Made by a program: the position numbers and the translations under genes. The notes beneath the pieces were generated by a model. It had not been told where the DNA came from and made no database searches. It worked only from the letters and a program-made list of their open reading frames with translations. A stretch of DNA of 64,000 nt from an uncultured Alphaproteobacteria bacterium. GTDB lineage: Bacteria; Pseudomonadota; Alphaproteobacteria; Rhodobacterales; Rhodobacteraceae. The DNA is taken from positions 62,001 to 126,000 of the forward strand of contig CACAMI010000001.1 of assembly GCA_902533625.1 (NCBI GenBank). Direction: 5' to 3'. Below are positions 1 to 64,000 of this stretch, piece by piece (position 1 is the first letter of the stretch; each line of letters begins with the position of its first letter).

Positions 1-59
1 ACTATATGGAGGAGAGCAATAAAATAAACTATATTTTTAAGAAGCCAAATCATTTAAAT

Positions 60-85
60 GTGGGCCCCACCTTAGTGGAACCCAC
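60..85 (-). terminator. Stem-loop just downstream of the BMP-family gene (terminator or 3' stabiliser)
   Basis: Minus strand GTGGGTTCCAC-TAAG-GTGGGGCCCAC: 11-bp stem with G.U pairs that fit the minus strand; 10 nt past the stop of the 96..1166 CDS. No strong U-tract follows. Confidence 0.55.
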
Positions 86-95
86 TTCTGAAAGT

Positions 96-1166
96 TTATT
101 GAGGAATATCTCCTTCTATGCCTTCAACATAAAAATTCATTCCCAAAAGCGTTCCATCGTCAGCTGTTTCACCTTCTGCCAACCAAGCACTACCATCCTG
201 CCTGTTTATTGGTCCAGTGAAAGAATGGGTTCTTCCTCCTGCAATTGCAACAGCAAGGTTCATTGCTTCTGCTCGAACATCCATTGGAATTTTTTCATGA
301 AAGCCACCGAGCGCAGCCATTCCAGGGGCTAATCCGTCCCAGGTATCAGTACTCTCCCATGTGCCGTCAAGTGCAGCTTGAACTCTAGCTATGTAGTATG
401 GATCCCAGTCGTCGATTATTGAGCCCAGTCTAGCGTTTGGTCCAAATTGTAACATGTCTGAGGCTTGTCCAAATGCAAACACCCCTCTCTCTTCAGCAAC
501 TGTAAGTGGCGAAGGGCTATCAGTATGCGCCATCAACACGTCAGCACCTTGGTCTATTAATGCGTTAGCAGCATCTGCCTCTTTAGCAGGATCAAACCAA
601 GTGAAAACCCAGACTATTTTGAATTTCACATTTGGATTAGCAGCTTTGGCTGCCAAATAAGCCGCATTTATTCCACGTACTACTTCAGGTATTGGGAAAG
701 AGGCTATATAGCCCACAACATTAGACTTAGTCATTTTTCCAGCTATGTGCCCTATAACACTTCTACCTTCATAAAATCTTGCAGAATATGTTGACACGTT
801 ATCGGCTCTTTTATAACCAGTTGCATGCTCAAATTTCACATTTGGAAATTTTGCAGCAACATTCATCACTGGATCCATGTAGCCAAAGGATGTTGCAAAT
901 ATCATATCATGTCCAGAAAGTGCCATTTGTGTCATAACTCTTTCTGCATCAGCGCCTTCTGGGACATTCTCGGCAAAAGTAGTTTCTACTCTATCGCCAA
1001 ATGCTTTCTCCACAGCTTTCCTACCTTGGTCGTGTTGGTAGGTCCAACCAAAGTCGCCCGGTGGTCCCACGTATACGAATCCAACTTTAAGATCAGCAGC
1101 AAACACTCCTGAACCTAATAATAGAATCCCTGATAAAGTGAGAAAAAAGTTGATTATTTTTTTCAT
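96..1166 (-). CDS. BMP/PnrA-family ABC transporter substrate-binding protein (nucleoside/purine type)
   Basis: Signal peptide, then LKVGFVYVGPPGDFGWTYQHDQGRKAVE; BMP-family architecture next to two permeases and a double-NBD ATPase. Confidence 0.9.
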   Translation of the reverse strand: MKKIINFFLTLSGILLLGSGVFAADLKVGFVYVGPPGDFGWTYQHDQGRKAVEKAFGDRVETTFAENVPEGADAERVMTQMALSGHDMIFATSFGYMDPVMNVAAKFPNVKFEHATGYKRADNVSTYSARFYEGRSVIGHIAGKMTKSNVVGYIASFPIPEVVRGINAAYLAAKAANPNVKFKIVWVFTWFDPAKEADAANALIDQGADVLMAHTDSPSPLTVAEERGVFAFGQASDMLQFGPNARLGSIIDDWDPYYIARVQAALDGTWESTDTWDGLAPGMAALGGFHEKIPMDVRAEAMNLAVAIAGGRTHSFTGPINRQDGSAWLAEGETADDGTLLGMNFYVEGIEGDIPQ

Positions 1167-1186
1167 AAGTCCTCCTTGTTTTGTTG

Positions 1187-2119
1187 TTATTGTGCTTCCA
1201 TAAACACCTTGCCTAGAGATCCTGGTGTTGACGATCCTCCCTGTTTCTTACTGGAAGAAATAATTACAAGCGCAATTATTGTCACAATATACGGTGTCAT
1301 TGACAATAGTGCTACACTTAATTCTATTCCTATTGCCTGAAGATTTAATTGTAATATTGTAAACCCTCCAAATATATATGCACCAACGAATAACCTTAGT
1401 GGCTTCCAACTAGAAAAAACTACTAAAGCAAGAGCAATCCAGCCAGCACCGGCTGTCATTCCTTCAGTCCATTGAGGTACTCGAACCAGTGATAGATATC
1501 CTCCTGCCAATCCAGCAAAGCAACCACCAATAAATATTGTCAAAATTCGAGTTTTTATAACATTGTAACCTAGTGCATGTGCTGAGTCTTGATTTTCTCC
1601 AATAGCCTTAATAATTAAACCAAACCGAGTTGCACGGAAAAAGTACCATACCAAACACACACTTATAATTGAGAAATAAACTACAAAATCATGCTGAAAT
1701 AATATTTTTCCCAATATAGGTATCTCTGAAAAAAAAGGTATGTCTGGTGTAGAAAGGTAGGGAGGCTTAATGCCTGTGTATGAATGCCCAAGAAGTGAAG
1801 CTAGTCCCAATCCAAACATGGTAAGGGCTAAACCTGATGCCACCTGATTTGCTCTTAAGACTTGAGTTACGATTCCAAAAACTATCGATAAAAATCCTCC
1901 ACCTAATGCCGCACCTATGAGACCAAGTAAAGGTGAATTTAGCTCCACGCAAACAATGAATCCGCTTATTGCACCAATAATCATCATACCTTCAACTCCA
2001 AGGTTAAGCACCCCAGATTTCTCAACAATCAACTCACCAGTCGCGGCCAGCAAAATTGGTGTTGAGGCAACGATAAGGCTGGCTATCAAAATAACTGGAT
2101 CTATTGAAGAGAAGTCCAT
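1187..2119 (-). CDS. ABC transporter permease (BPD_transp_2 type, nucleoside/sugar)
   Basis: Polytopic; ATGELIVEKSGVLNLGVEGMMIIGAISGF motif typical of the family. Confidence 0.9.
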   Translation of the reverse strand: MDFSSIDPVILIASLIVASTPILLAATGELIVEKSGVLNLGVEGMMIIGAISGFIVCVELNSPLLGLIGAALGGGFLSIVFGIVTQVLRANQVASGLALTMFGLGLASLLGHSYTGIKPPYLSTPDIPFFSEIPILGKILFQHDFVVYFSIISVCLVWYFFRATRFGLIIKAIGENQDSAHALGYNVIKTRILTIFIGGCFAGLAGGYLSLVRVPQWTEGMTAGAGWIALALVVFSSWKPLRLFVGAYIFGGFTILQLNLQAIGIELSVALLSMTPYIVTIIALVIISSSKKQGGSSTPGSLGKVFMEAQ

Positions 2120-2123
2120 GTAC

Positions 2124-3200
2124 CTAAAACCTCGCTAATTTAATTTTGTAATTTACCAGAAGATCCATAGATAAAAGAAAAAATAGTAACATGCCTTGGA
2201 AAACTTGAATAGCGGCTGCCGGCAAATTCAGCATAAATTGGGTTAGTTCTCCCCCAACGTAAGTAAGTGCCATTAGCATGCCAGAAAAAAGAATCCCAAT
2301 AGGATTTAAACGACCCAAAAAGGCAACGATAATGGCCGTAAACCCGTATCCAACATTAAAATCAATAGTTATTTGGCCTGCTGGACCTGTTAACTCAAAC
2401 ATTCCAGCCAAGCCCGCTAATCCGCCGCTTAACGCAAGACAAAGGATTACCAACAATCTAGGATTAACACCAGAAAGGCGTGCAGCTTTTGGTGACATAC
2501 CAGAAAGTGATACCTGAAAACCAAACTTGTGCTTGTACAATAGTATATAAAAGAAAATTACGGAAACAAAAGCAGTGGCTACACCCCAGTGAATTCCAGA
2601 ACCAGAAATAATTTCCAAATTTGCAGCAGATGGATACTGGCTCAAATTTCTTGAACCTGGAAAGCCTGCACCTTCAGGGTTTCGAAGAAAACCAATGGAG
2701 GCGGCCGCAAGAACTTGTTCTGCCACGTATACAAGCATCAGAGAAACTAGGATCTCATTGGTATTGAAATAGGTTCGCAGTAACGCAGGTATAGAAGCCC
2801 AAAAAACACCTCCGATAACACCAAAAAAAATCATTAAAGGAAACAGTAATACACTTTCTTGGGGGTAAAAAGCTAGACCCAAGGCACCACTAAAAATAGC
2901 CCCCATTATAAACTGCCCTTCAGCACCAATATTCCAAATATTGGCTCTAAAGCCAAATGATAAACCAATTGCAATTAATATTAGAGGTGCAGCTTTAACC
3001 AATATTTGAGGCCTTGCATAATCTGCAAAAGTTTCATTCATAAGCGGATCCCAAAAAATCATACGTATGGTTTCAAAAGGATCTTTGCCGAGAATCCAAA
3101 ATAATATTCCACCAAAAATCATTGTTAAACCCACAGCTAAAATAGGAATGATGGCCGATATTATGGGGCTTTTTTTTGTTCTCGGAACAAGTTTAATCAT
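2124..3200 (-). CDS. ABC transporter permease (BPD_transp_2 type)
   Basis: Polytopic; FRANIWNIGAEGQFIMGAI motif; overlaps the ATPase gene by 8 bp. Confidence 0.9.
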   Translation of the reverse strand: MIKLVPRTKKSPIISAIIPILAVGLTMIFGGILFWILGKDPFETIRMIFWDPLMNETFADYARPQILVKAAPLILIAIGLSFGFRANIWNIGAEGQFIMGAIFSGALGLAFYPQESVLLFPLMIFFGVIGGVFWASIPALLRTYFNTNEILVSLMLVYVAEQVLAAASIGFLRNPEGAGFPGSRNLSQYPSAANLEIISGSGIHWGVATAFVSVIFFYILLYKHKFGFQVSLSGMSPKAARLSGVNPRLLVILCLALSGGLAGLAGMFELTGPAGQITIDFNVGYGFTAIIVAFLGRLNPIGILFSGMLMALTYVGGELTQFMLNLPAAAIQVFQGMLLFFLLSMDLLVNYKIKLARF

Positions 3201-4737
3201 AAGACATTGCCCCAGACATCATTTGACCAATGTCTCTGATTTTCAAGCTACTCATTGGTTTTGGGTCAGATATTCGACCACCAACTAAAGCGGTAAAACT
3301 ATCACTGACCTCAATTAATTCATCTAGATCTTGGCTAATTATTACTACTGCCGTACCAGATTCTGCAAGATCAATTATGGCTTGCCTAATAAATGCTGCT
3401 GCAGAAGCATCAACCCCCCATGTAGGTTGATTTATGATGAGAAGTTTCGGATTCTGAAGTAATTCCCTTCCTATGACAAACTTTTGTAAATTGCCACCTG
3501 ATAGAGATGAGGCAACAGAGGAAGTACTATCAGTTTTAACATCAAATTTATTAATTATTTCCCTTGTTAATTCCTCGGAAAAATTTTTCTGAATAATACC
3601 ATATTTCGTTAGCTTAGCCGTCTTAGAACAAGTTATTAGAACATTTTCTGATAACTTCATACCAGGACAAGCTGCGTGACCAAGCCTCTCTTCAGGTGCA
3701 GAGAAAATACCAAGAGCCCTACGACCTTCGGCATTAAGCAAACTTATGTCGGAACCTTTGAAAAAAATTTTTCCTTTTCTAGGAGACAGCTCCCCGCTCA
3801 AGGCTGTCATCAACTCATCTTGGCCATTTCCAGAAACACCCCCAACACCTAAAATTTCACCGCCCTTGACTTCAAGGTTCAAATTTTTAATCGAGGTTCC
3901 ATAAGGATCTTCAGAATCTTGGTATAAATTTTCTAATTTAAGAACTATATCTTCAAATTTCCTATTAAGTCGCACAGTAGGTTTTATAGAACTTCCAACC
4001 ATTAACTCTGCAAGTTCGGGAGCAGAAAAGTCATTAGTGTTACAAGTGTCAACCACTTTGCCGCCTCTAAGAACGGTAGCTCTTTTACAGAGATCTTTTA
4101 CTTCAGCTAGTTTATGAGAAATATAGAGAATTGACGTTCCCTCCGATGCCAGTTTTTTTAACGTATAAAATAACTGTTCTACCTCTAAAGGATTTAACAC
4201 GGAAGTTGGTTCATCCATAATTAAGAGTTTTGGATTCTGAAGTAAGCATCTAACAATTTCAATTCTCTGTTGTTGTCCAACGGAGAGATTGCCCACTATA
4301 TCTTCAGGGTTGAGGGGAAGGCCATAATTTTTTGAAAGACTTATGATACGAGATTTTAGGCTTGCTGCTTCAAAATGTTCATCTAATCCGATTGCTATGT
4401 TTTCAAAAACACTTAGGGCATTAAATAATGAGAAATGCTGAAAAACCATCCCAATGCCATTTTTCCGAGCATCTCTAGGGTTTTTCGGTTGAAATATTTG
4501 ACCTGAGAGTTTCATTTCTCCGCTATCTGGAGCAATTAAACCATAGATAATTTTGACTAAAGTGGATTTGCCAGCCCCATTTTCTCCTAATAGAGCGTGT
4601 ATTTCGCCACTATTTAAACTAAGTTTAATGTTTGAGTTTGCAAGCGTATTTGAGAAAGATTTTGTAATACCATTAACAGAAATCAACGGAGAGGAAGGTG
4701 TAGATCGTGAATCGGTTAAAGGTCTGGTAGATGACAT
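3193..4737 (-). CDS. ABC transporter ATP-binding protein with two NBDs (nucleoside/sugar family)
   Basis: Walker A GENGAGKST, signature LSVGQQQRIEIVRCLL, second NBD LSGGNLQKFVIGRELL. Confidence 0.93.
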   Translation of the reverse strand: MSSTRPLTDSRSTPSSPLISVNGITKSFSNTLANSNIKLSLNSGEIHALLGENGAGKSTLVKIIYGLIAPDSGEMKLSGQIFQPKNPRDARKNGIGMVFQHFSLFNALSVFENIAIGLDEHFEAASLKSRIISLSKNYGLPLNPEDIVGNLSVGQQQRIEIVRCLLQNPKLLIMDEPTSVLNPLEVEQLFYTLKKLASEGTSILYISHKLAEVKDLCKRATVLRGGKVVDTCNTNDFSAPELAELMVGSSIKPTVRLNRKFEDIVLKLENLYQDSEDPYGTSIKNLNLEVKGGEILGVGGVSGNGQDELMTALSGELSPRKGKIFFKGSDISLLNAEGRRALGIFSAPEERLGHAACPGMKLSENVLITCSKTAKLTKYGIIQKNFSEELTREIINKFDVKTDSTSSVASSLSGGNLQKFVIGRELLQNPKLLIINQPTWGVDASAAAFIRQAIIDLAESGTAVVIISQDLDELIEVSDSFTALVGGRISDPKPMSSLKIRDIGQMMSGAMSYD

Positions 4738-4768
4738 GTTTTATAATCTTTCATCACACAATTTTGTA

Positions 4769-5620
4769 TTAATCACTATCCAAAGACTCGAGTATATCAG
4801 AAATTGTCAAAGCAGCTATAACTTCTGGACTTTTTCTTCCAGAGAATTTAATTGGCCTACCGATAGGACATTTGACGAGATCAGCTGTATTATCACTGAT
4901 GTTTTTTCTTTTTAAATACTTCTGTAATGAAACTTTCTTTGATTTGGATCCTATCATACCGACATATCCTATTTTTTTTTGGCTCAAAATTTCTTCTATT
5001 AAAGAAAAATCTGTAGCATGACTATGTGTCATAACAAGGTATGCGCTATTCTCAGGTGAGGATTTTATGATCCTTTCAGGAATAGCGTCCACATTAAATT
5101 TAATTGTGTCAACATAATCTCTAAACTGATTTTGCAACCCCTTTACCAAGTCTAACCTACTATCTGTAACAGTTATTTTAAGGGGCAAATTTATCCCTAA
5201 TTTAATTACTGATTTACCTACATGACCTGCACCAAATAAATATAAATTTTTATATTTTGAGATTTCATTTTTTATTCGCTTTTCAATCATTTTCATTGTG
5301 CTTTTAGTAACAGTGGAAATTTGACAACTTACAACCCCTCCACAACATTGGTCAAATTTCGGATTTAAATTAGATTTGAAAGATAGCTTATCCACACTCT
5401 GATCCTCCATCATCTTTTTGGCCTCAGCTACCATAGAAAATTCAAGAACACCTCCTCCTATGGTATTAAGGCACTTTTGGGGAGAAACAAGCATCCAGGC
5501 ACCAACCTCTCTGGGACTTGAGCCCTTTACAGTGGTCAACTCAATCAAAGCAATGTCTTTCTCAGTTTTTATGAAGTGTTCAAATTCTTTTAGCATCATT
5601 CTGACGTTTAAGTTTTTCAA
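4769..5620 (-). CDS. xdhC: Xanthine dehydrogenase accessory protein XdhC
   Basis: Rossmann-like YLFGAGHVGKSVIKLG, VTDSRLDLVKG, GYVGMIGSKSKK; downstream of xdhAB. Confidence 0.9.
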   Translation of the reverse strand: MKNLNVRMMLKEFEHFIKTEKDIALIELTTVKGSSPREVGAWMLVSPQKCLNTIGGGVLEFSMVAEAKKMMEDQSVDKLSFKSNLNPKFDQCCGGVVSCQISTVTKSTMKMIEKRIKNEISKYKNLYLFGAGHVGKSVIKLGINLPLKITVTDSRLDLVKGLQNQFRDYVDTIKFNVDAIPERIIKSSPENSAYLVMTHSHATDFSLIEEILSQKKIGYVGMIGSKSKKVSLQKYLKRKNISDNTADLVKCPIGRPIKFSGRKSPEVIAALTISDILESLDSD

Positions 5621-7919
5621 TTGTTAGCAAAAGATTTTCTGGGGTTGCTGGTGCGCTTAAATTTGGACAACGTGAGTAGTCTACAACACTACTTGCCGCC
5701 ATTGAAAGGGCTTCAAAAACAGAAATAGATAACATAAATGGGGGTTCACCAACTGCTTTAGATCGTTTCACTGTGGGTCTAGGGTTGGGGCTATTTTGTA
5801 GAAGTGAAATGTTTAAAGTTTCCGGGGTATCTGAAGCCAATGGGATTTTATATGTGGAAGGTGCATGGGTTTTTAACCTGCCACAGTCATCCCAAAAAAG
5901 TTCTTCCGACGTTAGCCAGCCAACACCTTGAATAAAGCCGCCTTCAATTTGTCCAATGTCTATAAACTCATTTAAGGTTTGGCCGACATCATGCAAAATA
6001 TCTGTGCGGTTCAAAATATATTCGCCTGTTAGTGTATCTAAAGAAACTTCTGAAACAGCAGCTCCATAAGAAAAATAATAAAAAGGTGCACCTTTACCTT
6101 TTGCCCTATCCCAGTAAATATTTGGTGTCTTATAGAATCCCAAAGCAGAGAGCTGAACTCTTTCTTTATAAGCTAAAGATACGAGTTCCGAGAATGAGAG
6201 TAATTTATTTCCTATTAAAACACCGCTATAGCCGAATGAAATAAACTCTTGTGGAACAGTAAAATGTTTTGAAGCAAATTTTATTAACCTATCTTTTAAA
6301 GTTAAGGCTGCCCTTTCGGCCGCTTTACCATTTAAATCTGATCCACTGGAGGCTGCTGTAGCCGATGTATTAGGTATTTTTGATGTTTCAGTTTGAGTTA
6401 TTTTAATATGTTCGAATGGAATACAAAAAACTTCAGAGACAATACTGGATACTTTTGTGTTAAGGCCTTGACCCATTTCTGTTCCCCCATGGTTAAGTAA
6501 GACAGAACCGTCATTGTAGATGTTTATTAGTGCACCAGCTTGATTATACCAAGTAGCTGTGAAAGAAATGCCAAACTTTACGGGAGTAAGTGAAATTCCC
6601 TTCTTAATTAATTTAGATTTCTTATTAAATGATATTATTTGTCTGCGTCTTTTTTTGTAGCCTGAGGTTTTCTCCAATTCAGATATAATTTTTCTCGAGA
6701 TATTATCTCTTATTTTTTGATGATAAGGGGTGATATTTTTTTTATCTATTCCGTAAAGGTTTATTTTTCTTACCTCCAGAGGATCTTTCGCTATTGAAAA
6801 TGCTATCTCCTCTATAACCCTTTCTCCAACTAGCATGCCTTGAGGTCCTCCAAATCCACGAAAAGCGGTATTGGAAACTGTATTAGTGAATAATGGCTCT
6901 GATTCTAAAAGAATATCAGGAATATAATAACAGTTATCAACGTGAAAAAGAGCCCTATCAGTTATTGGTCCAGATAAGTCAGCCGAATGACCACATTGTG
7001 CAGATAGAGTCGCTTTTAAGGCATTAATTTTACCATTTTCTTCAAAACCAACTTCATACTTTGCTAAAAAAGGATGCCTTTTGCCCGTAATTATCATGTC
7101 GTCATCTCTATCAGGCCTTATTTTTACAGTCCTTCCTAAGCGAATTGCTGCCACAGAGGCTAAGACTGCGAACAAATTAGATTGAGTTTCTTTTCCACCA
7201 AATCCTCCACCCATTCGTCTCACTGCCACCTCAACTGAGCTAGAGGGTAAATCCAAAGTTTTTGCGACCATATGCTGTACTTCAGAAGGATGTTGAGTAG
7301 ATGATAAAACACGAATTTCACCGCCTTCCTTTGGGATTGCTAAGGCAACATGGCCTTCCAAATAGAAATGATCTTGTCCTCCAATTTCTACCTCCCCAAC
7401 CAATTTTTTAGGTGATTTTTTAAATGCTTTTTCAAAGTTTCCACGCTTTAACCTTAGCGGTTCGGTAACAAATTTAAGATTTCCTATATCATTTTTTGCA
7501 GCCCTAATTGTTACTATTGGTTTAAGCTCCTCATACTTTATTTTTACCAGCTTTGATGCAGTTCTCGCAATCTCTCTAGTAGTTGCGACAATAAGAAAAA
7601 TGGGTTGGCCATAGTAGTTAACTTTTCGGTCAGAAAGAATTGGCTCGTCATTTTTCCCCGTGGGACTTATGTCATTACTACCAGGTAACTCTTTATAAGA
7701 AATAATATCTAGAACCCCAGGTGTTTTCATTGCTAAGGAAAAATCAATATCTAAAATATAGCCATGCGCAACTGAAGAGAATCCAATATATCCATGACAT
7801 GCATTCTTCTCTAAACTTATGTCATCAATATATAGAGCATCACCAGTCAGACATTTTTCTGAAGAGTCATGAATGATATTATTAGTCAAAATTGGTGCGC
7901 CCCACGAGTAATTTCCCAT
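5580..7919 (-). CDS. xdhB: Xanthine dehydrogenase molybdopterin-binding subunit
   Basis: RMGGGFGGKETQ, AFRGFGGPQGM, AVGEPPFMLSISVFEAL motifs. Confidence 0.95.
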   Translation of the reverse strand: MGNYSWGAPILTNNIIHDSSEKCLTGDALYIDDISLEKNACHGYIGFSSVAHGYILDIDFSLAMKTPGVLDIISYKELPGSNDISPTGKNDEPILSDRKVNYYGQPIFLIVATTREIARTASKLVKIKYEELKPIVTIRAAKNDIGNLKFVTEPLRLKRGNFEKAFKKSPKKLVGEVEIGGQDHFYLEGHVALAIPKEGGEIRVLSSTQHPSEVQHMVAKTLDLPSSSVEVAVRRMGGGFGGKETQSNLFAVLASVAAIRLGRTVKIRPDRDDDMIITGKRHPFLAKYEVGFEENGKINALKATLSAQCGHSADLSGPITDRALFHVDNCYYIPDILLESEPLFTNTVSNTAFRGFGGPQGMLVGERVIEEIAFSIAKDPLEVRKINLYGIDKKNITPYHQKIRDNISRKIISELEKTSGYKKRRRQIISFNKKSKLIKKGISLTPVKFGISFTATWYNQAGALINIYNDGSVLLNHGGTEMGQGLNTKVSSIVSEVFCIPFEHIKITQTETSKIPNTSATAASSGSDLNGKAAERAALTLKDRLIKFASKHFTVPQEFISFGYSGVLIGNKLLSFSELVSLAYKERVQLSALGFYKTPNIYWDRAKGKGAPFYYFSYGAAVSEVSLDTLTGEYILNRTDILHDVGQTLNEFIDIGQIEGGFIQGVGWLTSEELFWDDCGRLKTHAPSTYKIPLASDTPETLNISLLQNSPNPRPTVKRSKAVGEPPFMLSISVFEALSMAASSVVDYSRCPNLSAPATPENLLLTIEKLKRQNDAKRI

Positions 7920-9360
7920 GTCTCATAAGCCCTCGACATGCTTTTGATTTTTGTAGAAAAACTTTTTTCAATAAATTTTTCGCTACTAAGACCCTATATT
8001 CTTGTGATGCACGTGCATCAGAAATAGGCTGAAAATCTTCCTCTATTTTTTTTGCGGAATCAGCAAATGAATCCTCAGTCCAAGGCTTTCCCAAAAGAAA
8101 ATTCTCCGTATGCTTTGCTCTTTTTGGCACCTCAGCCATACCTCCAAAAACTAAACGCGCTTCAATAATGTAACCTCTATTAATAATAAAATAGAATGAT
8201 GCGCACACACTAGATATGTCCTCATCGCGTCTCTTGGAAACTTTGTAATTTGAGAAAACTAGACCCTTTGTTGGTTTAGGTATCTTTACAGATAAAATAA
8301 ATTCGTTGTTCTTGAGATCTTTGACTTTATATTTAATGAAAAAATCTTCCATTTGTATATTTCTTATTTGTGATTCTGCATTAGAAATCTTAATCTCACT
8401 TTTTAGCGCGATCAGTGGAGGCAACATATCTCCTATAGGGGATGCATTTGCAATATTTCCACCAATTGTACCCATGTTTCTAATTTGCTCACCGCCTATC
8501 CTTTTCAAATACTCTGTCAATTCTGGGTAAAAAGGTTTTAATGATTCCAAAAGTTTTGTATAAGTTACAGAAGAGCCAACTGTGATAAAGTTTTTAGACA
8601 TTTTTATAATTTTTAATTCATCAACATGGCTGATAAAAACAGGGTTCTTGGGTCTTTGAAGCTCTTTATTTATCCAAAGACCTACGTCGGTGGCTCCAGA
8701 TATAATCGTGTTATTCTTATTTTTTCTAATGAAAGATTTAAAAGCTTTAAGATCCTTTGGAACGGAATAAGGAAAAGGTTCCTTCTCTCTAATTGCTATC
8801 AGCTTTTCTTTTATTTTTTTATTCGATATATAAAGCTCGTCTTTTATTCTTTTATATTTCTCAAAGACATTTTTTGCTGCATTAATAATTGGACCATACC
8901 CAGTACATCTACATAGATTGCCCTGCAAACTTTCTTCAACTTTTTTTCTATCTGTAAAGTCATTATTCAGGAAGAGATTGTAAATTGACATAACAATACC
9001 CGGTGTACAAAACCCACACTGAACCCCATTTGCATTTTTCATCTCTTCCTGAATTGGGTGAAGTAGCTCACCCTTTTTTGACAGGTGCTCTATTGAAACA
9101 AGATGACATGCATGAATAGAGGGTAAAAATCTTATGCATGAATTTATACTTTCATATTTTAGCCAGAAACCCGAGGGAGTTTTCTGTAAACTGCCCAGTA
9201 GCACAGTGCATGCACCGCAATCCCCTTCGCCACATCCCTCTTTTGTGCCGGTAAGTTCTTCATTAAGTCTTAGATAGTCTAATACAGAAATATATTCCTT
9301 TTCAGGTGCATAGTTAACATATTGGTTATTCAAATAGAATTTAATTGGCTGATTTTTCAT
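7882..9360 (-). CDS. xdhA: Xanthine dehydrogenase small subunit ([2Fe-2S] + FAD)
   Basis: GCGEGDCGACTV and CGFCTPG...GNLCRCTGY Fe-S motifs; FAD domain GGEQIRNMGTIGGNIANASPIGD. Confidence 0.95.
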   Translation of the reverse strand: MKNQPIKFYLNNQYVNYAPEKEYISVLDYLRLNEELTGTKEGCGEGDCGACTVLLGSLQKTPSGFWLKYESINSCIRFLPSIHACHLVSIEHLSKKGELLHPIQEEMKNANGVQCGFCTPGIVMSIYNLFLNNDFTDRKKVEESLQGNLCRCTGYGPIINAAKNVFEKYKRIKDELYISNKKIKEKLIAIREKEPFPYSVPKDLKAFKSFIRKNKNNTIISGATDVGLWINKELQRPKNPVFISHVDELKIIKMSKNFITVGSSVTYTKLLESLKPFYPELTEYLKRIGGEQIRNMGTIGGNIANASPIGDMLPPLIALKSEIKISNAESQIRNIQMEDFFIKYKVKDLKNNEFILSVKIPKPTKGLVFSNYKVSKRRDEDISSVCASFYFIINRGYIIEARLVFGGMAEVPKRAKHTENFLLGKPWTEDSFADSAKKIEEDFQPISDARASQEYRVLVAKNLLKKVFLQKSKACRGLMRHGKLLVGRTNFD

Positions 9361-9976
9361 GATCTTTAAAACACTTATTAATCATCTTCTGAAAAGCAAC
9401 CGCCCTATGGCTTATACGGTTCTTTTCCCACCTATCCATTTCTCCATAAGTTATTTTATAGCTTCTCGGTATGAAAATCGGATCAAAGCCATGTCCATTT
9501 AAACCTCTACCTGGCCAGGTTAAGGTTCCATTTGCCTTGCCCTCAAAAACTTCCTCATGCTTATCTGGCCAAACCAAAACTAAAGTGCAAACAAACCGAG
9601 CCTTTCTCGGAAAAGGCACCTCTTTGCCGTCTAGTGCATCCCAAACTTTTTTCATGGCTTTTTCAAAATTTCTTCCATTTTTTGTTTCTGCCCAGTCGGC
9701 TGTATAAACACCAGGAGCTCCGTTAAGACCGTCAACTTCAATTCCGCTATCATCAGACAGGCATGCAAGTCCAGTTTTTTCAGCGGAATACCTTGCTTTA
9801 ATCCGTGCATTTTCGATATAGGTGTGGCCTAATTCTTCAGGTTCATCAATTTCAAATTCATTAGAAGAATATACAGAAATTCCTCGCGTACCATCATCCA
9901 GTAGTTTTTTCATTTCTTCAAATTTACCCATGTTGTGAGTAGCAAGGACTATAGATTTTTCATTAAATTTTCGCAC
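9341..9976 (-). CDS. rdgB: Non-canonical purine NTP pyrophosphatase (RdgB/HAM1)
   Basis: ATHNMGKFEEM, SDDSGIEVDGLNGAPGVYTADWA, GHGFDPIFIP. Confidence 0.95.
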   Translation of the reverse strand: MRKFNEKSIVLATHNMGKFEEMKKLLDDGTRGISVYSSNEFEIDEPEELGHTYIENARIKARYSAEKTGLACLSDDSGIEVDGLNGAPGVYTADWAETKNGRNFEKAMKKVWDALDGKEVPFPRKARFVCTLVLVWPDKHEEVFEGKANGTLTWPGRGLNGHGFDPIFIPRSYKITYGEMDRWEKNRISHRAVAFQKMINKCFKDHEKSAN

Positions 9977-10688
9977 TCTTTAGGCTTTCCTTTTGAATAT
10001 CAAACAACGTAAGTATTCCTGATGTTGCCATATCATATATTTCCTCGAATTGACTTTTTGTCAAAGTAGATTTTTCAGCAGAGCATTGTATTTCAACAAA
10101 CTCTTTTTTATCGTTCATTACGAAATTAGAGTCTATGTCTGCATTGCTATCCTCAGAATAGTTTAAATCAGTCATTGTTATTCCTTCAACTACTCCACAT
10201 GACAAAGCTGCAACTTGATTAATCAAAGGGTCTTCAGAAAGCTTTCCTGAAGCGAGAAGCTTATTTATTGCTAACCTTAAAACCACCCAACCTCCTGTAA
10301 TTGAAGCGCAACGAGTACCTCCATCAGCTTGCAAAACATCACAGTCGATAACTATTTGCCTCTCGCCAAGACAACTTCTATCAATGCATGTTCTTAATGA
10401 TCTTCCTATTAATCTTTGTATTTCCAAGGTTCTCCCAGATTGCTTTCCAGCGGACGCCTCTCTCCTAATTCTTGTGCCTGTTGATCTAGGAAGCATACCA
10501 TATTCAGCTGTTACCCAACCAAGGCCAGATTTTCTTAAGAAAAATGGCACAGTATCTTCAACTGTTGCAGTGCATAAAACTTTGGTATCTCCACAGTTGA
10601 TTATGCAAGAGCCATCAGCATACTTGTTGGTATTAATTTCTATAGTAGTGTCTCGAAGTCCTAGGTTTCCCCTACCATCTATTCTCAT
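9963..10688 (-). CDS. rph: Ribonuclease PH
   Basis: MRIDGRGNLGLRDTTIE, AEYGMLPRSTGTRIRREA, DCDVLQADGGTRCASITG. The ORF track opens at 10700, but the internal Met at 10688 matches the family N-terminus better. Confidence 0.95.
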   Translation of the reverse strand: MRIDGRGNLGLRDTTIEINTNKYADGSCIINCGDTKVLCTATVEDTVPFFLRKSGLGWVTAEYGMLPRSTGTRIRREASAGKQSGRTLEIQRLIGRSLRTCIDRSCLGERQIVIDCDVLQADGGTRCASITGGWVVLRLAINKLLASGKLSEDPLINQVAALSCGVVEGITMTDLNYSEDSNADIDSNFVMNDKKEFVEIQCSAEKSTLTKSQFEEIYDMATSGILTLFDIQKESLKSAKI

Positions 10689-10800
10689 CAAAAACTCCAA
10701 ATACTTTCAAAATTTATATTGATGATATATGAGTTGAAATTTATTGTAAATTATATGATCCCTTAAACTAAGGAATAATATTTTTGAAAGATATGCAGAG

Positions 10801-11892
10801 ATGAACTCCAAAAAAAATAATGTCGCTGAAAATTTATTTAAGGAAATGACCTCTAGAAGCACGCAGGTGTTCAAGAAAGTGGTGGAAACTTATTTAGAAA
10901 CTGGAGATCCAGTAGGGTCAAGAACACTATCAAGATCTTTAACTGAAAAAATCTCCGCAGCGACCGTACGAAATGTTTTGCAGGATTTGGAGATTTTAGG
11001 GTTGCTAGGAAGTACACATGTATCGTCAGGAAGAATGCCAACGCAGAGTGGTTTGAGGCTATTTGTCGATGGGTTCCTTGAAGTAGGTGACATGAATGGT
11101 AAGGAAAAAACCTTCATTGAGAAAACTATAAAAGATGAAGACATGTTGCTCTCAAAGTCCTTCGACCGAGTTGGTTCTTTACTGTCAGGATTGACAAAGA
11201 CAGCATCAGTTGTTCTTACTCCTAAGATTGAGGCACCTATAAAGCACATAGATTTCGTCAGTCTTTCTGATAATAGAGGGTTAGTAGTACTAGTTACCGC
11301 TGATGGTAAGGTCGAAAATAGAATTTTTGAAAAACCTTTTGGCCTAACCCCTTCTGCAATCAGGGAAGCTACCAATTTTTTAAATAATGTTTTAAAGGGA
11401 AGAACAATTGCTGAAGTTAAAATTGTAATAGAGCATGAATTAGAGAACTGTAAAAAAGAATTAGACGAAACTGCCCAGAAATTAGTAAAAACAGGATCAA
11501 TTGTTTGGGATTCCGGGACCAAAAATGATATGGATCGCCTGATAATTAGAGGAAGATCTAATCTAATTGGGGATACGGAAACTGAGGAAGATCTAGGAAA
11601 AATCAAACAACTTTTTGATGACATGGAGCGAAAGAGAGACTTAATAGAGCTACTTAATTCAACAGAATCAGGTGAGGGAATAAGGGTTTTTATCGGGTCA
11701 GAAAACAAACTTTTTTCCCTATCCGGGTCGTCACTGGTTTTTTCACCTTACACGAATGCGGAAGGTGAAATTTTAGGTGCAATTGGTGTTATTGGTCCAA
11801 CAAGGTTAAATTATGGCAGGATAGTTCCAATAGTAGATTATACAGCACAAACTTTAAGCAAGCTCATTGAAAAAAATGAGTCTCAATCCTAA
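10801..11892 (+). CDS. hrcA: Heat-inducible transcription repressor HrcA
   Basis: Winged-helix YLETGDPVGSRTLSRSL...SAATVRNVLQDLEILG; C-terminal GAIGVIGPTRLNYGRIVPIVDYTAQTLS. Confidence 0.95.
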   Translation: MNSKKNNVAENLFKEMTSRSTQVFKKVVETYLETGDPVGSRTLSRSLTEKISAATVRNVLQDLEILGLLGSTHVSSGRMPTQSGLRLFVDGFLEVGDMNGKEKTFIEKTIKDEDMLLSKSFDRVGSLLSGLTKTASVVLTPKIEAPIKHIDFVSLSDNRGLVVLVTADGKVENRIFEKPFGLTPSAIREATNFLNNVLKGRTIAEVKIVIEHELENCKKELDETAQKLVKTGSIVWDSGTKNDMDRLIIRGRSNLIGDTETEEDLGKIKQLFDDMERKRDLIELLNSTESGEGIRVFIGSENKLFSLSGSSLVFSPYTNAEGEILGAIGVIGPTRLNYGRIVPIVDYTAQTLSKLIEKNESQS

Positions 11893-11911
11893 ATAATATT
11901 TTAATTAATAT

Positions 11912-12550
11912 ATGATGAAAGAAGGAAAAATGATAAACAGTGACAATATAAAAAATGAAGAAGCTTTGGGTCACGAGCTTTCTGAGAAAGAAATTGAGGA
12001 AGCTATAGAGGAAGGAAAGAAAGTAGCCTTAGATGAAGATTTGCTCGATGACAACATTTTAGAGGATACCAATTTAGACCTGTTAGCTGAGGAGGTCGGT
12101 GATCTAAAAGACAAATTAATAAGATCTTTAGCTGACAAAGAAAACTTGAGAAAGCGGGCAGAAAAAGAAAGAAAAGAAGCTGAAATCTATGGAGGCACAA
12201 AACTAGCACGAGATTTATTATCAGTTTATGACAATATGGGAAGAGCCCTTGAAAACATAGATGAAAATTTGAAAGAGCAAGCAAAACCTCTAATAGAAGG
12301 TATAGAATTAACCCAAAGAGAGTTAATTTCGGTTTTTAAAAAGCATAAGATTGAAAAAATAGAACCAGAGATAGGAGAAAAGTTTGATCCAAAATGGCAT
12401 CAAGCTATGTTTGAATCACCTATTCCAGATACCAAAAAAGGAGAAATAATTCAAATAATGGTAAATGGTTTTAGAATTTCGGAGAGGTTATTAAGGGCTG
12501 CTCAGGTTGGTGTGTCATCTTTTGAAGGTGACGAAGAGGAAAAGAATTAA
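11912..12550 (+). CDS. grpE: Nucleotide exchange factor GrpE
   Basis: Coiled-coil plus C-terminal FDPKWHQAMFE...GFRISERLLRAAQVGV. Confidence 0.95.
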   Translation: MMKEGKMINSDNIKNEEALGHELSEKEIEEAIEEGKKVALDEDLLDDNILEDTNLDLLAEEVGDLKDKLIRSLADKENLRKRAEKERKEAEIYGGTKLARDLLSVYDNMGRALENIDENLKEQAKPLIEGIELTQRELISVFKKHKIEKIEPEIGEKFDPKWHQAMFESPIPDTKKGEIIQIMVNGFRISERLLRAAQVGVSSFEGDEEEKN

Positions 12551-15150
12551 ACTTCAATTAGTCGAGTTTTAACTTTGTATAATATTTCCAGAGCTAGTTT
12601 TGGAGTAGTAGAATCTAAATCTAAATCGCTTATAGTTTCCATCAGAATTTTCAATTTTTTATCATAAATTTCTTTTTCGTTTGTATTTGTTTTATTGGAA
12701 CTTTTTGTCAATTGAGAAAAATTGGACTCTATGCTCAGTTTATCTAAAATATCGCTGGAAATCTTAATCACTTTCTTAGGTAAACCTGCTAACTCTGCTA
12801 CCTTTATACCATATGAACCAACAGCTTTTCCTTCAAGAACTTTGTGAAGAAATATTAGATCCCCTTTCCATTCTTTTGCTGAAACAGATAGGTTTTGTAT
12901 GCCAATAAAATCTTTAGACATGTTAGTTAACTCATGATAGTGCGTAGCAAAAATAGTTCTGGCTTTGTTGTGATCGTGCAAATATTCTAAGCATGCCCAT
13001 GCAATTGACATCCCATCATATGTAGATGTCCCTCTCCCCACTTCATCAAGAATGACAAGGGCTCTATTGTCCGCATTATTAAGAATTGACGCAGTTTCTT
13101 TCATTTCAACCATGAAGGTTGACTCACCTTTGGCGAGATTATCAGAGGCGCCTATTCTACAAAATACTTGAGAAATTCTTCCTATTTTCGCACTATCTGC
13201 TGGTACATAGCTTCCTATTTGAGCAAGAATTCCAATTAGAGCATTTTGCCTTAGGAAAGTAGATTTCCCAGCCATATTTGGCCCTGTTAATAGGTTAATG
13301 AAAGATTTTTTTTCCAATAGTTCACAGTTATTTGGGATGAAATCATTTGAATTACTTACCTTTAATGATTTTTCCACAACAGGGTGCCTTCCATTTTTAA
13401 TAAGAAAATCTTTGCCCTCTGTTATTTCAGGCCTTACCCATCTATTTTTCTTTGCTAAGCTGGCCCCGGAGCAATATATATCTAACTCAGCCAAAGATCT
13501 ACAAAGAACTCTAATCTTATCACCATAGGATAAAATCATGAGTCGCAATTCTTCAAGTTTTTCGGTTTCAATTTGTAGACACACTTCTCTGGAGGTTAGA
13601 ATTTTACTTTCCAAAGCTAATAACTCATTTGTGGTAAAACGAATAGAATTTGCAGTAGTCTGTCTATGAAAAAAAAGCTCAGAATATTCTTCACTTAAGA
13701 TTGTTTTTGAATGACTTGCTGGAGTTTCTATAAAATATCCGAGAGTATTGTTATATTTGATTTTCAGAGAATTTATATGTGTCTTTTCTATTAATTGAAC
13801 CTGAATATTTGCAATCTGAACTCTACTAGATTCCTGCAGACTTCTGTTTTCATCAAGCTCAATAGAACAGCCTTTTTTAATGAAGTTTCCATCTCGAGAA
13901 CTCAAAGAAAGATTATCTTCCAGTGAGTCTTCTAAGGTTTTCCAAATATTTTCCAGGGCTCTAATAAGAGAGCCATCAAATAGGCTGGCAAAGGGCTTTA
14001 GCTTTAGAAAAATATCTATCTCTCTACTTTTTGAAAGCCCAGATTTTATATAAACATAGTCTTTGGGGCTTCCTCTATTAAGTTGTAATCGAGTTAAGGC
14101 CCGTTCCATATCTGGAATTTTTTTCAAAAAACTTTGAACGGTTTCTAAAACATCAAGATTTTCAAAAAGTAACTCTACTTTGTCTAGGCGAGAATTTACG
14201 TCATTAATATTTATAAGAGGGTAGTTTAGCCAATTTTCTAGCAATCTTGAGCCAAAATTAGTAACGGTATTATCAATTGTGCTAAACAAAGTATCTTGCC
14301 TACCCCCTTTGGTATTTTGGGTTAATTCTAAATTGTTTCTAGTGGAAAAATCCATTTCAACAAATTTAGAATTAGAAATTCGAACAGGGGTAGAAAATGT
14401 CATTTCAAAGGGAAAGTTTGTTCTATGACAATAAGTTAATAAAGAGCTCATCGCACGTGTTTCGGCATCCGAATAGCTATCAGTTTCATCCAATTTTATG
14501 TAGCTACGCAAGTCCCCAAAGTCAAAAAAATCCTTTTTTTCTAAAACACTAACTTTTGGAGTTTCATTAGAATTTATTGTAAGAAGTTTAAAAAATATGT
14601 TATTGCAGAAAATTACTTCTGACGGCTTAATCTCGCCAATTAGTGTTAGCATAGAATGTCTGTCAATATTCTTAAGAAATATATTTCCAGTTGACAAATC
14701 AAGCCATGCAGCCGAGCTGGTTTTGTTTTTCTCTGCATATGTAAAAAGAAAATTGTGGCTTGGAGATTCCAGATGACCTTCTTCTATTAAGGTGCCAGGA
14801 GTGATTATTCTGGTGACGTCCCTTTTAACTATTGATTTATAGCCTCTCTCTTTTGCCTGATTTACACTTTCAATTTGCTCACATATTGCCACGTTATGTC
14901 CAGCCTTAATTAGCTTTATAAGGTATTGGTCCAGCTTTAGGTGAGGTATACCACACATAGGTATATCCATTTCTAAATGCTTTCCTCGAGATGTAAGCGT
15001 TATTTCCATTGCTGAAGATGCAACCTCAGCATCCTCAAAAAACAGCTCATAAAAGTCACCCATTCTGTATAAAAGCAGCTTGTCTTTGTGCTTTTCCTTT
15101 AATCTTAAGTATTGTTCCATCATGGGTGTGACAGAGGATTTTTTGTTCAT
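12547..15150 (-). CDS. mutS: DNA mismatch repair protein MutS
   Basis: TPMMEQYLRLKEKHKDKLLLYRMGDFYELF; LTGPNMAGKSTFLRQNALI; DEVGRGTSTYDG. Confidence 0.97.
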   Translation of the reverse strand: MNKKSSVTPMMEQYLRLKEKHKDKLLLYRMGDFYELFFEDAEVASSAMEITLTSRGKHLEMDIPMCGIPHLKLDQYLIKLIKAGHNVAICEQIESVNQAKERGYKSIVKRDVTRIITPGTLIEEGHLESPSHNFLFTYAEKNKTSSAAWLDLSTGNIFLKNIDRHSMLTLIGEIKPSEVIFCNNIFFKLLTINSNETPKVSVLEKKDFFDFGDLRSYIKLDETDSYSDAETRAMSSLLTYCHRTNFPFEMTFSTPVRISNSKFVEMDFSTRNNLELTQNTKGGRQDTLFSTIDNTVTNFGSRLLENWLNYPLININDVNSRLDKVELLFENLDVLETVQSFLKKIPDMERALTRLQLNRGSPKDYVYIKSGLSKSREIDIFLKLKPFASLFDGSLIRALENIWKTLEDSLEDNLSLSSRDGNFIKKGCSIELDENRSLQESSRVQIANIQVQLIEKTHINSLKIKYNNTLGYFIETPASHSKTILSEEYSELFFHRQTTANSIRFTTNELLALESKILTSREVCLQIETEKLEELRLMILSYGDKIRVLCRSLAELDIYCSGASLAKKNRWVRPEITEGKDFLIKNGRHPVVEKSLKVSNSNDFIPNNCELLEKKSFINLLTGPNMAGKSTFLRQNALIGILAQIGSYVPADSAKIGRISQVFCRIGASDNLAKGESTFMVEMKETASILNNADNRALVILDEVGRGTSTYDGMSIAWACLEYLHDHNKARTIFATHYHELTNMSKDFIGIQNLSVSAKEWKGDLIFLHKVLEGKAVGSYGIKVAELAGLPKKVIKISSDILDKLSIESNFSQLTKSSNKTNTNEKEIYDKKLKILMETISDLDLDSTTPKLALEILYKVKTRLIEV

Positions 15151-15242
15151 CTTATCGTAAATTAATTAACAATATATTAATAAAAGGATAACCTAATTTG
15201 GTTTTTAATAAAACAGTGAAAGTGTAGAGAACTTTAATTGAA

Positions 15243-16382
15243 TCAAGTTAGATCATCCCAAAATCTTTTTACTCTTGAAAAGAAGTTTGATTCTGCGGGA
15301 TTGTTGTTTACTCCAATTTTTTGAAACTCCATCAACAAATTTTTCTGTTCAGAAGTTAAATTCACAGGCGTTTCCACCTCTAGCTCGACGTAAAGATCAC
15401 CAAAATTATTACCTCTTAGACTTGGCATGCCCTTTCCCTTTAATCTTAACCTTTTCCCACTCTGTACACCGTTTGGAACCTTAACCCTTGACTTTCCACC
15501 ATCCAAAGTAGGGGCCTCAAGTTCCCCGCCTAGCGCAGCTGTGATCATTGAGATAGGAATTTTGCAAAATAAGTCCTGAGAATCTCTCTCAAATATTTGA
15601 TGTTGTGATACTTCTACAAATATATATAAATCCCCATTTTGCCCTCCGCGAAGTCCAGCCTCTCCCTCATTTGCAAGCCTAATTCTGGTACCAGTTTCCA
15701 CTCCAGGTGGAATTGTGACATTCAGCTTTCTTTCTTTTTCTACTCTTCCTTGCCCGGAACAGTTTTTGCATGGATTTTTTATTATTTTTCCTTTTCCAGC
15801 GCATGTTGGACAACCTCTCTCAACTGTAAAAAAGCCTTGCTGAGCCCGAACTTTTCCAATGCCAGCGCATGTTGGGCAATTAGTGGCTTCAATTCCTCCC
15901 TCTGAACCAACACCCGAGCAAGAGTCACAAGTTACAGCACTGGGAACATTTATAATGGTTTTTTTTCCTTTGTATGCTTCAGTTAAATTGATATTTAAGT
16001 TATATCTAAGGTCGGACCCACGACTAGCCCTCTGAGGACCCCTTCTTGAAGACGATCCCATAAAGTCTCCAAATAAGTCTTCAAAGACATCAGAGAATGC
16101 TGATCCAAAATCTCCTGTTTGTCCTGAAGACCTGAAACCAGAATTACTAGTGCCACCCTCGAATGCTGCATGCCCAAACCTATCGTAAGCACTTCTCTTT
16201 TCAGGATCTCTTAGGATATCATATGCTTCATTAACAGACTTAAATTGTTCTTCAGCTTTTGGGTTGTCACTGTTTCGGTCTGGATGTAGTTCCTTGGCCT
16301 TCTTTCTGTAGGCTTTCTTCAATTCATCAGGTGAAGCACTACGTGAGCAGCTTAAAATTTCATAGTAATCTTCTTTTGCCAT
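15243..16382 (-). CDS. dnaJ: Chaperone DnaJ
   Basis: J domain with HPD, G/F region, four CxxCxG zinc repeats. Confidence 0.97.
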   Translation of the reverse strand: MAKEDYYEILSCSRSASPDELKKAYRKKAKELHPDRNSDNPKAEEQFKSVNEAYDILRDPEKRSAYDRFGHAAFEGGTSNSGFRSSGQTGDFGSAFSDVFEDLFGDFMGSSSRRGPQRASRGSDLRYNLNINLTEAYKGKKTIINVPSAVTCDSCSGVGSEGGIEATNCPTCAGIGKVRAQQGFFTVERGCPTCAGKGKIIKNPCKNCSGQGRVEKERKLNVTIPPGVETGTRIRLANEGEAGLRGGQNGDLYIFVEVSQHQIFERDSQDLFCKIPISMITAALGGELEAPTLDGGKSRVKVPNGVQSGKRLRLKGKGMPSLRGNNFGDLYVELEVETPVNLTSEQKNLLMEFQKIGVNNNPAESNFFSRVKRFWDDLT

Positions 16383-16421
16383 AAAGTAGCCCTATCCTAA
16401 AAAACCATAGACTAAAAAAGA

Positions 16422-18323
16422 TTACTCCTTTTTATTTAAATCTTCAAAGTCTGCGTCTACTACGTCATCAGTTTGATTTTCCTCCGTTCCATCGGACTCG
16501 GTTTCAGAATTCTCGCTCTCTGACTTATAAATAGCCTCTCCCAACTTCATGGATGCTTCAGTAACATCTTGACATCGAGCTCTGATTTTCTCAGCATCAT
16601 CGCTTTCCAAAGTTTCTTTAAGGGCTTTTATTGAAAGTTCTATCGCTTCTACTGTAGCGCCATCAACCTTATCACCATGTTCTTCAATGGACTTTTCGGT
16701 TCCATGAATAAGGCTTTCAGCTTGGTTCTTTGATTCAACGAGTTCCTTTCTCTCTTTGTCCGATTCAGCATTCTCTTCAGCTTCCTGTACCATTTTATCG
16801 ATCTCATCTTCGGAAAGGCCTCCAGATGCTTGAATAGTAATTTTCTGTTCCTTTCCAGTACCCTTGTCTGTTGCAGATACTGAAACTATACCATTTGCAT
16901 CAATATCAAAGGTAACCTCAATTTGCGGCAAGCCTCTGGGGGCAGGAGCTATTTCCTCAAGATTAAATTGACCAAGTATTTTGTTATCTGACGCCATTTC
17001 ACGTTCACCTTGAAAAACCCTAATGGTTACAGCATTCTGGTTGTCTTCAGCAGTCGAAAAAATTTGGCTTTTCTTTGTTGGTATTGTTGTATTTCTGTCA
17101 ATTAAGCGGGTGAACACGCCTCCTAAGGTTTCTATCCCCAAACTCAAAGGAGTTACATCTAATAAAACAACATCTTTTACATCGCCTTGTAGCACGCCTG
17201 CTTGAATGGCTGCTCCCATTGCGACCACTTCGTCAGGGTTTACTCCCTTATTTGGATCTTTCCCAAAAAATTTTGTTACCTCCTCAATAACTTTAGGCAT
17301 TCTGGTCATCCCACCTACCAAAATTACTTCATCGATATCTGATTTTGAAATTCCTGCATCTTTTAATGCTGATTTACATGGAGATAGCGATTTAGAAATA
17401 AGATCTGACACTAGACTTTCAAGTTTAGCTCGCGTTAATTTTATCACCAAATGTAGTGGCTGACTTGTTTTTGGATCCATTGAAATGAAAGGTTGATTTA
17501 TTTCCGTTTGGTTTGAAGAAGATAATTCAATCTTAGCCTTCTCTGCAGCTTCCTTTAAACGTTGCAAAGCCATTTTATCGGCTGTTAAATCAACCCCTGT
17601 TTCTTTCTTGAACTCCTCTGCCAAATGTTCAACTATCCGCATGTCAAAATCCTCACCGCCTAGGAAAGTATCACCATTTGTAGACTTAACTTCAAAAAGA
17701 CCATCATCTATCTCTAGTATTGAAATATCAAAAGTACCTCCTCCGAGGTCAAAAACAGCTATTGTTTTGCCCCCCTCTTTATCAAGCCCATAGGCTAGAG
17801 CAGCCGCTGTGGGTTCATTGATAATTCTCAAAACTTCTAAACCTGCAATTTTTCCAGCATCCTTTGTGGCCTGTCTTTGAGCATCATTAAAATAAGCTGG
17901 AACTGTTATTACAGCCTGCTCAACTTCTTCATTAAGGTAGCTTTCAGCTGTTTCTTTCATTTTCTGGAGAATAAAAGCAGAAACTTGGCTAGGAGAATAT
18001 TTCTCATCTCTAGCCTTAACCCAGGCATCACCATTTCCACCATCAACGATTTCAAACGGCACCATTTTCTTGTCCTTAGTAACAGATTTATCATCTACTC
18101 TTCTTCCAATAAGTCTCTTAACAGCAAAAAGAGTATTCGTGGGGTTTGTAACCGCTTGACGTTTTGCAGCTTGTCCTACTAATCGCTCTTCATCAGTAAA
18201 TCCTACAATAGAAGGTGTTGTTCGTGCTCCTTCCGAATTTTCTATTACTTTAGCTGCCGAACCATCCATTATTGAAACACACGAATTGGTTGTTCCTAAA
18301 TCTATACCTATCACTTTCGACAT
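16422..18323 (-). CDS. dnaK: Chaperone DnaK
   Basis: [17 protein letters not shown]; full-length Hsp70. Confidence 0.98.
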
Positions 18324-18400
18324 AAAACTGTTCCTTTTCTATCCTTGGGCTTAAAATCCATATCAAGTATTTCAGCCAAAATTATAATCTTTCGATTTTT

Positions 18401-18428
18401 ATATAGGGCAATTTATCCACAATACAAG
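18401..18428 (-). promoter_or_regulatory. Putative RpoH (sigma32)-type promoter of dnaK
   Basis: Minus strand CTTG-N17-CCTATAT (CTTG tattgtggataaattgc CCTATATAA), close to the alphaproteobacterial RpoH consensus as I recall it, about 80 nt upstream of the dnaK start. Confidence 0.6.
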
Positions 18429-18446
18429 GGCAATTTATCCACAATA
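18406..18446. repeat. Two direct 19-bp repeats (GGGCAATTTATCCACAATA), each with a perfect DnaA box
   Basis: Copies at 18406-18424 and 18428-18446; TTATCCACA at 18413-18421 and 18435-18443, same orientation, 22-bp period. Confidence 0.85.
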
Positions 18447-18569
18447 GTTCAAGTAAAAAATGTCTCCTAAAATTTCCACAAAATGAATAATTGAATTTAT
18501 AAAAAAAATAAAAATTCATTATAGGATTAAAGGTTCAAATTTTCAGGTTTTTCTCAAGAAAAAGCTACA

Positions 18570-19034
18570 TCACGCAGCTTTCTCCTCGTTTTCTTCGGTT
18601 AATATAGAATAAATTACAGAAGAATCTTGGTTGGACCGTAGTTTGTGCCTAGTGTTTTTGCTTCTTAGCAAACGAGACACCCTTGCTAATGCTTTTAGAT
18701 GGTCACCGTTTGTACCTAGAGGTGCAAATAACGCAAAAACTAAATCCACAGGAATACCGTCAACGGAATCAAATAATATAGGCTTTTCTAACCTAGCAAA
18801 AATCCCCTTAACAGAATCAACTTTACTAACCCTAGCGTGTGGAATTGCTATCCCATCACCCATGCCAGTGGGCCCTAAGGATTCCCTTTCAGCTAAGGCA
18901 GAAAACACTTCTCTTTGGTTAAGGTCATACAAAACAGTGGCTTGCAAAGAAATTTCGTGAAAAAGATTCTTTTTACTGTCCACATTTAAACTAGCAATTA
19001 CAGATTGCGGATTAAGAATTTTTAAAACTTCCAA
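18570..19034 (-). CDS. ptsN: PTS IIA-like nitrogen-regulatory protein PtsN
   Basis: GMGDGIAIPHARVSKVDSV active-site region; follows hpf. Confidence 0.92.
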   Translation of the reverse strand: MEVLKILNPQSVIASLNVDSKKNLFHEISLQATVLYDLNQREVFSALAERESLGPTGMGDGIAIPHARVSKVDSVKGIFARLEKPILFDSVDGIPVDLVFALFAPLGTNGDHLKALARVSRLLRSKNTRHKLRSNQDSSVIYSILTEENEEKAA

Positions 19035-19124
19035 TTTTCTATCCTTAAAAATTTTTAGAATCGATAAAAGTTCGTGGTTTATATTACTATGTTAGCTTTG
19101 TTGCAATGGTAACTTTAATTTTTC

Positions 19125-19418
19125 TTAATGAACTTTTGTTTTCCTTTTAAATCTTCGAATTTGTTTTTCAAACCTAGACATACATATCTTAAGGCTAGAG
19201 TAAATATCTCTATCACTATACTTTGATTGAAACCCAACGCTAGCATCTAAATAGGAGGAAATATAGCAGTCAAACCTGTTTTGGTTTTTTGCAAATGTTA
19301 TTTTGCAAAAAACAGGATTACATGAATATTTTGCAAAAATATCAGATATCTTTTTTTGGGTATAAAAATTAAAATGTTTGCCCAAATTCAAGTTGTCCCC
19401 GCTTATAGTAATATTCAT
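19125..19418 (-). CDS. hpf: Ribosome hibernation-promoting factor, short form (97 aa)
   Basis: Position between lptB and ptsN; N-terminal HPF/YfiA-like sequence MNITISGDNLNLGKHFNFYTQKKISDIFAKY; C-terminal domain absent. Confidence 0.8.
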   Translation of the reverse strand: MNITISGDNLNLGKHFNFYTQKKISDIFAKYSCNPVFCKITFAKNQNRFDCYISSYLDASVGFQSKYSDRDIYSSLKICMSRFEKQIRRFKRKTKVH

Positions 19419-19477
19419 GTATAACTCCTTAAATAAATACCTAAACTAATATAACTGAACAAATTTACTTAAAAAAT

Positions 19478-20224
19478 TTATAAATTAAATGATGCACCCA
19501 AGTATACGCTTTTTACTGTATTATCAGAAACTATTTCTGCAGGTGACCCTGATTTAATTATAGAGCCATCATTTATAATATAAACTCTATCAACTAGTTT
19601 AAGGGTTTCTCTGACATTATGATCTGTAATAAGTATTCCAATCCCTCGATTTTTTAGCCCTTTTATTAGAGATCTAATCTCTTCAACGGCAATCGGGTCA
19701 ACACCAGCAAAAGGTTCATCAAGGAGTAAATATTTTGGGTAAGTAGCTAAATTTCGAGCTATTTCCACCCTACGCCGCTCTCCTCCTGATAGCGTAATAG
19801 CCTTTGCTTTTCTAATATTTGTCAATGAGAAACTTTCCAAAAGACTTTCAAGCTTTACTCTTCTGACGAGTCGATCTTTAGTCGAAATTTCCAATACTGA
19901 CGCAATATTATCCTCTACTGTCATACCTTTAAAAATAGAAGGTTCCTGTGGTAAATAACTTAGACCGAGGTTTGCTCTCTTATAAATAGGCATATTAGAG
20001 ATGTTTGTACCATTTAGCGTAATGGTTCCTGAATCCGTGGACGTTAGGCCTGCAATTGTATAAAAGCAAGTTGTCTTTCCGGTTCCATTAGCACCAAGTA
20101 AGGCAACTATTTCTCTTTGTCTAAGATTGAGTGAAACATCTCTAAGCACTAACCGCGAATTATAAGATTTCCTTATATTGGATACATTTAAGCCACTAAA
20201 TCCGTCACTAACCTCTAAATTCAA
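19478..20224 (-). CDS. lptB: LPS export ABC transporter ATP-binding protein LptB
   Basis: Walker A GANGTGKTT; LSGGERRRVEIARNLA; locus context. Confidence 0.95.
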   Translation of the reverse strand: MNLEVSDGFSGLNVSNIRKSYNSRLVLRDVSLNLRQREIVALLGANGTGKTTCFYTIAGLTSTDSGTITLNGTNISNMPIYKRANLGLSYLPQEPSIFKGMTVEDNIASVLEISTKDRLVRRVKLESLLESFSLTNIRKAKAITLSGGERRRVEIARNLATYPKYLLLDEPFAGVDPIAVEEIRSLIKGLKNRGIGILITDHNVRETLKLVDRVYIINDGSIIKSGSPAEIVSDNTVKSVYLGASFNL

Positions 20225-20264
20225 AATCTTTCCTAACTTAACAAATTATTATAATAGTATAAAG

Positions 20265-20795
20265 TTAATCATTTGTACTAATCGAGGCATTTATTCTACC
20301 TTTAAATGACATGTTGTTACTATTGAGGTCAAATTCCGCGGTCTGACCAAAAAAAACAGACTGCTTTTGTTTAAACATCACATCTTCTTTAAGTATTATG
20401 AAGCCATTTGCAATATTATAGTTTGCTTTTTGTGATTTTCCCATCTCAAATCCATTTGAAAAAATCACTCCATCAATAAAAACTAATTCTAGAGGTTCTT
20501 TCTTACCTTTTTCTGTCACATCGAAGACTACTTTAAGGTGCTTTCCTCGGATCTTATAAGGACCATGGCCGACCCTAACATCACCCTTAAAAATAGCAAA
20601 ACCCTGGTTTTCATCATATAAGGCTGAGTCTGAACTTATCTGAACTGGTGCTCCTTTGGCAAGTGTTACAGGGGTCAGTTTAAAAAGAGTTTCCTCTTCT
20701 GCAGAAACATCATTAGTCAGAAAAAAAACTACCACAAACGTATGAAAAAAAATCTTCGAATATTTTCGAAACCTAGGAACTTGAGCTAAAAACAA
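20265..20795 (-). CDS. lptA: LPS transport periplasmic protein LptA (OstA-like)
   Basis: Signal peptide; VQISSDSALYDENQGFAIFKGDVRVGHGPYKIRGKHLKV; adjacent to lptB and lptC. Confidence 0.88.
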   Translation of the reverse strand: MFLAQVPRFRKYSKIFFHTFVVVFFLTNDVSAEEETLFKLTPVTLAKGAPVQISSDSALYDENQGFAIFKGDVRVGHGPYKIRGKHLKVVFDVTEKGKKEPLELVFIDGVIFSNGFEMGKSQKANYNIANGFIILKEDVMFKQKQSVFFGQTAEFDLNSNNMSFKGRINASISTND

Positions 20796-20801
20796 AATTA
20801 A

Positions 20802-21431
20802 TCACCTATTTGGGGTAAAAGATGCATGCACACCATTATTAAATTGAAGAACCATTTTGTTATCATCCGTTTCATATTCTGGATCTATAACATTTAGGTA
20901 TTTAGAGGTAATAAAAAAATTAGAACCCGAAATAAGAGATGGCCCACTACTTTCGACAGATCCTGTTTTCAAATTTATTTCTAAATTAATACTTTTTCCG
21001 AAAACGCTTTCATCTCTATTATAAAAGGTATTATTTATAGACTGAATTTTCTTTTCATTAACAAAATACTTTGCTTTAGGTGATTTTGCAAAAAGAATGT
21101 CTTCTTGGGAATATTTTATTTGTCCCACTAGTTTTTCTAATACAAGATTATATTCAGAAATAGTTGGTAAATTTGCATACAAAATATTAGAACTGGTGAA
21201 ATAAAAGGAATCTTTTTCCTGTGTCAATCCAAATATTTCTCCATTCTTAATAACTACAGAATTAAATTCATTAACTATTGGAATGCTATTATTTAGATAT
21301 TCAGCTTCAGGCACCCCTCTTATTGAAAAGAATATAAGAAAAAAGATCAAACCTGATGTTGCTGGAAAAAAAATTTTAAATATGCTTAAATTTAGCATGG
21401 CGGAGTTTTGAATAATTTTAATATCATCCAT
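20802..21431 (-). CDS. lptC: LPS export system protein LptC-like
   Basis: N-terminal TM plus beta-rich periplasmic region, between kdsD and lptA. Confidence 0.8.
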   Translation of the reverse strand: MDDIKIIQNSAMLNLSIFKIFFPATSGLIFFLIFFSIRGVPEAEYLNNSIPIVNEFNSVVIKNGEIFGLTQEKDSFYFTSSNILYANLPTISEYNLVLEKLVGQIKYSQEDILFAKSPKAKYFVNEKKIQSINNTFYNRDESVFGKSINLEINLKTGSVESSGPSLISGSNFFITSKYLNVIDPEYETDDNKMVLQFNNGVHASFTPNR

Positions 21432-22422
21432 TGCCCAATCTCAAACAGTCATGCAGATGAACTATTCCTATTGGAAAATTTCCATCTTTTGTTTCTGAAA
21501 TAAATACTGAGGTAATTTTATTTTCGTTCATTAAGTTTAGTGTATCAGAAACATTAATTGATGGGTTCAGAACTATTGGATTCCTTGTCATAACTTCCGA
21601 CACACCTTTTTCTAAAAGCCCCTCCATATTTCTTCTTAAGTCACCATCGGAAATAACACCTTCAAGATCACCATTTTCTGAAATTACTCCTGTAATGCCA
21701 AACCCTTTTCTGGTCATTTCAATTAAAGCTTCAGACATATTATTTCCAATGTTAATTAGAGGCAACTCAACTCCAGAGTGCATAATGGCAGAAATTGGCT
21801 TTAGTTTTGCACCAAGGTTACCTCCAGGGTGAAATTCCAAGAAATCGCTTTTACTGAATTTTTTTTCCTCCATCAAAGCTACGCATAGAGCATCACCAAG
21901 ACTTAGCATTAAGGTGGTCGAGGTTGTAGGAGCTAAACCATTTGGACATGCTTCTCCTAAATCAGGCAGGATTAAACTTATATTTGAATTTTCACTCAAT
22001 GTACTAGACTGTTTGCTTGATATTCCGATAATAGGAATCTGGGATTTTTTGCTATAGGTAACTATATTATATAACTCGGGAGTCTCGCCGGAGTTAGATA
22101 ATATAATTAGTATATCCTCTTTTGATATATTTCCCAAGTCTCCATGACTTGCTTCACCTGGATGAATGAATTGAGCTGGCGTGCCTGTAGAAGAAAATGT
22201 TGCTGCTATCTTTTGCCCTATATGGCCCGATTTCCCCATTCCCGTAACTATTACTTTTCCAGTACATTTTGATAAAATTTCTACTGCTTCACAAAATGTT
22301 GAACTAAGATTTTCTGATAACGCCGTTATAGCTTTTGCTTCGAGTTCAAGTACTCTAATTCCCGAATTAATTATCTTATCTTTTCCCAAAATTGACAAAT
22401 TCCTTTTTTCCCACTTTCCCAT
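21424..22422 (-). CDS. kdsD: Arabinose-5-phosphate isomerase KdsD/KpsF (SIS + CBS domains)
   Basis: VTGMGKSGHIGQKIAATFSSTGTPAQFIHPGEASHGDLG; C-terminal CBS pair. Confidence 0.95.
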   Translation of the reverse strand: MGKWEKRNLSILGKDKIINSGIRVLELEAKAITALSENLSSTFCEAVEILSKCTGKVIVTGMGKSGHIGQKIAATFSSTGTPAQFIHPGEASHGDLGNISKEDILIILSNSGETPELYNIVTYSKKSQIPIIGISSKQSSTLSENSNISLILPDLGEACPNGLAPTTSTTLMLSLGDALCVALMEEKKFSKSDFLEFHPGGNLGAKLKPISAIMHSGVELPLINIGNNMSEALIEMTRKGFGITGVISENGDLEGVISDGDLRRNMEGLLEKGVSEVMTRNPIVLNPSINVSDTLNLMNENKITSVFISETKDGNFPIGIVHLHDCLRLGNG

Positions 22423-23057
22423 TAATGAGAAAATATATCCTCATCTTTCCAGCCCTCAATATCTAACCTAGATCTATTTGGTAAAAAAGAAAAACATGAT
22501 TTGGCGAAGTCAGATCGATTTTCTCTTTCTAAGCGTTTTTCTAAATTTGACATTAGTTTGTGGAGGTGTAAAACGTCGGAAGCCGCATATTCTTTTTGAG
22601 ATTCAGACAAGGTTTCTGTTCCCCAGTCAGATGATTGCTGACGCTTTGAAATGTCAATATCTAATATTTCTTGTACTAAATTTTTTAACCCGTGTTTATC
22701 AGTATATGTTCGAACCAATTTTGAAGCTATTTTGGTGCAAAATATGGGTGAGGCTAAAATCTTGTAATGCGAATAAAGCACTGCAACATCAAAACGTGCA
22801 AAATGAAAAAGCTTTGTTATTTTACTGTCAGAAAGCATTGAGCAAAGATTAGGGGCCAAAATTTTTTTCATTGAATCCATATTTTTTTGCTCAGACCTTA
22901 TCTTGATTAGATGAGCATTTCCGTCACCATTAGAGATCTGAATTAAGCAAAGTCGATCTCTATGGGGGTTTAAGCCCAGTGTCTCACAGTCTATAGCTAC
23001 GACGTCGTTAAATTTAAAGTTGTCAGGTATGTCATCATCGTGCAAATAAATTGGCAT
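22422..23057 (-). CDS. rnd: Ribonuclease D-type 3'-5' exonuclease (short, no HRDC domain)
   Basis: VAIDCETLGLNPHRDRLCLIQIS (DxE motif); HGLKNLVQEIL; YAASDVLHL. Confidence 0.9.
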   Translation of the reverse strand: MPIYLHDDDIPDNFKFNDVVAIDCETLGLNPHRDRLCLIQISNGDGNAHLIKIRSEQKNMDSMKKILAPNLCSMLSDSKITKLFHFARFDVAVLYSHYKILASPIFCTKIASKLVRTYTDKHGLKNLVQEILDIDISKRQQSSDWGTETLSESQKEYAASDVLHLHKLMSNLEKRLERENRSDFAKSCFSFLPNRSRLDIEGWKDEDIFSH

Positions 23058-23206
23058 TTAAACTCCCTTTTAGGTTAGTACAAAAATTTCTGTTAACTTT
23101 CTATTTAATTATATAAAAGGTTCACATTTGTATATCATCAGTTATTTTATTCAAAAAATGATTTTTTGTAAGTTTTTAATGTATGATTTAGTTGAATTAG
23201 TAGAAA

Positions 23207-24193
23207 ATGGGTAAAAGTTATAAAATTGGCAACCCAAAGGTGACTGTTTTTGGCGGTTCAGGGTTTCTTGGCAGATATGTGGTCTATTTGTTCGCTCAAA
23301 ATGGCTGGGGAGTGACTGTAGCTGTAAGGTCACCAAATTATGCTGGTTTTTTGAAAGTTTATGGAGTTGAGGGTCAGATATCTTTAGCCAAGGCAAATAT
23401 TTCTGATGAAGAAGAAGTCAAATTGGCGATAAAGGGCTCTGATGCAGTAGTAAATTGTGTGGGCATTCTTGAAGAAGCTGGGGGATCACAGAAATTTGAT
23501 CTTTTGCATAATAAGTATGCTGCGAGGATAGCTAAGATAAGCAGGAATATGGATGTAAGAAGATTTGTGCAAGTTTCATCATTGGGAGCTGATGTGTCAT
23601 CACTTAGTAAGTATTCAAGATCTAAGAGAAAAGGCGAAAAGACTATAATTGAGAATTTTCCAGATGCGGTGGTTTTAAGGCCATCAATAATTTTTGGACC
23701 GGAAGATAATTTTTTTAATCGTTTTGCTAATATAAGCCTTTTTAGTCCGATTATCCCTATTGTTGGAGGAGGAACAAAATTTCAGCCGATTTACGTCATG
23801 GATTTAGCTAAAGCGGTAATAAAGTCTGCTACTGATAAGTCGATTAAGGGGACATTTGAAATCGGAGGCCCAGATGTTTTGAGCTTTAATGAGCTAATAT
23901 CTCTTATGCTTGAAATAATAAACCGTCGTAGACTTGTCTTCAATTTTCCTTTTGGAATTGCCTTGATAGAGGCCGCTATTTTAACATTTTTGAGAAAAGC
24001 CTCTTTTAATTTGATCCCATCTTTAATTACAATAGACCAGGTGAAGCAATTGAGGTACAACAATGTAGTTGGACAAAGTTCTTCTGGGATAGAAAGTTTG
24101 GGTGTAAAAACTACTTCATTAAGGGTTATTTTGCCGCAGTATCTCTGGAAATACAGAAGTAGAGGACAGTTTAATAAAAACGGATTTGATTAG
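23207..24193 (+). CDS. NAD-dependent epimerase/dehydratase family protein (complex I NDUFA9-like)
   Basis: VTVFGGSGFLGRYVVYLFAQNGWGVTVAVR; VLRPSIIFGPEDNFFNRFA. Confidence 0.88.
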   Translation: MGKSYKIGNPKVTVFGGSGFLGRYVVYLFAQNGWGVTVAVRSPNYAGFLKVYGVEGQISLAKANISDEEEVKLAIKGSDAVVNCVGILEEAGGSQKFDLLHNKYAARIAKISRNMDVRRFVQVSSLGADVSSLSKYSRSKRKGEKTIIENFPDAVVLRPSIIFGPEDNFFNRFANISLFSPIIPIVGGGTKFQPIYVMDLAKAVIKSATDKSIKGTFEIGGPDVLSFNELISLMLEIINRRRLVFNFPFGIALIEAAILTFLRKASFNLIPSLITIDQVKQLRYNNVVGQSSSGIESLGVKTTSLRVILPQYLWKYRSRGQFNKNGFD

Positions 24194-24200
24194 ATTAATC

Positions 24201-25019
24201 CTAAAAATAACCTAAAAAAATAATAATGAAGGATCCGAATAAAATTCTATAAATTACAAACGGCAAAAACGATATTTTCTGAATAAATCGAAAAAAAACT
24301 TTGATCGAAACAAAGGCTGCAAAATAGGAAAGAACCACACAATAAATTACATCGATTAAATTTTGAGAAAAAAAATCTGTACTCGATTGGGTGAAAAGCT
24401 CAAGTACCAGCAAAACGCTTGAACCAAGAATGGTTGGAATGGACATTATGAGAGAAAGATGTGCGGCGTCAAAGTTTCTGAATCCCCTTATGAGAGCGCC
24501 TGTAATACAGCAACCCGATCGAGATGCTCCTGGAATTATAGCAAGTGATTGCCAAAAACCTATGTAAATAGCATCTGACAAACTGAATTCTTCGATAAAT
24601 CGTTTTTTTTTACATATTTTATCCGCCAGTAATAGTGGTATAGAAAATACTATGCTGGCAATTGCAATTACGTGAATACTCCTTAGATGGTTAATTAAAT
24701 CAAATAAAACAAAAACAATTGTCATTAATACTATTGGGGCCGTAGCGATTAAAACAAGAAGGAATATTCTAGAGTCTTTTGATTTATCCTTTCTAAATAA
24801 AACTTCGATTAGGCCTTTGAAAAGTGTAGATAAGTCTTTATGAAAAATATGACACACTGCCATAAGTGACCCTAAATGTACGGCTATATCTATGCCTATA
24901 CTTTGCTTTTCAATGTAGAAAAAAAGAGGTAAAATTGAAAGGTGCGCTGATGAGGACACGGGAATAAATTCAGTTAATCCCTGAATTGTTGCTAACAATA
25001 TTAAATGAAAGAACCCCAA
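24201..25019 (-). CDS. uppP: Undecaprenyl-diphosphatase UppP/BacA
   Basis: QGLTEFIPVSSSAHL and PGASRSGCCITGALIRG. Confidence 0.95.
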   Translation of the reverse strand: MGFFHLILLATIQGLTEFIPVSSSAHLSILPLFFYIEKQSIGIDIAVHLGSLMAVCHIFHKDLSTLFKGLIEVLFRKDKSKDSRIFLLVLIATAPIVLMTIVFVLFDLINHLRSIHVIAIASIVFSIPLLLADKICKKKRFIEEFSLSDAIYIGFWQSLAIIPGASRSGCCITGALIRGFRNFDAAHLSLIMSIPTILGSSVLLVLELFTQSSTDFFSQNLIDVIYCVVLSYFAAFVSIKVFFRFIQKISFLPFVIYRILFGSFIIIFLGYF

Positions 25020-25180
25020 AAGCCATCTTTCCCATTGACTAAATAATCTATATACACGTAATAATTTATTATATTCTTGAGAACAAAGATAATAAATTCC
25101 ACGGTAGAGGCTGAAACTAAAATAAACTAAACCAGTTTTTTCAAAAAAGAGCTAGATCTAATTATTGTTAAATTATTGAA

Positions 25181-25846
25181 ATGAGACGTCTTTTTCATCT
25201 TCCCTTATCCCCATTTAGTAGGAAAATTAGGCTGGTAATGGCTGAAAAAAAACTTGAGGTTGATTTGGTAGAAGAGCCTGTATGGCAAAAAAGACTCGAA
25301 TTCTTAAAATTAAACGCAGCTGGAAAAGTGCCAGTATTACTTATTGAAGGAAAAGTTCTGTCTGAAAGTATTTCTATTTTTGAGTATTTGGAAGAGATTC
25401 ACCCTGTACCTTCGCTCTTACCTTCTGAACCATTAAAGAAGGCTGAAGCTAGAAGGTTGAGTTTGTGGTTTGATGATAAATTCCACAAAGAAGTTACTGC
25501 AAACCTTCTTTATGAGCGCGTATACAAGAAAATATCTAAAACGGGACAACCAGATAGTGAAGCCATAAAAACAGGAGCAAAAAAAATAAAGTTCCATTTA
25601 GATTATATGAATTGGCTTTTAGAAAAGCGCAGGTGGTTGGCATGTGACTATATGACGATTGCAGATTTTTCAGCCGCAGCACATTTGTCGTGCTTAGATT
25701 ACATAAATGATGTTGATTGGGAGAGGTCAAAACTGGTCAAGGAGTGGTATGCTAAGATTAAGTCAAGACCCTCTTTTAGATCAATATTAGCAGATGTCCT
25801 CCCCGGATTTGTGCCATCAGAGCAATATGTTGAATTAGACTTTTGA
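25181..25846 (+). CDS. Glutathione S-transferase family protein
   Basis: Thioredoxin-like N-terminus LSPFSRKIRLVMAEKKLEVDLVEEPVW; GKVPVLLIEGKVLSESISIFEYLEE. Confidence 0.9.
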   Translation: MRRLFHLPLSPFSRKIRLVMAEKKLEVDLVEEPVWQKRLEFLKLNAAGKVPVLLIEGKVLSESISIFEYLEEIHPVPSLLPSEPLKKAEARRLSLWFDDKFHKEVTANLLYERVYKKISKTGQPDSEAIKTGAKKIKFHLDYMNWLLEKRRWLACDYMTIADFSAAAHLSCLDYINDVDWERSKLVKEWYAKIKSRPSFRSILADVLPGFVPSEQYVELDF

Positions 25847-26901
25847 TTTTAGATTCATTAGAAAAATCTAACTGGATAAAGCGAGAGGCTCTAAGGATAG
25901 GTTTCAGTTCTTGTACTATTACGGAACCAAGCATCTCTAAAAAAGCAAAAAATGATTTCAAATCCTTCCTATCAAAAAATTATTTTGGACAGATGAATTG
26001 GATGAACGAAAGAGCCCATTTTAGATTAGAGCCAAAGTTACTATGGAAAGAAGTGAAGTCAGTTGTTGTGCTAAGCGAAACGTATTTACATGATAAAAAT
26101 GTTCTGGAGAATTTAGACAAAAAAAATAAAGGAAATATTTCGATTTATGCAAGGGGAGATGATTATCATAAAGTAATGAAAAAGAGATTAAAAAAGCTGG
26201 CTCAAACTTTTGTTTTAGACTTATCTTGTCAAGTAAAGGTCTTCGTTGATACGGCACCAATTTTAGAAAAAGTATTGGCTAGGCAATCTGGTTTGGGTTG
26301 GACAGGAAAGCACACTAACCTTGTAAGCAGAGATCTTGGAAACTGGTTTTTTATAGGGCTGATTTTTACCGATCTTAATTTGAATTTTGATAAAGCTGAA
26401 GATAACCATTGTGGTAATTGTAGTGCGTGCGTAGATTCTTGCCCCACGAATGCTTTTACAGAACCATATAGACTAGACGCTCGAAAATGTATTTCATATC
26501 TGACTATTGAACACAAAGGGCCAATTGAATTGTCTTTGCGTGGGAAGTTAGGAAATAGAATTTATGGTTGTGACGATTGTTTGGCGGCATGTCCATGGAA
26601 TAAATTTGCAAAAAAATCATCGGAAATAAGATACTCTGCAAGGAAGGATTTTGAATCACCTGATTTGCATCAACTTGTACTGTTGGACGATGCTAGCTTT
26701 AGAGAAAAATTTTCAGGATCTCCTATAAAAAGAATTGGGAGGGATAGATTTCTTAGAAATGTACTTTATGCTATAGGCAATTCAAAAATGAAGAGTTTTT
26801 TACCAGTAATTGAAAAAGTTTTAGTCAAAGAAGAGCAGAATCCCACAATTTTTGAAGCTGCTTTGTGGGCTAAGAGGTTGATCATAAATGGATGCCAATA
26901 A
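25843..26901 (+). CDS. queG: Epoxyqueuosine reductase QueG (TTG start)
   Basis: CGNCSACVDSCPTNAF and CDDCLAACPWNKFA Fe-S motifs; VDTAPILEKVLARQSGLGWTGKHTNL. Confidence 0.94.
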   Translation: MILDSLEKSNWIKREALRIGFSSCTITEPSISKKAKNDFKSFLSKNYFGQMNWMNERAHFRLEPKLLWKEVKSVVVLSETYLHDKNVLENLDKKNKGNISIYARGDDYHKVMKKRLKKLAQTFVLDLSCQVKVFVDTAPILEKVLARQSGLGWTGKHTNLVSRDLGNWFFIGLIFTDLNLNFDKAEDNHCGNCSACVDSCPTNAFTEPYRLDARKCISYLTIEHKGPIELSLRGKLGNRIYGCDDCLAACPWNKFAKKSSEIRYSARKDFESPDLHQLVLLDDASFREKFSGSPIKRIGRDRFLRNVLYAIGNSKMKSFLPVIEKVLVKEEQNPTIFEAALWAKRLIINGCQ

Positions 26902-27751
26902 AAGCAAAATAATATTATTTTTTGGCTTTGGCTATACAGCGGAGCGACTTTACAAGATCATGAAATTGGATGGGTGGGAAGCATGTGCCAGCTCTAGAAC
27001 ACCTAACTCAAAAAAAACAAATAATATAAAATTCCTTGATTTCGCTAGCGAAAAACAGGAGTTAGAAGAACATATATTATCGTCCGACGTAATTTTGATA
27101 TCTATTCCTCCACAGGGAAAGTCTGATCTGGTATTAGATAACTACAAAGATGTTTTTAAAGAGAATTTAGCTGCAAAGTGGATAGGTTACTTGTCTGCCA
27201 CAAGTGTCTATGGTGATTATAATGGTGCCTGGGTAAACGAGGGCTCTGAACCTATGCCAAAAACTTCCAGGGGGTTGGACAGATTATTTGTTGAGGATCA
27301 ATGGAATAGATTAGGAATATCCTATTGTCTGCCAATAATAAGATTCCGGATCTCTGGAATTTATGGTCCTGAGCGCAATCCCTTTGACAGAATAAGAAAT
27401 GGCACACAAAACATAATTCAAAAACCAGATCATTTTTTTAATAGAATTCATGTAGATGATCTATGTGAAATTTTATATCAGTCAATAAAGAAACCAGATC
27501 CAGGTGAGGTTTTCAATATTTCAGATTGTACGCCTTCAACATCAGAAGAATTCATAAATGAAGCTACAAAACTTTTAAATGTGCCAAAAGCAAAAAAAGT
27601 TAATATAAAAGACTCAAATTTATCCGACCTAGCCCTAAGCTTTTACGCAGACTCTAAAAAGGTTTCCAACCAGAAAATAGTAAAAACACTGAAATATAAA
27701 TTTAAGTATCCCTCTTATAAGGAAGGCTTAAAAAGCTTAATTAAAAGTTAA
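26888..27751 (+). CDS. NAD(P)-dependent epimerase/SDR family protein
   Basis: FFGFGYTAERLYKIM; YLSATSVYGDYNGAWVNE; overlaps queG. Confidence 0.85.
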   Translation: MDANKSKIILFFGFGYTAERLYKIMKLDGWEACASSRTPNSKKTNNIKFLDFASEKQELEEHILSSDVILISIPPQGKSDLVLDNYKDVFKENLAAKWIGYLSATSVYGDYNGAWVNEGSEPMPKTSRGLDRLFVEDQWNRLGISYCLPIIRFRISGIYGPERNPFDRIRNGTQNIIQKPDHFFNRIHVDDLCEILYQSIKKPDPGEVFNISDCTPSTSEEFINEATKLLNVPKAKKVNIKDSNLSDLALSFYADSKKVSNQKIVKTLKYKFKYPSYKEGLKSLIKS

Positions 27752-27753
27752 AA

Positions 27754-28368
27754 CTAAATGAGCTTAACTTGGGTGCCAATTTTAACTAAATCGAACAACT
27801 CTTCTATTTGCTCATTATATAATCCAATACACCCTGAAGAACTCTGCCTACCTATTTTTCTTGTATCATTTGTTCCATGTATCCTATAACTTGGCCAGCC
27901 TAAGTATAGTGCGTGAGTTCCTAGTGGGTTTTCGGGCCCTGGCCCTACATATTCTGGAAGCTTTGGATCTCTTTTAAGCATCGCCTCCGTAGGTCTCCAT
28001 GAAGGGCCAATTATTTTCTGTATTACCGATGTTTTACCGGTTCGGGTAAGTTCAGGCGTTAATGGTACAGATGTCGGGTATATTTTATAAAAACTCCCTG
28101 ATTCATTCCAAAAATGAAGGCAACGAGCTTTCGTATCAGCAATAATTATACCGTTAACGCGGTCTGAAAAATGGTCTTGCCAATCTATTGCTCTATACGT
28201 GAATATATTGTGGCTTGGTTGCCCTTCTTCATTAAAACCTACTGCTTGCTGGGCAGAAAGTGAAATAGCACTCTTGCAAAGTATTGGAGCTGAAAATACA
28301 CTTGCTAACAATAGCTTTCGCCTATTCCAATTTTTTATTTCGTTATCTGACAAATTGTCCTCAATCAA
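27754..28368 (-). CDS. L,D-transpeptidase (YkuD), Tat-like signal
   Basis: YRIHGTNDTRKIGRQSSSGCIGLYNEQI catalytic motif; NRRKLLLASVF near the N-terminus. Confidence 0.92.
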   Translation of the reverse strand: MIEDNLSDNEIKNWNRRKLLLASVFSAPILCKSAISLSAQQAVGFNEEGQPSHNIFTYRAIDWQDHFSDRVNGIIIADTKARCLHFWNESGSFYKIYPTSVPLTPELTRTGKTSVIQKIIGPSWRPTEAMLKRDPKLPEYVGPGPENPLGTHALYLGWPSYRIHGTNDTRKIGRQSSSGCIGLYNEQIEELFDLVKIGTQVKLI

Positions 28369-28434
28369 ATTAAGTTAACCTATTATGAAAAGTTCCTTAA
28401 AGCGTATAGGTATAATTTACAATTTTTTTCTTTA

Positions 28435-28459
28435 CAATTTGTTAGATTTAAACAAATTG
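28435..28459 (+). promoter_or_regulatory. Perfect 9-bp inverted repeat just upstream of the CAP-protein start codon
   Basis: CAATTTGTT-agattta-AACAAATTG, ending 5 nt before the ATG at 28465. Confidence 0.5.
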
Positions 28460-28464
28460 AAATC

Positions 28465-28995
28465 ATGAATGCTTATTTAAAAAATATTAAGTTAATTTTA
28501 AGATATCATTTTTCTTGGCTGGCCACATTTATTTTTCTTTCAGCTTGTGTTGTAGGAAAGACTGATATTTACAAAGGTTACGAGTTATCTGGATCATTGT
28601 CTAACTATGAGCAGTCAGAAATAATCCAAAGACATTTGGATATGGTAAATGCACTCCGAATTGAGAAAAATCTTTTGACTCTGAAAATATCTAAGAGCCT
28701 TTCCGCGGCGGCATTAACTCATGCTCGCGATATTTCTTTTCAGAAACGGGCATGGAACTTTGGGTCGGATTACTCGTCTCCACAGGAAAGAGCTCTGGTA
28801 GCTGGTTACGTAGGTAAAGTCAGGGGGGAAAATGTATCGGAAACTTTTAAAGGAGAATTTGATATCCTTCAGATTTGGTTAAAGCAAACGTTGGCAAAAC
28901 AGGTCATCCTAGATGACAAAGCTTTATATTTGGGTTTTGGCTGGTATCAAGAAGAAAATGGAAGAACTTGGTGGGTTCAGGTTATAGGTGGCTAG
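28465..28995 (+). CDS. CAP/SCP-like domain lipoprotein
   Basis: Lipobox FLSAC; HLDMVNALRIEKNLLTLKISKSLSAAALTHARDIS, GENVSETF, W-L...YLGFGWYQEENGRTWWVQVIG. Confidence 0.85.
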   Translation: MNAYLKNIKLILRYHFSWLATFIFLSACVVGKTDIYKGYELSGSLSNYEQSEIIQRHLDMVNALRIEKNLLTLKISKSLSAAALTHARDISFQKRAWNFGSDYSSPQERALVAGYVGKVRGENVSETFKGEFDILQIWLKQTLAKQVILDDKALYLGFGWYQEENGRTWWVQVIGG

Positions 28996-29538
28996 CTATT
29001 CATAAATGTAGATAATTGTTCCCATGGAGACCAAAGAAACTATTTCATCAATTTCACGATCACTAACCGCTATACAGCCTGCAGTCCAATCTCTAAAAAA
29101 ATTGAATAGCCAGTTTCTTCTTGGACCCCCATGAATAAATATATCGCCACCAGGGTCGAAACCTTTTTTCCTTGAGGCCTCTTTGTCCGCTTTATTGGGA
29201 TAACTTATCCCTAAACTTTTGTGATATTTGCTATTTAAATTGACTCTATTAATAAAATATTTTCCTTCGGGTGTCCGACCATCACCCTCCTTAATTTTAT
29301 GACCTACAGGGTTAAAGCCTAATTTCACAGAATATTCCCTTATTGGTATAGATTGATGAAAAAGAACCATTTTACGCTTCTTTTTCCAAACTACTATCAG
29401 GTCAGCTTTTTGAGGTTTTGTATTTGTGTAACCAGAGCTGAGGCTAAAAAAATAAAATGTTGAAAACGTAAAAACTGGAAATAAAAAAATTCGTCTTAGC
29501 AAAAGTCTTCTATTAAGAGTAATTTTTTCCTTAGGCAT
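28996..29538 (-). CDS. L,D-transpeptidase (YkuD)
   Basis: DIFIHGGPRRNW...DWTAGCIAVSDREIDEI catalytic motif. Confidence 0.9.
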   Translation of the reverse strand: MPKEKITLNRRLLLRRIFLFPVFTFSTFYFFSLSSGYTNTKPQKADLIVVWKKKRKMVLFHQSIPIREYSVKLGFNPVGHKIKEGDGRTPEGKYFINRVNLNSKYHKSLGISYPNKADKEASRKKGFDPGGDIFIHGGPRRNWLFNFFRDWTAGCIAVSDREIDEIVSLVSMGTIIYIYE

Positions 29539-30637
29539 GAAGTTGGCTTTTCTTAATTTTTTTAGAAACGGATTTAAGTTGCCCGCATGCGGCCATAATG
29601 TCTTGGCCTCTTGGCGTCCTTATAGGGCTGGAGTAGCCAGCAGCATTAATTATTTTGGAAAAATCTCTTATTCTTTCAGAGGTTGAGGTTTTAAATTCTG
29701 AACCTGGCCAGGGGTTAAATGGAATTAGATTAATTTTTGAAGGGATGCCAGAAATAAGTTTAACTAACCTTTTGGCATCTTCTTTAGAGTCGTTAACATT
29801 ATCAATCATTACATACTCAAAAGTAATTCTTTCTGAATTACTTAAGGAAGGATAATTCCTTAAGGAATCAAGGAGCGATTTGATATTCCATTTTTTGTTT
29901 AGTGGAACCAACCTATTTCTAACCTCATCTGTGGTAGCATGAAAACTTATTGCTAAAAGGCATCCTATCTCTTCTCCTACCGAAGCTATTTTTGGAACTA
30001 CTCCAGAGGTGGAAAGGGTAATTCGTTTTCGTGAAATCGAGATGCCTGTTTCGTCCATAATTATCTTCAAGCCACTTTTTACTTCTTCAAAATTATATAA
30101 GGGCTCGCCCATTCCCATTAAAACGATATTTGAAATCAACCGTTTCTTAACTTTTGAGTGTTTAAGCTGGTCCCATTCTAAAAGGTCATCTCTAGCAACC
30201 ATTAGCTGCTGAACTATTTCGGAGGCAGACAGATTTCGCACTAAACCTTGAGTTCCAGTAAAACAAAAAGAGCAATTTAATGTACAGCCTACTTGAGAAG
30301 ATATGCAAAGAGTACCCCTGTCTTTGTCTGGTATAAAAACGGTTTCTACTAGATTGTTGTCACGGAGTTTTAGCAGATACTTTCTAGTACCATCTTGACT
30401 AATAAGTTTGGTTTGAATTTCAGGTCTGCTGATGTAAAATTTTTCATGTAGAGTGTCCCTAAACTCTTTCGACATATTAGTCATTTTTGTAAAATCTGTT
30501 TCGCCCTTTGTATAAATCCAATCCCACAACTGTGAAACTCTCATATTAATGGAGCTATTACTTCCACAGATTGGAGTAATTAGATTACTAATTTCGGTCT
30601 TTTTGAGACCGACTAGATCTGCTTTTTGCGAATTCAA
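29531..30637 (-). CDS. rlmN: 23S rRNA (adenine2503-C2)-methyltransferase RlmN
   Basis: CTLNCSFCFTGTQGLVRNLSASEIVQQ radical SAM CxxxCxxC; NIVLMGMGEPLYNFEEV. Confidence 0.97.
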   Translation of the reverse strand: MNSQKADLVGLKKTEISNLITPICGSNSSINMRVSQLWDWIYTKGETDFTKMTNMSKEFRDTLHEKFYISRPEIQTKLISQDGTRKYLLKLRDNNLVETVFIPDKDRGTLCISSQVGCTLNCSFCFTGTQGLVRNLSASEIVQQLMVARDDLLEWDQLKHSKVKKRLISNIVLMGMGEPLYNFEEVKSGLKIIMDETGISISRKRITLSTSGVVPKIASVGEEIGCLLAISFHATTDEVRNRLVPLNKKWNIKSLLDSLRNYPSLSNSERITFEYVMIDNVNDSKEDAKRLVKLISGIPSKINLIPFNPWPGSEFKTSTSERIRDFSKIINAAGYSSPIRTPRGQDIMAACGQLKSVSKKIKKSQLHA

Positions 30638-30716
30638 TTAAATCATCCGTTTAAATTTTATTGTTTGATTAGTAATATTAGATTTAAAAGTTATGTCAAA
30701 AAATCTTGAAATTTAT

Positions 30717-31295
30717 TCAATTGCAAAGCTTTTTTGTTTCTGTAATCGCGGCGGTAAGTCCAAGAAGAGAAAAAGTATCTTTTGTCTTTGTTCCTCTTTT
30801 TGAAATTGCCTCAATTGTGACCTTGCTACCAGCTTTTAAGGAATCAATTATTCTTTTGTCATCCTCTTGCACATGCCACGCATATTCAGCCGAACTACCA
30901 GAAGATTCAGGATCGGGATAAAGTCGAAAAACCTTCCCTCCAACAATCAATTCCACATGTCCATTTTTTCTTAATGGATAGCCCGCATCATAATTTGCAT
31001 ATACTGACCCAGATTCTCCACGTTCAACGTTTATAAAAAGTATCCCTTTTTCTCTATTAACGTCTGCTAAAAGCTCCCCATTTCTATAGGCTTTCATCTC
31101 TAGTGCCTGAGAAGCTATATAACATCTCTGTGGCGGTTTTGTTACAAATACGCACCAGTCTTTTGCATTAAATGAGCATACGTTTTCTTCTGCATATGCA
31201 AAACTTGAAGAAAAGTATGCTGTTATCAAAAGTTTTATAAACACCCACCCGAAAAGTTTCGGTGTAAAACGGTTATTCATAGAAATCCTGCTCAA
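30717..31295 (-). CDS. Invasion-associated locus B (IalB)-like exported protein
   Basis: Signal peptide; AKDWCVFVTKPPQRCYIASQ; SLKAGSKVTIEAISKRGTKTKDTFSLLGLTAAI. Confidence 0.8.
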   Translation of the reverse strand: MSRISMNNRFTPKLFGWVFIKLLITAYFSSSFAYAEENVCSFNAKDWCVFVTKPPQRCYIASQALEMKAYRNGELLADVNREKGILFINVERGESGSVYANYDAGYPLRKNGHVELIVGGKVFRLYPDPESSGSSAEYAWHVQEDDKRIIDSLKAGSKVTIEAISKRGTKTKDTFSLLGLTAAITETKKLCN

Positions 31296-31467
31296 TTTTT
31301 TATTTTTATAAATAAAGTATATAAGATTAGTTATAATTTTTCCAGCATCTTTTTTATTTCTACATTTTGTAAGTACAAAGTAATATAAGAAAATAATTAC
31401 GGATTTGTGTTATTTTTAAAATTGTTTTATTAAACGGTCTTAATGGCTTACAGGTTAAGGAGCAAAA

Positions 31468-32868
31468 ATGGTATCCCCTAAAACACTTTATGATAAGATT
31501 TGGAACGAACATCTAATCTCGGATGAAAGTGGAACATCTTTGATATACATCGACAGGCATCTAGTACATGAAGTAACTAGTCCTCAGGCATTTGAAGGTT
31601 TGAAATTATCGGGCCGAAAGGTTAGATGTCCTGATAAAACCGTTGCGGTTCCTGACCATAATATCCCAACTACTGGTGATCGAAGTAAGGGCATTGAAAA
31701 TATAGAGAGTAAAATCCAGGTTGATGCGCTCCGTGATAATGCCAATTATTTTGGCATTACATATTATGATGTTGATGATATTAGACAGGGAATAGTACAT
31801 ATAATAGGGCCAGAACAAGGTTGGACGCTACCTGGTATGACTGTAGTTTGTGGTGATAGTCATACTGCTACACATGGTGCATTTGGGTCTTTAGCCCATG
31901 GAATAGGAACTTCAGAGGTAGAGCATGTTTTGGCGACCCAAACATTGATTCAAAAAAAATCAAAAAATATGAAGGTGAATGTAACAGGTTCTCTAGGTGA
32001 AGGAGTAACTGCAAAAGATGTAACGTTATCAGTAATTGGGAAAACTGGTACGGCCGGAGGTACAGGACATGTAATAGAATATGCTGGCTCTGTAATTGAG
32101 GGGCTCTCTATGGAGGGCCGAATGACAGTTTGCAATATGGCCATAGAGGGAGGTGCAAGAGCTGGCTTAATTGCACCCGATCATAAAACTTTTGAATATG
32201 TAAGGGGTCGAGCCATGTCCCCAAAAAATTCTCAATGGGAAAAGGCTTTGACTTATTGGAAGACCCTTTATTCAGATCCAGGAGCCCATTTTGATCAGAT
32301 CCTAAATTTGGATGGCAGTGAAATAGCGCCAGTTGTTACCTGGGGCACAAGCCCTGAAGATGTTTTGCCTATAGATGGTAAAGTTCCTGACCCAAAGGAG
32401 TTTGAAGGAGGAAAAATCGAAGCCGTGAAGAGGTCTTTAGAATATATGGGTCTCAACCCTGGGCAAAGACTTGAGGACATAAATATTGACACTGTTTTTA
32501 TCGGATCTTGTACTAATGGTAGAATTGAAGATCTGCGAGAAGTAGCAAAGGTAATGAAGGGGAGAAAGGTTAAGGATGGTATTAGGGCAATGATAGTTCC
32601 GGGTTCTGGTTTGGTTAAGGTTCAAGCAGAAGAAGAAGGGATAGCAGAACAACTAAAACAAGCTGGATTTGAATGGAGGTTTGCGGGGTGCTCAATGTGT
32701 TTAGCTATGAACCCAGATCAACTTGCTCCCGGGGAAAGATGTGCAGCTACTTCAAATAGAAATTTTGAGGGAAGACAAGGCCGCGGTGGAAGAACCCATC
32801 TTATGAGTCCTGCAATGGCTGCGGCTGCGGCAGTTACGGGTCGTCTTTCTGATGTAAGAAATTTATAA
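31468..32868 (+). CDS. leuC: 3-isopropylmalate dehydratase large subunit
   Basis: [57 protein letters not shown]. Confidence 0.97.
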
Positions 32869-32891
32869 TTTTGGAAGGTATAAAATAATAA

Positions 32892-33497
32892 ATGGATAAA
32901 TTTACTGTAGTTGAAGGTGTAGCAGCACCCATGCCACTTATTAATATTGATACTGATATGATAATTCCTAAACAGTTTCTAAAAACAATTAAAAGGTCTG
33001 GTTTGGGAAAGAACCTTTTTGATGAGATGAGATTCAACGAAGATGGAACAGAAATACCTTCATTTATTCTGAATAAGGAAGCCTATAGAAGTAGTAAAAT
33101 CATAGTTGCCGGGGACAATTTTGGGTGTGGTTCCTCAAGGGAACATGCACCATGGGCTCTTTTAGATTTTGGAATCAAGGTTGTAATATCATCAAGCTTC
33201 GCAGATATTTTTTATAATAACTGTTTTAAGAATGGAATCTTGCCGGTAGTTGTTTCACCGGAAGAGAGAGATGCGTTAATGGGGGATGCAGAAAAAGGAT
33301 CAAATGCTCGAATTTCGGTGGATCTGGAAGCACAAGAGATTATAAGGCCTGACGGTACTACTGTTTCATTCGAAATTGATGATTTTAAGAAACATTGTTT
33401 ATTGCATGGTCTTGATGATATAGCTCTATCCTTAGAGAAGGAAAAATCTATTTCTGACTTCGAAAAGAAAAATAAATCTCAGAAACCATGGGTATAG
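32892..33497 (+). CDS. leuD: 3-isopropylmalate dehydratase small subunit
   Basis: [39 protein letters not shown]. Confidence 0.97.
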
Positions 33498-33504
33498 AAT
33501 AAGA

Positions 33505-34611
33505 ATGGAAAAAAATTTATTAATATTAGCTGGTGACGGTATTGGACCTGAAGTAATGGATCAGGTGGTCAGGGTAATAGATTGGTTTAATAATAATAAA
33601 AAACTTAATTTTACAATAGAGGAAGATCTGGTTGGAGGAGTTGCCTATGATAGCCATGGCCAGCCACTAAGTGACAAAACCTTGGAGAAAGCAAAAAACT
33701 GTGATGCTGTACTTTTGGGAGCCGTAGGTGGGCCAAAATACGACGGGCTTGATTTTTCATTGAAACCAGAACGAGGCTTGCTGAGGTTAAGGAAGGAATT
33801 AGATCTTTTCGCGAATTTGAGACCCGCACAATGCTTTGATGCCTTAACACATTTTTCCTCTCTTAGGCCTGAAATAATTTCAGGACTTGACATCATGATT
33901 GTTAGGGAGGCCACTTCAGGGATATATTTTGGCGAACCTAGGGGCATCATTGAAGATAATAATGGCGGCCGAATAGGCATAAATACTAATAGATACACGA
34001 CGGAGGAAATTAGGAGGGTTACTAGATCTGCATTTGAATTAGCAAGAAAGCGGCAAAATAGGGTTTGTTCTATGGAAAAAGCCAATGTTATGGAAAGTGG
34101 AGTACTTTGGAGAGAAGAAGTTACACTGTTGCATCAACAAGAATATCCTGATGTCGAATTGAGCCACATGTATGCCGACGCTGGAGCTATGGAATTAGTA
34201 AGACTTCCAAAACAGTTCGACGTTATTGTTACAGACAACCTTTTTGGAGATTTGTTGTCAGATTGTGCAGCTATGTTGACGGGTAGTTTGGGTATGTTAC
34301 CTTCCGCTACTCTTGGAAAGATAAGGGAGAATGGGCGGCCTTATGCGATGTATGAGCCAGTCCATGGTTCTGCCCCTGATATAGCTGGAAAAGGGATGGC
34401 TAACCCAACAGCGTGCATTTTGAGTTTTGCTATGGCATTACGGTATTCTTTTGATTTGGGAGATGAAGCTTTGCTTTTAGAAAGGGCAATTGAAAAAGTT
34501 CTGGCCAAGGGAATTAGAACAGCAGATCTGATGCAGGAAAAAGATGTAAAACCTGCGAGTACCGAAGAAATGGGAACAGCGATTATAAATCATTTGGATG
34601 GGCACCAATAA
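33505..34611 (+). CDS. leuB: 3-isopropylmalate dehydrogenase
   Basis: [59 protein letters not shown]. Confidence 0.97.
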
Positions 34612-34617
34612 AAATAA

Positions 34618-35217
34618 ATGCCTGAATCTAATGAAATTTCCCTCGTCATTGGATTAAGAGAAACGGAACGAGATTTGGCTGCATCACTTTACTGGCAAGC
34701 ATTTTCCAAGAAACTAAGTTTTTTGCTTGGTCCTAGGAAAAAAGCTGAGGCTTACATTTCAAAGGTTTTGAATAAGGATAATGTTTTTGCTGTTAGAGAT
34801 ACTAAAAATAACATAGTAGGCCTTGCGGGGTTTCGTGATGTAAATGGGGGAGTAATAGGGGGCACCTTCGGAGATCTCGTAGATGTATACGGTTTCCTTG
34901 GGGCTATTTGGAGAGCTACTTTTTTGAGCTTCTTAGAAAGAAAAGATAATTCTGAAATTTTACACTTAGACGCTGTATGTGTAGAGCAGAAAAGTCGAGG
35001 AAAAGGTATAGGTCGTAAGATAATAGATTTTTCTGGAAGATTTGCTAAATCTAGATCCATAGTTGCCATTGAATTAGATGTGGTGAGTAACAACGAACCT
35101 GCAATAAAATTTTACAAAAATTTAGATTTTTATATAGTTTCAAAAGAAAAAATAGGACCTATGGGCTTAATTCTAGGATTCAAAAGTATTTATAGAATGA
35201 GGCTTGATCTACAATAA
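34618..35217 (+). CDS. GNAT-family N-acetyltransferase
   Basis: LDAVCVEQKSRGKGIGRKIIDF...IELDVVSNNEPAIKFYKNLDF. Confidence 0.85.
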   Translation: MPESNEISLVIGLRETERDLAASLYWQAFSKKLSFLLGPRKKAEAYISKVLNKDNVFAVRDTKNNIVGLAGFRDVNGGVIGGTFGDLVDVYGFLGAIWRATFLSFLERKDNSEILHLDAVCVEQKSRGKGIGRKIIDFSGRFAKSRSIVAIELDVVSNNEPAIKFYKNLDFYIVSKEKIGPMGLILGFKSIYRMRLDLQ

Positions 35218-35230
35218 GCTGAGGATGCTC

Positions 35231-37513
35231 TTATTTAAGTTTAAAGGTGTTAATTTTATCTTTTGTCCCACCTGCAATTTTTGATAACTCTAACATGGAT
35301 GCCGTGATTTCTTCAGAAGAAACCGCATTTGCTTCCCCAATTCTTTCTAAATTATCTGCTGATTTTGTTACTTCTTGCAGGACATCACTTTGCTGACTTG
35401 TTTGCTTTGTAATGTCTGACATCATTGTTTCAATTTTTATGATTGTTTCACCAATATGTTTCATTTCTTCCTGAAGCTCATTCATCCTATTAACTCCATC
35501 ATCTGCCTTTTCCTGAGCTTCTGTTGTAAGGGTGCTTATATCTTTTACAGAAGCTGAAGATTTATCAGCAAGCTTTCCAACTTCCGTAGCAACCACAGAA
35601 AAGCCTCTTCCAGCCTCACCGGCTCTCGATGCTTCAATGGATGCATTTAGTGCCAACATGGTTGTTTGTTGTGCTATATCCTCTATAAGGGAAGAAATAT
35701 CCCCAATTCTAGAACTATTGCTCAGAATTTCATTCACAACACCTACCATATTTTGAGCTTCTTCAGAGCCCTTACTTGCCAAAGTTGAGGCATCTTCAGC
35801 CGCATCACTTGTATTTTTTGCACTTTGATCGACAGAAGATGCTAAATTTCCAGATTCTTTTACTTTGGCTTGAATATCTTGAGTAGCGGCTACTTGTGCC
35901 CTTGCCCCATCAGAAACTTGGCCTACTGCTTCTCCGGCTTGTGAAGCTGCAGAAGCTATTTGTTGAACATCATCTAGTATTTCTTTTAGCGCAAGTGATA
36001 GCTTTTCTAATGATTCGTCAATATGAGAGGCGCATCTTCCTATATCTCCCTGGTAGCCATCTGGAAGTCTTGCAGTCAAGTTGCCACTCGAAACACTTGT
36101 AAATAAATCTTGAATTTCTTTGAAAGCCTTTTCCGTTTTTTCAAGCATATTATTCATTGATTGACCAGCCGCACTGATTTCGTCATTCCCCTGTGTTTTT
36201 AGTCTAAGAGAAAAATCACCATTGTTGGCAATGCTTTTTGTTACCCGTGTGAATTCATTCATCGGAAAAAGAATAGTTCTTCTAGCAACTAAATAACCAA
36301 TTAAGAGGGCAATAAGTATACCTCCACCAGATAAGCCCCATGTACTAAGAATTCGCTGCTCTGTTAGAAAATCATTATTTGCTGTCTTATCTTCTATACC
36401 AAGTTCCAACTGCTTTAAGATCCTACCAATAGTATCCGATACATTCCTAAATTCCGAAAAAGTCATTGTTTTTTGTAGCTTTAATTTTCTTAACCTTGTG
36501 CCATCTTCGACGAGGGCTTTTTTAAAGGCACCAAGTTTTCTCTCATATTCAAAAATAGATTTTTCAATCGAACTGGCAAAAAATTTACTAATATAAATAT
36601 CAAACTGGGCCCCAACATTAGTGTCTGCGGTATATTTATCTTTAAAAGTATTTTCTGCCGCAATTAATTGGAGAGCTGTATTCTTGCAGGCATTAAGAGT
36701 TTTCTGTACTTTGGTTAGAAGATTATTTTGTTTCTTTATTTCCTCTGCTTGATCCAGATATCTACCAAAGTACGCCTCTAACTTTATTTGATCATTTTTT
36801 AATTCTTTTAAATTACTACTTAAATCTATTAGAAGCATTTGGAACTTTATTGGGGTATTATCAAACACAAGGGCGTCCTCTTTTTTTATTGTAGAGCTGC
36901 GCTTGAACAATAAACCATTTTGATAGACCTTGTTAGCTAATCTAATACCTTCATCAGCAAGTTCAACCGCCTTGGAAGAAACAGCATTTAAATCTTCAAT
37001 AACCATGGTATTATTAATAGTGGAGGCTGTTGTGCTGAATTTTATTTCATCTGTCTTGTCTGATAATGAACTGATTCTTGAGTAAAGCGTCTGCAAAATT
37101 AAAAAGAGTTCTCTCTTTTCTGTTTCTGTCTGAGAGGGGATTATTTCTTCTTCTGGGTCTAATTCACTGCTTGCCGGGTTTTCATTTGAGGTTTCATTAG
37201 GTGCATATATAATCATTGCTTTACTGATGGCCTCAGAAAAAAGCTTTTCCTCCTCCTCAGTTTTCTCAAAAAATGTGTAACCTCCGTCGCTTGTGTCATT
37301 GGCATAAGAAATACCTTCGCTTACAAGCGCTTTCCAAGAGTCAAGGGCATTATTAGCAATTCGCAACTCTGAAATCACCGACACATCTTCAGAAATAATT
37401 TGACGGTAACTTGTTGAGATTTCTCTAAGAGTGTACCCAGCAATATAAGATATTGCTATTGCCACCAAAGTAAGTGGTATAAGATCTAACAGTGATTTGT
37501 AAATTACTCTCAT
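35231..37513 (-). CDS. Methyl-accepting chemotaxis protein (two TM, large sensor region, HAMP, signalling domain)
   Basis: TM near N-terminus, long helical sensor region, [25 protein letters not shown], tip [44 protein letters not shown]. Confidence 0.93.
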
Positions 37514-37590
37514 TTTTTTTCAACGAATAATTTTTGTTATTTAAGTTTAGATTTTAGACTAAAATAAATAGACATAAATTGAAAGAATTA

Positions 37591-39096
37591 TTAGGATGAC
37601 AAGATGTTAATCTCTTTGCGGATGTGAGTTTTCAATATTTTTCCATAGTTATTTTTTGGAAGCTGTTTACTAAAAAAGTATTTTTTTGGCCTCTTAAATC
37701 GGGCTAAATTCTGGAGACACAAGTCGTCCAAAATTTTCTCAATATTATCATTTATTTTTTTTAAGACTACAATGGCTACTACTATTTCACCCCATTTTTT
37801 GTCTTCTAATCCGACAACTGCAACCTCTTTAACATCAGGATGCAATAATAGAACGTCTTCGATTTCCCTTGGGTAAACATTCATTCCTCCAGTTATGACC
37901 ATGTCCTTAGATCTGTCTTTTATGGTCAGTATGCCGTACTGATCAATAGAGCCTAGGTCTCCAGTAAGTAACCAGCCATTTCGCAATGCTTTTTTTGTTG
38001 CTTCCTCATTTTTATAATATTCTTTCATAACGCAATCAGACTTAGTTATTATTTCTCCAACTTCACCCAAGGGAACAGGGTTCCAGTTAGAGTCAACAAC
38101 TTCTACGCTACATGCTGTTCGTGATATTCCTGCTGATATTAAAAGCTCATTATAATATGGTTTTCTTTTATCAGAATACATAGCTTTTGTAATATTAGTT
38201 ATTGTCATGGGTGCTTCCCCCTGGCCATAAAGTTGGTATAGGGTATTCCCAAATATCTCCAAAGCAATTTTGGTATCAGACAGGTACATTGGGGCGCCAC
38301 CAAACTCTAGTGTTTTTAATCCCTTGAGATTAGCTGATGCCATCGTGTGAGATGAGAGGCGCTTTACCATTGTTGGTGCTGCAAAGAATGAGATGTTTTC
38401 CTCCGTAGAAAGTAACCCAAAAATTTCTTCTGGCTCAAAGTTTGATTGGCATATATAGTTTTTTGCACCCTTTAAAATAAATGGAAGCGCATAAATTCCA
38501 GAACCGTGGGTCATGGGTGCGGCATGAAGTCTAATATCTTTTTCATCAATGGAATCCACGTCTGCAAAATATGATAAACTCATAAAAAGAAGATTTCTAT
38601 GAGTTAAGACCGCTCCTTTAGGTTTTCCTGTGGTACCTGACGTATAAAAAATCCAAGCAGGATCTGTCACGTCATTTTTTAAATGGGGTAGGTGCTCAAA
38701 TTTGGAAGTTTTTATAAATTCTTTTGAATAATTCACAATTACAGGCATATTTGAATGGATATCAGATATTTTATCTTTTGAGCAGAAAATCAATTTTGTG
38801 TCTGAATTTTCAAATATCCAAGCGAGTTCTTTCTTGTGGAGTTTGGAGTTTATAGGAACTGCTGTTAATCCAGCCTTCCATATCCCAAAAAGAATTGGAA
38901 GGAAAAGGTGATCATTTTCCATCACTAAAGCCACATGTTCGCCTTTTTTAAGGTTAAAAGTTTTAGACAGAGCTGAGCCTATGCTACTTGCCACATTGCA
39001 GAAATCCATATAACTTAGACTGCCGCCATCCCAAAAAATAGCGCTTCTATTGGGTTGGATTTTTGTTATTCTTTCAAGTTCTGAATAAAAATTCAT
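37591..39096 (-). CDS. AMP-dependent synthetase/ligase (acyl-CoA synthetase-like)
   Basis: IFYTSGTTGKPKGAVLTHRNL; GWLLTGDLGSIDQYGILTIKDRSKDMVITGGMNVYPREIEDVL. Confidence 0.93.
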   Translation of the reverse strand: MNFYSELERITKIQPNRSAIFWDGGSLSYMDFCNVASSIGSALSKTFNLKKGEHVALVMENDHLFLPILFGIWKAGLTAVPINSKLHKKELAWIFENSDTKLIFCSKDKISDIHSNMPVIVNYSKEFIKTSKFEHLPHLKNDVTDPAWIFYTSGTTGKPKGAVLTHRNLLFMSLSYFADVDSIDEKDIRLHAAPMTHGSGIYALPFILKGAKNYICQSNFEPEEIFGLLSTEENISFFAAPTMVKRLSSHTMASANLKGLKTLEFGGAPMYLSDTKIALEIFGNTLYQLYGQGEAPMTITNITKAMYSDKRKPYYNELLISAGISRTACSVEVVDSNWNPVPLGEVGEIITKSDCVMKEYYKNEEATKKALRNGWLLTGDLGSIDQYGILTIKDRSKDMVITGGMNVYPREIEDVLLLHPDVKEVAVVGLEDKKWGEIVVAIVVLKKINDNIEKILDDLCLQNLARFKRPKKYFFSKQLPKNNYGKILKTHIRKEINILSS

Positions 39097-39097
39097 A

Positions 39098-39814
39098 TTA
39101 GGATTTTTGCCATAGAACTATATTACCCTTATTAATTCTTTTCCATTCGGTCCCAGTCATTTTTGGATCTGTATCCCCAAGTATTAAAAAACCGCCTGTC
39201 TTCACCGATTTTGCTAGGCTTCTTAAAACCTTAGCTTTGCCATTTTCTGTCATGTGGAGAAGAACATTTCGACATATGACAATATCAAATTCAAAGTTGT
39301 AAGGGCCCGTAACCAAATTATGAATATCAAAAAGAATAATTTTACTGAGACTTTTTTTGAATTCAACATATGTAGAATTCAGATTTTCATCAGGACAAAT
39401 ATTCATAAAGGTATCTTTCTTGAATAAATGTATCTTTTCAATTTCTTTACTTCTGTATAAAAAATATTTTCCCTTTTTTGCATGATGGATTGCATCAATA
39501 TTTAGGTCTGTTCCAACTAGTTTCAGGTTCAGATTTTTCTTACTCATTAGATATGCAGAATACACCTCCTGTCCTGTTGAACAGCCGGCAAACCACACCC
39601 TGGAATTTTTCTGGTTTATTAAATTTCTAAGAAGCTCTGAAACTTCCGCATTTCTAAAAAATGATGTTTCTGGATTAACAAAATTTTTGGCAGCTCCAAA
39701 AATTTTATCTCCCATGAAGTCCGCAGAAGTGTACATTTTTGACAAAGAGGACAATTTTTTTTCAGTAAGCTTTAGCCCCGTTTTTTCCATTATGTAATGA
39801 CTGAAATCTTTCAT
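39098..39814 (-). CDS. cheR: CheR-type protein-glutamate methyltransferase
   Basis: NPETSFFRNAEV; VWFAGCSTGQEVYSAYL; FDIVICRNVLLHM. Confidence 0.92.
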   Translation of the reverse strand: MKDFSHYIMEKTGLKLTEKKLSSLSKMYTSADFMGDKIFGAAKNFVNPETSFFRNAEVSELLRNLINQKNSRVWFAGCSTGQEVYSAYLMSKKNLNLKLVGTDLNIDAIHHAKKGKYFLYRSKEIEKIHLFKKDTFMNICPDENLNSTYVEFKKSLSKIILFDIHNLVTGPYNFEFDIVICRNVLLHMTENGKAKVLRSLAKSVKTGGFLILGDTDPKMTGTEWKRINKGNIVLWQKS

Positions 39815-39827
39815 TTACTATTTTAAT

Positions 39828-40139
39828 CTAGATATTGCCAATTTCAACCGCGATCAGACCATTATTGTAGCTCACAAATCCATATGTATTCCCTAAAACC
39901 TTGGAAGATGGTGTGTCCAGTTTTAATGGTCTTCCTTGAACCTGGGTAGGCTTAGTTTCACTGGGTATTAGGTAGTTCTCATTTGTAAGAATTTTAAATG
40001 CAGAATTTCTTGAAGGACTATTATTGTAAAGTTTGTGCATGACTTTACCTTTTCCTTTACCGGAAATCACTTCTTTAACATTATTAAGACGAAACACTAA
40101 ATTTTTATCGTCCCAAGTAGCTAATACGTAAGTCTCCAA
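39828..40139 (-). CDS. Hypothetical 103-aa protein in the chemosensory operon (possible divergent CheW-like/partial domain)
   Basis: METYVLATWDDKNLVFRLNNVKEVISG; 12 bp from cheA and 13 bp from cheR, same strand; no confident family. Confidence 0.55.
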   Translation of the reverse strand: METYVLATWDDKNLVFRLNNVKEVISGKGKGKVMHKLYNNSPSRNSAFKILTNENYLIPSETKPTQVQGRPLKLDTPSSKVLGNTYGFVSYNNGLIAVEIGNI

Positions 40140-40151
40140 TTCTTAACCTTT

Positions 40152-41804
40152 CTAAGCTGCCTGATTGTCATAATCAAATAACCGTTCAACATTTAATCGA
40201 AAAATTATGTTCCGATCGTCGTCGACAGTGGTTCCTGATACAAAAGGGAGATTTGAAATCAACTTATCCGGTTGGTCAAAAACGATTTCATCATATACGA
40301 AATCACCAAAGTAATTAATGGCTATAGCTTTATCTGATAAGGAAAGTAGTATTATTTTTTCAACAAATCCTTTAGAATTATTAGTAGGCAAAGATAGTAA
40401 CTTACTTAAATCTTGAATAGGGATCTGACTTTTATTATATCTAATGTGCTCAGTCCCCGTCACAATATCTGTTTCCAAGTCAGATTTATTCTTTACCCAT
40501 TGAATTGATCTCGATGGAACAGCATAAAATGTGGGCAAATCTTTCAAAATTATGCATTCCTCAGTACTGACTGCTCCGGGGATAAGTACAGAAATATTGG
40601 TACCTTTATTTTTTTCAGAAAAAATCTCTATTTTGCCGCCTAGCATCGCAATATTTTTTTCCACAACATCCATGCCTACTCCTCTGCCTGAAGTGGAGCT
40701 CACATTCTCGGCAGTAGAAAAACCAGGCTTAAAAATCAAAGAATAAATATCTCGTTCTTCTAATTCTTTTGGGTTCGACTTAGAAATGAATTTCTTTTCT
40801 ATTGCTTTCTTAAGTATTTTATCTTTATCTAAACCACGACCATCATCAGAGAGTTTTATTACCAGATTGTCCCCTTCCTTTTGGAATGACAAATTAATTT
40901 TGCCTATTCCTTTTTTAGGTCTATCCTTATCCTCTTCAATTCCATGATCAATTGAATTTCTTATCATATGCATCAAAGGGTCAGCTAAGGCCCTAATTAT
41001 ACTACGATCAGCTCTTTCGTTATCTCCTTTTACATTGAATTGAATTTTCTTTTTAAGGCTCTTTGAGGTATCTATAGCTGCTCTCTTCAATCTTCTAACT
41101 AAGTCATTTACAGATATGAGTCTTAAGTCAGTAATTCTTCCGTTCACAATTTGTATGTCATTGACTAATTTCTCTAAAATAACATTCGCATAGTCATTTT
41201 CAGCCATTGTGTTAACTTGCTCGAAAGCCCTCTTTAAGGCATTTGCTCTAGAGATTAAAGTTCCAGATTTTTGAAAAAGATCATCAAGAGAAGCAGAACT
41301 TACTTGGGTGAACCTTTCTTCTTCTAATGAATCCAGATTACTTAAAGGTTCACTTACTAGGGAATCATCAAAAGTTTCATTTCTATTTTTTTGTTTAATT
41401 TTCGAGGGTTTTCCTTGAAGAATTTCTTCAAGCACTGACTTGCACGATCCAAAATTCTTGGTAATTACTTCTTTACGCTCTTTTATAGATTTTTGTAAAA
41501 TTGCTTTTAGCACATCTGTAAAATTTAATAATGCAGTACGTAGATTGTCATCTAATATAATTTTGCCCTTTCTTGATTCTGATATTAAATCTTCAGCAAG
41601 ATGGGTTAAAGTTACAGTTTCAGACAATCCGATGCTACCAGTCAACCCTTTTAAGGAATGAAAACTTCTGAAAATAGAGTCTATTTCTGCCTTTGAAAGA
41701 TCTTTGTTTACGCTATCCAAAAGCAGATCTTCGGAATTCTTGCAGTGTTCCAAGGCTTCTGACTCGAACTGGGCCCAAATCTCGTCTAAGAATTCATCAT
41801 TCAA
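40152..41804 (-). CDS. cheA: Chemotaxis histidine kinase CheA
   Basis: Hpt H-box FRSFHSLKGLTGSIG; N-box DPLMHMIRNSIDHGIE; G boxes DDGRGLD and GRGVGMDVV; CheW-like C-terminus. Confidence 0.95.
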   Translation of the reverse strand: MNDEFLDEIWAQFESEALEHCKNSEDLLLDSVNKDLSKAEIDSIFRSFHSLKGLTGSIGLSETVTLTHLAEDLISESRKGKIILDDNLRTALLNFTDVLKAILQKSIKERKEVITKNFGSCKSVLEEILQGKPSKIKQKNRNETFDDSLVSEPLSNLDSLEEERFTQVSSASLDDLFQKSGTLISRANALKRAFEQVNTMAENDYANVILEKLVNDIQIVNGRITDLRLISVNDLVRRLKRAAIDTSKSLKKKIQFNVKGDNERADRSIIRALADPLMHMIRNSIDHGIEEDKDRPKKGIGKINLSFQKEGDNLVIKLSDDGRGLDKDKILKKAIEKKFISKSNPKELEERDIYSLIFKPGFSTAENVSSTSGRGVGMDVVEKNIAMLGGKIEIFSEKNKGTNISVLIPGAVSTEECIILKDLPTFYAVPSRSIQWVKNKSDLETDIVTGTEHIRYNKSQIPIQDLSKLLSLPTNNSKGFVEKIILLSLSDKAIAINYFGDFVYDEIVFDQPDKLISNLPFVSGTTVDDDRNIIFRLNVERLFDYDNQAA

Positions 41805-41814
41805 TTATACACCT

Positions 41815-42240
41815 TTAATTTTTAACCAATTGATTAATTAAGTTCTTTAGATCCTCCCCCTTTTTTTGAGCTAATGTAGGATCTAATGCTCCACCAGGCT
41901 TATCAATTATTCCATCTGCCCCTAATTTCTTTACTTCGGCCGAGTAAGTACTGCCAATTTGAGCTAGAGATGATACAATTATTACTTTTGCTTTATGATG
42001 CAAACGAATTTCCCTTAAAGCCTCCACTCCGTTCATAATCGGCATTTCAATATCTAAAAGAATAATCTCAAATTTTGAATTATCGAGCTTTTCAAGAGCA
42101 ATTTTTCCATTTTCCGCTTCTTCTATGAGATCAAACATATTCAACTCTTCAACTATTTTCTTTAGCATCATCCGCATCAATTTACTATCATCAACAATTA
42201 AGACGTTTCTATTTGCATCTAAATTCATTTTTTCACCCAC
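41815..42240 (-). CDS. CheY-like receiver (similar to a CheB-type receiver)
   Basis: VLIVDDSKLMRMMLKKIVEE; IILLDIEMPIMNGVEAL; VIIVSSLAQIGS; DGIIDKPGG. Confidence 0.9.
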   Translation of the reverse strand: MGEKMNLDANRNVLIVDDSKLMRMMLKKIVEELNMFDLIEEAENGKIALEKLDNSKFEIILLDIEMPIMNGVEALREIRLHHKAKVIIVSSLAQIGSTYSAEVKKLGADGIIDKPGGALDPTLAQKKGEDLKNLINQLVKN

Positions 42241-43273
42241 CGTGAGATAAACTATACTTTTCTGTTAGGAGATCGCCAATTTTTTTGGGTTCCGCAATGA
42301 TATCCTGATACCCTTTTGCAATAACGGAAAGCGGCATAGTTTTGGCAACTGCGGTACTAGGGTCTTGCACAAAAATGAGTCCTCCATTTTCTTTGTGAAT
42401 CTTAGAGCCTTCACAAGCATCTGAGCATAGACCACTCAATATTACAACATCACAAAGTTTATTTTTTTCCGAAACTCCTTTAAGAAAGGAATCTATGTTA
42501 GGTGTAAAAAGTTTCCCAATTTTTGGAGGGATATAAGATATGAAAAAATCATTTGATTTTTCTCTTAGCTCGGCCTCGAATCCTCCTTTTAACATTGAAA
42601 CACTGTTTTCAACTATACTGCCGTCATTTGATATGCGAATTTTAAAGCCATTGTCACAATAAAACTTATTTAGTCGATTTACAAAAAATTCATCGACCCC
42701 CTCTGGCATGTGAATGGCGGCAATAATTGGGATGTGAAAATAATCAATTCTCCTCAATATTTCTTCAAGGGGTTCTAAGGAACCTGCTGATCCTGCAATT
42801 AAAAGCATGTCAGCTTTTGAAGAAATTTGTATGACTTGGCTATTGTTTATTGATTTAGGAGATAAAATATTTCTTTTTATTTGTTTTTCTATGGCACCCA
42901 AATAATCAAGAATATCTTCTCTAAATTCATTTAAATTGATCCCTTTTCCTATTTTATTTTTCGAAATAAATCCAATTGCACCCAAGCGAAACGCTTCAAT
43001 TATCTTTTTGCCATCAGATCTATGGAAGCCACTTACTATCAAACATTCAGATCTATGGCTTTTTTCTCGAAGGTTTTTCAAAAGTTCCACGCCGTCCATG
43101 ATTGGCATTTCCACATCTGAAATTATCAGGTCGGCCATATAATTTTCATTTTCCAGAAAAGCGTCCTTTCCGTTTTCTGCCTCCCAAATGACTTCAAAAC
43201 TAGGATTCGATTGAACTATTTGCTTGATCACCATCCGAATGAATTTAGAGTCATCAACAATAGCGACTTTCAT
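42233..43273 (-). CDS. cheB: Chemotaxis methylesterase CheB (receiver + methylesterase)
   Basis: AIVDDSKFIRMVIKQIV; LIISDVEMPIMDGVELL; LLIAGSAGSLEPLEEIL; AAIHMPEGVDEFF; VVILSGLCSDACEGSK. Confidence 0.88.
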   Translation of the reverse strand: MKVAIVDDSKFIRMVIKQIVQSNPSFEVIWEAENGKDAFLENENYMADLIISDVEMPIMDGVELLKNLREKSHRSECLIVSGFHRSDGKKIIEAFRLGAIGFISKNKIGKGINLNEFREDILDYLGAIEKQIKRNILSPKSINNSQVIQISSKADMLLIAGSAGSLEPLEEILRRIDYFHIPIIAAIHMPEGVDEFFVNRLNKFYCDNGFKIRISNDGSIVENSVSMLKGGFEAELREKSNDFFISYIPPKIGKLFTPNIDSFLKGVSEKNKLCDVVILSGLCSDACEGSKIHKENGGLIFVQDPSTAVAKTMPLSVIAKGYQDIIAEPKKIGDLLTEKYSLSHGG

Positions 43274-44715
43274 TTGGAAAGCTCTAAAAAACGTTCCTTT
43301 AGATCTTCTGTATCTATTTGATAATAAATTTTGTCAGAGTAAACAATCTTCGCAGCGGACACATTTTGGAACTTGGCGGCGTGGTCACCCCTGATGTCTT
43401 TATGGGTAAGGTTTCTTGAAATTGAGATTCTATTAATATCAGGCACCGCCAAAGCAGCCTGTATTTCACTAATTTCAAAAAAAATAATGAAATTGCGTTG
43501 AGAAACATCACTTCCGCCCAATACAACGCTTAAATCAAAGACAGCTGTAACCCTATTTTCCAATTCCGTGTACCCCAGCATATTTTGCTGCTGATTTTTG
43601 GAAATTTTTATTTCCGATGAATGGGATACTTTTTTAAGCAGTTCTAATGGTAAGAGGTAATTATAAGTATCACTATGAATAGTTAAAAAGCTAATAGTCT
43701 CATAAATTTCTCCTGAAGCCACATTCTTAAGCGTAGGAGAAAAAGGATACAATGATTTCAATGCATCAATTCCCTCCAAATTAATGACCCTTAAGTGTTC
43801 ATTGTTTTTGGAATCAAAACCAAATACCGAGGATCCTTCAAAAAGATTTTTTAAATCACTCAAATCAGATTTTTTCTGTTTAATTTTATCATGTTTATTT
43901 GTGCGGACTAAATTATTTTTTGGGACGTTGTGAAGTTCACATTTTTTTTCACTACCTATTGCAATTGTATGCCTACCCTCTTCATTTTCTAATGGGGAAG
44001 AAAAGAAGGCTTGAAAAGCATATTTAGAATTGCCACCACCTATAAAAGGACAAAGTGAATCACTAAAATTTGCCATTGGCACGGAACAGCCAGAAAACGA
44101 ATCAATAATTTCGATATCCTTCATAGGTATGACCCTATTTAAGTCCTCAATATCTACAGCAAACTTTTCATTTTCGGTGACAAATGAAAGAAAAGTTCTA
44201 TTTTCTTCTATAGATGTATTTTCTTTTAGAAAATCAACGGGCTTCTCTTTTTTAATTGTATTCTGATCCCCCATGAGGGAGTTAAATAACTCCTCTACTT
44301 TGACATAAATTAAATTTTGCCTGCCTAATTTAGTTCTAAGAAGAGGGGTTAGTTTTTTCCCAAAGCCCACTTTAGATGATTCGGGTTCAATTTTAATAGT
44401 TTTTAAGCCAATAATTTCATCGATTTGTAAGCATATATTTCTATCTGATTCCTCCAAGAAAATTAAAAACTTTGGAATATTAGAGCTACGCCTTTTTGTT
44501 TCAATTATAAATTTTGGGTCTGCCAAAAGGACAGCTTTGCCAGCATTTTGAGCCACACCAATTAATGGCTTTTCTAAATTTTCTAGTAAAACAATTTCAT
44601 CAAAATCCTTTACTGCAGAGAGAAAAGTTTTTGGTAAGGCTATTAACTTATCACAACATTTTGTAATGAGAACATCACAATCCAGGTATTTTAGTTTTTT
44701 TTTGTTAGCAACCAT
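43270..44715 (-). CDS. Multi-domain CheW-like scaffold, probably three tandem CheW-like domains
   Basis: Three regions with CheW pattern: ~12-150, ~172-300, ~350-480 (e.g. FLTIHSDTYNYLLPLELLKKV...NRVTAVFDLSVVLGG...NFIIFFEISEIQAALAVPDINRI). Only CheW-like product in the operon apart from the CheA C-terminus. Confidence 0.7.
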   Translation of the reverse strand: MVANKKKLKYLDCDVLITKCCDKLIALPKTFLSAVKDFDEIVLLENLEKPLIGVAQNAGKAVLLADPKFIIETKRRSSNIPKFLIFLEESDRNICLQIDEIIGLKTIKIEPESSKVGFGKKLTPLLRTKLGRQNLIYVKVEELFNSLMGDQNTIKKEKPVDFLKENTSIEENRTFLSFVTENEKFAVDIEDLNRVIPMKDIEIIDSFSGCSVPMANFSDSLCPFIGGGNSKYAFQAFFSSPLENEEGRHTIAIGSEKKCELHNVPKNNLVRTNKHDKIKQKKSDLSDLKNLFEGSSVFGFDSKNNEHLRVINLEGIDALKSLYPFSPTLKNVASGEIYETISFLTIHSDTYNYLLPLELLKKVSHSSEIKISKNQQQNMLGYTELENRVTAVFDLSVVLGGSDVSQRNFIIFFEISEIQAALAVPDINRISISRNLTHKDIRGDHAAKFQNVSAAKIVYSDKIYYQIDTEDLKERFLELSK

Positions 44716-44878
44716 TTTTTCTTTTCTAACGCCTTTTCAATTTCTTAGTCTAAGGTATATAAATTATACTAAATTTAAAATACTAATTGAAATCTAAACT
44801 TAATTACAATAATCCTTTCATATCATTGGTATATTTCAGTGGATGAATTTTGAACTTTTTTTTCCAAGTTAAATTAGA

Positions 44879-45223
44879 ATGACAATTGATAGTAGCTTTG
44901 TAAAAAACTTATTTGTTTCAGACGTGATAAAGGTTGACGCAGGAAATTCAATACCTTTGGGCGATCATTTCTATTTTGTTAATTCCGGAGTAGTTTCTGG
45001 AAGCATCGGTGTGAAGAGACCAGCTAAATTTAAAGCTGAAGCAGGACAATTTTTTAGTCTGAAGTCTATTATTAACCCAGAGGATAAGGTCAATTCCGCT
45101 TTGGCAGATACGATGGTTGAATTAACAATGGTTAAATATAACGAGTTAGAGAAGGTTTTAGGTGGAACTGATAAAAATCTAAGCGCATTATTAAAATCAT
45201 TAATTTCTCAAGGAATCCATTAA
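44879..45223 (+). CDS. Small protein with degenerate cyclic-nucleotide-binding-like fold
   Basis: HFYFVNSGVVSGSIGV...AEAGQFFSLKSII...ALADTMVELTMVKYNELEKVL resembles the CNBD strand order; PBC motif not conserved. Confidence 0.55.
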   Translation: MTIDSSFVKNLFVSDVIKVDAGNSIPLGDHFYFVNSGVVSGSIGVKRPAKFKAEAGQFFSLKSIINPEDKVNSALADTMVELTMVKYNELEKVLGGTDKNLSALLKSLISQGIH

Positions 45224-46098
45224 TGTCGTCTGATTTCGATTTTGGAAATTTTTTAGATCTAAAAAATCAGGTAATACTTAAGATAAATTGTATAAAGCTT
45301 TTCCAGTGCTTATGTAATCCAAAAAAAAGTCAAAAAGACATTTCTCTCATAAGGGATAATATCTTAGAAGATCCAATTTCTAAAAGCTTTTCGGGTTTTT
45401 TTGATGTGATTCTGAATTTGAAATTAGATAATAAAGATTCCATTCTACGAGCTTTCCCCCATCTTAATTTAATGATTAAAACACTAAATGATAACGGTGA
45501 GGCAGATGCAGAAATACTGGGGACAAAACAAAAATTGAAAGAAAATTTGAGTGATTTTTACATTAGAATAATGGATAAAGATGACATCTGGGTAATTTCT
45601 CAGATTCATGAGTTTCTTGAATCGGAAAGTGATTTAGCGACGATTTTAACGCGCATACTTGATTTGGAGGTTTCGGATATGGGTATTATTTCGGAAGTTA
45701 GAGATTTGTTAGAAAATAAAAATTCTTTGGCAGGATTAGAGGCACTCCTAAAAAAACTGCTTTCAGATGAAGACAGAGGTTTTATTACCGGTGAGGAAAG
45801 GAGAATATTATTAGACAGGGGTGTTAAGGAGAGCTTTGTTAATTTAATTACAAAAGAGTCTTTAAAAGACCTGACCCCACAAAATTTATTGGAAGACAAG
45901 TTATTTCTAATATCTTTCTCAGAGGAAATGCTTAATGATAAGCCAGATTTTATTGAAAAAATTACAGAAAATGGTGTAATTCTAACTAGTACTGGTGCTG
46001 AATCGAAAGATGGTTTTGTATTTTTGGTTTTATCTAAAAATGAAATGAGCAATAGTTTTTTTGAGAATTATGATCAATCTATAACTGAGGTAATATAA
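45223..46098 (+). CDS. Hypothetical 291-aa protein, predicted mostly helical
   Basis: Start overlaps the stop of the preceding gene (TAATG); no recognised motifs. Confidence 0.75.
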   Translation: MSSDFDFGNFLDLKNQVILKINCIKLFQCLCNPKKSQKDISLIRDNILEDPISKSFSGFFDVILNLKLDNKDSILRAFPHLNLMIKTLNDNGEADAEILGTKQKLKENLSDFYIRIMDKDDIWVISQIHEFLESESDLATILTRILDLEVSDMGIISEVRDLLENKNSLAGLEALLKKLLSDEDRGFITGEERRILLDRGVKESFVNLITKESLKDLTPQNLLEDKLFLISFSEEMLNDKPDFIEKITENGVILTSTGAESKDGFVFLVLSKNEMSNSFFENYDQSITEVI

Positions 46099-46099
46099 A

Positions 46100-46429
46100 G
46101 TGAGTGGAAGTATAGAACCTATAGTTCAGGGTCAGGTAATATTTGATATAGGTCAAAATATTGATAAATGCTTTATCCTTCAAAAGGGCTCTATTCATAT
46201 TATGAATAGTAAGGAGGAGAAAGTTGGAGGCATTGGGCCTAACACTATGTTTGGGTTTACAGAATTGGTTAAAGGAAAATTCGAACACTCGACCAAAGCC
46301 ATATGTGTTTCTTCAGGAACGGTTGTGTCTTTTCCATCTGAAATAATAAAAAATAAATTAGAAGTATATAAAGAAGATAGTAAAAGCTTTTTGGAAACTT
46401 TAGCGGATCAGGTTTTAGGAAAAAAGTAA
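46100..46429 (+). CDS. Small cyclic-nucleotide-binding-like domain protein without HTH (GTG start)
   Basis: GQVIFDIGQNIDKCFILQKGSIHIMNSKEEKVGGIGPNTMFGFTELVKG...TKAICVSSGTVVSFPSEIIKNKL. Confidence 0.7.
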   Translation: MSGSIEPIVQGQVIFDIGQNIDKCFILQKGSIHIMNSKEEKVGGIGPNTMFGFTELVKGKFEHSTKAICVSSGTVVSFPSEIIKNKLEVYKEDSKSFLETLADQVLGKK

Positions 46430-46436
46430 ATTGCTG

Positions 46437-47342
46437 CTATCTTCCTCTTATTCTAGGGTCGAGGGCATCACGTAATCCATCACCAAGGTAATTTACTGAT
46501 AAAACAGTTAAAGAAATAAACAGACCGGGCCAAAAAACTCTTTCGGGATATTGTTGAAGGTAATCTACTGCATCAAATAAAAGTCTACCCCATGTTGGGA
46601 AGTCTGGTGGAAATCCTAGTCCCAAGAATGATAATGCACTTTCTGTGATTATGGCATTAGCTATACCTAATGTTGCGGAAACCATAATAGGTGATAGAAC
46701 ATTAGGCAGTATATGCCTTGAGATTATATTTGATGGTTTTGTTCCTATTGATCTAGCTGCAGTTACAAATTCTAATTCTTTTAATGCCAGTACATCTGCT
46801 CTAACTATTCGTGCGGTATTCATCCAGCTTGTCACACCAATCGCAGTAACTATTAAAATAAATGTACCTGTTTCGGGCCCAAATCTCATAGACAATGTTT
46901 CTCGGAAGAGCATAACCATTACCAAAAGAAGAGGTAAAAGTGGTAGTGCGAGAAAAAGATCTGTAAATCTCATCAAAGGCCCGTCAAGTTTTTTAAATTG
47001 ACCAGCCAATACCCCTATAAAAGTCCCCAAAACTAAAGATAAAAACATGGCTGTAAAGCCGACAGATATCGAAACTTTTCCACCGGCAATCATTCTTGCT
47101 AACATATCTCTACCAAGTTGATCTGTGCCTAAGGGATGTGCAAGGCTCGGACCTGAGTTTCTAGCACGAATATCAATATATGTAGCATCAATAGTCCATA
47201 GGAAAGGACCGACAATTACTCCAAAAACTATTATAACAAACACAATGCTACCAATAAGAGCTCCTCTATGGGTTTTAAACTGATCCCAGACATCTTGCCA
47301 CTGGCTACTAGAGATTTCATTTTTAGCTACAGTTTCATTCAT
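46437..47342 (-). CDS. Oligopeptide-type ABC transporter permease (OppC/DppC-like)
   Basis: AHPLGTDQLGRDMLARMIAGGKVSISVG; SALSFLGLGFPPDFPTWGRLL. Confidence 0.93.
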   Translation of the reverse strand: MNETVAKNEISSSQWQDVWDQFKTHRGALIGSIVFVIIVFGVIVGPFLWTIDATYIDIRARNSGPSLAHPLGTDQLGRDMLARMIAGGKVSISVGFTAMFLSLVLGTFIGVLAGQFKKLDGPLMRFTDLFLALPLLPLLLVMVMLFRETLSMRFGPETGTFILIVTAIGVTSWMNTARIVRADVLALKELEFVTAARSIGTKPSNIISRHILPNVLSPIMVSATLGIANAIITESALSFLGLGFPPDFPTWGRLLFDAVDYLQQYPERVFWPGLFISLTVLSVNYLGDGLRDALDPRIRGR

Positions 47343-48342
47343 AACGTATTCTCGGGTCTAATATTCCGTATAGAATGTCCGCTATTAAATTAAAGAGCAC
47401 AATCAAAATAGCAAAAATAAACGTTAGAGTTTGTACCATGGGCAGGTCATTTGCATAAATGGCAGTTATAAGCATTTGACCCAAGCCATTTACTTTAAAG
47501 ACTTGCTCGGTGATGATTGCTCCTCCAAAGATGGTTGGGACACCTAAGGCAATAACTGTTACTACTGGAATCATAGAATTTCTTAGGACATGGATTAATA
47601 CGACAGTTTGTTCTTTTAATCCCTTTGCACGAGCTGTTCTAACGTAGTCCTGATTTAAATTATCTAACATAGATGCCCTCATAAAACGACTTATTTGCGC
47701 AGCATTGTAAAGGGCCAATACAAAGACAGGCATTACCATCTGTTTGAATTGAAGAACAAACGTATCCCAATCTACAACCCTGAGTGTCGTGTCATAGATA
47801 GATGGAAACCACTCAAGTTCCACAGAGAAGATAACAATTAAAAACACGCCTGTGAAAAAGGTAGGTACCGAGTAACCGACCATAGCAATAAAAGTACCTA
47901 GCTGGTCAAACCAAGAATACTGCTTATAGGCAGAAATGATTCCTAGAGGTAAAGCCATTAAGACGCCAACTACATATGACATACCGACCACCCAAAGGGT
48001 TTGAGGAATTCTTTCAGCGATAATATCTGCAATAGGACTTCTGCTTTGCCAAGAAATCAAACGAGCGGCATCTCCTGCCAAATTAAATCCTGTCATATTG
48101 CTTAAAATATGTAACGGTTCTGAAACGAAGAACTGAATTAACCATTTGAAATATCTTATATGTAGAGGTTGCCCCAATCCAAGAGCTTCTCTCATTTTTT
48201 GTTTAACTTCTGGAGGTACGGTTAAAGGAACCTCTGCCATTGGATCTCCAGGAGCAAGTTCGAGAAGCAAAAAAATTATAAGACTGATAAAAATAAGTGT
48301 AGGGATAGCAAACATCAATCTTCTTATTGTGTAGGTAAGCAT
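47335..48342 (-). CDS. Oligopeptide-type ABC transporter permease (OppB/DppB-like)
   Basis: MLTYTIRRLMFAIPTLIFISLIIFLLLELAPGDP; DYVRTARAKGLKEQTVVLIHVLRNSMIPVVTV. Confidence 0.93.
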   Translation of the reverse strand: MLTYTIRRLMFAIPTLIFISLIIFLLLELAPGDPMAEVPLTVPPEVKQKMREALGLGQPLHIRYFKWLIQFFVSEPLHILSNMTGFNLAGDAARLISWQSRSPIADIIAERIPQTLWVVGMSYVVGVLMALPLGIISAYKQYSWFDQLGTFIAMVGYSVPTFFTGVFLIVIFSVELEWFPSIYDTTLRVVDWDTFVLQFKQMVMPVFVLALYNAAQISRFMRASMLDNLNQDYVRTARAKGLKEQTVVLIHVLRNSMIPVVTVIALGVPTIFGGAIITEQVFKVNGLGQMLITAIYANDLPMVQTLTFIFAILIVLFNLIADILYGILDPRIRYE

Positions 48343-48367
48343 ATTCCCCGCCTTAAGATGAAGAAAA

Positions 48368-48391
48368 GGCCGCCCAGTTTTCCGGGCAGCC
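48368..48391 (-). terminator. GC-rich stem-loop between the SBP gene and oppB-like gene
   Basis: Minus strand GGCTGCCC-GGAAAACT-GGGCGGCC (8-bp stem with one G.U), then TTTTCTTC; between the 48407 stop and 48342 start. Confidence 0.6.
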
Positions 48392-48406
48392 TAATTATTT
48401 TTTAAA

Positions 48407-50104
48407 TTACTTTCTGTACCAATCTGCAACATTCCAAAGTTCGCTGTCCCAAGTATTTAGAACAACACCACCCAAAGAATTTGCATGAGCTGACATTCTT
48501 CCTCTGTGAACAAGAGGAATGATTGAATAGGCTTGCATAAGCATGTCGTTCAAAGCTTTTGCAATTGTTGCACGTTCAGCCAGGTCTCCAGTTTGTGTTA
48601 GCTTCTTATGAAGAGCGTCATATGCTGGATCACAGAATCTCTGAACATTTGATCCCTGCCACTGAGTGTCAGGTCCAGGGATTTCAGAGCATACCCAGTT
48701 TCCTAGGTAAGACTGTGGGTCTGTTCCGTTGAAGGTATTTGCATACATTTCAACATCGGCATAGAACTTCTGGTAAGTATCAGGGCTACCTGGGTCTCCA
48801 CCAAAGAAAACAGACGCGTTAATATTCTTCAACTCAGTTTCAACACCAATTTCAGACCACCACTGCTTGATAAGAGCTTGAAAGTCCTGTCTTACAGCGT
48901 TTGTTGAAGTTTGGTAAAGAATTGAAATTCTAACACCATCTTTAGCTCTAACACCATCGCTTCCGCGCTCCCATCCAGCTGCATCTAGAACTGCATTTGC
49001 ACCTGCAATGTCTTGAACCAAGCAGCTGTCATTAGCATCTGAGGCGTAGGCTGCAGGAGCAGGAACTACGTTACAGGTTAGCTTTCCAGCTTTTCCGTAT
49101 CCGATTTCCACTAGAAGTGCTCTGTCAATTGCCATTGAAAGTGCCTTTCTAACGTTTATATCAGATAAAAATGGATGCGGGTGCTTAACTGTAGACCGCT
49201 CACCTTCTGGTAAACTTGGACTAGGGTCTGTTGAATTCACCATGAAACGCTCAACAAGTGGACCAAAGCCAGAAATCGGGGTTCCTTTTCCACCTTCTTC
49301 CATTCTTGCTATAACGTCTGGCGCAAGCTGAAGATTCCAGGCGTAGTCAAACTCACCTGTTTCCATGACAGCTCTACCTGCAGCAGTAGCATCTCCACCC
49401 CCTTTAAAAACAACTTTTGCAAAAGCTGGTTTGTTAGGATCTCGATAGTTGTCGTTGGCCTTCATTTCAATAACGTCGTTTGTTTTGAACATGGTTACGA
49501 CAAATGGTCCTGTTCCGATAGGTCCAAAGTTTGCTTCTGTACACTCTTGTGCCCCAGCACCTATACAACTCTCAAATTGAGCCTTTTGGATAATTGGGCT
49601 TTCCCCGCCGACGAATGGTCCATAAGGAAATGGCGTAGGGCCATCAAATGTAACTTTTACCTTATAATCACCCATAGTTTCGACGCTGGTAACTCCACCA
49701 AATTTTGACATTTGAGCACAGCCACCTTCTGGATGCATACAATAATCTGCAGTAAACTTAACATCCGCAGATGTGAATGGTGTTCCATCAGACCAAAGAA
49801 TATCATCTCTTAAAGTCCAAGTAATTGATGTTAGGTCAGAAGATACACCACCATTTGCCACAGTAGGAACTTCTTTTGCTAGAAAAGGAAGCATTTCACC
49901 ATCTTGATTGTAACGCGCTAATGGCTCAATAATCATAGAAGCAGATTCTACGTCCTTAGTACCGCCTGACAAAAACGGATTAAGTGTTGATGGAGCTTGC
50001 CAGTAAATAATCTTAACAGTTCCATCGGTAGCACGTCCCGCAAAAGCAGCTTGCGTAAACAAGAGCCCAGCGGTTACGATGCCAACAATTAGTTTTGAAA
50101 TCAT
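48407..50104 (-). CDS. Peptide-type ABC transporter substrate-binding protein (SBP_bac_5)
   Basis: Signal peptide; STLNPFLSGGTKDVESASMIIEPLARYNQDGEMLPFLAKEVP; DILWSDGTPFTSADVKFTADY. Confidence 0.93.
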   Translation of the reverse strand: MISKLIVGIVTAGLLFTQAAFAGRATDGTVKIIYWQAPSTLNPFLSGGTKDVESASMIIEPLARYNQDGEMLPFLAKEVPTVANGGVSSDLTSITWTLRDDILWSDGTPFTSADVKFTADYCMHPEGGCAQMSKFGGVTSVETMGDYKVKVTFDGPTPFPYGPFVGGESPIIQKAQFESCIGAGAQECTEANFGPIGTGPFVVTMFKTNDVIEMKANDNYRDPNKPAFAKVVFKGGGDATAAGRAVMETGEFDYAWNLQLAPDVIARMEEGGKGTPISGFGPLVERFMVNSTDPSPSLPEGERSTVKHPHPFLSDINVRKALSMAIDRALLVEIGYGKAGKLTCNVVPAPAAYASDANDSCLVQDIAGANAVLDAAGWERGSDGVRAKDGVRISILYQTSTNAVRQDFQALIKQWWSEIGVETELKNINASVFFGGDPGSPDTYQKFYADVEMYANTFNGTDPQSYLGNWVCSEIPGPDTQWQGSNVQRFCDPAYDALHKKLTQTGDLAERATIAKALNDMLMQAYSIIPLVHRGRMSAHANSLGGVVLNTWDSELWNVADWYRK

Positions 50105-50348
50105 AGTTTTCTCCTTAAAAAATTATACTCAATAGTTATTTTATCTGCCTCAAAATTCTAAGTTTATTTATTCTCATATAATTTAAATTATTTAAAAACG
50201 TTAAGCTTAGGAGAATCTCCTAAACAGATCGAAATTCTAAGCATGAATAAAAAGTTTCTACAATATAATTAATGGGTTTTTATAAACTAATTAGGCTTAG
50301 TGGGGTGAAAAGTAAGGTTTTTCGTAGGTGTTAATGCACTTTCTAAAC

Positions 50349-51533
50349 TTAAGTTTTGGAATTTGTTTCATAAGCATAAACCCAATCAAACCTTTTTCTG
50401 ATTAAGTTCGGCATGATTTTAGATAATAAAAAGGCAAAAAAATACATAACATTTCGGAAAATAGAATTAGACAAATGAAAGGTTTGGAGATTTCTTTTTG
50501 ATAAAGATTGAATCCTACTTGTTCTATTTAGTCTGGTTTTATGAAATGTGGATAAGGATCTTGTGACATCTGATGACTTAGCTAAAAGATTAGACAATAT
50601 CGCAGCATCCTCGAGTGCTTGAACTGCCCCTTGGGCCATAGATGGTACCATTGGATGTGCTGCATCTCCAATAAGAATAACCTTTCCATCAGACCACTTT
50701 TTGAACGGTCGAGCAGAATATATTGGCCATCTATGTATGGATTTTAAACTATTAAGAATAGTTATTAGGTCCTTATGCCAACCTTTGAAGTCTTCCAAAG
50801 CAGAGAGTTGATTGTCAGATGACGTCCCTTTTTTATTTTCGGCCGGTTTTTCTACTATGCCTACAAAATTAATCAAGGATCCATTTTTCAATATTGTTGT
50901 TACAGCGTGTTTTTTAGGGCCAATCCAGATAAGATTATTTTTAAGGATTAGGGGACAATTAATTTTACTAGCATCTGCTAAACCGCGCCAAGCAAAATTT
51001 CCACTATAATTAAGTTCCGCTTTGGAGAATATTTGTTGCCTTATTTTTGAGAACACTCCGTCTGCTCCAATTAAAATGTCTCCTGAAATTTTAGAACCAT
51101 CTTCTAGGATCGCAATAACATTTTTCTTTCTTTGTTCGTATTGAATAAGGCTTTTTCCGAAGTGAATCTTAGATGATTTATACTTGCGTAGTTCATCGAG
51201 AAGAGTGCTTAAAAGATCAAATCTTTTAACATTAAAATACTTTCCACCCCATCCATTTCGCGATAATTTTTTTACTGGTACAGATAGTTTTATTTTTCCA
51301 CTGAAACCATCCCTAAGATGAATATTCTCAGGTTCAAAGATATCCGGAACAATTTTTTTGTCTACTCCAAGAAGCTGTAATATTTTGTACCCATTAGGAC
51401 TTATTTGAACCCCAGTGCCCAAATCGTCTAATGCTGAAGAGCGTTCAAAAACGGTGACTTTAAAGCCTTCTCTTGAAAGAAGTATTCCCGCTGATAGACC
51501 TGCAATTCCACCTCCCGAAATTAAAACATTCAT
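50349..51533 (-). CDS. FAD-dependent monooxygenase (salicylate hydroxylase-like)
   Basis: VLISGGGIAGLSAGILLSREGFKVTVFER; DILIGADGVFSKIRQ; VILIGDAAHPMVPSMAQGAVQALEDA. Confidence 0.92.
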   Translation of the reverse strand: MNVLISGGGIAGLSAGILLSREGFKVTVFERSSALDDLGTGVQISPNGYKILQLLGVDKKIVPDIFEPENIHLRDGFSGKIKLSVPVKKLSRNGWGGKYFNVKRFDLLSTLLDELRKYKSSKIHFGKSLIQYEQRKKNVIAILEDGSKISGDILIGADGVFSKIRQQIFSKAELNYSGNFAWRGLADASKINCPLILKNNLIWIGPKKHAVTTILKNGSLINFVGIVEKPAENKKGTSSDNQLSALEDFKGWHKDLITILNSLKSIHRWPIYSARPFKKWSDGKVILIGDAAHPMVPSMAQGAVQALEDAAILSNLLAKSSDVTRSLSTFHKTRLNRTSRIQSLSKRNLQTFHLSNSIFRNVMYFFAFLLSKIMPNLIRKRFDWVYAYETNSKT

Positions 51534-51664
51534 TCAGATTTCCACAATTCTTTAATATGAATTAAATAAAAGATAATATTTTATAACAAAGTGTATACAA
51601 ATAATTGACTTTATATAGCATAATCTCAATTAATGCTTAGGTGTCGAAAATTAAAGGAGAGAAA

Positions 51665-52684
51665 ATGGGCTATAAGGTAGCAGTGGTAGGAGCAACAGGA
51701 AATGTTGGTCGCGAAATGCTTAACATACTAAGCGAGCGAGAATTTCCAATTTCCGAAATTGCAGCTGTTGCCAGTAGGCGTTCTTTAGGAACTGAGTGTA
51801 GCTTTGGTTCAACTGATTTAAAAGCTGAAGATTTGGAGACTTTTAATTTTGAAGGTTGGGACTTGGCACTTTTTGCAATTGGTGCAGAGGCAACTAAGAT
51901 TCACGCGCCTAAGGCTGCCAAAGCGGGATGCTATGTCATAGATAACTCTTCTTTATATCGTTATGACCAAAGAGTTCCGCTAATAGTACCTGAAGTAAAC
52001 CCTAAAGCTATTGAAAACTGCAGTGATAAAATCATTTCTAACCCTAACTGCTCTACAGCACAATTGGTAGTTGCTCTAAAACCTTTACATGATAGGGCCA
52101 CCATTAAACGAGTGGTGGTGGCAACATACCAATCAGTTTCTGGCTCCGGTAAGGATGCTATGGATGAGCTTTGGAATCAAACAAAAGGTATATTTGTTCC
52201 TGGACAAGAGGTTGATCCTAAAGTTTATCCAAAACAGATTGCCTTTAATGTTATTCCACATATAGACGTTTTTATGGAAGACGGGCAAACAAAAGAAGAG
52301 TGGAAAATGGTTGCTGAGACGAAAAAGATTCTAGATCCAAAAATTAAACTCACAGCAACTTGTGTAAGAGTTCCAGTTTTTGTGGGTCATTCAGAGGCTA
52401 TCAATATAGAATTTGAAGAATTTATAGATGAAGATGAGGTTCGGCAAATTCTCAGAGAATCGCCGGGTATTCTTGTGGTAGATAAAAGAGACGACGGGGG
52501 TTATACCACACCAATTGAATGTGTAGGTGAATATGCGACTTTTGTTAGTAGAATAAGACATGATCCAACAATCGACAACGGCATAAATTTGTGGTGTGTG
52601 TCGGATAATTTGCGAAAAGGTGCCGCATTAAATGCTGTTCAGATCGCGGAATTATTAGGTAGAGAAGTCTTAAAAAAAGGATAA
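51665..52684 (+). CDS. asd: Aspartate-semialdehyde dehydrogenase
   Basis: MGYKVAVVGATGNVGREMLNIL; SNPNCSTAQLVVALKPLHD. ORF track opens at 51641, but AAAGGAG precedes the ATG at 51665, which fits the family start. Confidence 0.96.
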   Translation: MGYKVAVVGATGNVGREMLNILSEREFPISEIAAVASRRSLGTECSFGSTDLKAEDLETFNFEGWDLALFAIGAEATKIHAPKAAKAGCYVIDNSSLYRYDQRVPLIVPEVNPKAIENCSDKIISNPNCSTAQLVVALKPLHDRATIKRVVVATYQSVSGSGKDAMDELWNQTKGIFVPGQEVDPKVYPKQIAFNVIPHIDVFMEDGQTKEEWKMVAETKKILDPKIKLTATCVRVPVFVGHSEAINIEFEEFIDEDEVRQILRESPGILVVDKRDDGGYTTPIECVGEYATFVSRIRHDPTIDNGINLWCVSDNLRKGAALNAVQIAELLGREVLKKG

Positions 52685-52731
52685 AAAGTTAGTGAATTTA
52701 ATAAGAATTCAACAAAAAAATAAAAAGACAA

Positions 52732-54171
52732 ATGTTTGAAAAAGATTGGTTTTCACAGAGGGTAAGTAAGAATATCATTATATCCTCAATACCCAAAAAA
52801 TGTACCCCAATAATTTTAGTTGAAGGTACAAAAAACCAAAATCTTTTTGGATTTAAACTGTCAAATTTACAAAAGAACTTTTTGAAGGAAACTGGTTTTT
52901 CAGCCAAGAAAGATGAGATAGTTTATTTGCCCGACGATAAGGGTAAAATTGCACTTGTCTTAATCGGGAAAAACTCAGATTTCAGAGAAACGGGTGCATT
53001 GATTAAATCATTAACAGTGAGAAAATATTCCATTGTAAATCCGTTACCACAAAAAGAATATAGTGAGCTTATTTTTGGGTTTTTGATTAGTGGATATTAT
53101 TTTAACTATTATTTAAGCAATAGGGCGGAGGATGATAAAGATTATGCGAAGTTATATGTTCCCCGGAATATCGATGTAACAAAAGTGATCAAATTGGTAA
53201 ATTCTGATTTTTTGGCTAGAGATTTAATTAACACACCTGCATCTCATTTAAATCCAGAAAAATTGGAAAAGGTGATAAAGACTATCTCAAGAACCTATAA
53301 AGCCAAAACTAAGGTGATCAGAGGAAACCAATTATTAGATAAAGGATTCCCTTTAATCCATGCAGTAGGCAGGGCAGCTAATTCCGAACCAAGGATGATA
53401 GAGTTAGTCTGGGGCAGAAAAAGCTCTCCATCAATTACTCTGGTAGGAAAGGGTGTATGTTTTGATACTGGAGGTTTAAATTTAAAGCCATCAAACTCAA
53501 TGGGTTTAATGAAAAAAGATATGGGAGGTAGTGCAGTTGCTATTGCTTTAGCATCTTTTATTATGAGTAGAAATCTCAACATTTATCTAAGGCTTATTGT
53601 GCCAGCAGTAGAGAATTCAGTTTCTGGAGATTCTTTTAGGCCAGGAGATATATTGACTAGCCGCAAAGGAAAGACAATTGAAGTTAATAATACCGATGCG
53701 GAAGGCCGATTAATTCTTGCCGATGCTTTGACATATGCTGATGAGACAAAACCTTCTCTCATAGTGAGTTTGGCAACCTTAACGGGTGCAGCAAGGGTAG
53801 CACTAGGTAAAGAGATAGTCCCATTTTATTGTGATGATGATAATTTATCTGATTTGCTTTCGGCAATATCTAAAGATTCTAAAGATCCTTTGTGGAGAAT
53901 GCCGTTTTATAAGCCATATGAAAGCTATATTAAATCGAATATAGCAGATTTAGACAATGCCCCTTCGGGTGCAATGGCGGGTTCAATAACGGCAGCACTT
54001 TTCTTAAAACAATTTGTAAATAAAACAACTAGATTAGTTCACTTTGATTTGTATGCATGGAATCAAAAAGAAACTAAGATTTTTGCAAAGGGAGCCAAGG
54101 CTCAGACATTACCTGCATTAGTTGAATTAGTTGAACTTATTGCAAGTAAGAAAAAGAATTACCTTAATTAA
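52732..54171 (+). CDS. Leucyl aminopeptidase family (M17)
   Basis: VGKGVCFDTGGLNLKPSNSMGLMKKDMGGSA; VNNTDAEGRLILADALTYA. Confidence 0.93.
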   Translation: MFEKDWFSQRVSKNIIISSIPKKCTPIILVEGTKNQNLFGFKLSNLQKNFLKETGFSAKKDEIVYLPDDKGKIALVLIGKNSDFRETGALIKSLTVRKYSIVNPLPQKEYSELIFGFLISGYYFNYYLSNRAEDDKDYAKLYVPRNIDVTKVIKLVNSDFLARDLINTPASHLNPEKLEKVIKTISRTYKAKTKVIRGNQLLDKGFPLIHAVGRAANSEPRMIELVWGRKSSPSITLVGKGVCFDTGGLNLKPSNSMGLMKKDMGGSAVAIALASFIMSRNLNIYLRLIVPAVENSVSGDSFRPGDILTSRKGKTIEVNNTDAEGRLILADALTYADETKPSLIVSLATLTGAARVALGKEIVPFYCDDDNLSDLLSAISKDSKDPLWRMPFYKPYESYIKSNIADLDNAPSGAMAGSITAALFLKQFVNKTTRLVHFDLYAWNQKETKIFAKGAKAQTLPALVELVELIASKKKNYLN

Positions 54172-55076
54172 TTGCTCCTACTAATTACAAATTTTGCCAA
54201 TTTAATTAGGTTAGAACTTTTGGGACCAAAATCTGATATAGTCTCGCATGCATCCTCAATCAATAACTTAGCTTTCTTTTTGGCTTCATTTAGCCCCAAA
54301 AGTGATATGAAAGTAACTTTTCCAGCATCTTTGTCTTTTTGCGTTTTTTTCCCTACTTTGGATTCAATGCCCTCTATATCTAAAATATCATCCTGAATTT
54401 GGAATGCTAAACCAAGTGAGTTAGCATAATTTTCCATTTTGGATAGAGATTGGCCTGCTAACAGAGGTCCAGTTATTGCTGACCACCTTATTAATGCTCC
54501 GGTTTTAAAATCCTGTAATTTGATAATATCTTCAAGACTTAAAATGGCGTAATTAACTTCTGCAGAAATGTCAGCTTCTTGACCAGAGACCATTCCCCCA
54601 ACCCCAGCTGAAAGACTCATTTGGTAAATTAAATTACTTCGCTTTTCCCCGTCAGGATGTGTTTCGGGCATAGCCAATATTTCAAAAGCCTTACACTGTA
54701 GAGCATCTCCAGTTAAAATAGCCGTGGCTTCATCCCATTTAACATGAACTGTAGGCTGCCCACGCCTTAAGTCGTCGTTGTCCATTGACGGTAAATCATC
54801 ATGAACTAGGGAATACGCATGCATGCACTCAATGGCAGCTCCAGATTGCAGGGCACACTGGGTGTCTATCTCATATAATTTACAACTTTCCATAGAAAGA
54901 TATGCTCTTATTCGCTTTCCGCCGTTAAGCAAAGCGTATCGCATCGATGACGTAATTTTTTCCTCTATTGTATTTTCTTTGGAAGGTAATAGCTTTTTCA
55001 AATGTACTTCAATTTCAAAGGCTCTGACCTTTAGATGTTTTTCGAATTCATCTGAGTTAAAATTTTCCAGTTCCAA
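54168..55076 (-). CDS. ispA: Polyprenyl (farnesyl/geranylgeranyl) diphosphate synthase
   Basis: LVHDDLPSMDNDDLRRGQPTVH; FQIQDDILDIEG. Confidence 0.94.
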   Translation of the reverse strand: MELENFNSDEFEKHLKVRAFEIEVHLKKLLPSKENTIEEKITSSMRYALLNGGKRIRAYLSMESCKLYEIDTQCALQSGAAIECMHAYSLVHDDLPSMDNDDLRRGQPTVHVKWDEATAILTGDALQCKAFEILAMPETHPDGEKRSNLIYQMSLSAGVGGMVSGQEADISAEVNYAILSLEDIIKLQDFKTGALIRWSAITGPLLAGQSLSKMENYANSLGLAFQIQDDILDIEGIESKVGKKTQKDKDAGKVTFISLLGLNEAKKKAKLLIEDACETISDFGPKSSNLIKLAKFVISRSN

Positions 55077-55086
55077 TTCCGGTTCT

Positions 55087-55320
55087 CTATTCAGAATCTA
55101 TAACGGAAACTTCTCCATCTTTTTCAAGAGAAATTTTGGATATTTTTTTTTCTGCAACTTTCAATTTGTTTTCACAATGTATCCTAAGTTTCGCGCCCTG
55201 TTCAAATAATTCTATGGATTTTTCCAACTCAACATTACCATTCTCTAACTCTTCTACAATCCTTTGTAGATCTTTCATTGCTTCTTCAAACGAAAGTTTG
55301 GATATTTCATTTTCTTCCAT
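55087..55320 (-). CDS. xseB: Exodeoxyribonuclease VII small subunit
   Basis: LSFEEAMKDLQRIVEELENGNVELEKSIELFEQGAKLRIHCENKL. Confidence 0.95.
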   Translation of the reverse strand: MEENEISKLSFEEAMKDLQRIVEELENGNVELEKSIELFEQGAKLRIHCENKLKVAEKKISKISLEKDGEVSVIDSE

Positions 55321-55321
55321 T

Positions 55322-56251
55322 TTAGCCCTCCATAAGCGCCTTTACATGAAAAGCCACAGACTCTCCCAATGCAGAAAGATTGTAGCCACCTTCTAACGAA
55401 GATACCATTCTTTTTTTGCAAAGTTTTTCGGCCACAAAGCACATCTTTTGAGTGATTTTATAGTAGTCTTCGGAAAGCCAATTAAGATTAGCTAAGGGAT
55501 CATTCTTGTGGGCATCGAAACCTGCTGACAGCAATATAATATCTGGACTAAAATTTTCAATTTTAGGAAGAATTGTCTCGTCCATGACCTTAAGGTAATG
55601 AGATCCGTCAGTTCCAGATCTTAAGGGTACATTCAAAATATTGTTAAATGCTCCAGTTTCGTCCGAATAGCCGCTTCCTGGAAATAAAGGCATCTGATGT
55701 GAGGAAATAAAAAGGATGTTTTTTTCGTTCCAAATGAGATTTTGTGTGCCATTACCGTGGTGCACATCAAAATCAAGAATAGCAACTTTACTTATTGATT
55801 TATGGCTTAAAGCATATTTGGCTCCAATCGCAACATTTCCAAATATACAAAAACCCATAGCTTTATTTCTCTCAGCATGGTGACCCGGTGGACGAGTTGC
55901 ACAGAAGGCATTTTTTGCTTCACCACCCATAACAAGATCAATCGCTTGTTTTACAGATCCAATACCGTAAAGTGCTGCGGGGAGACTGTCTCTGTTAACA
56001 ATGGTGTCGGCATCCAAATTACTCTGCTCCAAATGGGTGGATTTTTCTATTATTAAATCCAAATGGTCTTTTGAGTGAAGACTAAGTACATCTTGGAAGC
56101 TCCCTATTTCAGCCTTTTTTTTATGTAGGTTGCTAAACGAATCAGAATTTAGGGTGCTAATTATAGTTTTTAATCGTAAAACCTGCTCAGGGTGCCCTAT
56201 AGGGTTTATGTGCTTATTGCATTCTGGGTTAGAAATAAATACTGTTTTCAT
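55322..56251 (-). CDS. Histone deacetylase/acetoin utilisation family protein
   Basis: TRPPGHHAERNKAMGFCIFGNVAIGA; VAILDFDVHHGNGTQ; LSAGFDAHKNDPLANL. Confidence 0.95.
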   Translation of the reverse strand: MKTVFISNPECNKHINPIGHPEQVLRLKTIISTLNSDSFSNLHKKKAEIGSFQDVLSLHSKDHLDLIIEKSTHLEQSNLDADTIVNRDSLPAALYGIGSVKQAIDLVMGGEAKNAFCATRPPGHHAERNKAMGFCIFGNVAIGAKYALSHKSISKVAILDFDVHHGNGTQNLIWNEKNILFISSHQMPLFPGSGYSDETGAFNNILNVPLRSGTDGSHYLKVMDETILPKIENFSPDIILLSAGFDAHKNDPLANLNWLSEDYYKITQKMCFVAEKLCKKRMVSSLEGGYNLSALGESVAFHVKALMEG

Positions 56252-56300
56252 TTCATTTCACTCAATCTTTCTCAAAATATTTAGAATTAATTAAATTATA

Positions 56301-57203
56301 ATGCCAGAATTGCCAGAAGTTGAAACGGTGTGTCAAGGAATTAAGCCAGCATTGGTGGGATCAAAATTTCTAGATGTCATACTTAATCGTTCAAATTTGA
56401 GGTGGCCATTACCTAGCGATATGCCAAAAAGGCTAAAATTTTCTCTAGTAAAAAAAGTGAGTAGGCGTGGAAAATATATTCTTATTGAGATGGATAATTT
56501 AAATACTTTGATTATTCATCTAGGAATGACCGGACGAATTATAATTATTAAAGACGAGTTATCTCAGGAAGATGTGGGCGCTTTTTATCATAACACTGCC
56601 AGAAACAGTAAAACTTTGACTAAGGTATGGGAAAAGCATGATCACGTTGTTTTTAAGTTTGTTAATATGAAAGGAAAGGAGCAAAATTTGATCTACAATG
56701 ACACCAGGAGATTTGGAGCAATGGATTTGGTTAAATCCGAGGCGGTTTTATCTCATAAATGGTTGAGAAATTTGGGTCCTGAGCCTCTAAGCAGTGAGTT
56801 CTCTTTGAAATATCTCGAGAAGAGACTTACAAGAAAAAAAAATACCATTAAATCAGCATTAATGAGTCAAGAGGTAGTGGCAGGAATTGGAAATATTTAT
56901 GCTTCAGAAATTTTATGGAAATCTCGGGTTTCACCATTGAGGCTTTCCGACACTTTAAGAAGAATAGAAATAAATAGAATAATAAAAGAGACAAAAAATG
57001 TATTAAATAATGCAATCCTCAAGGGAGGTTCTTCATTAAAGGATTTTAGAAATACGTCTGGAGGCATAGGTTATTTTCAAATGCACTTTAGCGTATATGA
57101 TAGAGAGAAAGAAAGTTGCAAGAATAAAAAATGTTCGAATAAGATTCAGAGAATTATCCAAAGTGGAAGATCGTCATTTTTTTGTAACAATTGTCAGCAT
57201 TGA
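56301..57203 (+). CDS. mutM: Formamidopyrimidine-DNA glycosylase
   Basis: MPELPEVETVCQGIKP; VAGIGNIYASEILW; C-terminal zinc finger CKNKKCSNKIQRIIQSGRSSFFCNNCQ. Confidence 0.97.
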   Translation: MPELPEVETVCQGIKPALVGSKFLDVILNRSNLRWPLPSDMPKRLKFSLVKKVSRRGKYILIEMDNLNTLIIHLGMTGRIIIIKDELSQEDVGAFYHNTARNSKTLTKVWEKHDHVVFKFVNMKGKEQNLIYNDTRRFGAMDLVKSEAVLSHKWLRNLGPEPLSSEFSLKYLEKRLTRKKNTIKSALMSQEVVAGIGNIYASEILWKSRVSPLRLSDTLRRIEINRIIKETKNVLNNAILKGGSSLKDFRNTSGGIGYFQMHFSVYDREKESCKNKKCSNKIQRIIQSGRSSFFCNNCQH

Positions 57204-57280
57204 CATTGACCTCTAATATTAATAGCTAGTAATAAATTTTTATTAATGATTCAGAATTAGAAAAGGCATATTATACTTAG

Positions 57281-58057
57281 ATGGCTTATAAATTTTTTGA
57301 AGTAGAAAATGATAATCACGTAAGAATTATACAAATTAATAGGCCGGATGCCCTTAATGCTCTTAATGCAGAGCTTCTGTCGGAACTTGCAGCTTTGATA
57401 ATTGAATGCCAAAGGGATAAGAGTGTTAGAGCAGTGGTGCTTACTGGGACAGAAAAAGTTTTTGCTGCCGGTGCAGATATAAAAGACATGCATGACAAGG
57501 GTTTTGTAGATATAGTGGAAAGTGATTTTTTTAGACCAGCTATAGAAGCCATAGAAAACCTTGAAAAACCCCTTATAGCAGCTGTTTCAGGATATGCTTT
57601 AGGTGGTGGCTGCGAGTTGGCAATGATGTGTGATTTTATTATCTGTTCAGAATCAGCTCAATTTGGTCAGCCCGAGATTAACTTGGGGGTAATGGCAGGT
57701 ATAGGTGGAACGCAAAGGTTAACAAAATTTGTGGGAAAATCAAAATCTATGGAAATGCACTTGACTGGGCGTTTTATGAATGCGGAAGAAGCAGAAAGAA
57801 GTGGTTTGGTAAGTAGGATTGTGCCAACAAGCGAATTAAGGCAGGAGGTTGTTGAAGTAGCTGGGAAAATAGCGGAGAAATCATCTCTGTCCGTTAGGTA
57901 TATTAAAGAGTCGGTCAATAGGTCATACGAAACGGGCCTGAGCGAAGGGTTAAGGTTTGAAAGAAAAAGCTTTCATTCTCTATTTGGAACTGATGACAAA
58001 GAAGAAGGTATGACCGCCTTTATTGAAAAAAGAAAACCTCACTTTAGAAATCAATAA
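57281..58057 (+). CDS. Enoyl-CoA hydratase
   Basis: INRPDALNALNAEL; FAAGADIKDM; GYALGGGCELAMMCDFIICSESAQFGQPEINLGVMAGIGGTQRL. Confidence 0.95.
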   Translation: MAYKFFEVENDNHVRIIQINRPDALNALNAELLSELAALIIECQRDKSVRAVVLTGTEKVFAAGADIKDMHDKGFVDIVESDFFRPAIEAIENLEKPLIAAVSGYALGGGCELAMMCDFIICSESAQFGQPEINLGVMAGIGGTQRLTKFVGKSKSMEMHLTGRFMNAEEAERSGLVSRIVPTSELRQEVVEVAGKIAEKSSLSVRYIKESVNRSYETGLSEGLRFERKSFHSLFGTDDKEEGMTAFIEKRKPHFRNQ

Positions 58058-58070
58058 GAGACAACAGTGA

Positions 58071-58107
58071 TTGACAAAGAAAAGTTCTGTGTGTATCGAA
58101 GAACTTT
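58071..58107 (+). promoter_or_regulatory. rpsT leader: -35-like TTGACA and a perfect 8-bp inverted repeat
   Basis: TTGACA at 58071-58076; AAAGTTCT (58081-58088) and AGAACTTT (58100-58107), 20 bp before the rpsT ATG. Confidence 0.45.
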
Positions 58108-58126
58108 GAAATATGGAGAAAAATAA

Positions 58127-58390
58127 ATGGCTAACACGCCACAATCTAAGAAGAGAGCTCGGCAGATTCAAAAGAAAACAGAGATTAAAAAATCTCGCAG
58201 ATCAAGGATCAAGACTTTTATAAGGCTTGTTGAAGAAAATGTGCTAAAAGGTGACAAGAAAAATGCTAAAGAGCAATTTGCATTTGCGGAACCAGAGATA
58301 CAAAGAGGTGTTTCAAAGGGCATATTAAAAAAGAATACTGCAGCTAGGAAAATATCTCAGCTATCGGGGAAAATAAAAGCACTTTCATAG
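58127..58390 (+). CDS. rpsT: 30S ribosomal protein S20
   Basis: MANTPQSKKRARQIQKKTEIKKSRRSRIKTFIR; KGILKKNTAARKISQLSGKIKAL. Confidence 0.96.
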   Translation: MANTPQSKKRARQIQKKTEIKKSRRSRIKTFIRLVEENVLKGDKKNAKEQFAFAEPEIQRGVSKGILKKNTAARKISQLSGKIKALS

Positions 58391-58535
58391 AAAATAAATT
58401 AAAAAATTTCTATGTTCCTATTTCAGTCCTATTGATAGAATCAGAAGACCGTCATAAAATTAATTTTATTAATAGATTCCCTATAAAAGTTTAGTTTCTA
58501 TTTACTAAAGATGATTACGTAATTTTGGATGGTTA

Positions 58536-59924
58536 ATGTCATATCAGGAAATAGATAAAGATATCTGGGAAAGCATCTCGGAAAGATTAAAAAGAGAAAT
58601 TGGTCAAAGTGCTTTTGAAAACTGGTTGAAGCCTCTTAAATTCATAGAAATATCAGATAAAAGTGCAAAATTTAGGTCTCCAACTGGATTTATTGGGGAT
58701 TGGGTTAATCGTAATTATGGTGAAAAAATCGTTGGTGCTTTTCAGTCTGACGGTTTTCAGATTGACCGTTTAGAGTTTATGTCAATAATTCAACCTAGAA
58801 GTGACTCAAAGAAAACTCATACCAAGGTTGATTTTATAAAAAAAACCGAACCAAAAAGAGGGCTAGTAGAATCCGATTCTGAGCTTCCAGGATCTCCTTT
58901 AGACAAACGTTTTACTTTTGAAAGCTTTGTGGTTGGAAAACCTAACGAGCTTGCTCATGCTGCAGCCAGAAGGGTGGCTGAGTCAGATTCAGTATCATTT
59001 AACCCACTATTTCTTTATGGTGGAGTAGGCTTGGGGAAGACCCATTTGATGCATGCAATTGCGTGGAAAGTTAGAGCGCAAAAAAAGCAATCCAAAATCT
59101 TATATCTTTCTGCCGAACAATTTATGTATAGATTTGTACAAGCTTTGAGATTTAAAGATATGCACGGTTTTAAGCAGTTATTTAGATCTGTTGATATGTT
59201 AATGGTTGATGATGTGCAGTTTATAGCAGGAAAGGAATCCACTCAGGATGAGTTTTTCCACACATTTAATGCTTTGATAGATCAGGGTAAACATATAGTT
59301 ATTTCTGCAGATAGAGCACCTGGAGAAATAGATGGCTTAGAAGAAAGAATTAAATCTCGTTTGGCCTGGGGCTTAGTAGTCGATTTGCACCCAACCGATT
59401 ACGAACTTAGATTGGGAATATTGCAGGCAAAGATTGAAACTCATTCGGTTTATCATCCTGAAGTCGTAATTTCTGATGGAATTCTTGAGTTTCTGGCGCA
59501 TAGGATCTCGTCTAATGTTAGGGTATTGGAGGGTGCTTTAACCAGATTATTTGCCTTTGCATCTTTGGTCGGTAAAGAGATAGATATGGATATGGTGCAA
59601 GAATGCCTTGCTGACATATTAAGGGTATCAGATCGAAAGGTAACAATAGAAGAAATCATTAGAAAAGTAGCGGAGCATTACAATCTTAGAATGACAGATT
59701 TAATGTCTGCAAGGAGGTCTAGATCAATAGCAAGGCCTCGACAAGTAGCAATGTTTCTTTCTAAAATGCTTACTTCAAAATCTTTACCAGAGATAGGTAG
59801 AAGGTTTGGGGGTAGGGACCATACTACCGTAATTCATGCAGTAAGAAAAATTGAGGAGCTTAAGTTTGTAGATGCTCAGCTTTCAGAAGAGGTAGAAATT
59901 TTAAGAAGAATGTTAGAAGCTTAA
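58536..59924 (+). CDS. dnaA: Chromosomal replication initiator DnaA
   Basis: FLYGGVGLGKTHLMHAIAW; domain IV GRRFGGRDHTTVIHAVRKIEEL. Confidence 0.98.
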   Translation: MSYQEIDKDIWESISERLKREIGQSAFENWLKPLKFIEISDKSAKFRSPTGFIGDWVNRNYGEKIVGAFQSDGFQIDRLEFMSIIQPRSDSKKTHTKVDFIKKTEPKRGLVESDSELPGSPLDKRFTFESFVVGKPNELAHAAARRVAESDSVSFNPLFLYGGVGLGKTHLMHAIAWKVRAQKKQSKILYLSAEQFMYRFVQALRFKDMHGFKQLFRSVDMLMVDDVQFIAGKESTQDEFFHTFNALIDQGKHIVISADRAPGEIDGLEERIKSRLAWGLVVDLHPTDYELRLGILQAKIETHSVYHPEVVISDGILEFLAHRISSNVRVLEGALTRLFAFASLVGKEIDMDMVQECLADILRVSDRKVTIEEIIRKVAEHYNLRMTDLMSARRSRSIARPRQVAMFLSKMLTSKSLPEIGRRFGGRDHTTVIHAVRKIEELKFVDAQLSEEVEILRRMLEA

Positions 59925-60011
59925 TAATTAAATTAATTTGACCCGTTTTTTTTAACAATATACACTAGAAATTGTTTTTCGCTTATAGCTTATATTTAAA
60001 TTGGGAACAGT

Positions 60012-61130
60012 ATGAAAATTGACGTAGAGCGCAATGATTTGCTTAGGGTGATGAGCAGAGCGCAATCAATAGTGGAAAGAAGAACAACTATTCCTATATT
60101 GAGCAATATTTTAATAGAAGCACATGATAATAAGGTAAGTTGTAGGACTACAGACCTTGATATTGAAATTATTGATATACTTGAGGCAACTATAGAAGGA
60201 AGTGGAGCAGTAACAGTAAATGCTAATACCCTTTATGAAATTGTTAGAAAATTGAAAGAGGGAGCACGCCTTAATTTACATTATGATCAACAAAAAGGTC
60301 GACTTGAACTAAGGTCTGGTAGGTCAAGTTTTTCTCTGGCCACTTTGTCAAAAGATGATTTTCCCATGATGGCATCGTCTGAATATGAGTGTAATTTTTC
60401 TATCCCTTCTAATAATTTAAGGAGGTTGCTTGAGAAATCAAAGTTTGCAATGTCATCAGAAGAGACGCGTTATTATTTGAACGGCGTTTACCTCCATTGC
60501 AGTGAGGAAGATGGAAAAAAAGTCTTGCGTGCTGTAGCTACAGATGGGCATCGATTAGCAAGAATTGATTGTGACCTTCCAGATACCGCAGATCAAATCC
60601 CTGGGGTAATAATCCCAAGGAAAACAGTTGGAGAAGTTCGATCGATTTTGGACGGAATAGAGGAAAGAATTGCAGTGTCAGTGTCTCCAAATAAAATCAG
60701 ATTTTCCAACTCTGGAACCACGATAACTTCCAAGGTAATAGATGGAACATTTCCAGATTACTCGAGAGTAATACCAAAAGAGAATAAAAACAGAATGGAA
60801 GTTGATGCAGATGAATTCTCTAAGGCTGTAGATAGGGTTTCAACTGTCTCTTTGGATAAGGCTAGAGCAGTTAAGTTAATTTTATCTGAAGATAAATTAT
60901 TGTTATCGGTTAATTCACCCGAAAGTGGTGCTGCAAATGAAGAGCTGATAGTTGCCTATTCAGATGAAAAAATTGAGATTGGGTTTAACGCAAAATACTT
61001 GCAGGAGTTAGCATCGCAAGTCGAGAAGGAAAACGCGGTTTTTTTCTTCAAGTCTTCTGGTGATCCAGCCCTAATGCAAGAAGGAAAAGATGATAGTGCC
61101 ATATACGTAGTAATGCCAATGAGGGTTTAA
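60012..61130 (+). CDS. dnaN: DNA polymerase III beta subunit
   Basis: RAQSIVERRTTIPILSNILIEA; VRAVATDGHRLA-type motif; YVVMPMRV C-terminus. Confidence 0.97.
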   Translation: MKIDVERNDLLRVMSRAQSIVERRTTIPILSNILIEAHDNKVSCRTTDLDIEIIDILEATIEGSGAVTVNANTLYEIVRKLKEGARLNLHYDQQKGRLELRSGRSSFSLATLSKDDFPMMASSEYECNFSIPSNNLRRLLEKSKFAMSSEETRYYLNGVYLHCSEEDGKKVLRAVATDGHRLARIDCDLPDTADQIPGVIIPRKTVGEVRSILDGIEERIAVSVSPNKIRFSNSGTTITSKVIDGTFPDYSRVIPKENKNRMEVDADEFSKAVDRVSTVSLDKARAVKLILSEDKLLLSVNSPESGAANEELIVAYSDEKIEIGFNAKYLQELASQVEKENAVFFFKSSGDPALMQEGKDDSAIYVVMPMRV

Positions 61131-61150
61131 CCTAGGAAGTTGCGCTTTAT

Positions 61151-62236
61151 ATGGCCGGTATTTTTTTAAAGTCATTAATCTTAAATCATTTCAGAAGTTA
61201 TAAAAAGGAAACACTTAATTTCTCTTCAATTGGGACTGTTTTCACTGGACCTAATGGCAGCGGTAAGACTAATATACTGGAAGCAATTTCCCTTTTTTCT
61301 CCAGGTAGAGGTTTGCGAAAATCCAAAAATTATGAAAACTCTCGTAAGCCCGAGAATTATGGCTGGAAGATACAAGGAACTTTTGAAGGGTTAGAAGAAG
61401 TATATGAACTTGAAGTATCTTTTCAAGAATCAGGTGACAAAAAAACGAGCCTAGACGGCAAAAAAACTACACAATCAAAGATGAATGATTTAGTGAAAAT
61501 TCTTTGGATTACTCCTCAAATGGATAGACTTTGGACATCTGGGGCATTGGAAAGAAGAAATTTTATAGATAGAATTACATATGGGTTTTATCCCAACCAC
61601 GGGAAATTTCTACTATATTACGAAAAACTAGTTAGAGAAAGAAACGAACTTTTTCGGCTAGGAAACTATGAAAAAAGCTGGATGGATTCTCTGGAGGTTC
61701 AAATTGTTAATTATGGAATTGAAATTTTTCGTAATAGATCTGACACAATACAAACTCTAAACAAGTCTGCAAAGGTGCAAGAAAATTTTCCTAAGCCAAA
61801 ACTTGAAATTCTGGGTGAAAATTTCATCAATAAAGACACATATCTAATGAAGCTGAGAGATAATCGTAATCTAGATAATTTTTCTGGCAGAACATCAGTC
61901 GGACCGCATAAATCTGATTTAAATTTGATTTATATTGATAAAGGTATAGATGCTAAAGATTGCTCCACTGGAGAACAAAAAGCTCTTTTAGTATCTATTA
62001 TTTTGTCTATGTCTAGAGAAATAGTAAAACTTTTTGGAGTGCCACCTATTCTACTGTTGGATGAAATTGGAGCACATCTCGATCATGAAAGAAGAAATGA
62101 ACTGATATTGCAACTTTTTGCGCTTAAGGCCCAGTTCTTTATTACTGCGACTGATCAAAGTTTTTTTAAGTATGATTATGATGACTTGAATTATGTAGAA
62201 ATCCTTAATAAAGGCGGAAATTCTTATATAAAATAA
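61151..62236 (+). CDS. recF: DNA replication and repair protein RecF
   Basis: LILNHFRSYKKETLNF; FTGPNGSGKTNILEAISLFSPGRGLR; PPILLLDEIGAHLDHERR. Confidence 0.95.
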   Translation: MAGIFLKSLILNHFRSYKKETLNFSSIGTVFTGPNGSGKTNILEAISLFSPGRGLRKSKNYENSRKPENYGWKIQGTFEGLEEVYELEVSFQESGDKKTSLDGKKTTQSKMNDLVKILWITPQMDRLWTSGALERRNFIDRITYGFYPNHGKFLLYYEKLVRERNELFRLGNYEKSWMDSLEVQIVNYGIEIFRNRSDTIQTLNKSAKVQENFPKPKLEILGENFINKDTYLMKLRDNRNLDNFSGRTSVGPHKSDLNLIYIDKGIDAKDCSTGEQKALLVSIILSMSREIVKLFGVPPILLLDEIGAHLDHERRNELILQLFALKAQFFITATDQSFFKYDYDDLNYVEILNKGGNSYIK

Positions 62237-62292
62237 AGTTAACAAATTTTATTCCTTTTAGTGACAAATAAATCTAATTATATTATCGTTAA

Positions 62293-64000
<1,708 letters not shown>

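Follow-up and report, generated by a model that had tools for sequence, protein, structure and literature searches.

Two perfect DnaA boxes lie upstream of dnaK in this genome, and the one nearer the gene sits between the promoter-like -35 and -10 elements and is selectively conserved in a second species of the same genus. This arrangement suggests that DnaA may bind the box in the spacer and repress an RpoH-type dnaK promoter, with stress or titration releasing it, a reading that we give an even chance of being correct. The window analysed is a stretch of 64,000 nucleotides covering positions 62001–126000 of contig C1 in a draft genome (G000) of 1.85 Mb, which is 75% complete and in 72 contigs. 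Gene content and the similarity of its DnaK place the organism among the alphaproteobacteria, and its family is probably Rhodobacteraceae. Positions are those of the window unless given as contig positions.

Boxes and promoter elements upstream of dnaK

The features of the region are collected in Table 1. The 19-mer GGGCAATTTATCCACAATA is read at 18406–18424 and again at 18428–18446, and the direct repeats that had been predicted at 18406 and 18428, each with a TTATCCACA and 22 bp apart, proved exact in their coordinates and are a perfect 22-bp repeat according to TRF. The length of the AT-rich intergenic region was likewise confirmed. No further copy of GGGCAATTTATCCACAATA was found in the 1.85-Mb assembly, even with up to 3 mismatches allowed. 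Both boxes are exact TTATCCACA and belong to the high-affinity 9-mers TTATNCACA, and the proximal one reads TGTGGATAA on the minus strand (18421–18413). With TATATA counted as -12 to -7, the two boxes, spaced by 22 bp, lie on the same helical face. Because the second copy arose as a tandem duplication, the pair represents one event and not two, and an explanation is therefore needed for one box, plus one slip. From the 18 sites genome-wide, about 0.01 box pairs within 60 bp would be expected, and apart from the pair at dnaK the genome has no tandem perfect boxes within 30 bp of each other.

Table 1. Coordinates of genes, promoter elements and DnaA boxes in the window.
Feature	Position	Strand	Details and basis
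dnaK (Hsp70, 633 aa)	16422–18323	-	Pfam HSP70, E 2e-272; ORF
dnaJ, next after dnaK	15243–16382		ORF
ptsN (PTS EIIA), upstream of dnaK, same direction	18570–19034	-	Pfam PTS_EIIA_2
ptsN-dnaK intergenic region	18324–18569		246 bp, 26% GC; ORFs and sequence
Putative -10 element CTATATA, RpoH-type	18400–18406	-	Family dnaK promoters; kept in congener
Putative -35 element CTTG, RpoH-type	18425–18428	-	Conserved among family dnaK promoters
Second CTTG, upstream of distal copy	18450–18453	-	No -10 at the right distance; sequence
22-bp tandem duplication	18405–18446		Period 22, 1.9 copies, 100% match; TRF
Proximal perfect DnaA box TTATCCACA	18413–18421	+	In -35/-10 spacer, about -28 to -20
Distal perfect DnaA box TTATCCACA	18435–18443	+	About -50 to -42; duplicated copy
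dnaA, presumed trans-acting factor	58536–59924	+	Pfam Bac_DnaA_C, E 5e-30; PDB match DnaA 1j1v

On the minus strand the putative promoter reads CTTG-TATTGTGGATAAATTGCC-CTATATA and lies 105 bp ahead of the dnaK start codon (ATG). A strict pattern, CTTG-N17/18-CYTATAT at 100–151 bp upstream of dnaK, was found in 21 of the 30 best-matching genomes of a dnaK search, G000 and its congener G001 among them, so that the pattern is kept at the orthologous position ahead of a heat-shock gene. An RpoH-type dnaK promoter is well supported by this comparison, and dependence on RpoH itself is presumed. The original prediction of an RpoH-like dnaK promoter with a DnaA box within its spacer is borne out by the same count and by the spacer box being kept in the congener, whereas the CTTG said to precede each repeat on the minus strand was found abutting the proximal copy but three bases (AAC) away from the distal one, and the two copies are therefore not equivalent. 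The RpoHI and RpoHII promoters of R. sphaeroides have a TTG core (PMC3441632), and the RpoH promoter of R. etli has the form cTTGaa-N16-CgATaT (PMC4167512). The dnaK promoter resembles such alphaproteobacterial RpoH (sigma-32) promoters in having a TTG-centred -35 and a TAT-rich -10 upstream of dnaK, but differs from them in the DnaA box within its spacer, and this spacer has one base fewer than that of most dnaK promoters in the family, for which the usual form is CTTGCAG-N-CCTATATA. A sigma-70 promoter-like site in the gap, at 18546–18518, was no better than chance.

The assemblies of G000 and G001 yielded neither rpoH nor rpoD, nor any other sigma-70 family gene, while rpoH is present in all five near-complete relatives. 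Since rpoD is missing too, and rpoH and rpoD are 6–7 kb apart in three of these five, it is likely that both assemblies have a gap where the two genes are linked, although this would be unusual for two independent genomes. Elsewhere on the contig, an apparent ORF of 2119 aa that begins as ClpB (C1:191163–197522; L110) is spurious and stems from a 5-kb stretch of N (192501–197500).

Conservation and specificity of the spacer box

The only congener compared, G001, is the single-cell genome SAG AG-453-O22 of an uncultured alphaproteobacterium, and the conservation evidence comes from one genus and two species, both with draft genomes. At the same offset, G001 carries CTTG-CACTGTGGATAAATTGAA-CTATATA, and the remainder of the ptsN-dnaK gap is unalignable between the two. 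Identity across the promoter block is 25/29, against at most 19/29 elsewhere in the two gaps, and the spacers match at 14 of 18 positions, 13 of them in an unbroken run, TGTGGATAAATTG (P about 5e-6 when the G001 gap is modelled by its dinucleotides). Fourfold sites of dnaK differ between the two genomes at 128 of 208 positions (62%), and neutral DNA is therefore near saturation. A longest-common-word test was weaker, with 13 against a maximum of 13 among 300 shuffles, and the strength of the footprint is in its fixed position. The conserved box overlaps the predicted polymerase-binding position at the same offset in both species, and the proximal box appears to be under selection. G001 has no counterpart of the distal copy but carries TTACCCACA 21 bp upstream, oppositely oriented; the distal copy is a species-specific duplication. 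Footprinting of the proposed perfect tandem boxes thus bore out the proximal member and not the distal one.

A genome-wide box count, put forward in the original prediction as a check, gave no sign of enrichment in G000, with 18 perfect TTATCCACA against 27 of the reversed word, and 606 against 592 when one mismatch is allowed. Most perfect boxes lie in open frames: 14 of the 18 in G000, where the other four comprise the dnaK pair, a box in one other gap and a box at a contig end, and 14 of the 15 in G001, where the sole intergenic box is the one at dnaK. When the proteins of the G001 box neighbourhoods were compared with the G000 box loci there was a single match, at 28% identity, and dnaK appears to be the only perfect-box location common to both genomes. 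The lack of enrichment is what would be seen if an AT-rich spacer simply held the word by chance and the two species shared it by descent, with a replication slip later duplicating the box; the duplication, being 100% identical, also looks recent. Such an account is unlikely for the proximal box, given the 13 consecutive spacer bases retained without a change despite the near-saturated neutral sites, but a chance origin is plausible for the distal copy alone.

The conserved stretch of 13 bases extends four bases (ATTG) past the DnaA 9-mer. DnaA binding alone gives no reason for this extension, and a further factor could be involved. The 13-mer may then be the operator of another regulator, or a genus-specific promoter element, with the match to a DnaA box incidental, and the presence of TGTGGATAA between the -35 and -10 elements of an unrelated family of phage promoters would fit with this. 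We regard this alternative as rather doubtful: the match to the strongest DnaA box is 9/9 in both species, the 13-mer lacks dyad symmetry (4 of 14 positions of the site are self-complementary), an asymmetry that seems to fit monomeric DnaA better than a dimeric repressor, and the exact 13-mer occurs nowhere else in the G000 genome, which argues against a general promoter element.

No box was found at the other heat-shock promoters of the contig (hslV, clpB, htpG, an Hsp20 gene, grpE, hrcA and dnaJ). Among 397 genomes of the family, a sample that includes several hundred other genera and genomes of roughly 2–7 Mb, the pattern of a box in the dnaK promoter occurs in two, both of the same genus, and in none of the other 395. 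Since the dnaK box is absent from other family members, there is no general circuit of this kind. A GTDB-wide scan for the pattern upstream of dnaK returned only the congener; of five other matches, three fall inside ORFs, and the remaining two are in non-coding DNA of unrelated organisms, without dnaK downstream. In a distant relative (G115), a 46-bp segment with a pair of TTATCCACA boxes spaced by 37 bp is present in near-identical form on two contigs, L049 and L062.

The origin of replication and DnaA titration

The gap between aroE and hemE is the classical site of oriC in alphaproteobacteria. In this genome the landmark genes, with names read by eye from the translations, are found at contig 50–61 kb in the order aroE-coaE-dnaQ and hemE-rho-mnmE-gidA-gidB-parA-parB, and the gap between aroE/coaE/dnaQ and hemE, at contig 52.0–52.3 kb, is outside the window, while dnaK is at 80.4 kb. 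The origin is likely to be this gap, beside the parAB/gidAB cluster and about 28 kb from the dnaK boxes. The gap itself (C1:52026–52337; L103:12026–12337) is very AT-rich, with only the near-boxes TTTTCCACA and TTATGCACA.

The alternative that the dnaK-ptsN gap is an origin, as the original prediction had allowed, draws on its low GC content, its paired boxes and the low of the raw cumulative skew at about 22 kb of the window. That raw low, however, tracks a long run of minus-strand genes, and once fourfold-site GC skew was corrected for strand, on the single 225-kb contig, the switch fell at contig 46 kb (bootstrap 80% range 38–64 kb, 95% range 17–91 kb). Placing the switch at the hemE gap costs at most 1.5 log units relative to the best fit, and a switch at dnaK is 11 log-likelihood units worse; the 95% range by itself would not exclude dnaK, and the rejection rests on the likelihood together with synteny. 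Nor does the gap resemble an origin in content, which would have several DnaA boxes and an AT-rich unwinding element, since it has two boxes, and the congener has a single perfect box. With the landmark genes at 52 kb and the parAB-gidAB genes alongside them, the gap was rejected as oriC, and we consider an origin there extremely improbable.

That the boxes could serve as a DnaA titration site of the datA or DARS kind in the vicinity of the origin and hardly affect dnaK is suggested by their being the genome's only such close tandem pair and by their position about 28 kb from the predicted oriC. We hold this to be improbable, as the conserved box keeps a constant place within the promoter spacer, the congener has only one perfect box, and there is no cluster in G000, just a pair.

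A possible link between DnaA and dnaK expression

The preferred reading, repression of dnaK by DnaA, supposes that, in this genus, a high-affinity DnaA box arose within the spacer of an RpoH-type dnaK promoter. DnaA bound in the spacer would be a steric obstacle to RpoH-RNA polymerase, so that little dnaK(J) would be transcribed as long as DnaA is abundant, and dnaK would be released when free DnaA falls, either by Lon degradation under stress or by titration after initiation. Repression is the natural reading because DnaA at this site and RNA polymerase would be in competition. The 22-bp duplication, which placed a second box two helical turns upstream, would probably give stronger occupancy. 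A cognate DnaA is encoded in the genome, with its box-binding domain intact (motif GRDHTTV), and is the presumed binder. It is possible, though somewhat doubtful, that a circuit peculiar to this genus operates in the two species, with direct repression of dnaK by DnaA bound within the heat-shock promoter.

In E. coli, rpoH is a known target of repression by DnaA (Wang and Kaguni 1989, via review PMC8203912), and inspection of the sequence upstream of E. coli rpoH revealed TTATTCACA at -139 and TTATCCACA at -115. The two cases are alike in having DnaA boxes at the promoter of a heat-shock control gene, with repression proposed, but in E. coli the target is the gene of a sigma factor, whereas here it is that of a chaperone and the box is inside the -35/-10 spacer. 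The dnaA gene of E. coli is autoregulated, with a box between dnaAp1 and dnaAp2 (PMC8203912), and repression from a perfect TTATCCACA, as proposed here for dnaK, would be similar. The target differs, however, and no near-box with up to 1 mismatch was found in the 300 bp upstream of dnaA in this genome, so that classical box-mediated autoregulation of dnaA is not evident. In Caulobacter, depletion of DnaK leads to degradation of DnaA by Lon (Jonas 2013, via PMC5760092). Here too the level of DnaK would be coupled to that of the replication initiator, but the Caulobacter arm is proteolytic, and the arm proposed from DnaA to dnaK would be transcriptional, with dnaK presumably relieved of repression exactly upon the destruction of DnaA.

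If this is correct, the DnaA box fixed in the dnaK promoter would be a direct transcriptional return arm to the control of DnaA by DnaK and, combined with the DnaK-Lon-DnaA pathway of Caulobacter, would complete a loop in which protein homeostasis and replication initiation act on each other. It suggests that DnaA, by holding dnaK down, could couple chaperone production to chromosome replication in two bacteria with small genomes. No paper with both 'DnaA box' and 'dnaK promoter' was found among the open-access papers searched.

A box in a promoter spacer was also observed among viral sequences. In eight IMG/VR contigs (L152–L159), a DnaA box lies between the -35 and -10 elements of a common sigma-70-type promoter, TTGACWTGTGGATAACTATCCTATATA. 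A 3-kb stretch of one of these contigs had no match in an annotated phage collection. The viral promoters (e.g., L154:8170–8197) are mostly intergenic and precede short ORFs, and they have the same geometry as the dnaK case, of which they are apparently independent.

Follow-up and report, generated by a model that had tools for sequence, protein, structure and literature searches.

A conserved gene trio encoding two stand-alone CNBD-fold proteins and an orphan protein accompanies a Che operon in uncultured Alphaproteobacteria

The DNA analyzed here (the window, 64,000 nucleotides) belongs to an assembly of 1.85 Mb with an estimated completeness of 75%, from a family of several hundred genera whose genomes mostly measure 3-5 Mb. 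The closest relatives found were uncultured alphaproteobacterial assemblies named AG-xxx, a style of name that we take to be that of marine single-cell genomes. The locus consists of a complete Che operon on the minus strand, with the order cheW3-cheB-cheY-cheA-NOV3845Y-cheR-(acyl-AMP-ligase-like gene)-mcp (Pfam; NCBIfam), and a set of three plus-strand genes, hereafter the trio, which is separated from cheW3 by 163 bp and divergent from the operon. An Rfam search of the window gave no match. The features are as follows:

35231-37513, minus strand: MCP (Pfam, genome search).
37591-39096, minus strand: acyl-AMP-ligase-like gene between cheR and the MCP gene (by eye).
39098-39814, minus strand: CheR (Pfam).
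39828-40139, minus strand: small motility protein of the NOV3845Y family, 103 aa (NCBIfam NF052409.1, 173.8 bits, cut-off 140).
40152-41804, minus strand: CheA with Hpt, ATPase, and a weak CheW-like domain (Pfam).
41815-42240, minus strand: CheY-like receiver (Pfam).
42233-43273, minus strand: CheB with receiver and methylesterase (Pfam).
43270-44715, minus strand: CheW3, 481 aa, with three CheW-like stretches (Pfam).
44716-44878, no strand: divergent intergenic region between cheW3 and C114, presumed to hold promoters (layout, alignment of nine loci).
44879-45223, plus strand: C114, a 114-aa stand-alone CNBD-fold protein with cassette Glu replaced by Leu61 and Arg by Lys70 (ORF, weak PF00027 match in nine of nine orthologues, AlphaFold/Foldseek, alignment).
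45223-46098, plus strand: M291, an orphan, mostly helical protein of 291 aa with a conserved N-terminal DFDFGxFLD (ORF, model, alignment, conservation test).
46100-46429, plus strand: C109, a 109-aa stand-alone CNBD protein with cassette Glu replaced by Phe53 and Arg by His63 (PF00027 at 39 bits, alignment, dN/dS 0.055).

The three plus-strand ORFs of 114, 291, and 109 aa proposed in the first-pass annotation were confirmed. The TAATG overlap at the C114/M291 junction was also found as described, whereas the GTG start of C109, said to lie 2 bp after a stop, is in fact separated from it by one spacer base (TAA-A-GTG), a trivial difference. Locus comparison revealed near-overlapping junctions in both genera in which the trio occurs, namely the genus of the window and a second genus. 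The trio genes are real, since orthologues are present in eight other genomes and are under purifying selection.

Rates of dN/dS were computed within the second genus for ten genes, all of which had values of about 0.21 or less. C109, which no other protein at the locus exceeds in constraint, gave the lowest value (0.055), compared to 0.079 for CheY, 0.125 for C114, 0.134 for CheA, and 0.207 for M291. Identities between the two genera amounted to 74% for C109, 61% for CheY, 58% for C114, 45% for CheA, 31% for M291, and 26% for CheW3. With the exception of its N-terminal DFDFGxFLD motif, M291 was the fastest-evolving protein.

The trio adjoins the same Che operon, in identical order and orientation, in nine of nine genomes with an intact locus. 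Besides the source assembly, these are eight other genomes in the two genera, and the trio is divergent from cheW3 in each of them. In the second genus, the genes outside the block are entirely different from the flanks in the window. Co-occurrence of the trio with the MCP gene was assessed across the second genus (22 genomes): six contained both, one only the trio, one only the MCP gene, and 14 neither (Fisher p = 6e-4). Both discordant genomes are explained by contig ends, as the contig starts inside cheW3 in one and the MCP gene is cut in the other. Linkage and co-occurrence are those expected of a Che system component: the trio is not a chance neighbor, its association with this operon is obligate, and the tie to the adjacent Che system proposed in the first-pass annotation holds in every intact locus of two genera while the flanks change.

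Beyond these loci, a CheW3 search of 397 genomes of the family gave matches in these two genera only, and an M291 profile run against 385 genomes of the class yielded no further credible copy. A pattern search for M291 in genome contigs gave no match. The wide search for C109 was restricted to strict peptide patterns, which divergent copies may have escaped. Relatives of C109 and M291 were not found in plasmids, nor were relatives of C109 in viral contigs. Two weak genome-search matches (L004 and L005) were rejected as DHDPS-like enzymes by eye, and a further match (G442, E 0.0017), an unrelated region with stops, was rejected as noise.

The MCP at 35231-37513 was the sole one found in the source assembly by genome search. 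Its long N-terminal region has no credible Pfam match, and the sensor is uncharacterized. In one relative, AG-453-O22 (G001), a second, orphan MCP gene was observed distant from the Che operon (L063, 6930-9461, minus strand). The acyl-AMP-ligase-like gene between cheR and the MCP gene is present in the window's genus and absent from the second genus. Copies of the NOV3845Y family diverge fast, with 26% identity between the two genera. Inspection of the Che/trio loci revealed no cheZ, cheC, cheX, or cheD.

Flagellar genes were present in most relatives carrying the block. Two flagellar markers were absent from the source assembly and from one 91%-complete relative, which may be due to incompleteness. 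The N-terminus of a FliM from the second genus reads LSSEEVDALI, presumably a canonical CheY-binding motif, and on that basis a direct route from CheY to the motor exists. Flagellar control by this Che system is likely. A type IV pilus as output was rejected because no T2SSE ATPase scored above the cut-off in three genomes. Within the second genus, no statistical link between trio and flagella was found (p = 1), since most of its genomes have flagellar genes. Among these 22 genomes, the Che block was present in about a third, which is rarer than incompleteness alone suggests; possibly, there are flagellated strains without chemotaxis.

The first and third trio products had been described as CNBD-like from their strand pattern, and this was borne out for C109 by Pfam and for C114 by its predicted fold. 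C109 passed the gathering score of PF00027 (39 vs. 27.5 bits), and nine of nine orthologues matched. C114 remained below this cut-off (17.2 vs. 27.5 bits); all nine orthologues matched weakly, with a best E of 1.4e-4. The AlphaFold model of C114, calculated with no templates (pLDDT 82, pTM 0.76), displayed the CNBD order of elements. A Foldseek comparison of this model with the PDB gave 427 matches at E <= 1e-3, which assigns C114 to the CNBD fold; the best 50 of the 427 were CNBD channels, CRP-family regulators, and other CNBD proteins. The C-terminal HTH characteristic of CRP/FNR regulators is missing, as C114 stops after the last CNBD helix and C109 has no residues past the CNBD to form an HTH. 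Both outer proteins are accordingly stand-alone CNBD folds, as had been proposed. No sequence relation between C114 and C109 was detectable by hhalign with the shallow profiles available, and a recent duplication is therefore not supported.

The motifs quoted earlier in support of an altered phosphate-binding cassette (FGFTEL with HSTKA for C109 and FFSL for C114) are correct, and the alteration itself extends to nine of nine copies, in which both Glu and Arg are gone. When aligned with six other stand-alone CNBDs from these genomes, C114 has Lys70 and C109 has His63 in the column of the phosphate-binding Arg, and Leu61 and Phe53, respectively, in that of the ribose-binding Glu; the C109 cassette register may be off by one or two residues, but no register places an Arg in the cassette. 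F53 and H63 of C109 as well as L61 and K70 of C114 were invariant across the nine copies. Judged by the cassette Glu (ribose) and Arg (phosphate), neither C109 nor C114 qualifies as a functional cAMP/cGMP receptor. Lys70 and His63 could nevertheless hold a phosphate. The phosphate-binding Arg is kept in five of the six other stand-alone CNBDs of these genomes and absent in L046, and L033 and L043 are without the cassette Glu.

About three further CNBD proteins were observed per genome, mostly small and stand-alone (L024-L026, L029, L030, L033, L034, L043, L046). Degenerate cassettes likewise occur in L043 and L046. Class III cyclase genes lie beside some of the canonical stand-alone CNBD genes in these genomes.

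The 291-aa protein, previously called an orphan, kept this status, as no credible match was found in Pfam, NCBIfam, PDB sequences, or PDB folds. Its model (pLDDT 85, pTM 0.62) consists of a chain of helices followed by a small alpha/beta part at the end, and a comparison with PDB and viral fold libraries gave nothing at E <= 1e-3. Lrp/AsnC-like Foldseek matches (best E 0.04, TM about 0.2) were insignificant and were rejected. By family profile or fold (Pfam, NCBIfam, PDB folds), M291 does not classify as a CheZ/CheC/CheX phosphatase. The N-terminus MSSDFDFGxFLDxxNQ is nearly unchanged between the genera: 12 of 15 positions in residues 2-16 are identical, compared to 31% overall (binomial p about 1e-4). 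In the model, residues 1-10 are poorly ordered (mean pLDDT 59). As this segment is conserved yet poorly ordered, it fits a docking peptide and may have a docking role. Judged by eye, DFDFGxFLD is similar in character to the acidic-hydrophobic peptides with which FliM and CheZ bind CheY.

The reading that we favor, and to which we would give an even chance, is that the trio forms an accessory complex dedicated to the Che system, in which helical M291 is the scaffold for two non-canonical CNBD modules. Translational coupling would cause the three proteins to be made together, and C114, M291, and C109 would most likely assemble into one complex. C114 and C109 would serve as CNBD-fold subunits without canonical cAMP/cGMP binding and present conserved protein-binding surfaces. 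The complex would dock on a Che component, probably via the C109 surface together with the conserved M291 N-terminus, and would tune the kinase or the response-regulator step. We infer that the three proteins associate, that cNMP binding was lost, and that the complex docks on a Che protein and has a tuning effect. Probably, C109 and C114 act as protein parts that tune chemotaxis and not as ordinary cAMP sensors. As the first-pass annotation proposed, they may be protein-interaction modules or have a different ligand, with a possible role in output or tuning of the adjacent Che system. Neither a fold unrelated to CNBD nor an unrelated context in relatives, which the first-pass annotation had named as observations that would contradict it, was encountered.

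Alternatively, C109 and C114 may be real sensors of nucleotides or small molecules whose pocket was remodeled (Arg to Lys/His) and which feed energy or cyclic-nucleotide state into the Che system, comparable to the action of the PilZ adaptor MapZ with c-di-GMP on CheR1. The retained CNBD fold is consistent with such a role, as are the invariant and chargeable His63 and Lys70 and the class III cyclase genes in these genomes, some of them adjoining canonical stand-alone CNBD genes. The very strong constraint on C109 is expected of a ligand pocket, but equally of a protein interface. Moreover, a Phe or Leu stands in place of the ribose-binding Glu and the Arg is lacking from both proteins, and we regard a sensor function as possible but somewhat unlikely. 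The working part could also be M291, which would bind CheY-P via its acidic N-terminal peptide, either as an alternative target or as a CheZ/CheC-like phosphatase, with the CNBDs as stabilizers. This role, which we consider unlikely, would agree with the lack of cheZ, cheC, cheX, and cheD at the locus, the mostly helical model, and the likeness of DFDFGxFLD to the CheY-binding peptides of FliM and CheZ. That likeness was judged by eye, however; M291 matched neither the CheZ family nor any solved fold, and a FliM from the second genus carries its own motif, LSSEEVDALI.

Co-occurrence of the trio with the Che operon, taken alone, is also compatible with an independent passenger inherited with the operon. 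The trio would then have a separate job, e.g., in cell-pole positioning or stress, and be merely co-inherited as a block, which its divergent transcription from the operon would suit. Its persistence beside the operon in two genera with completely different outer flanks argues against this, as does the fact that the trio was never found without the operon, a contig end excepted; we consider a passenger very unlikely. Returning to the accessory complex, a wider claim can be put forward tentatively, and with some doubt: the trio may represent a new class of chemotaxis regulatory complex, with two ligand-free or re-purposed CNBDs and an orphan scaffold, that is integral to a minimal one-receptor Che system and in which a CNBD-like protein is the most conserved part of the pathway. 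No description of the trio was found in the literature, and no relevant publication was retrieved on Che systems that include stand-alone CNBD proteins.

Although chemotaxis is better understood than any other bacterial signaling pathway, little has been learned about its accessory parts in uncultured ocean bacteria with small genomes. A single-receptor Che operon with a degenerate CNBD as its most conserved protein would offer a simple system for studying CNBD function after the loss of canonical ligand contacts. Furthermore, the published NOV3845Y motility operon gains three further testable genes.

Among known systems, the PF00027 family (CAP/CRP, MloK1, GlxR) shares the fold with C109 and C114, i.e., an N-terminal helix, a beta roll, and C-terminal helices. 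In contrast, C109 and C114 are single-domain proteins without HTH, channel, or enzyme, and their cassette Glu and Arg are replaced in all copies. The best PDB sequence match of the C109 profile was Bd2879 (PDB 9SFA, E 5e-4) of Bdellovibrio, in which the phosphate-cradle Arg and the ribose Glu are likewise replaced, as in C109; as Bd2879 exemplifies, CNBDs with an altered cassette can retain other pocket residues (PMC12750041). Unlike the trio proteins, however, Bd2879 carries two HTH domains and is a putative transcription factor, Bd1971 is an EAL enzyme, and neither of them belongs to a three-gene Che module. MapZ of Pseudomonas aeruginosa is a stand-alone PilZ adaptor for c-di-GMP that acts on CheR1 (PMC6370697). 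Its likeness to the trio CNBDs is a functional analogy only, that of a small single-domain protein with a second-messenger fold acting on a Che enzyme; fold and ligand (c-di-GMP) differ and no homology is claimed. The NOV3845Y family (PMC10849945; NF052409.1) includes the 103-aa gene of the window operon. NOV3845Y originates from a che operon of the genus UBA8309 and enlarged the swimming halo when expressed in E. coli (PMC10849945), and this genus belongs to the Puniceispirillaceae (PMC10256201). With 22% identity (E 1e-11), the published protein and the copy in the window are remote homologues. Through this membership and the origin of the published copy, the Che operon type is partly known already and is probably wider than the two genera studied. 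The family covers the small Che-operon gene only and not the trio, which is not mentioned in the main text of PMC10849945.
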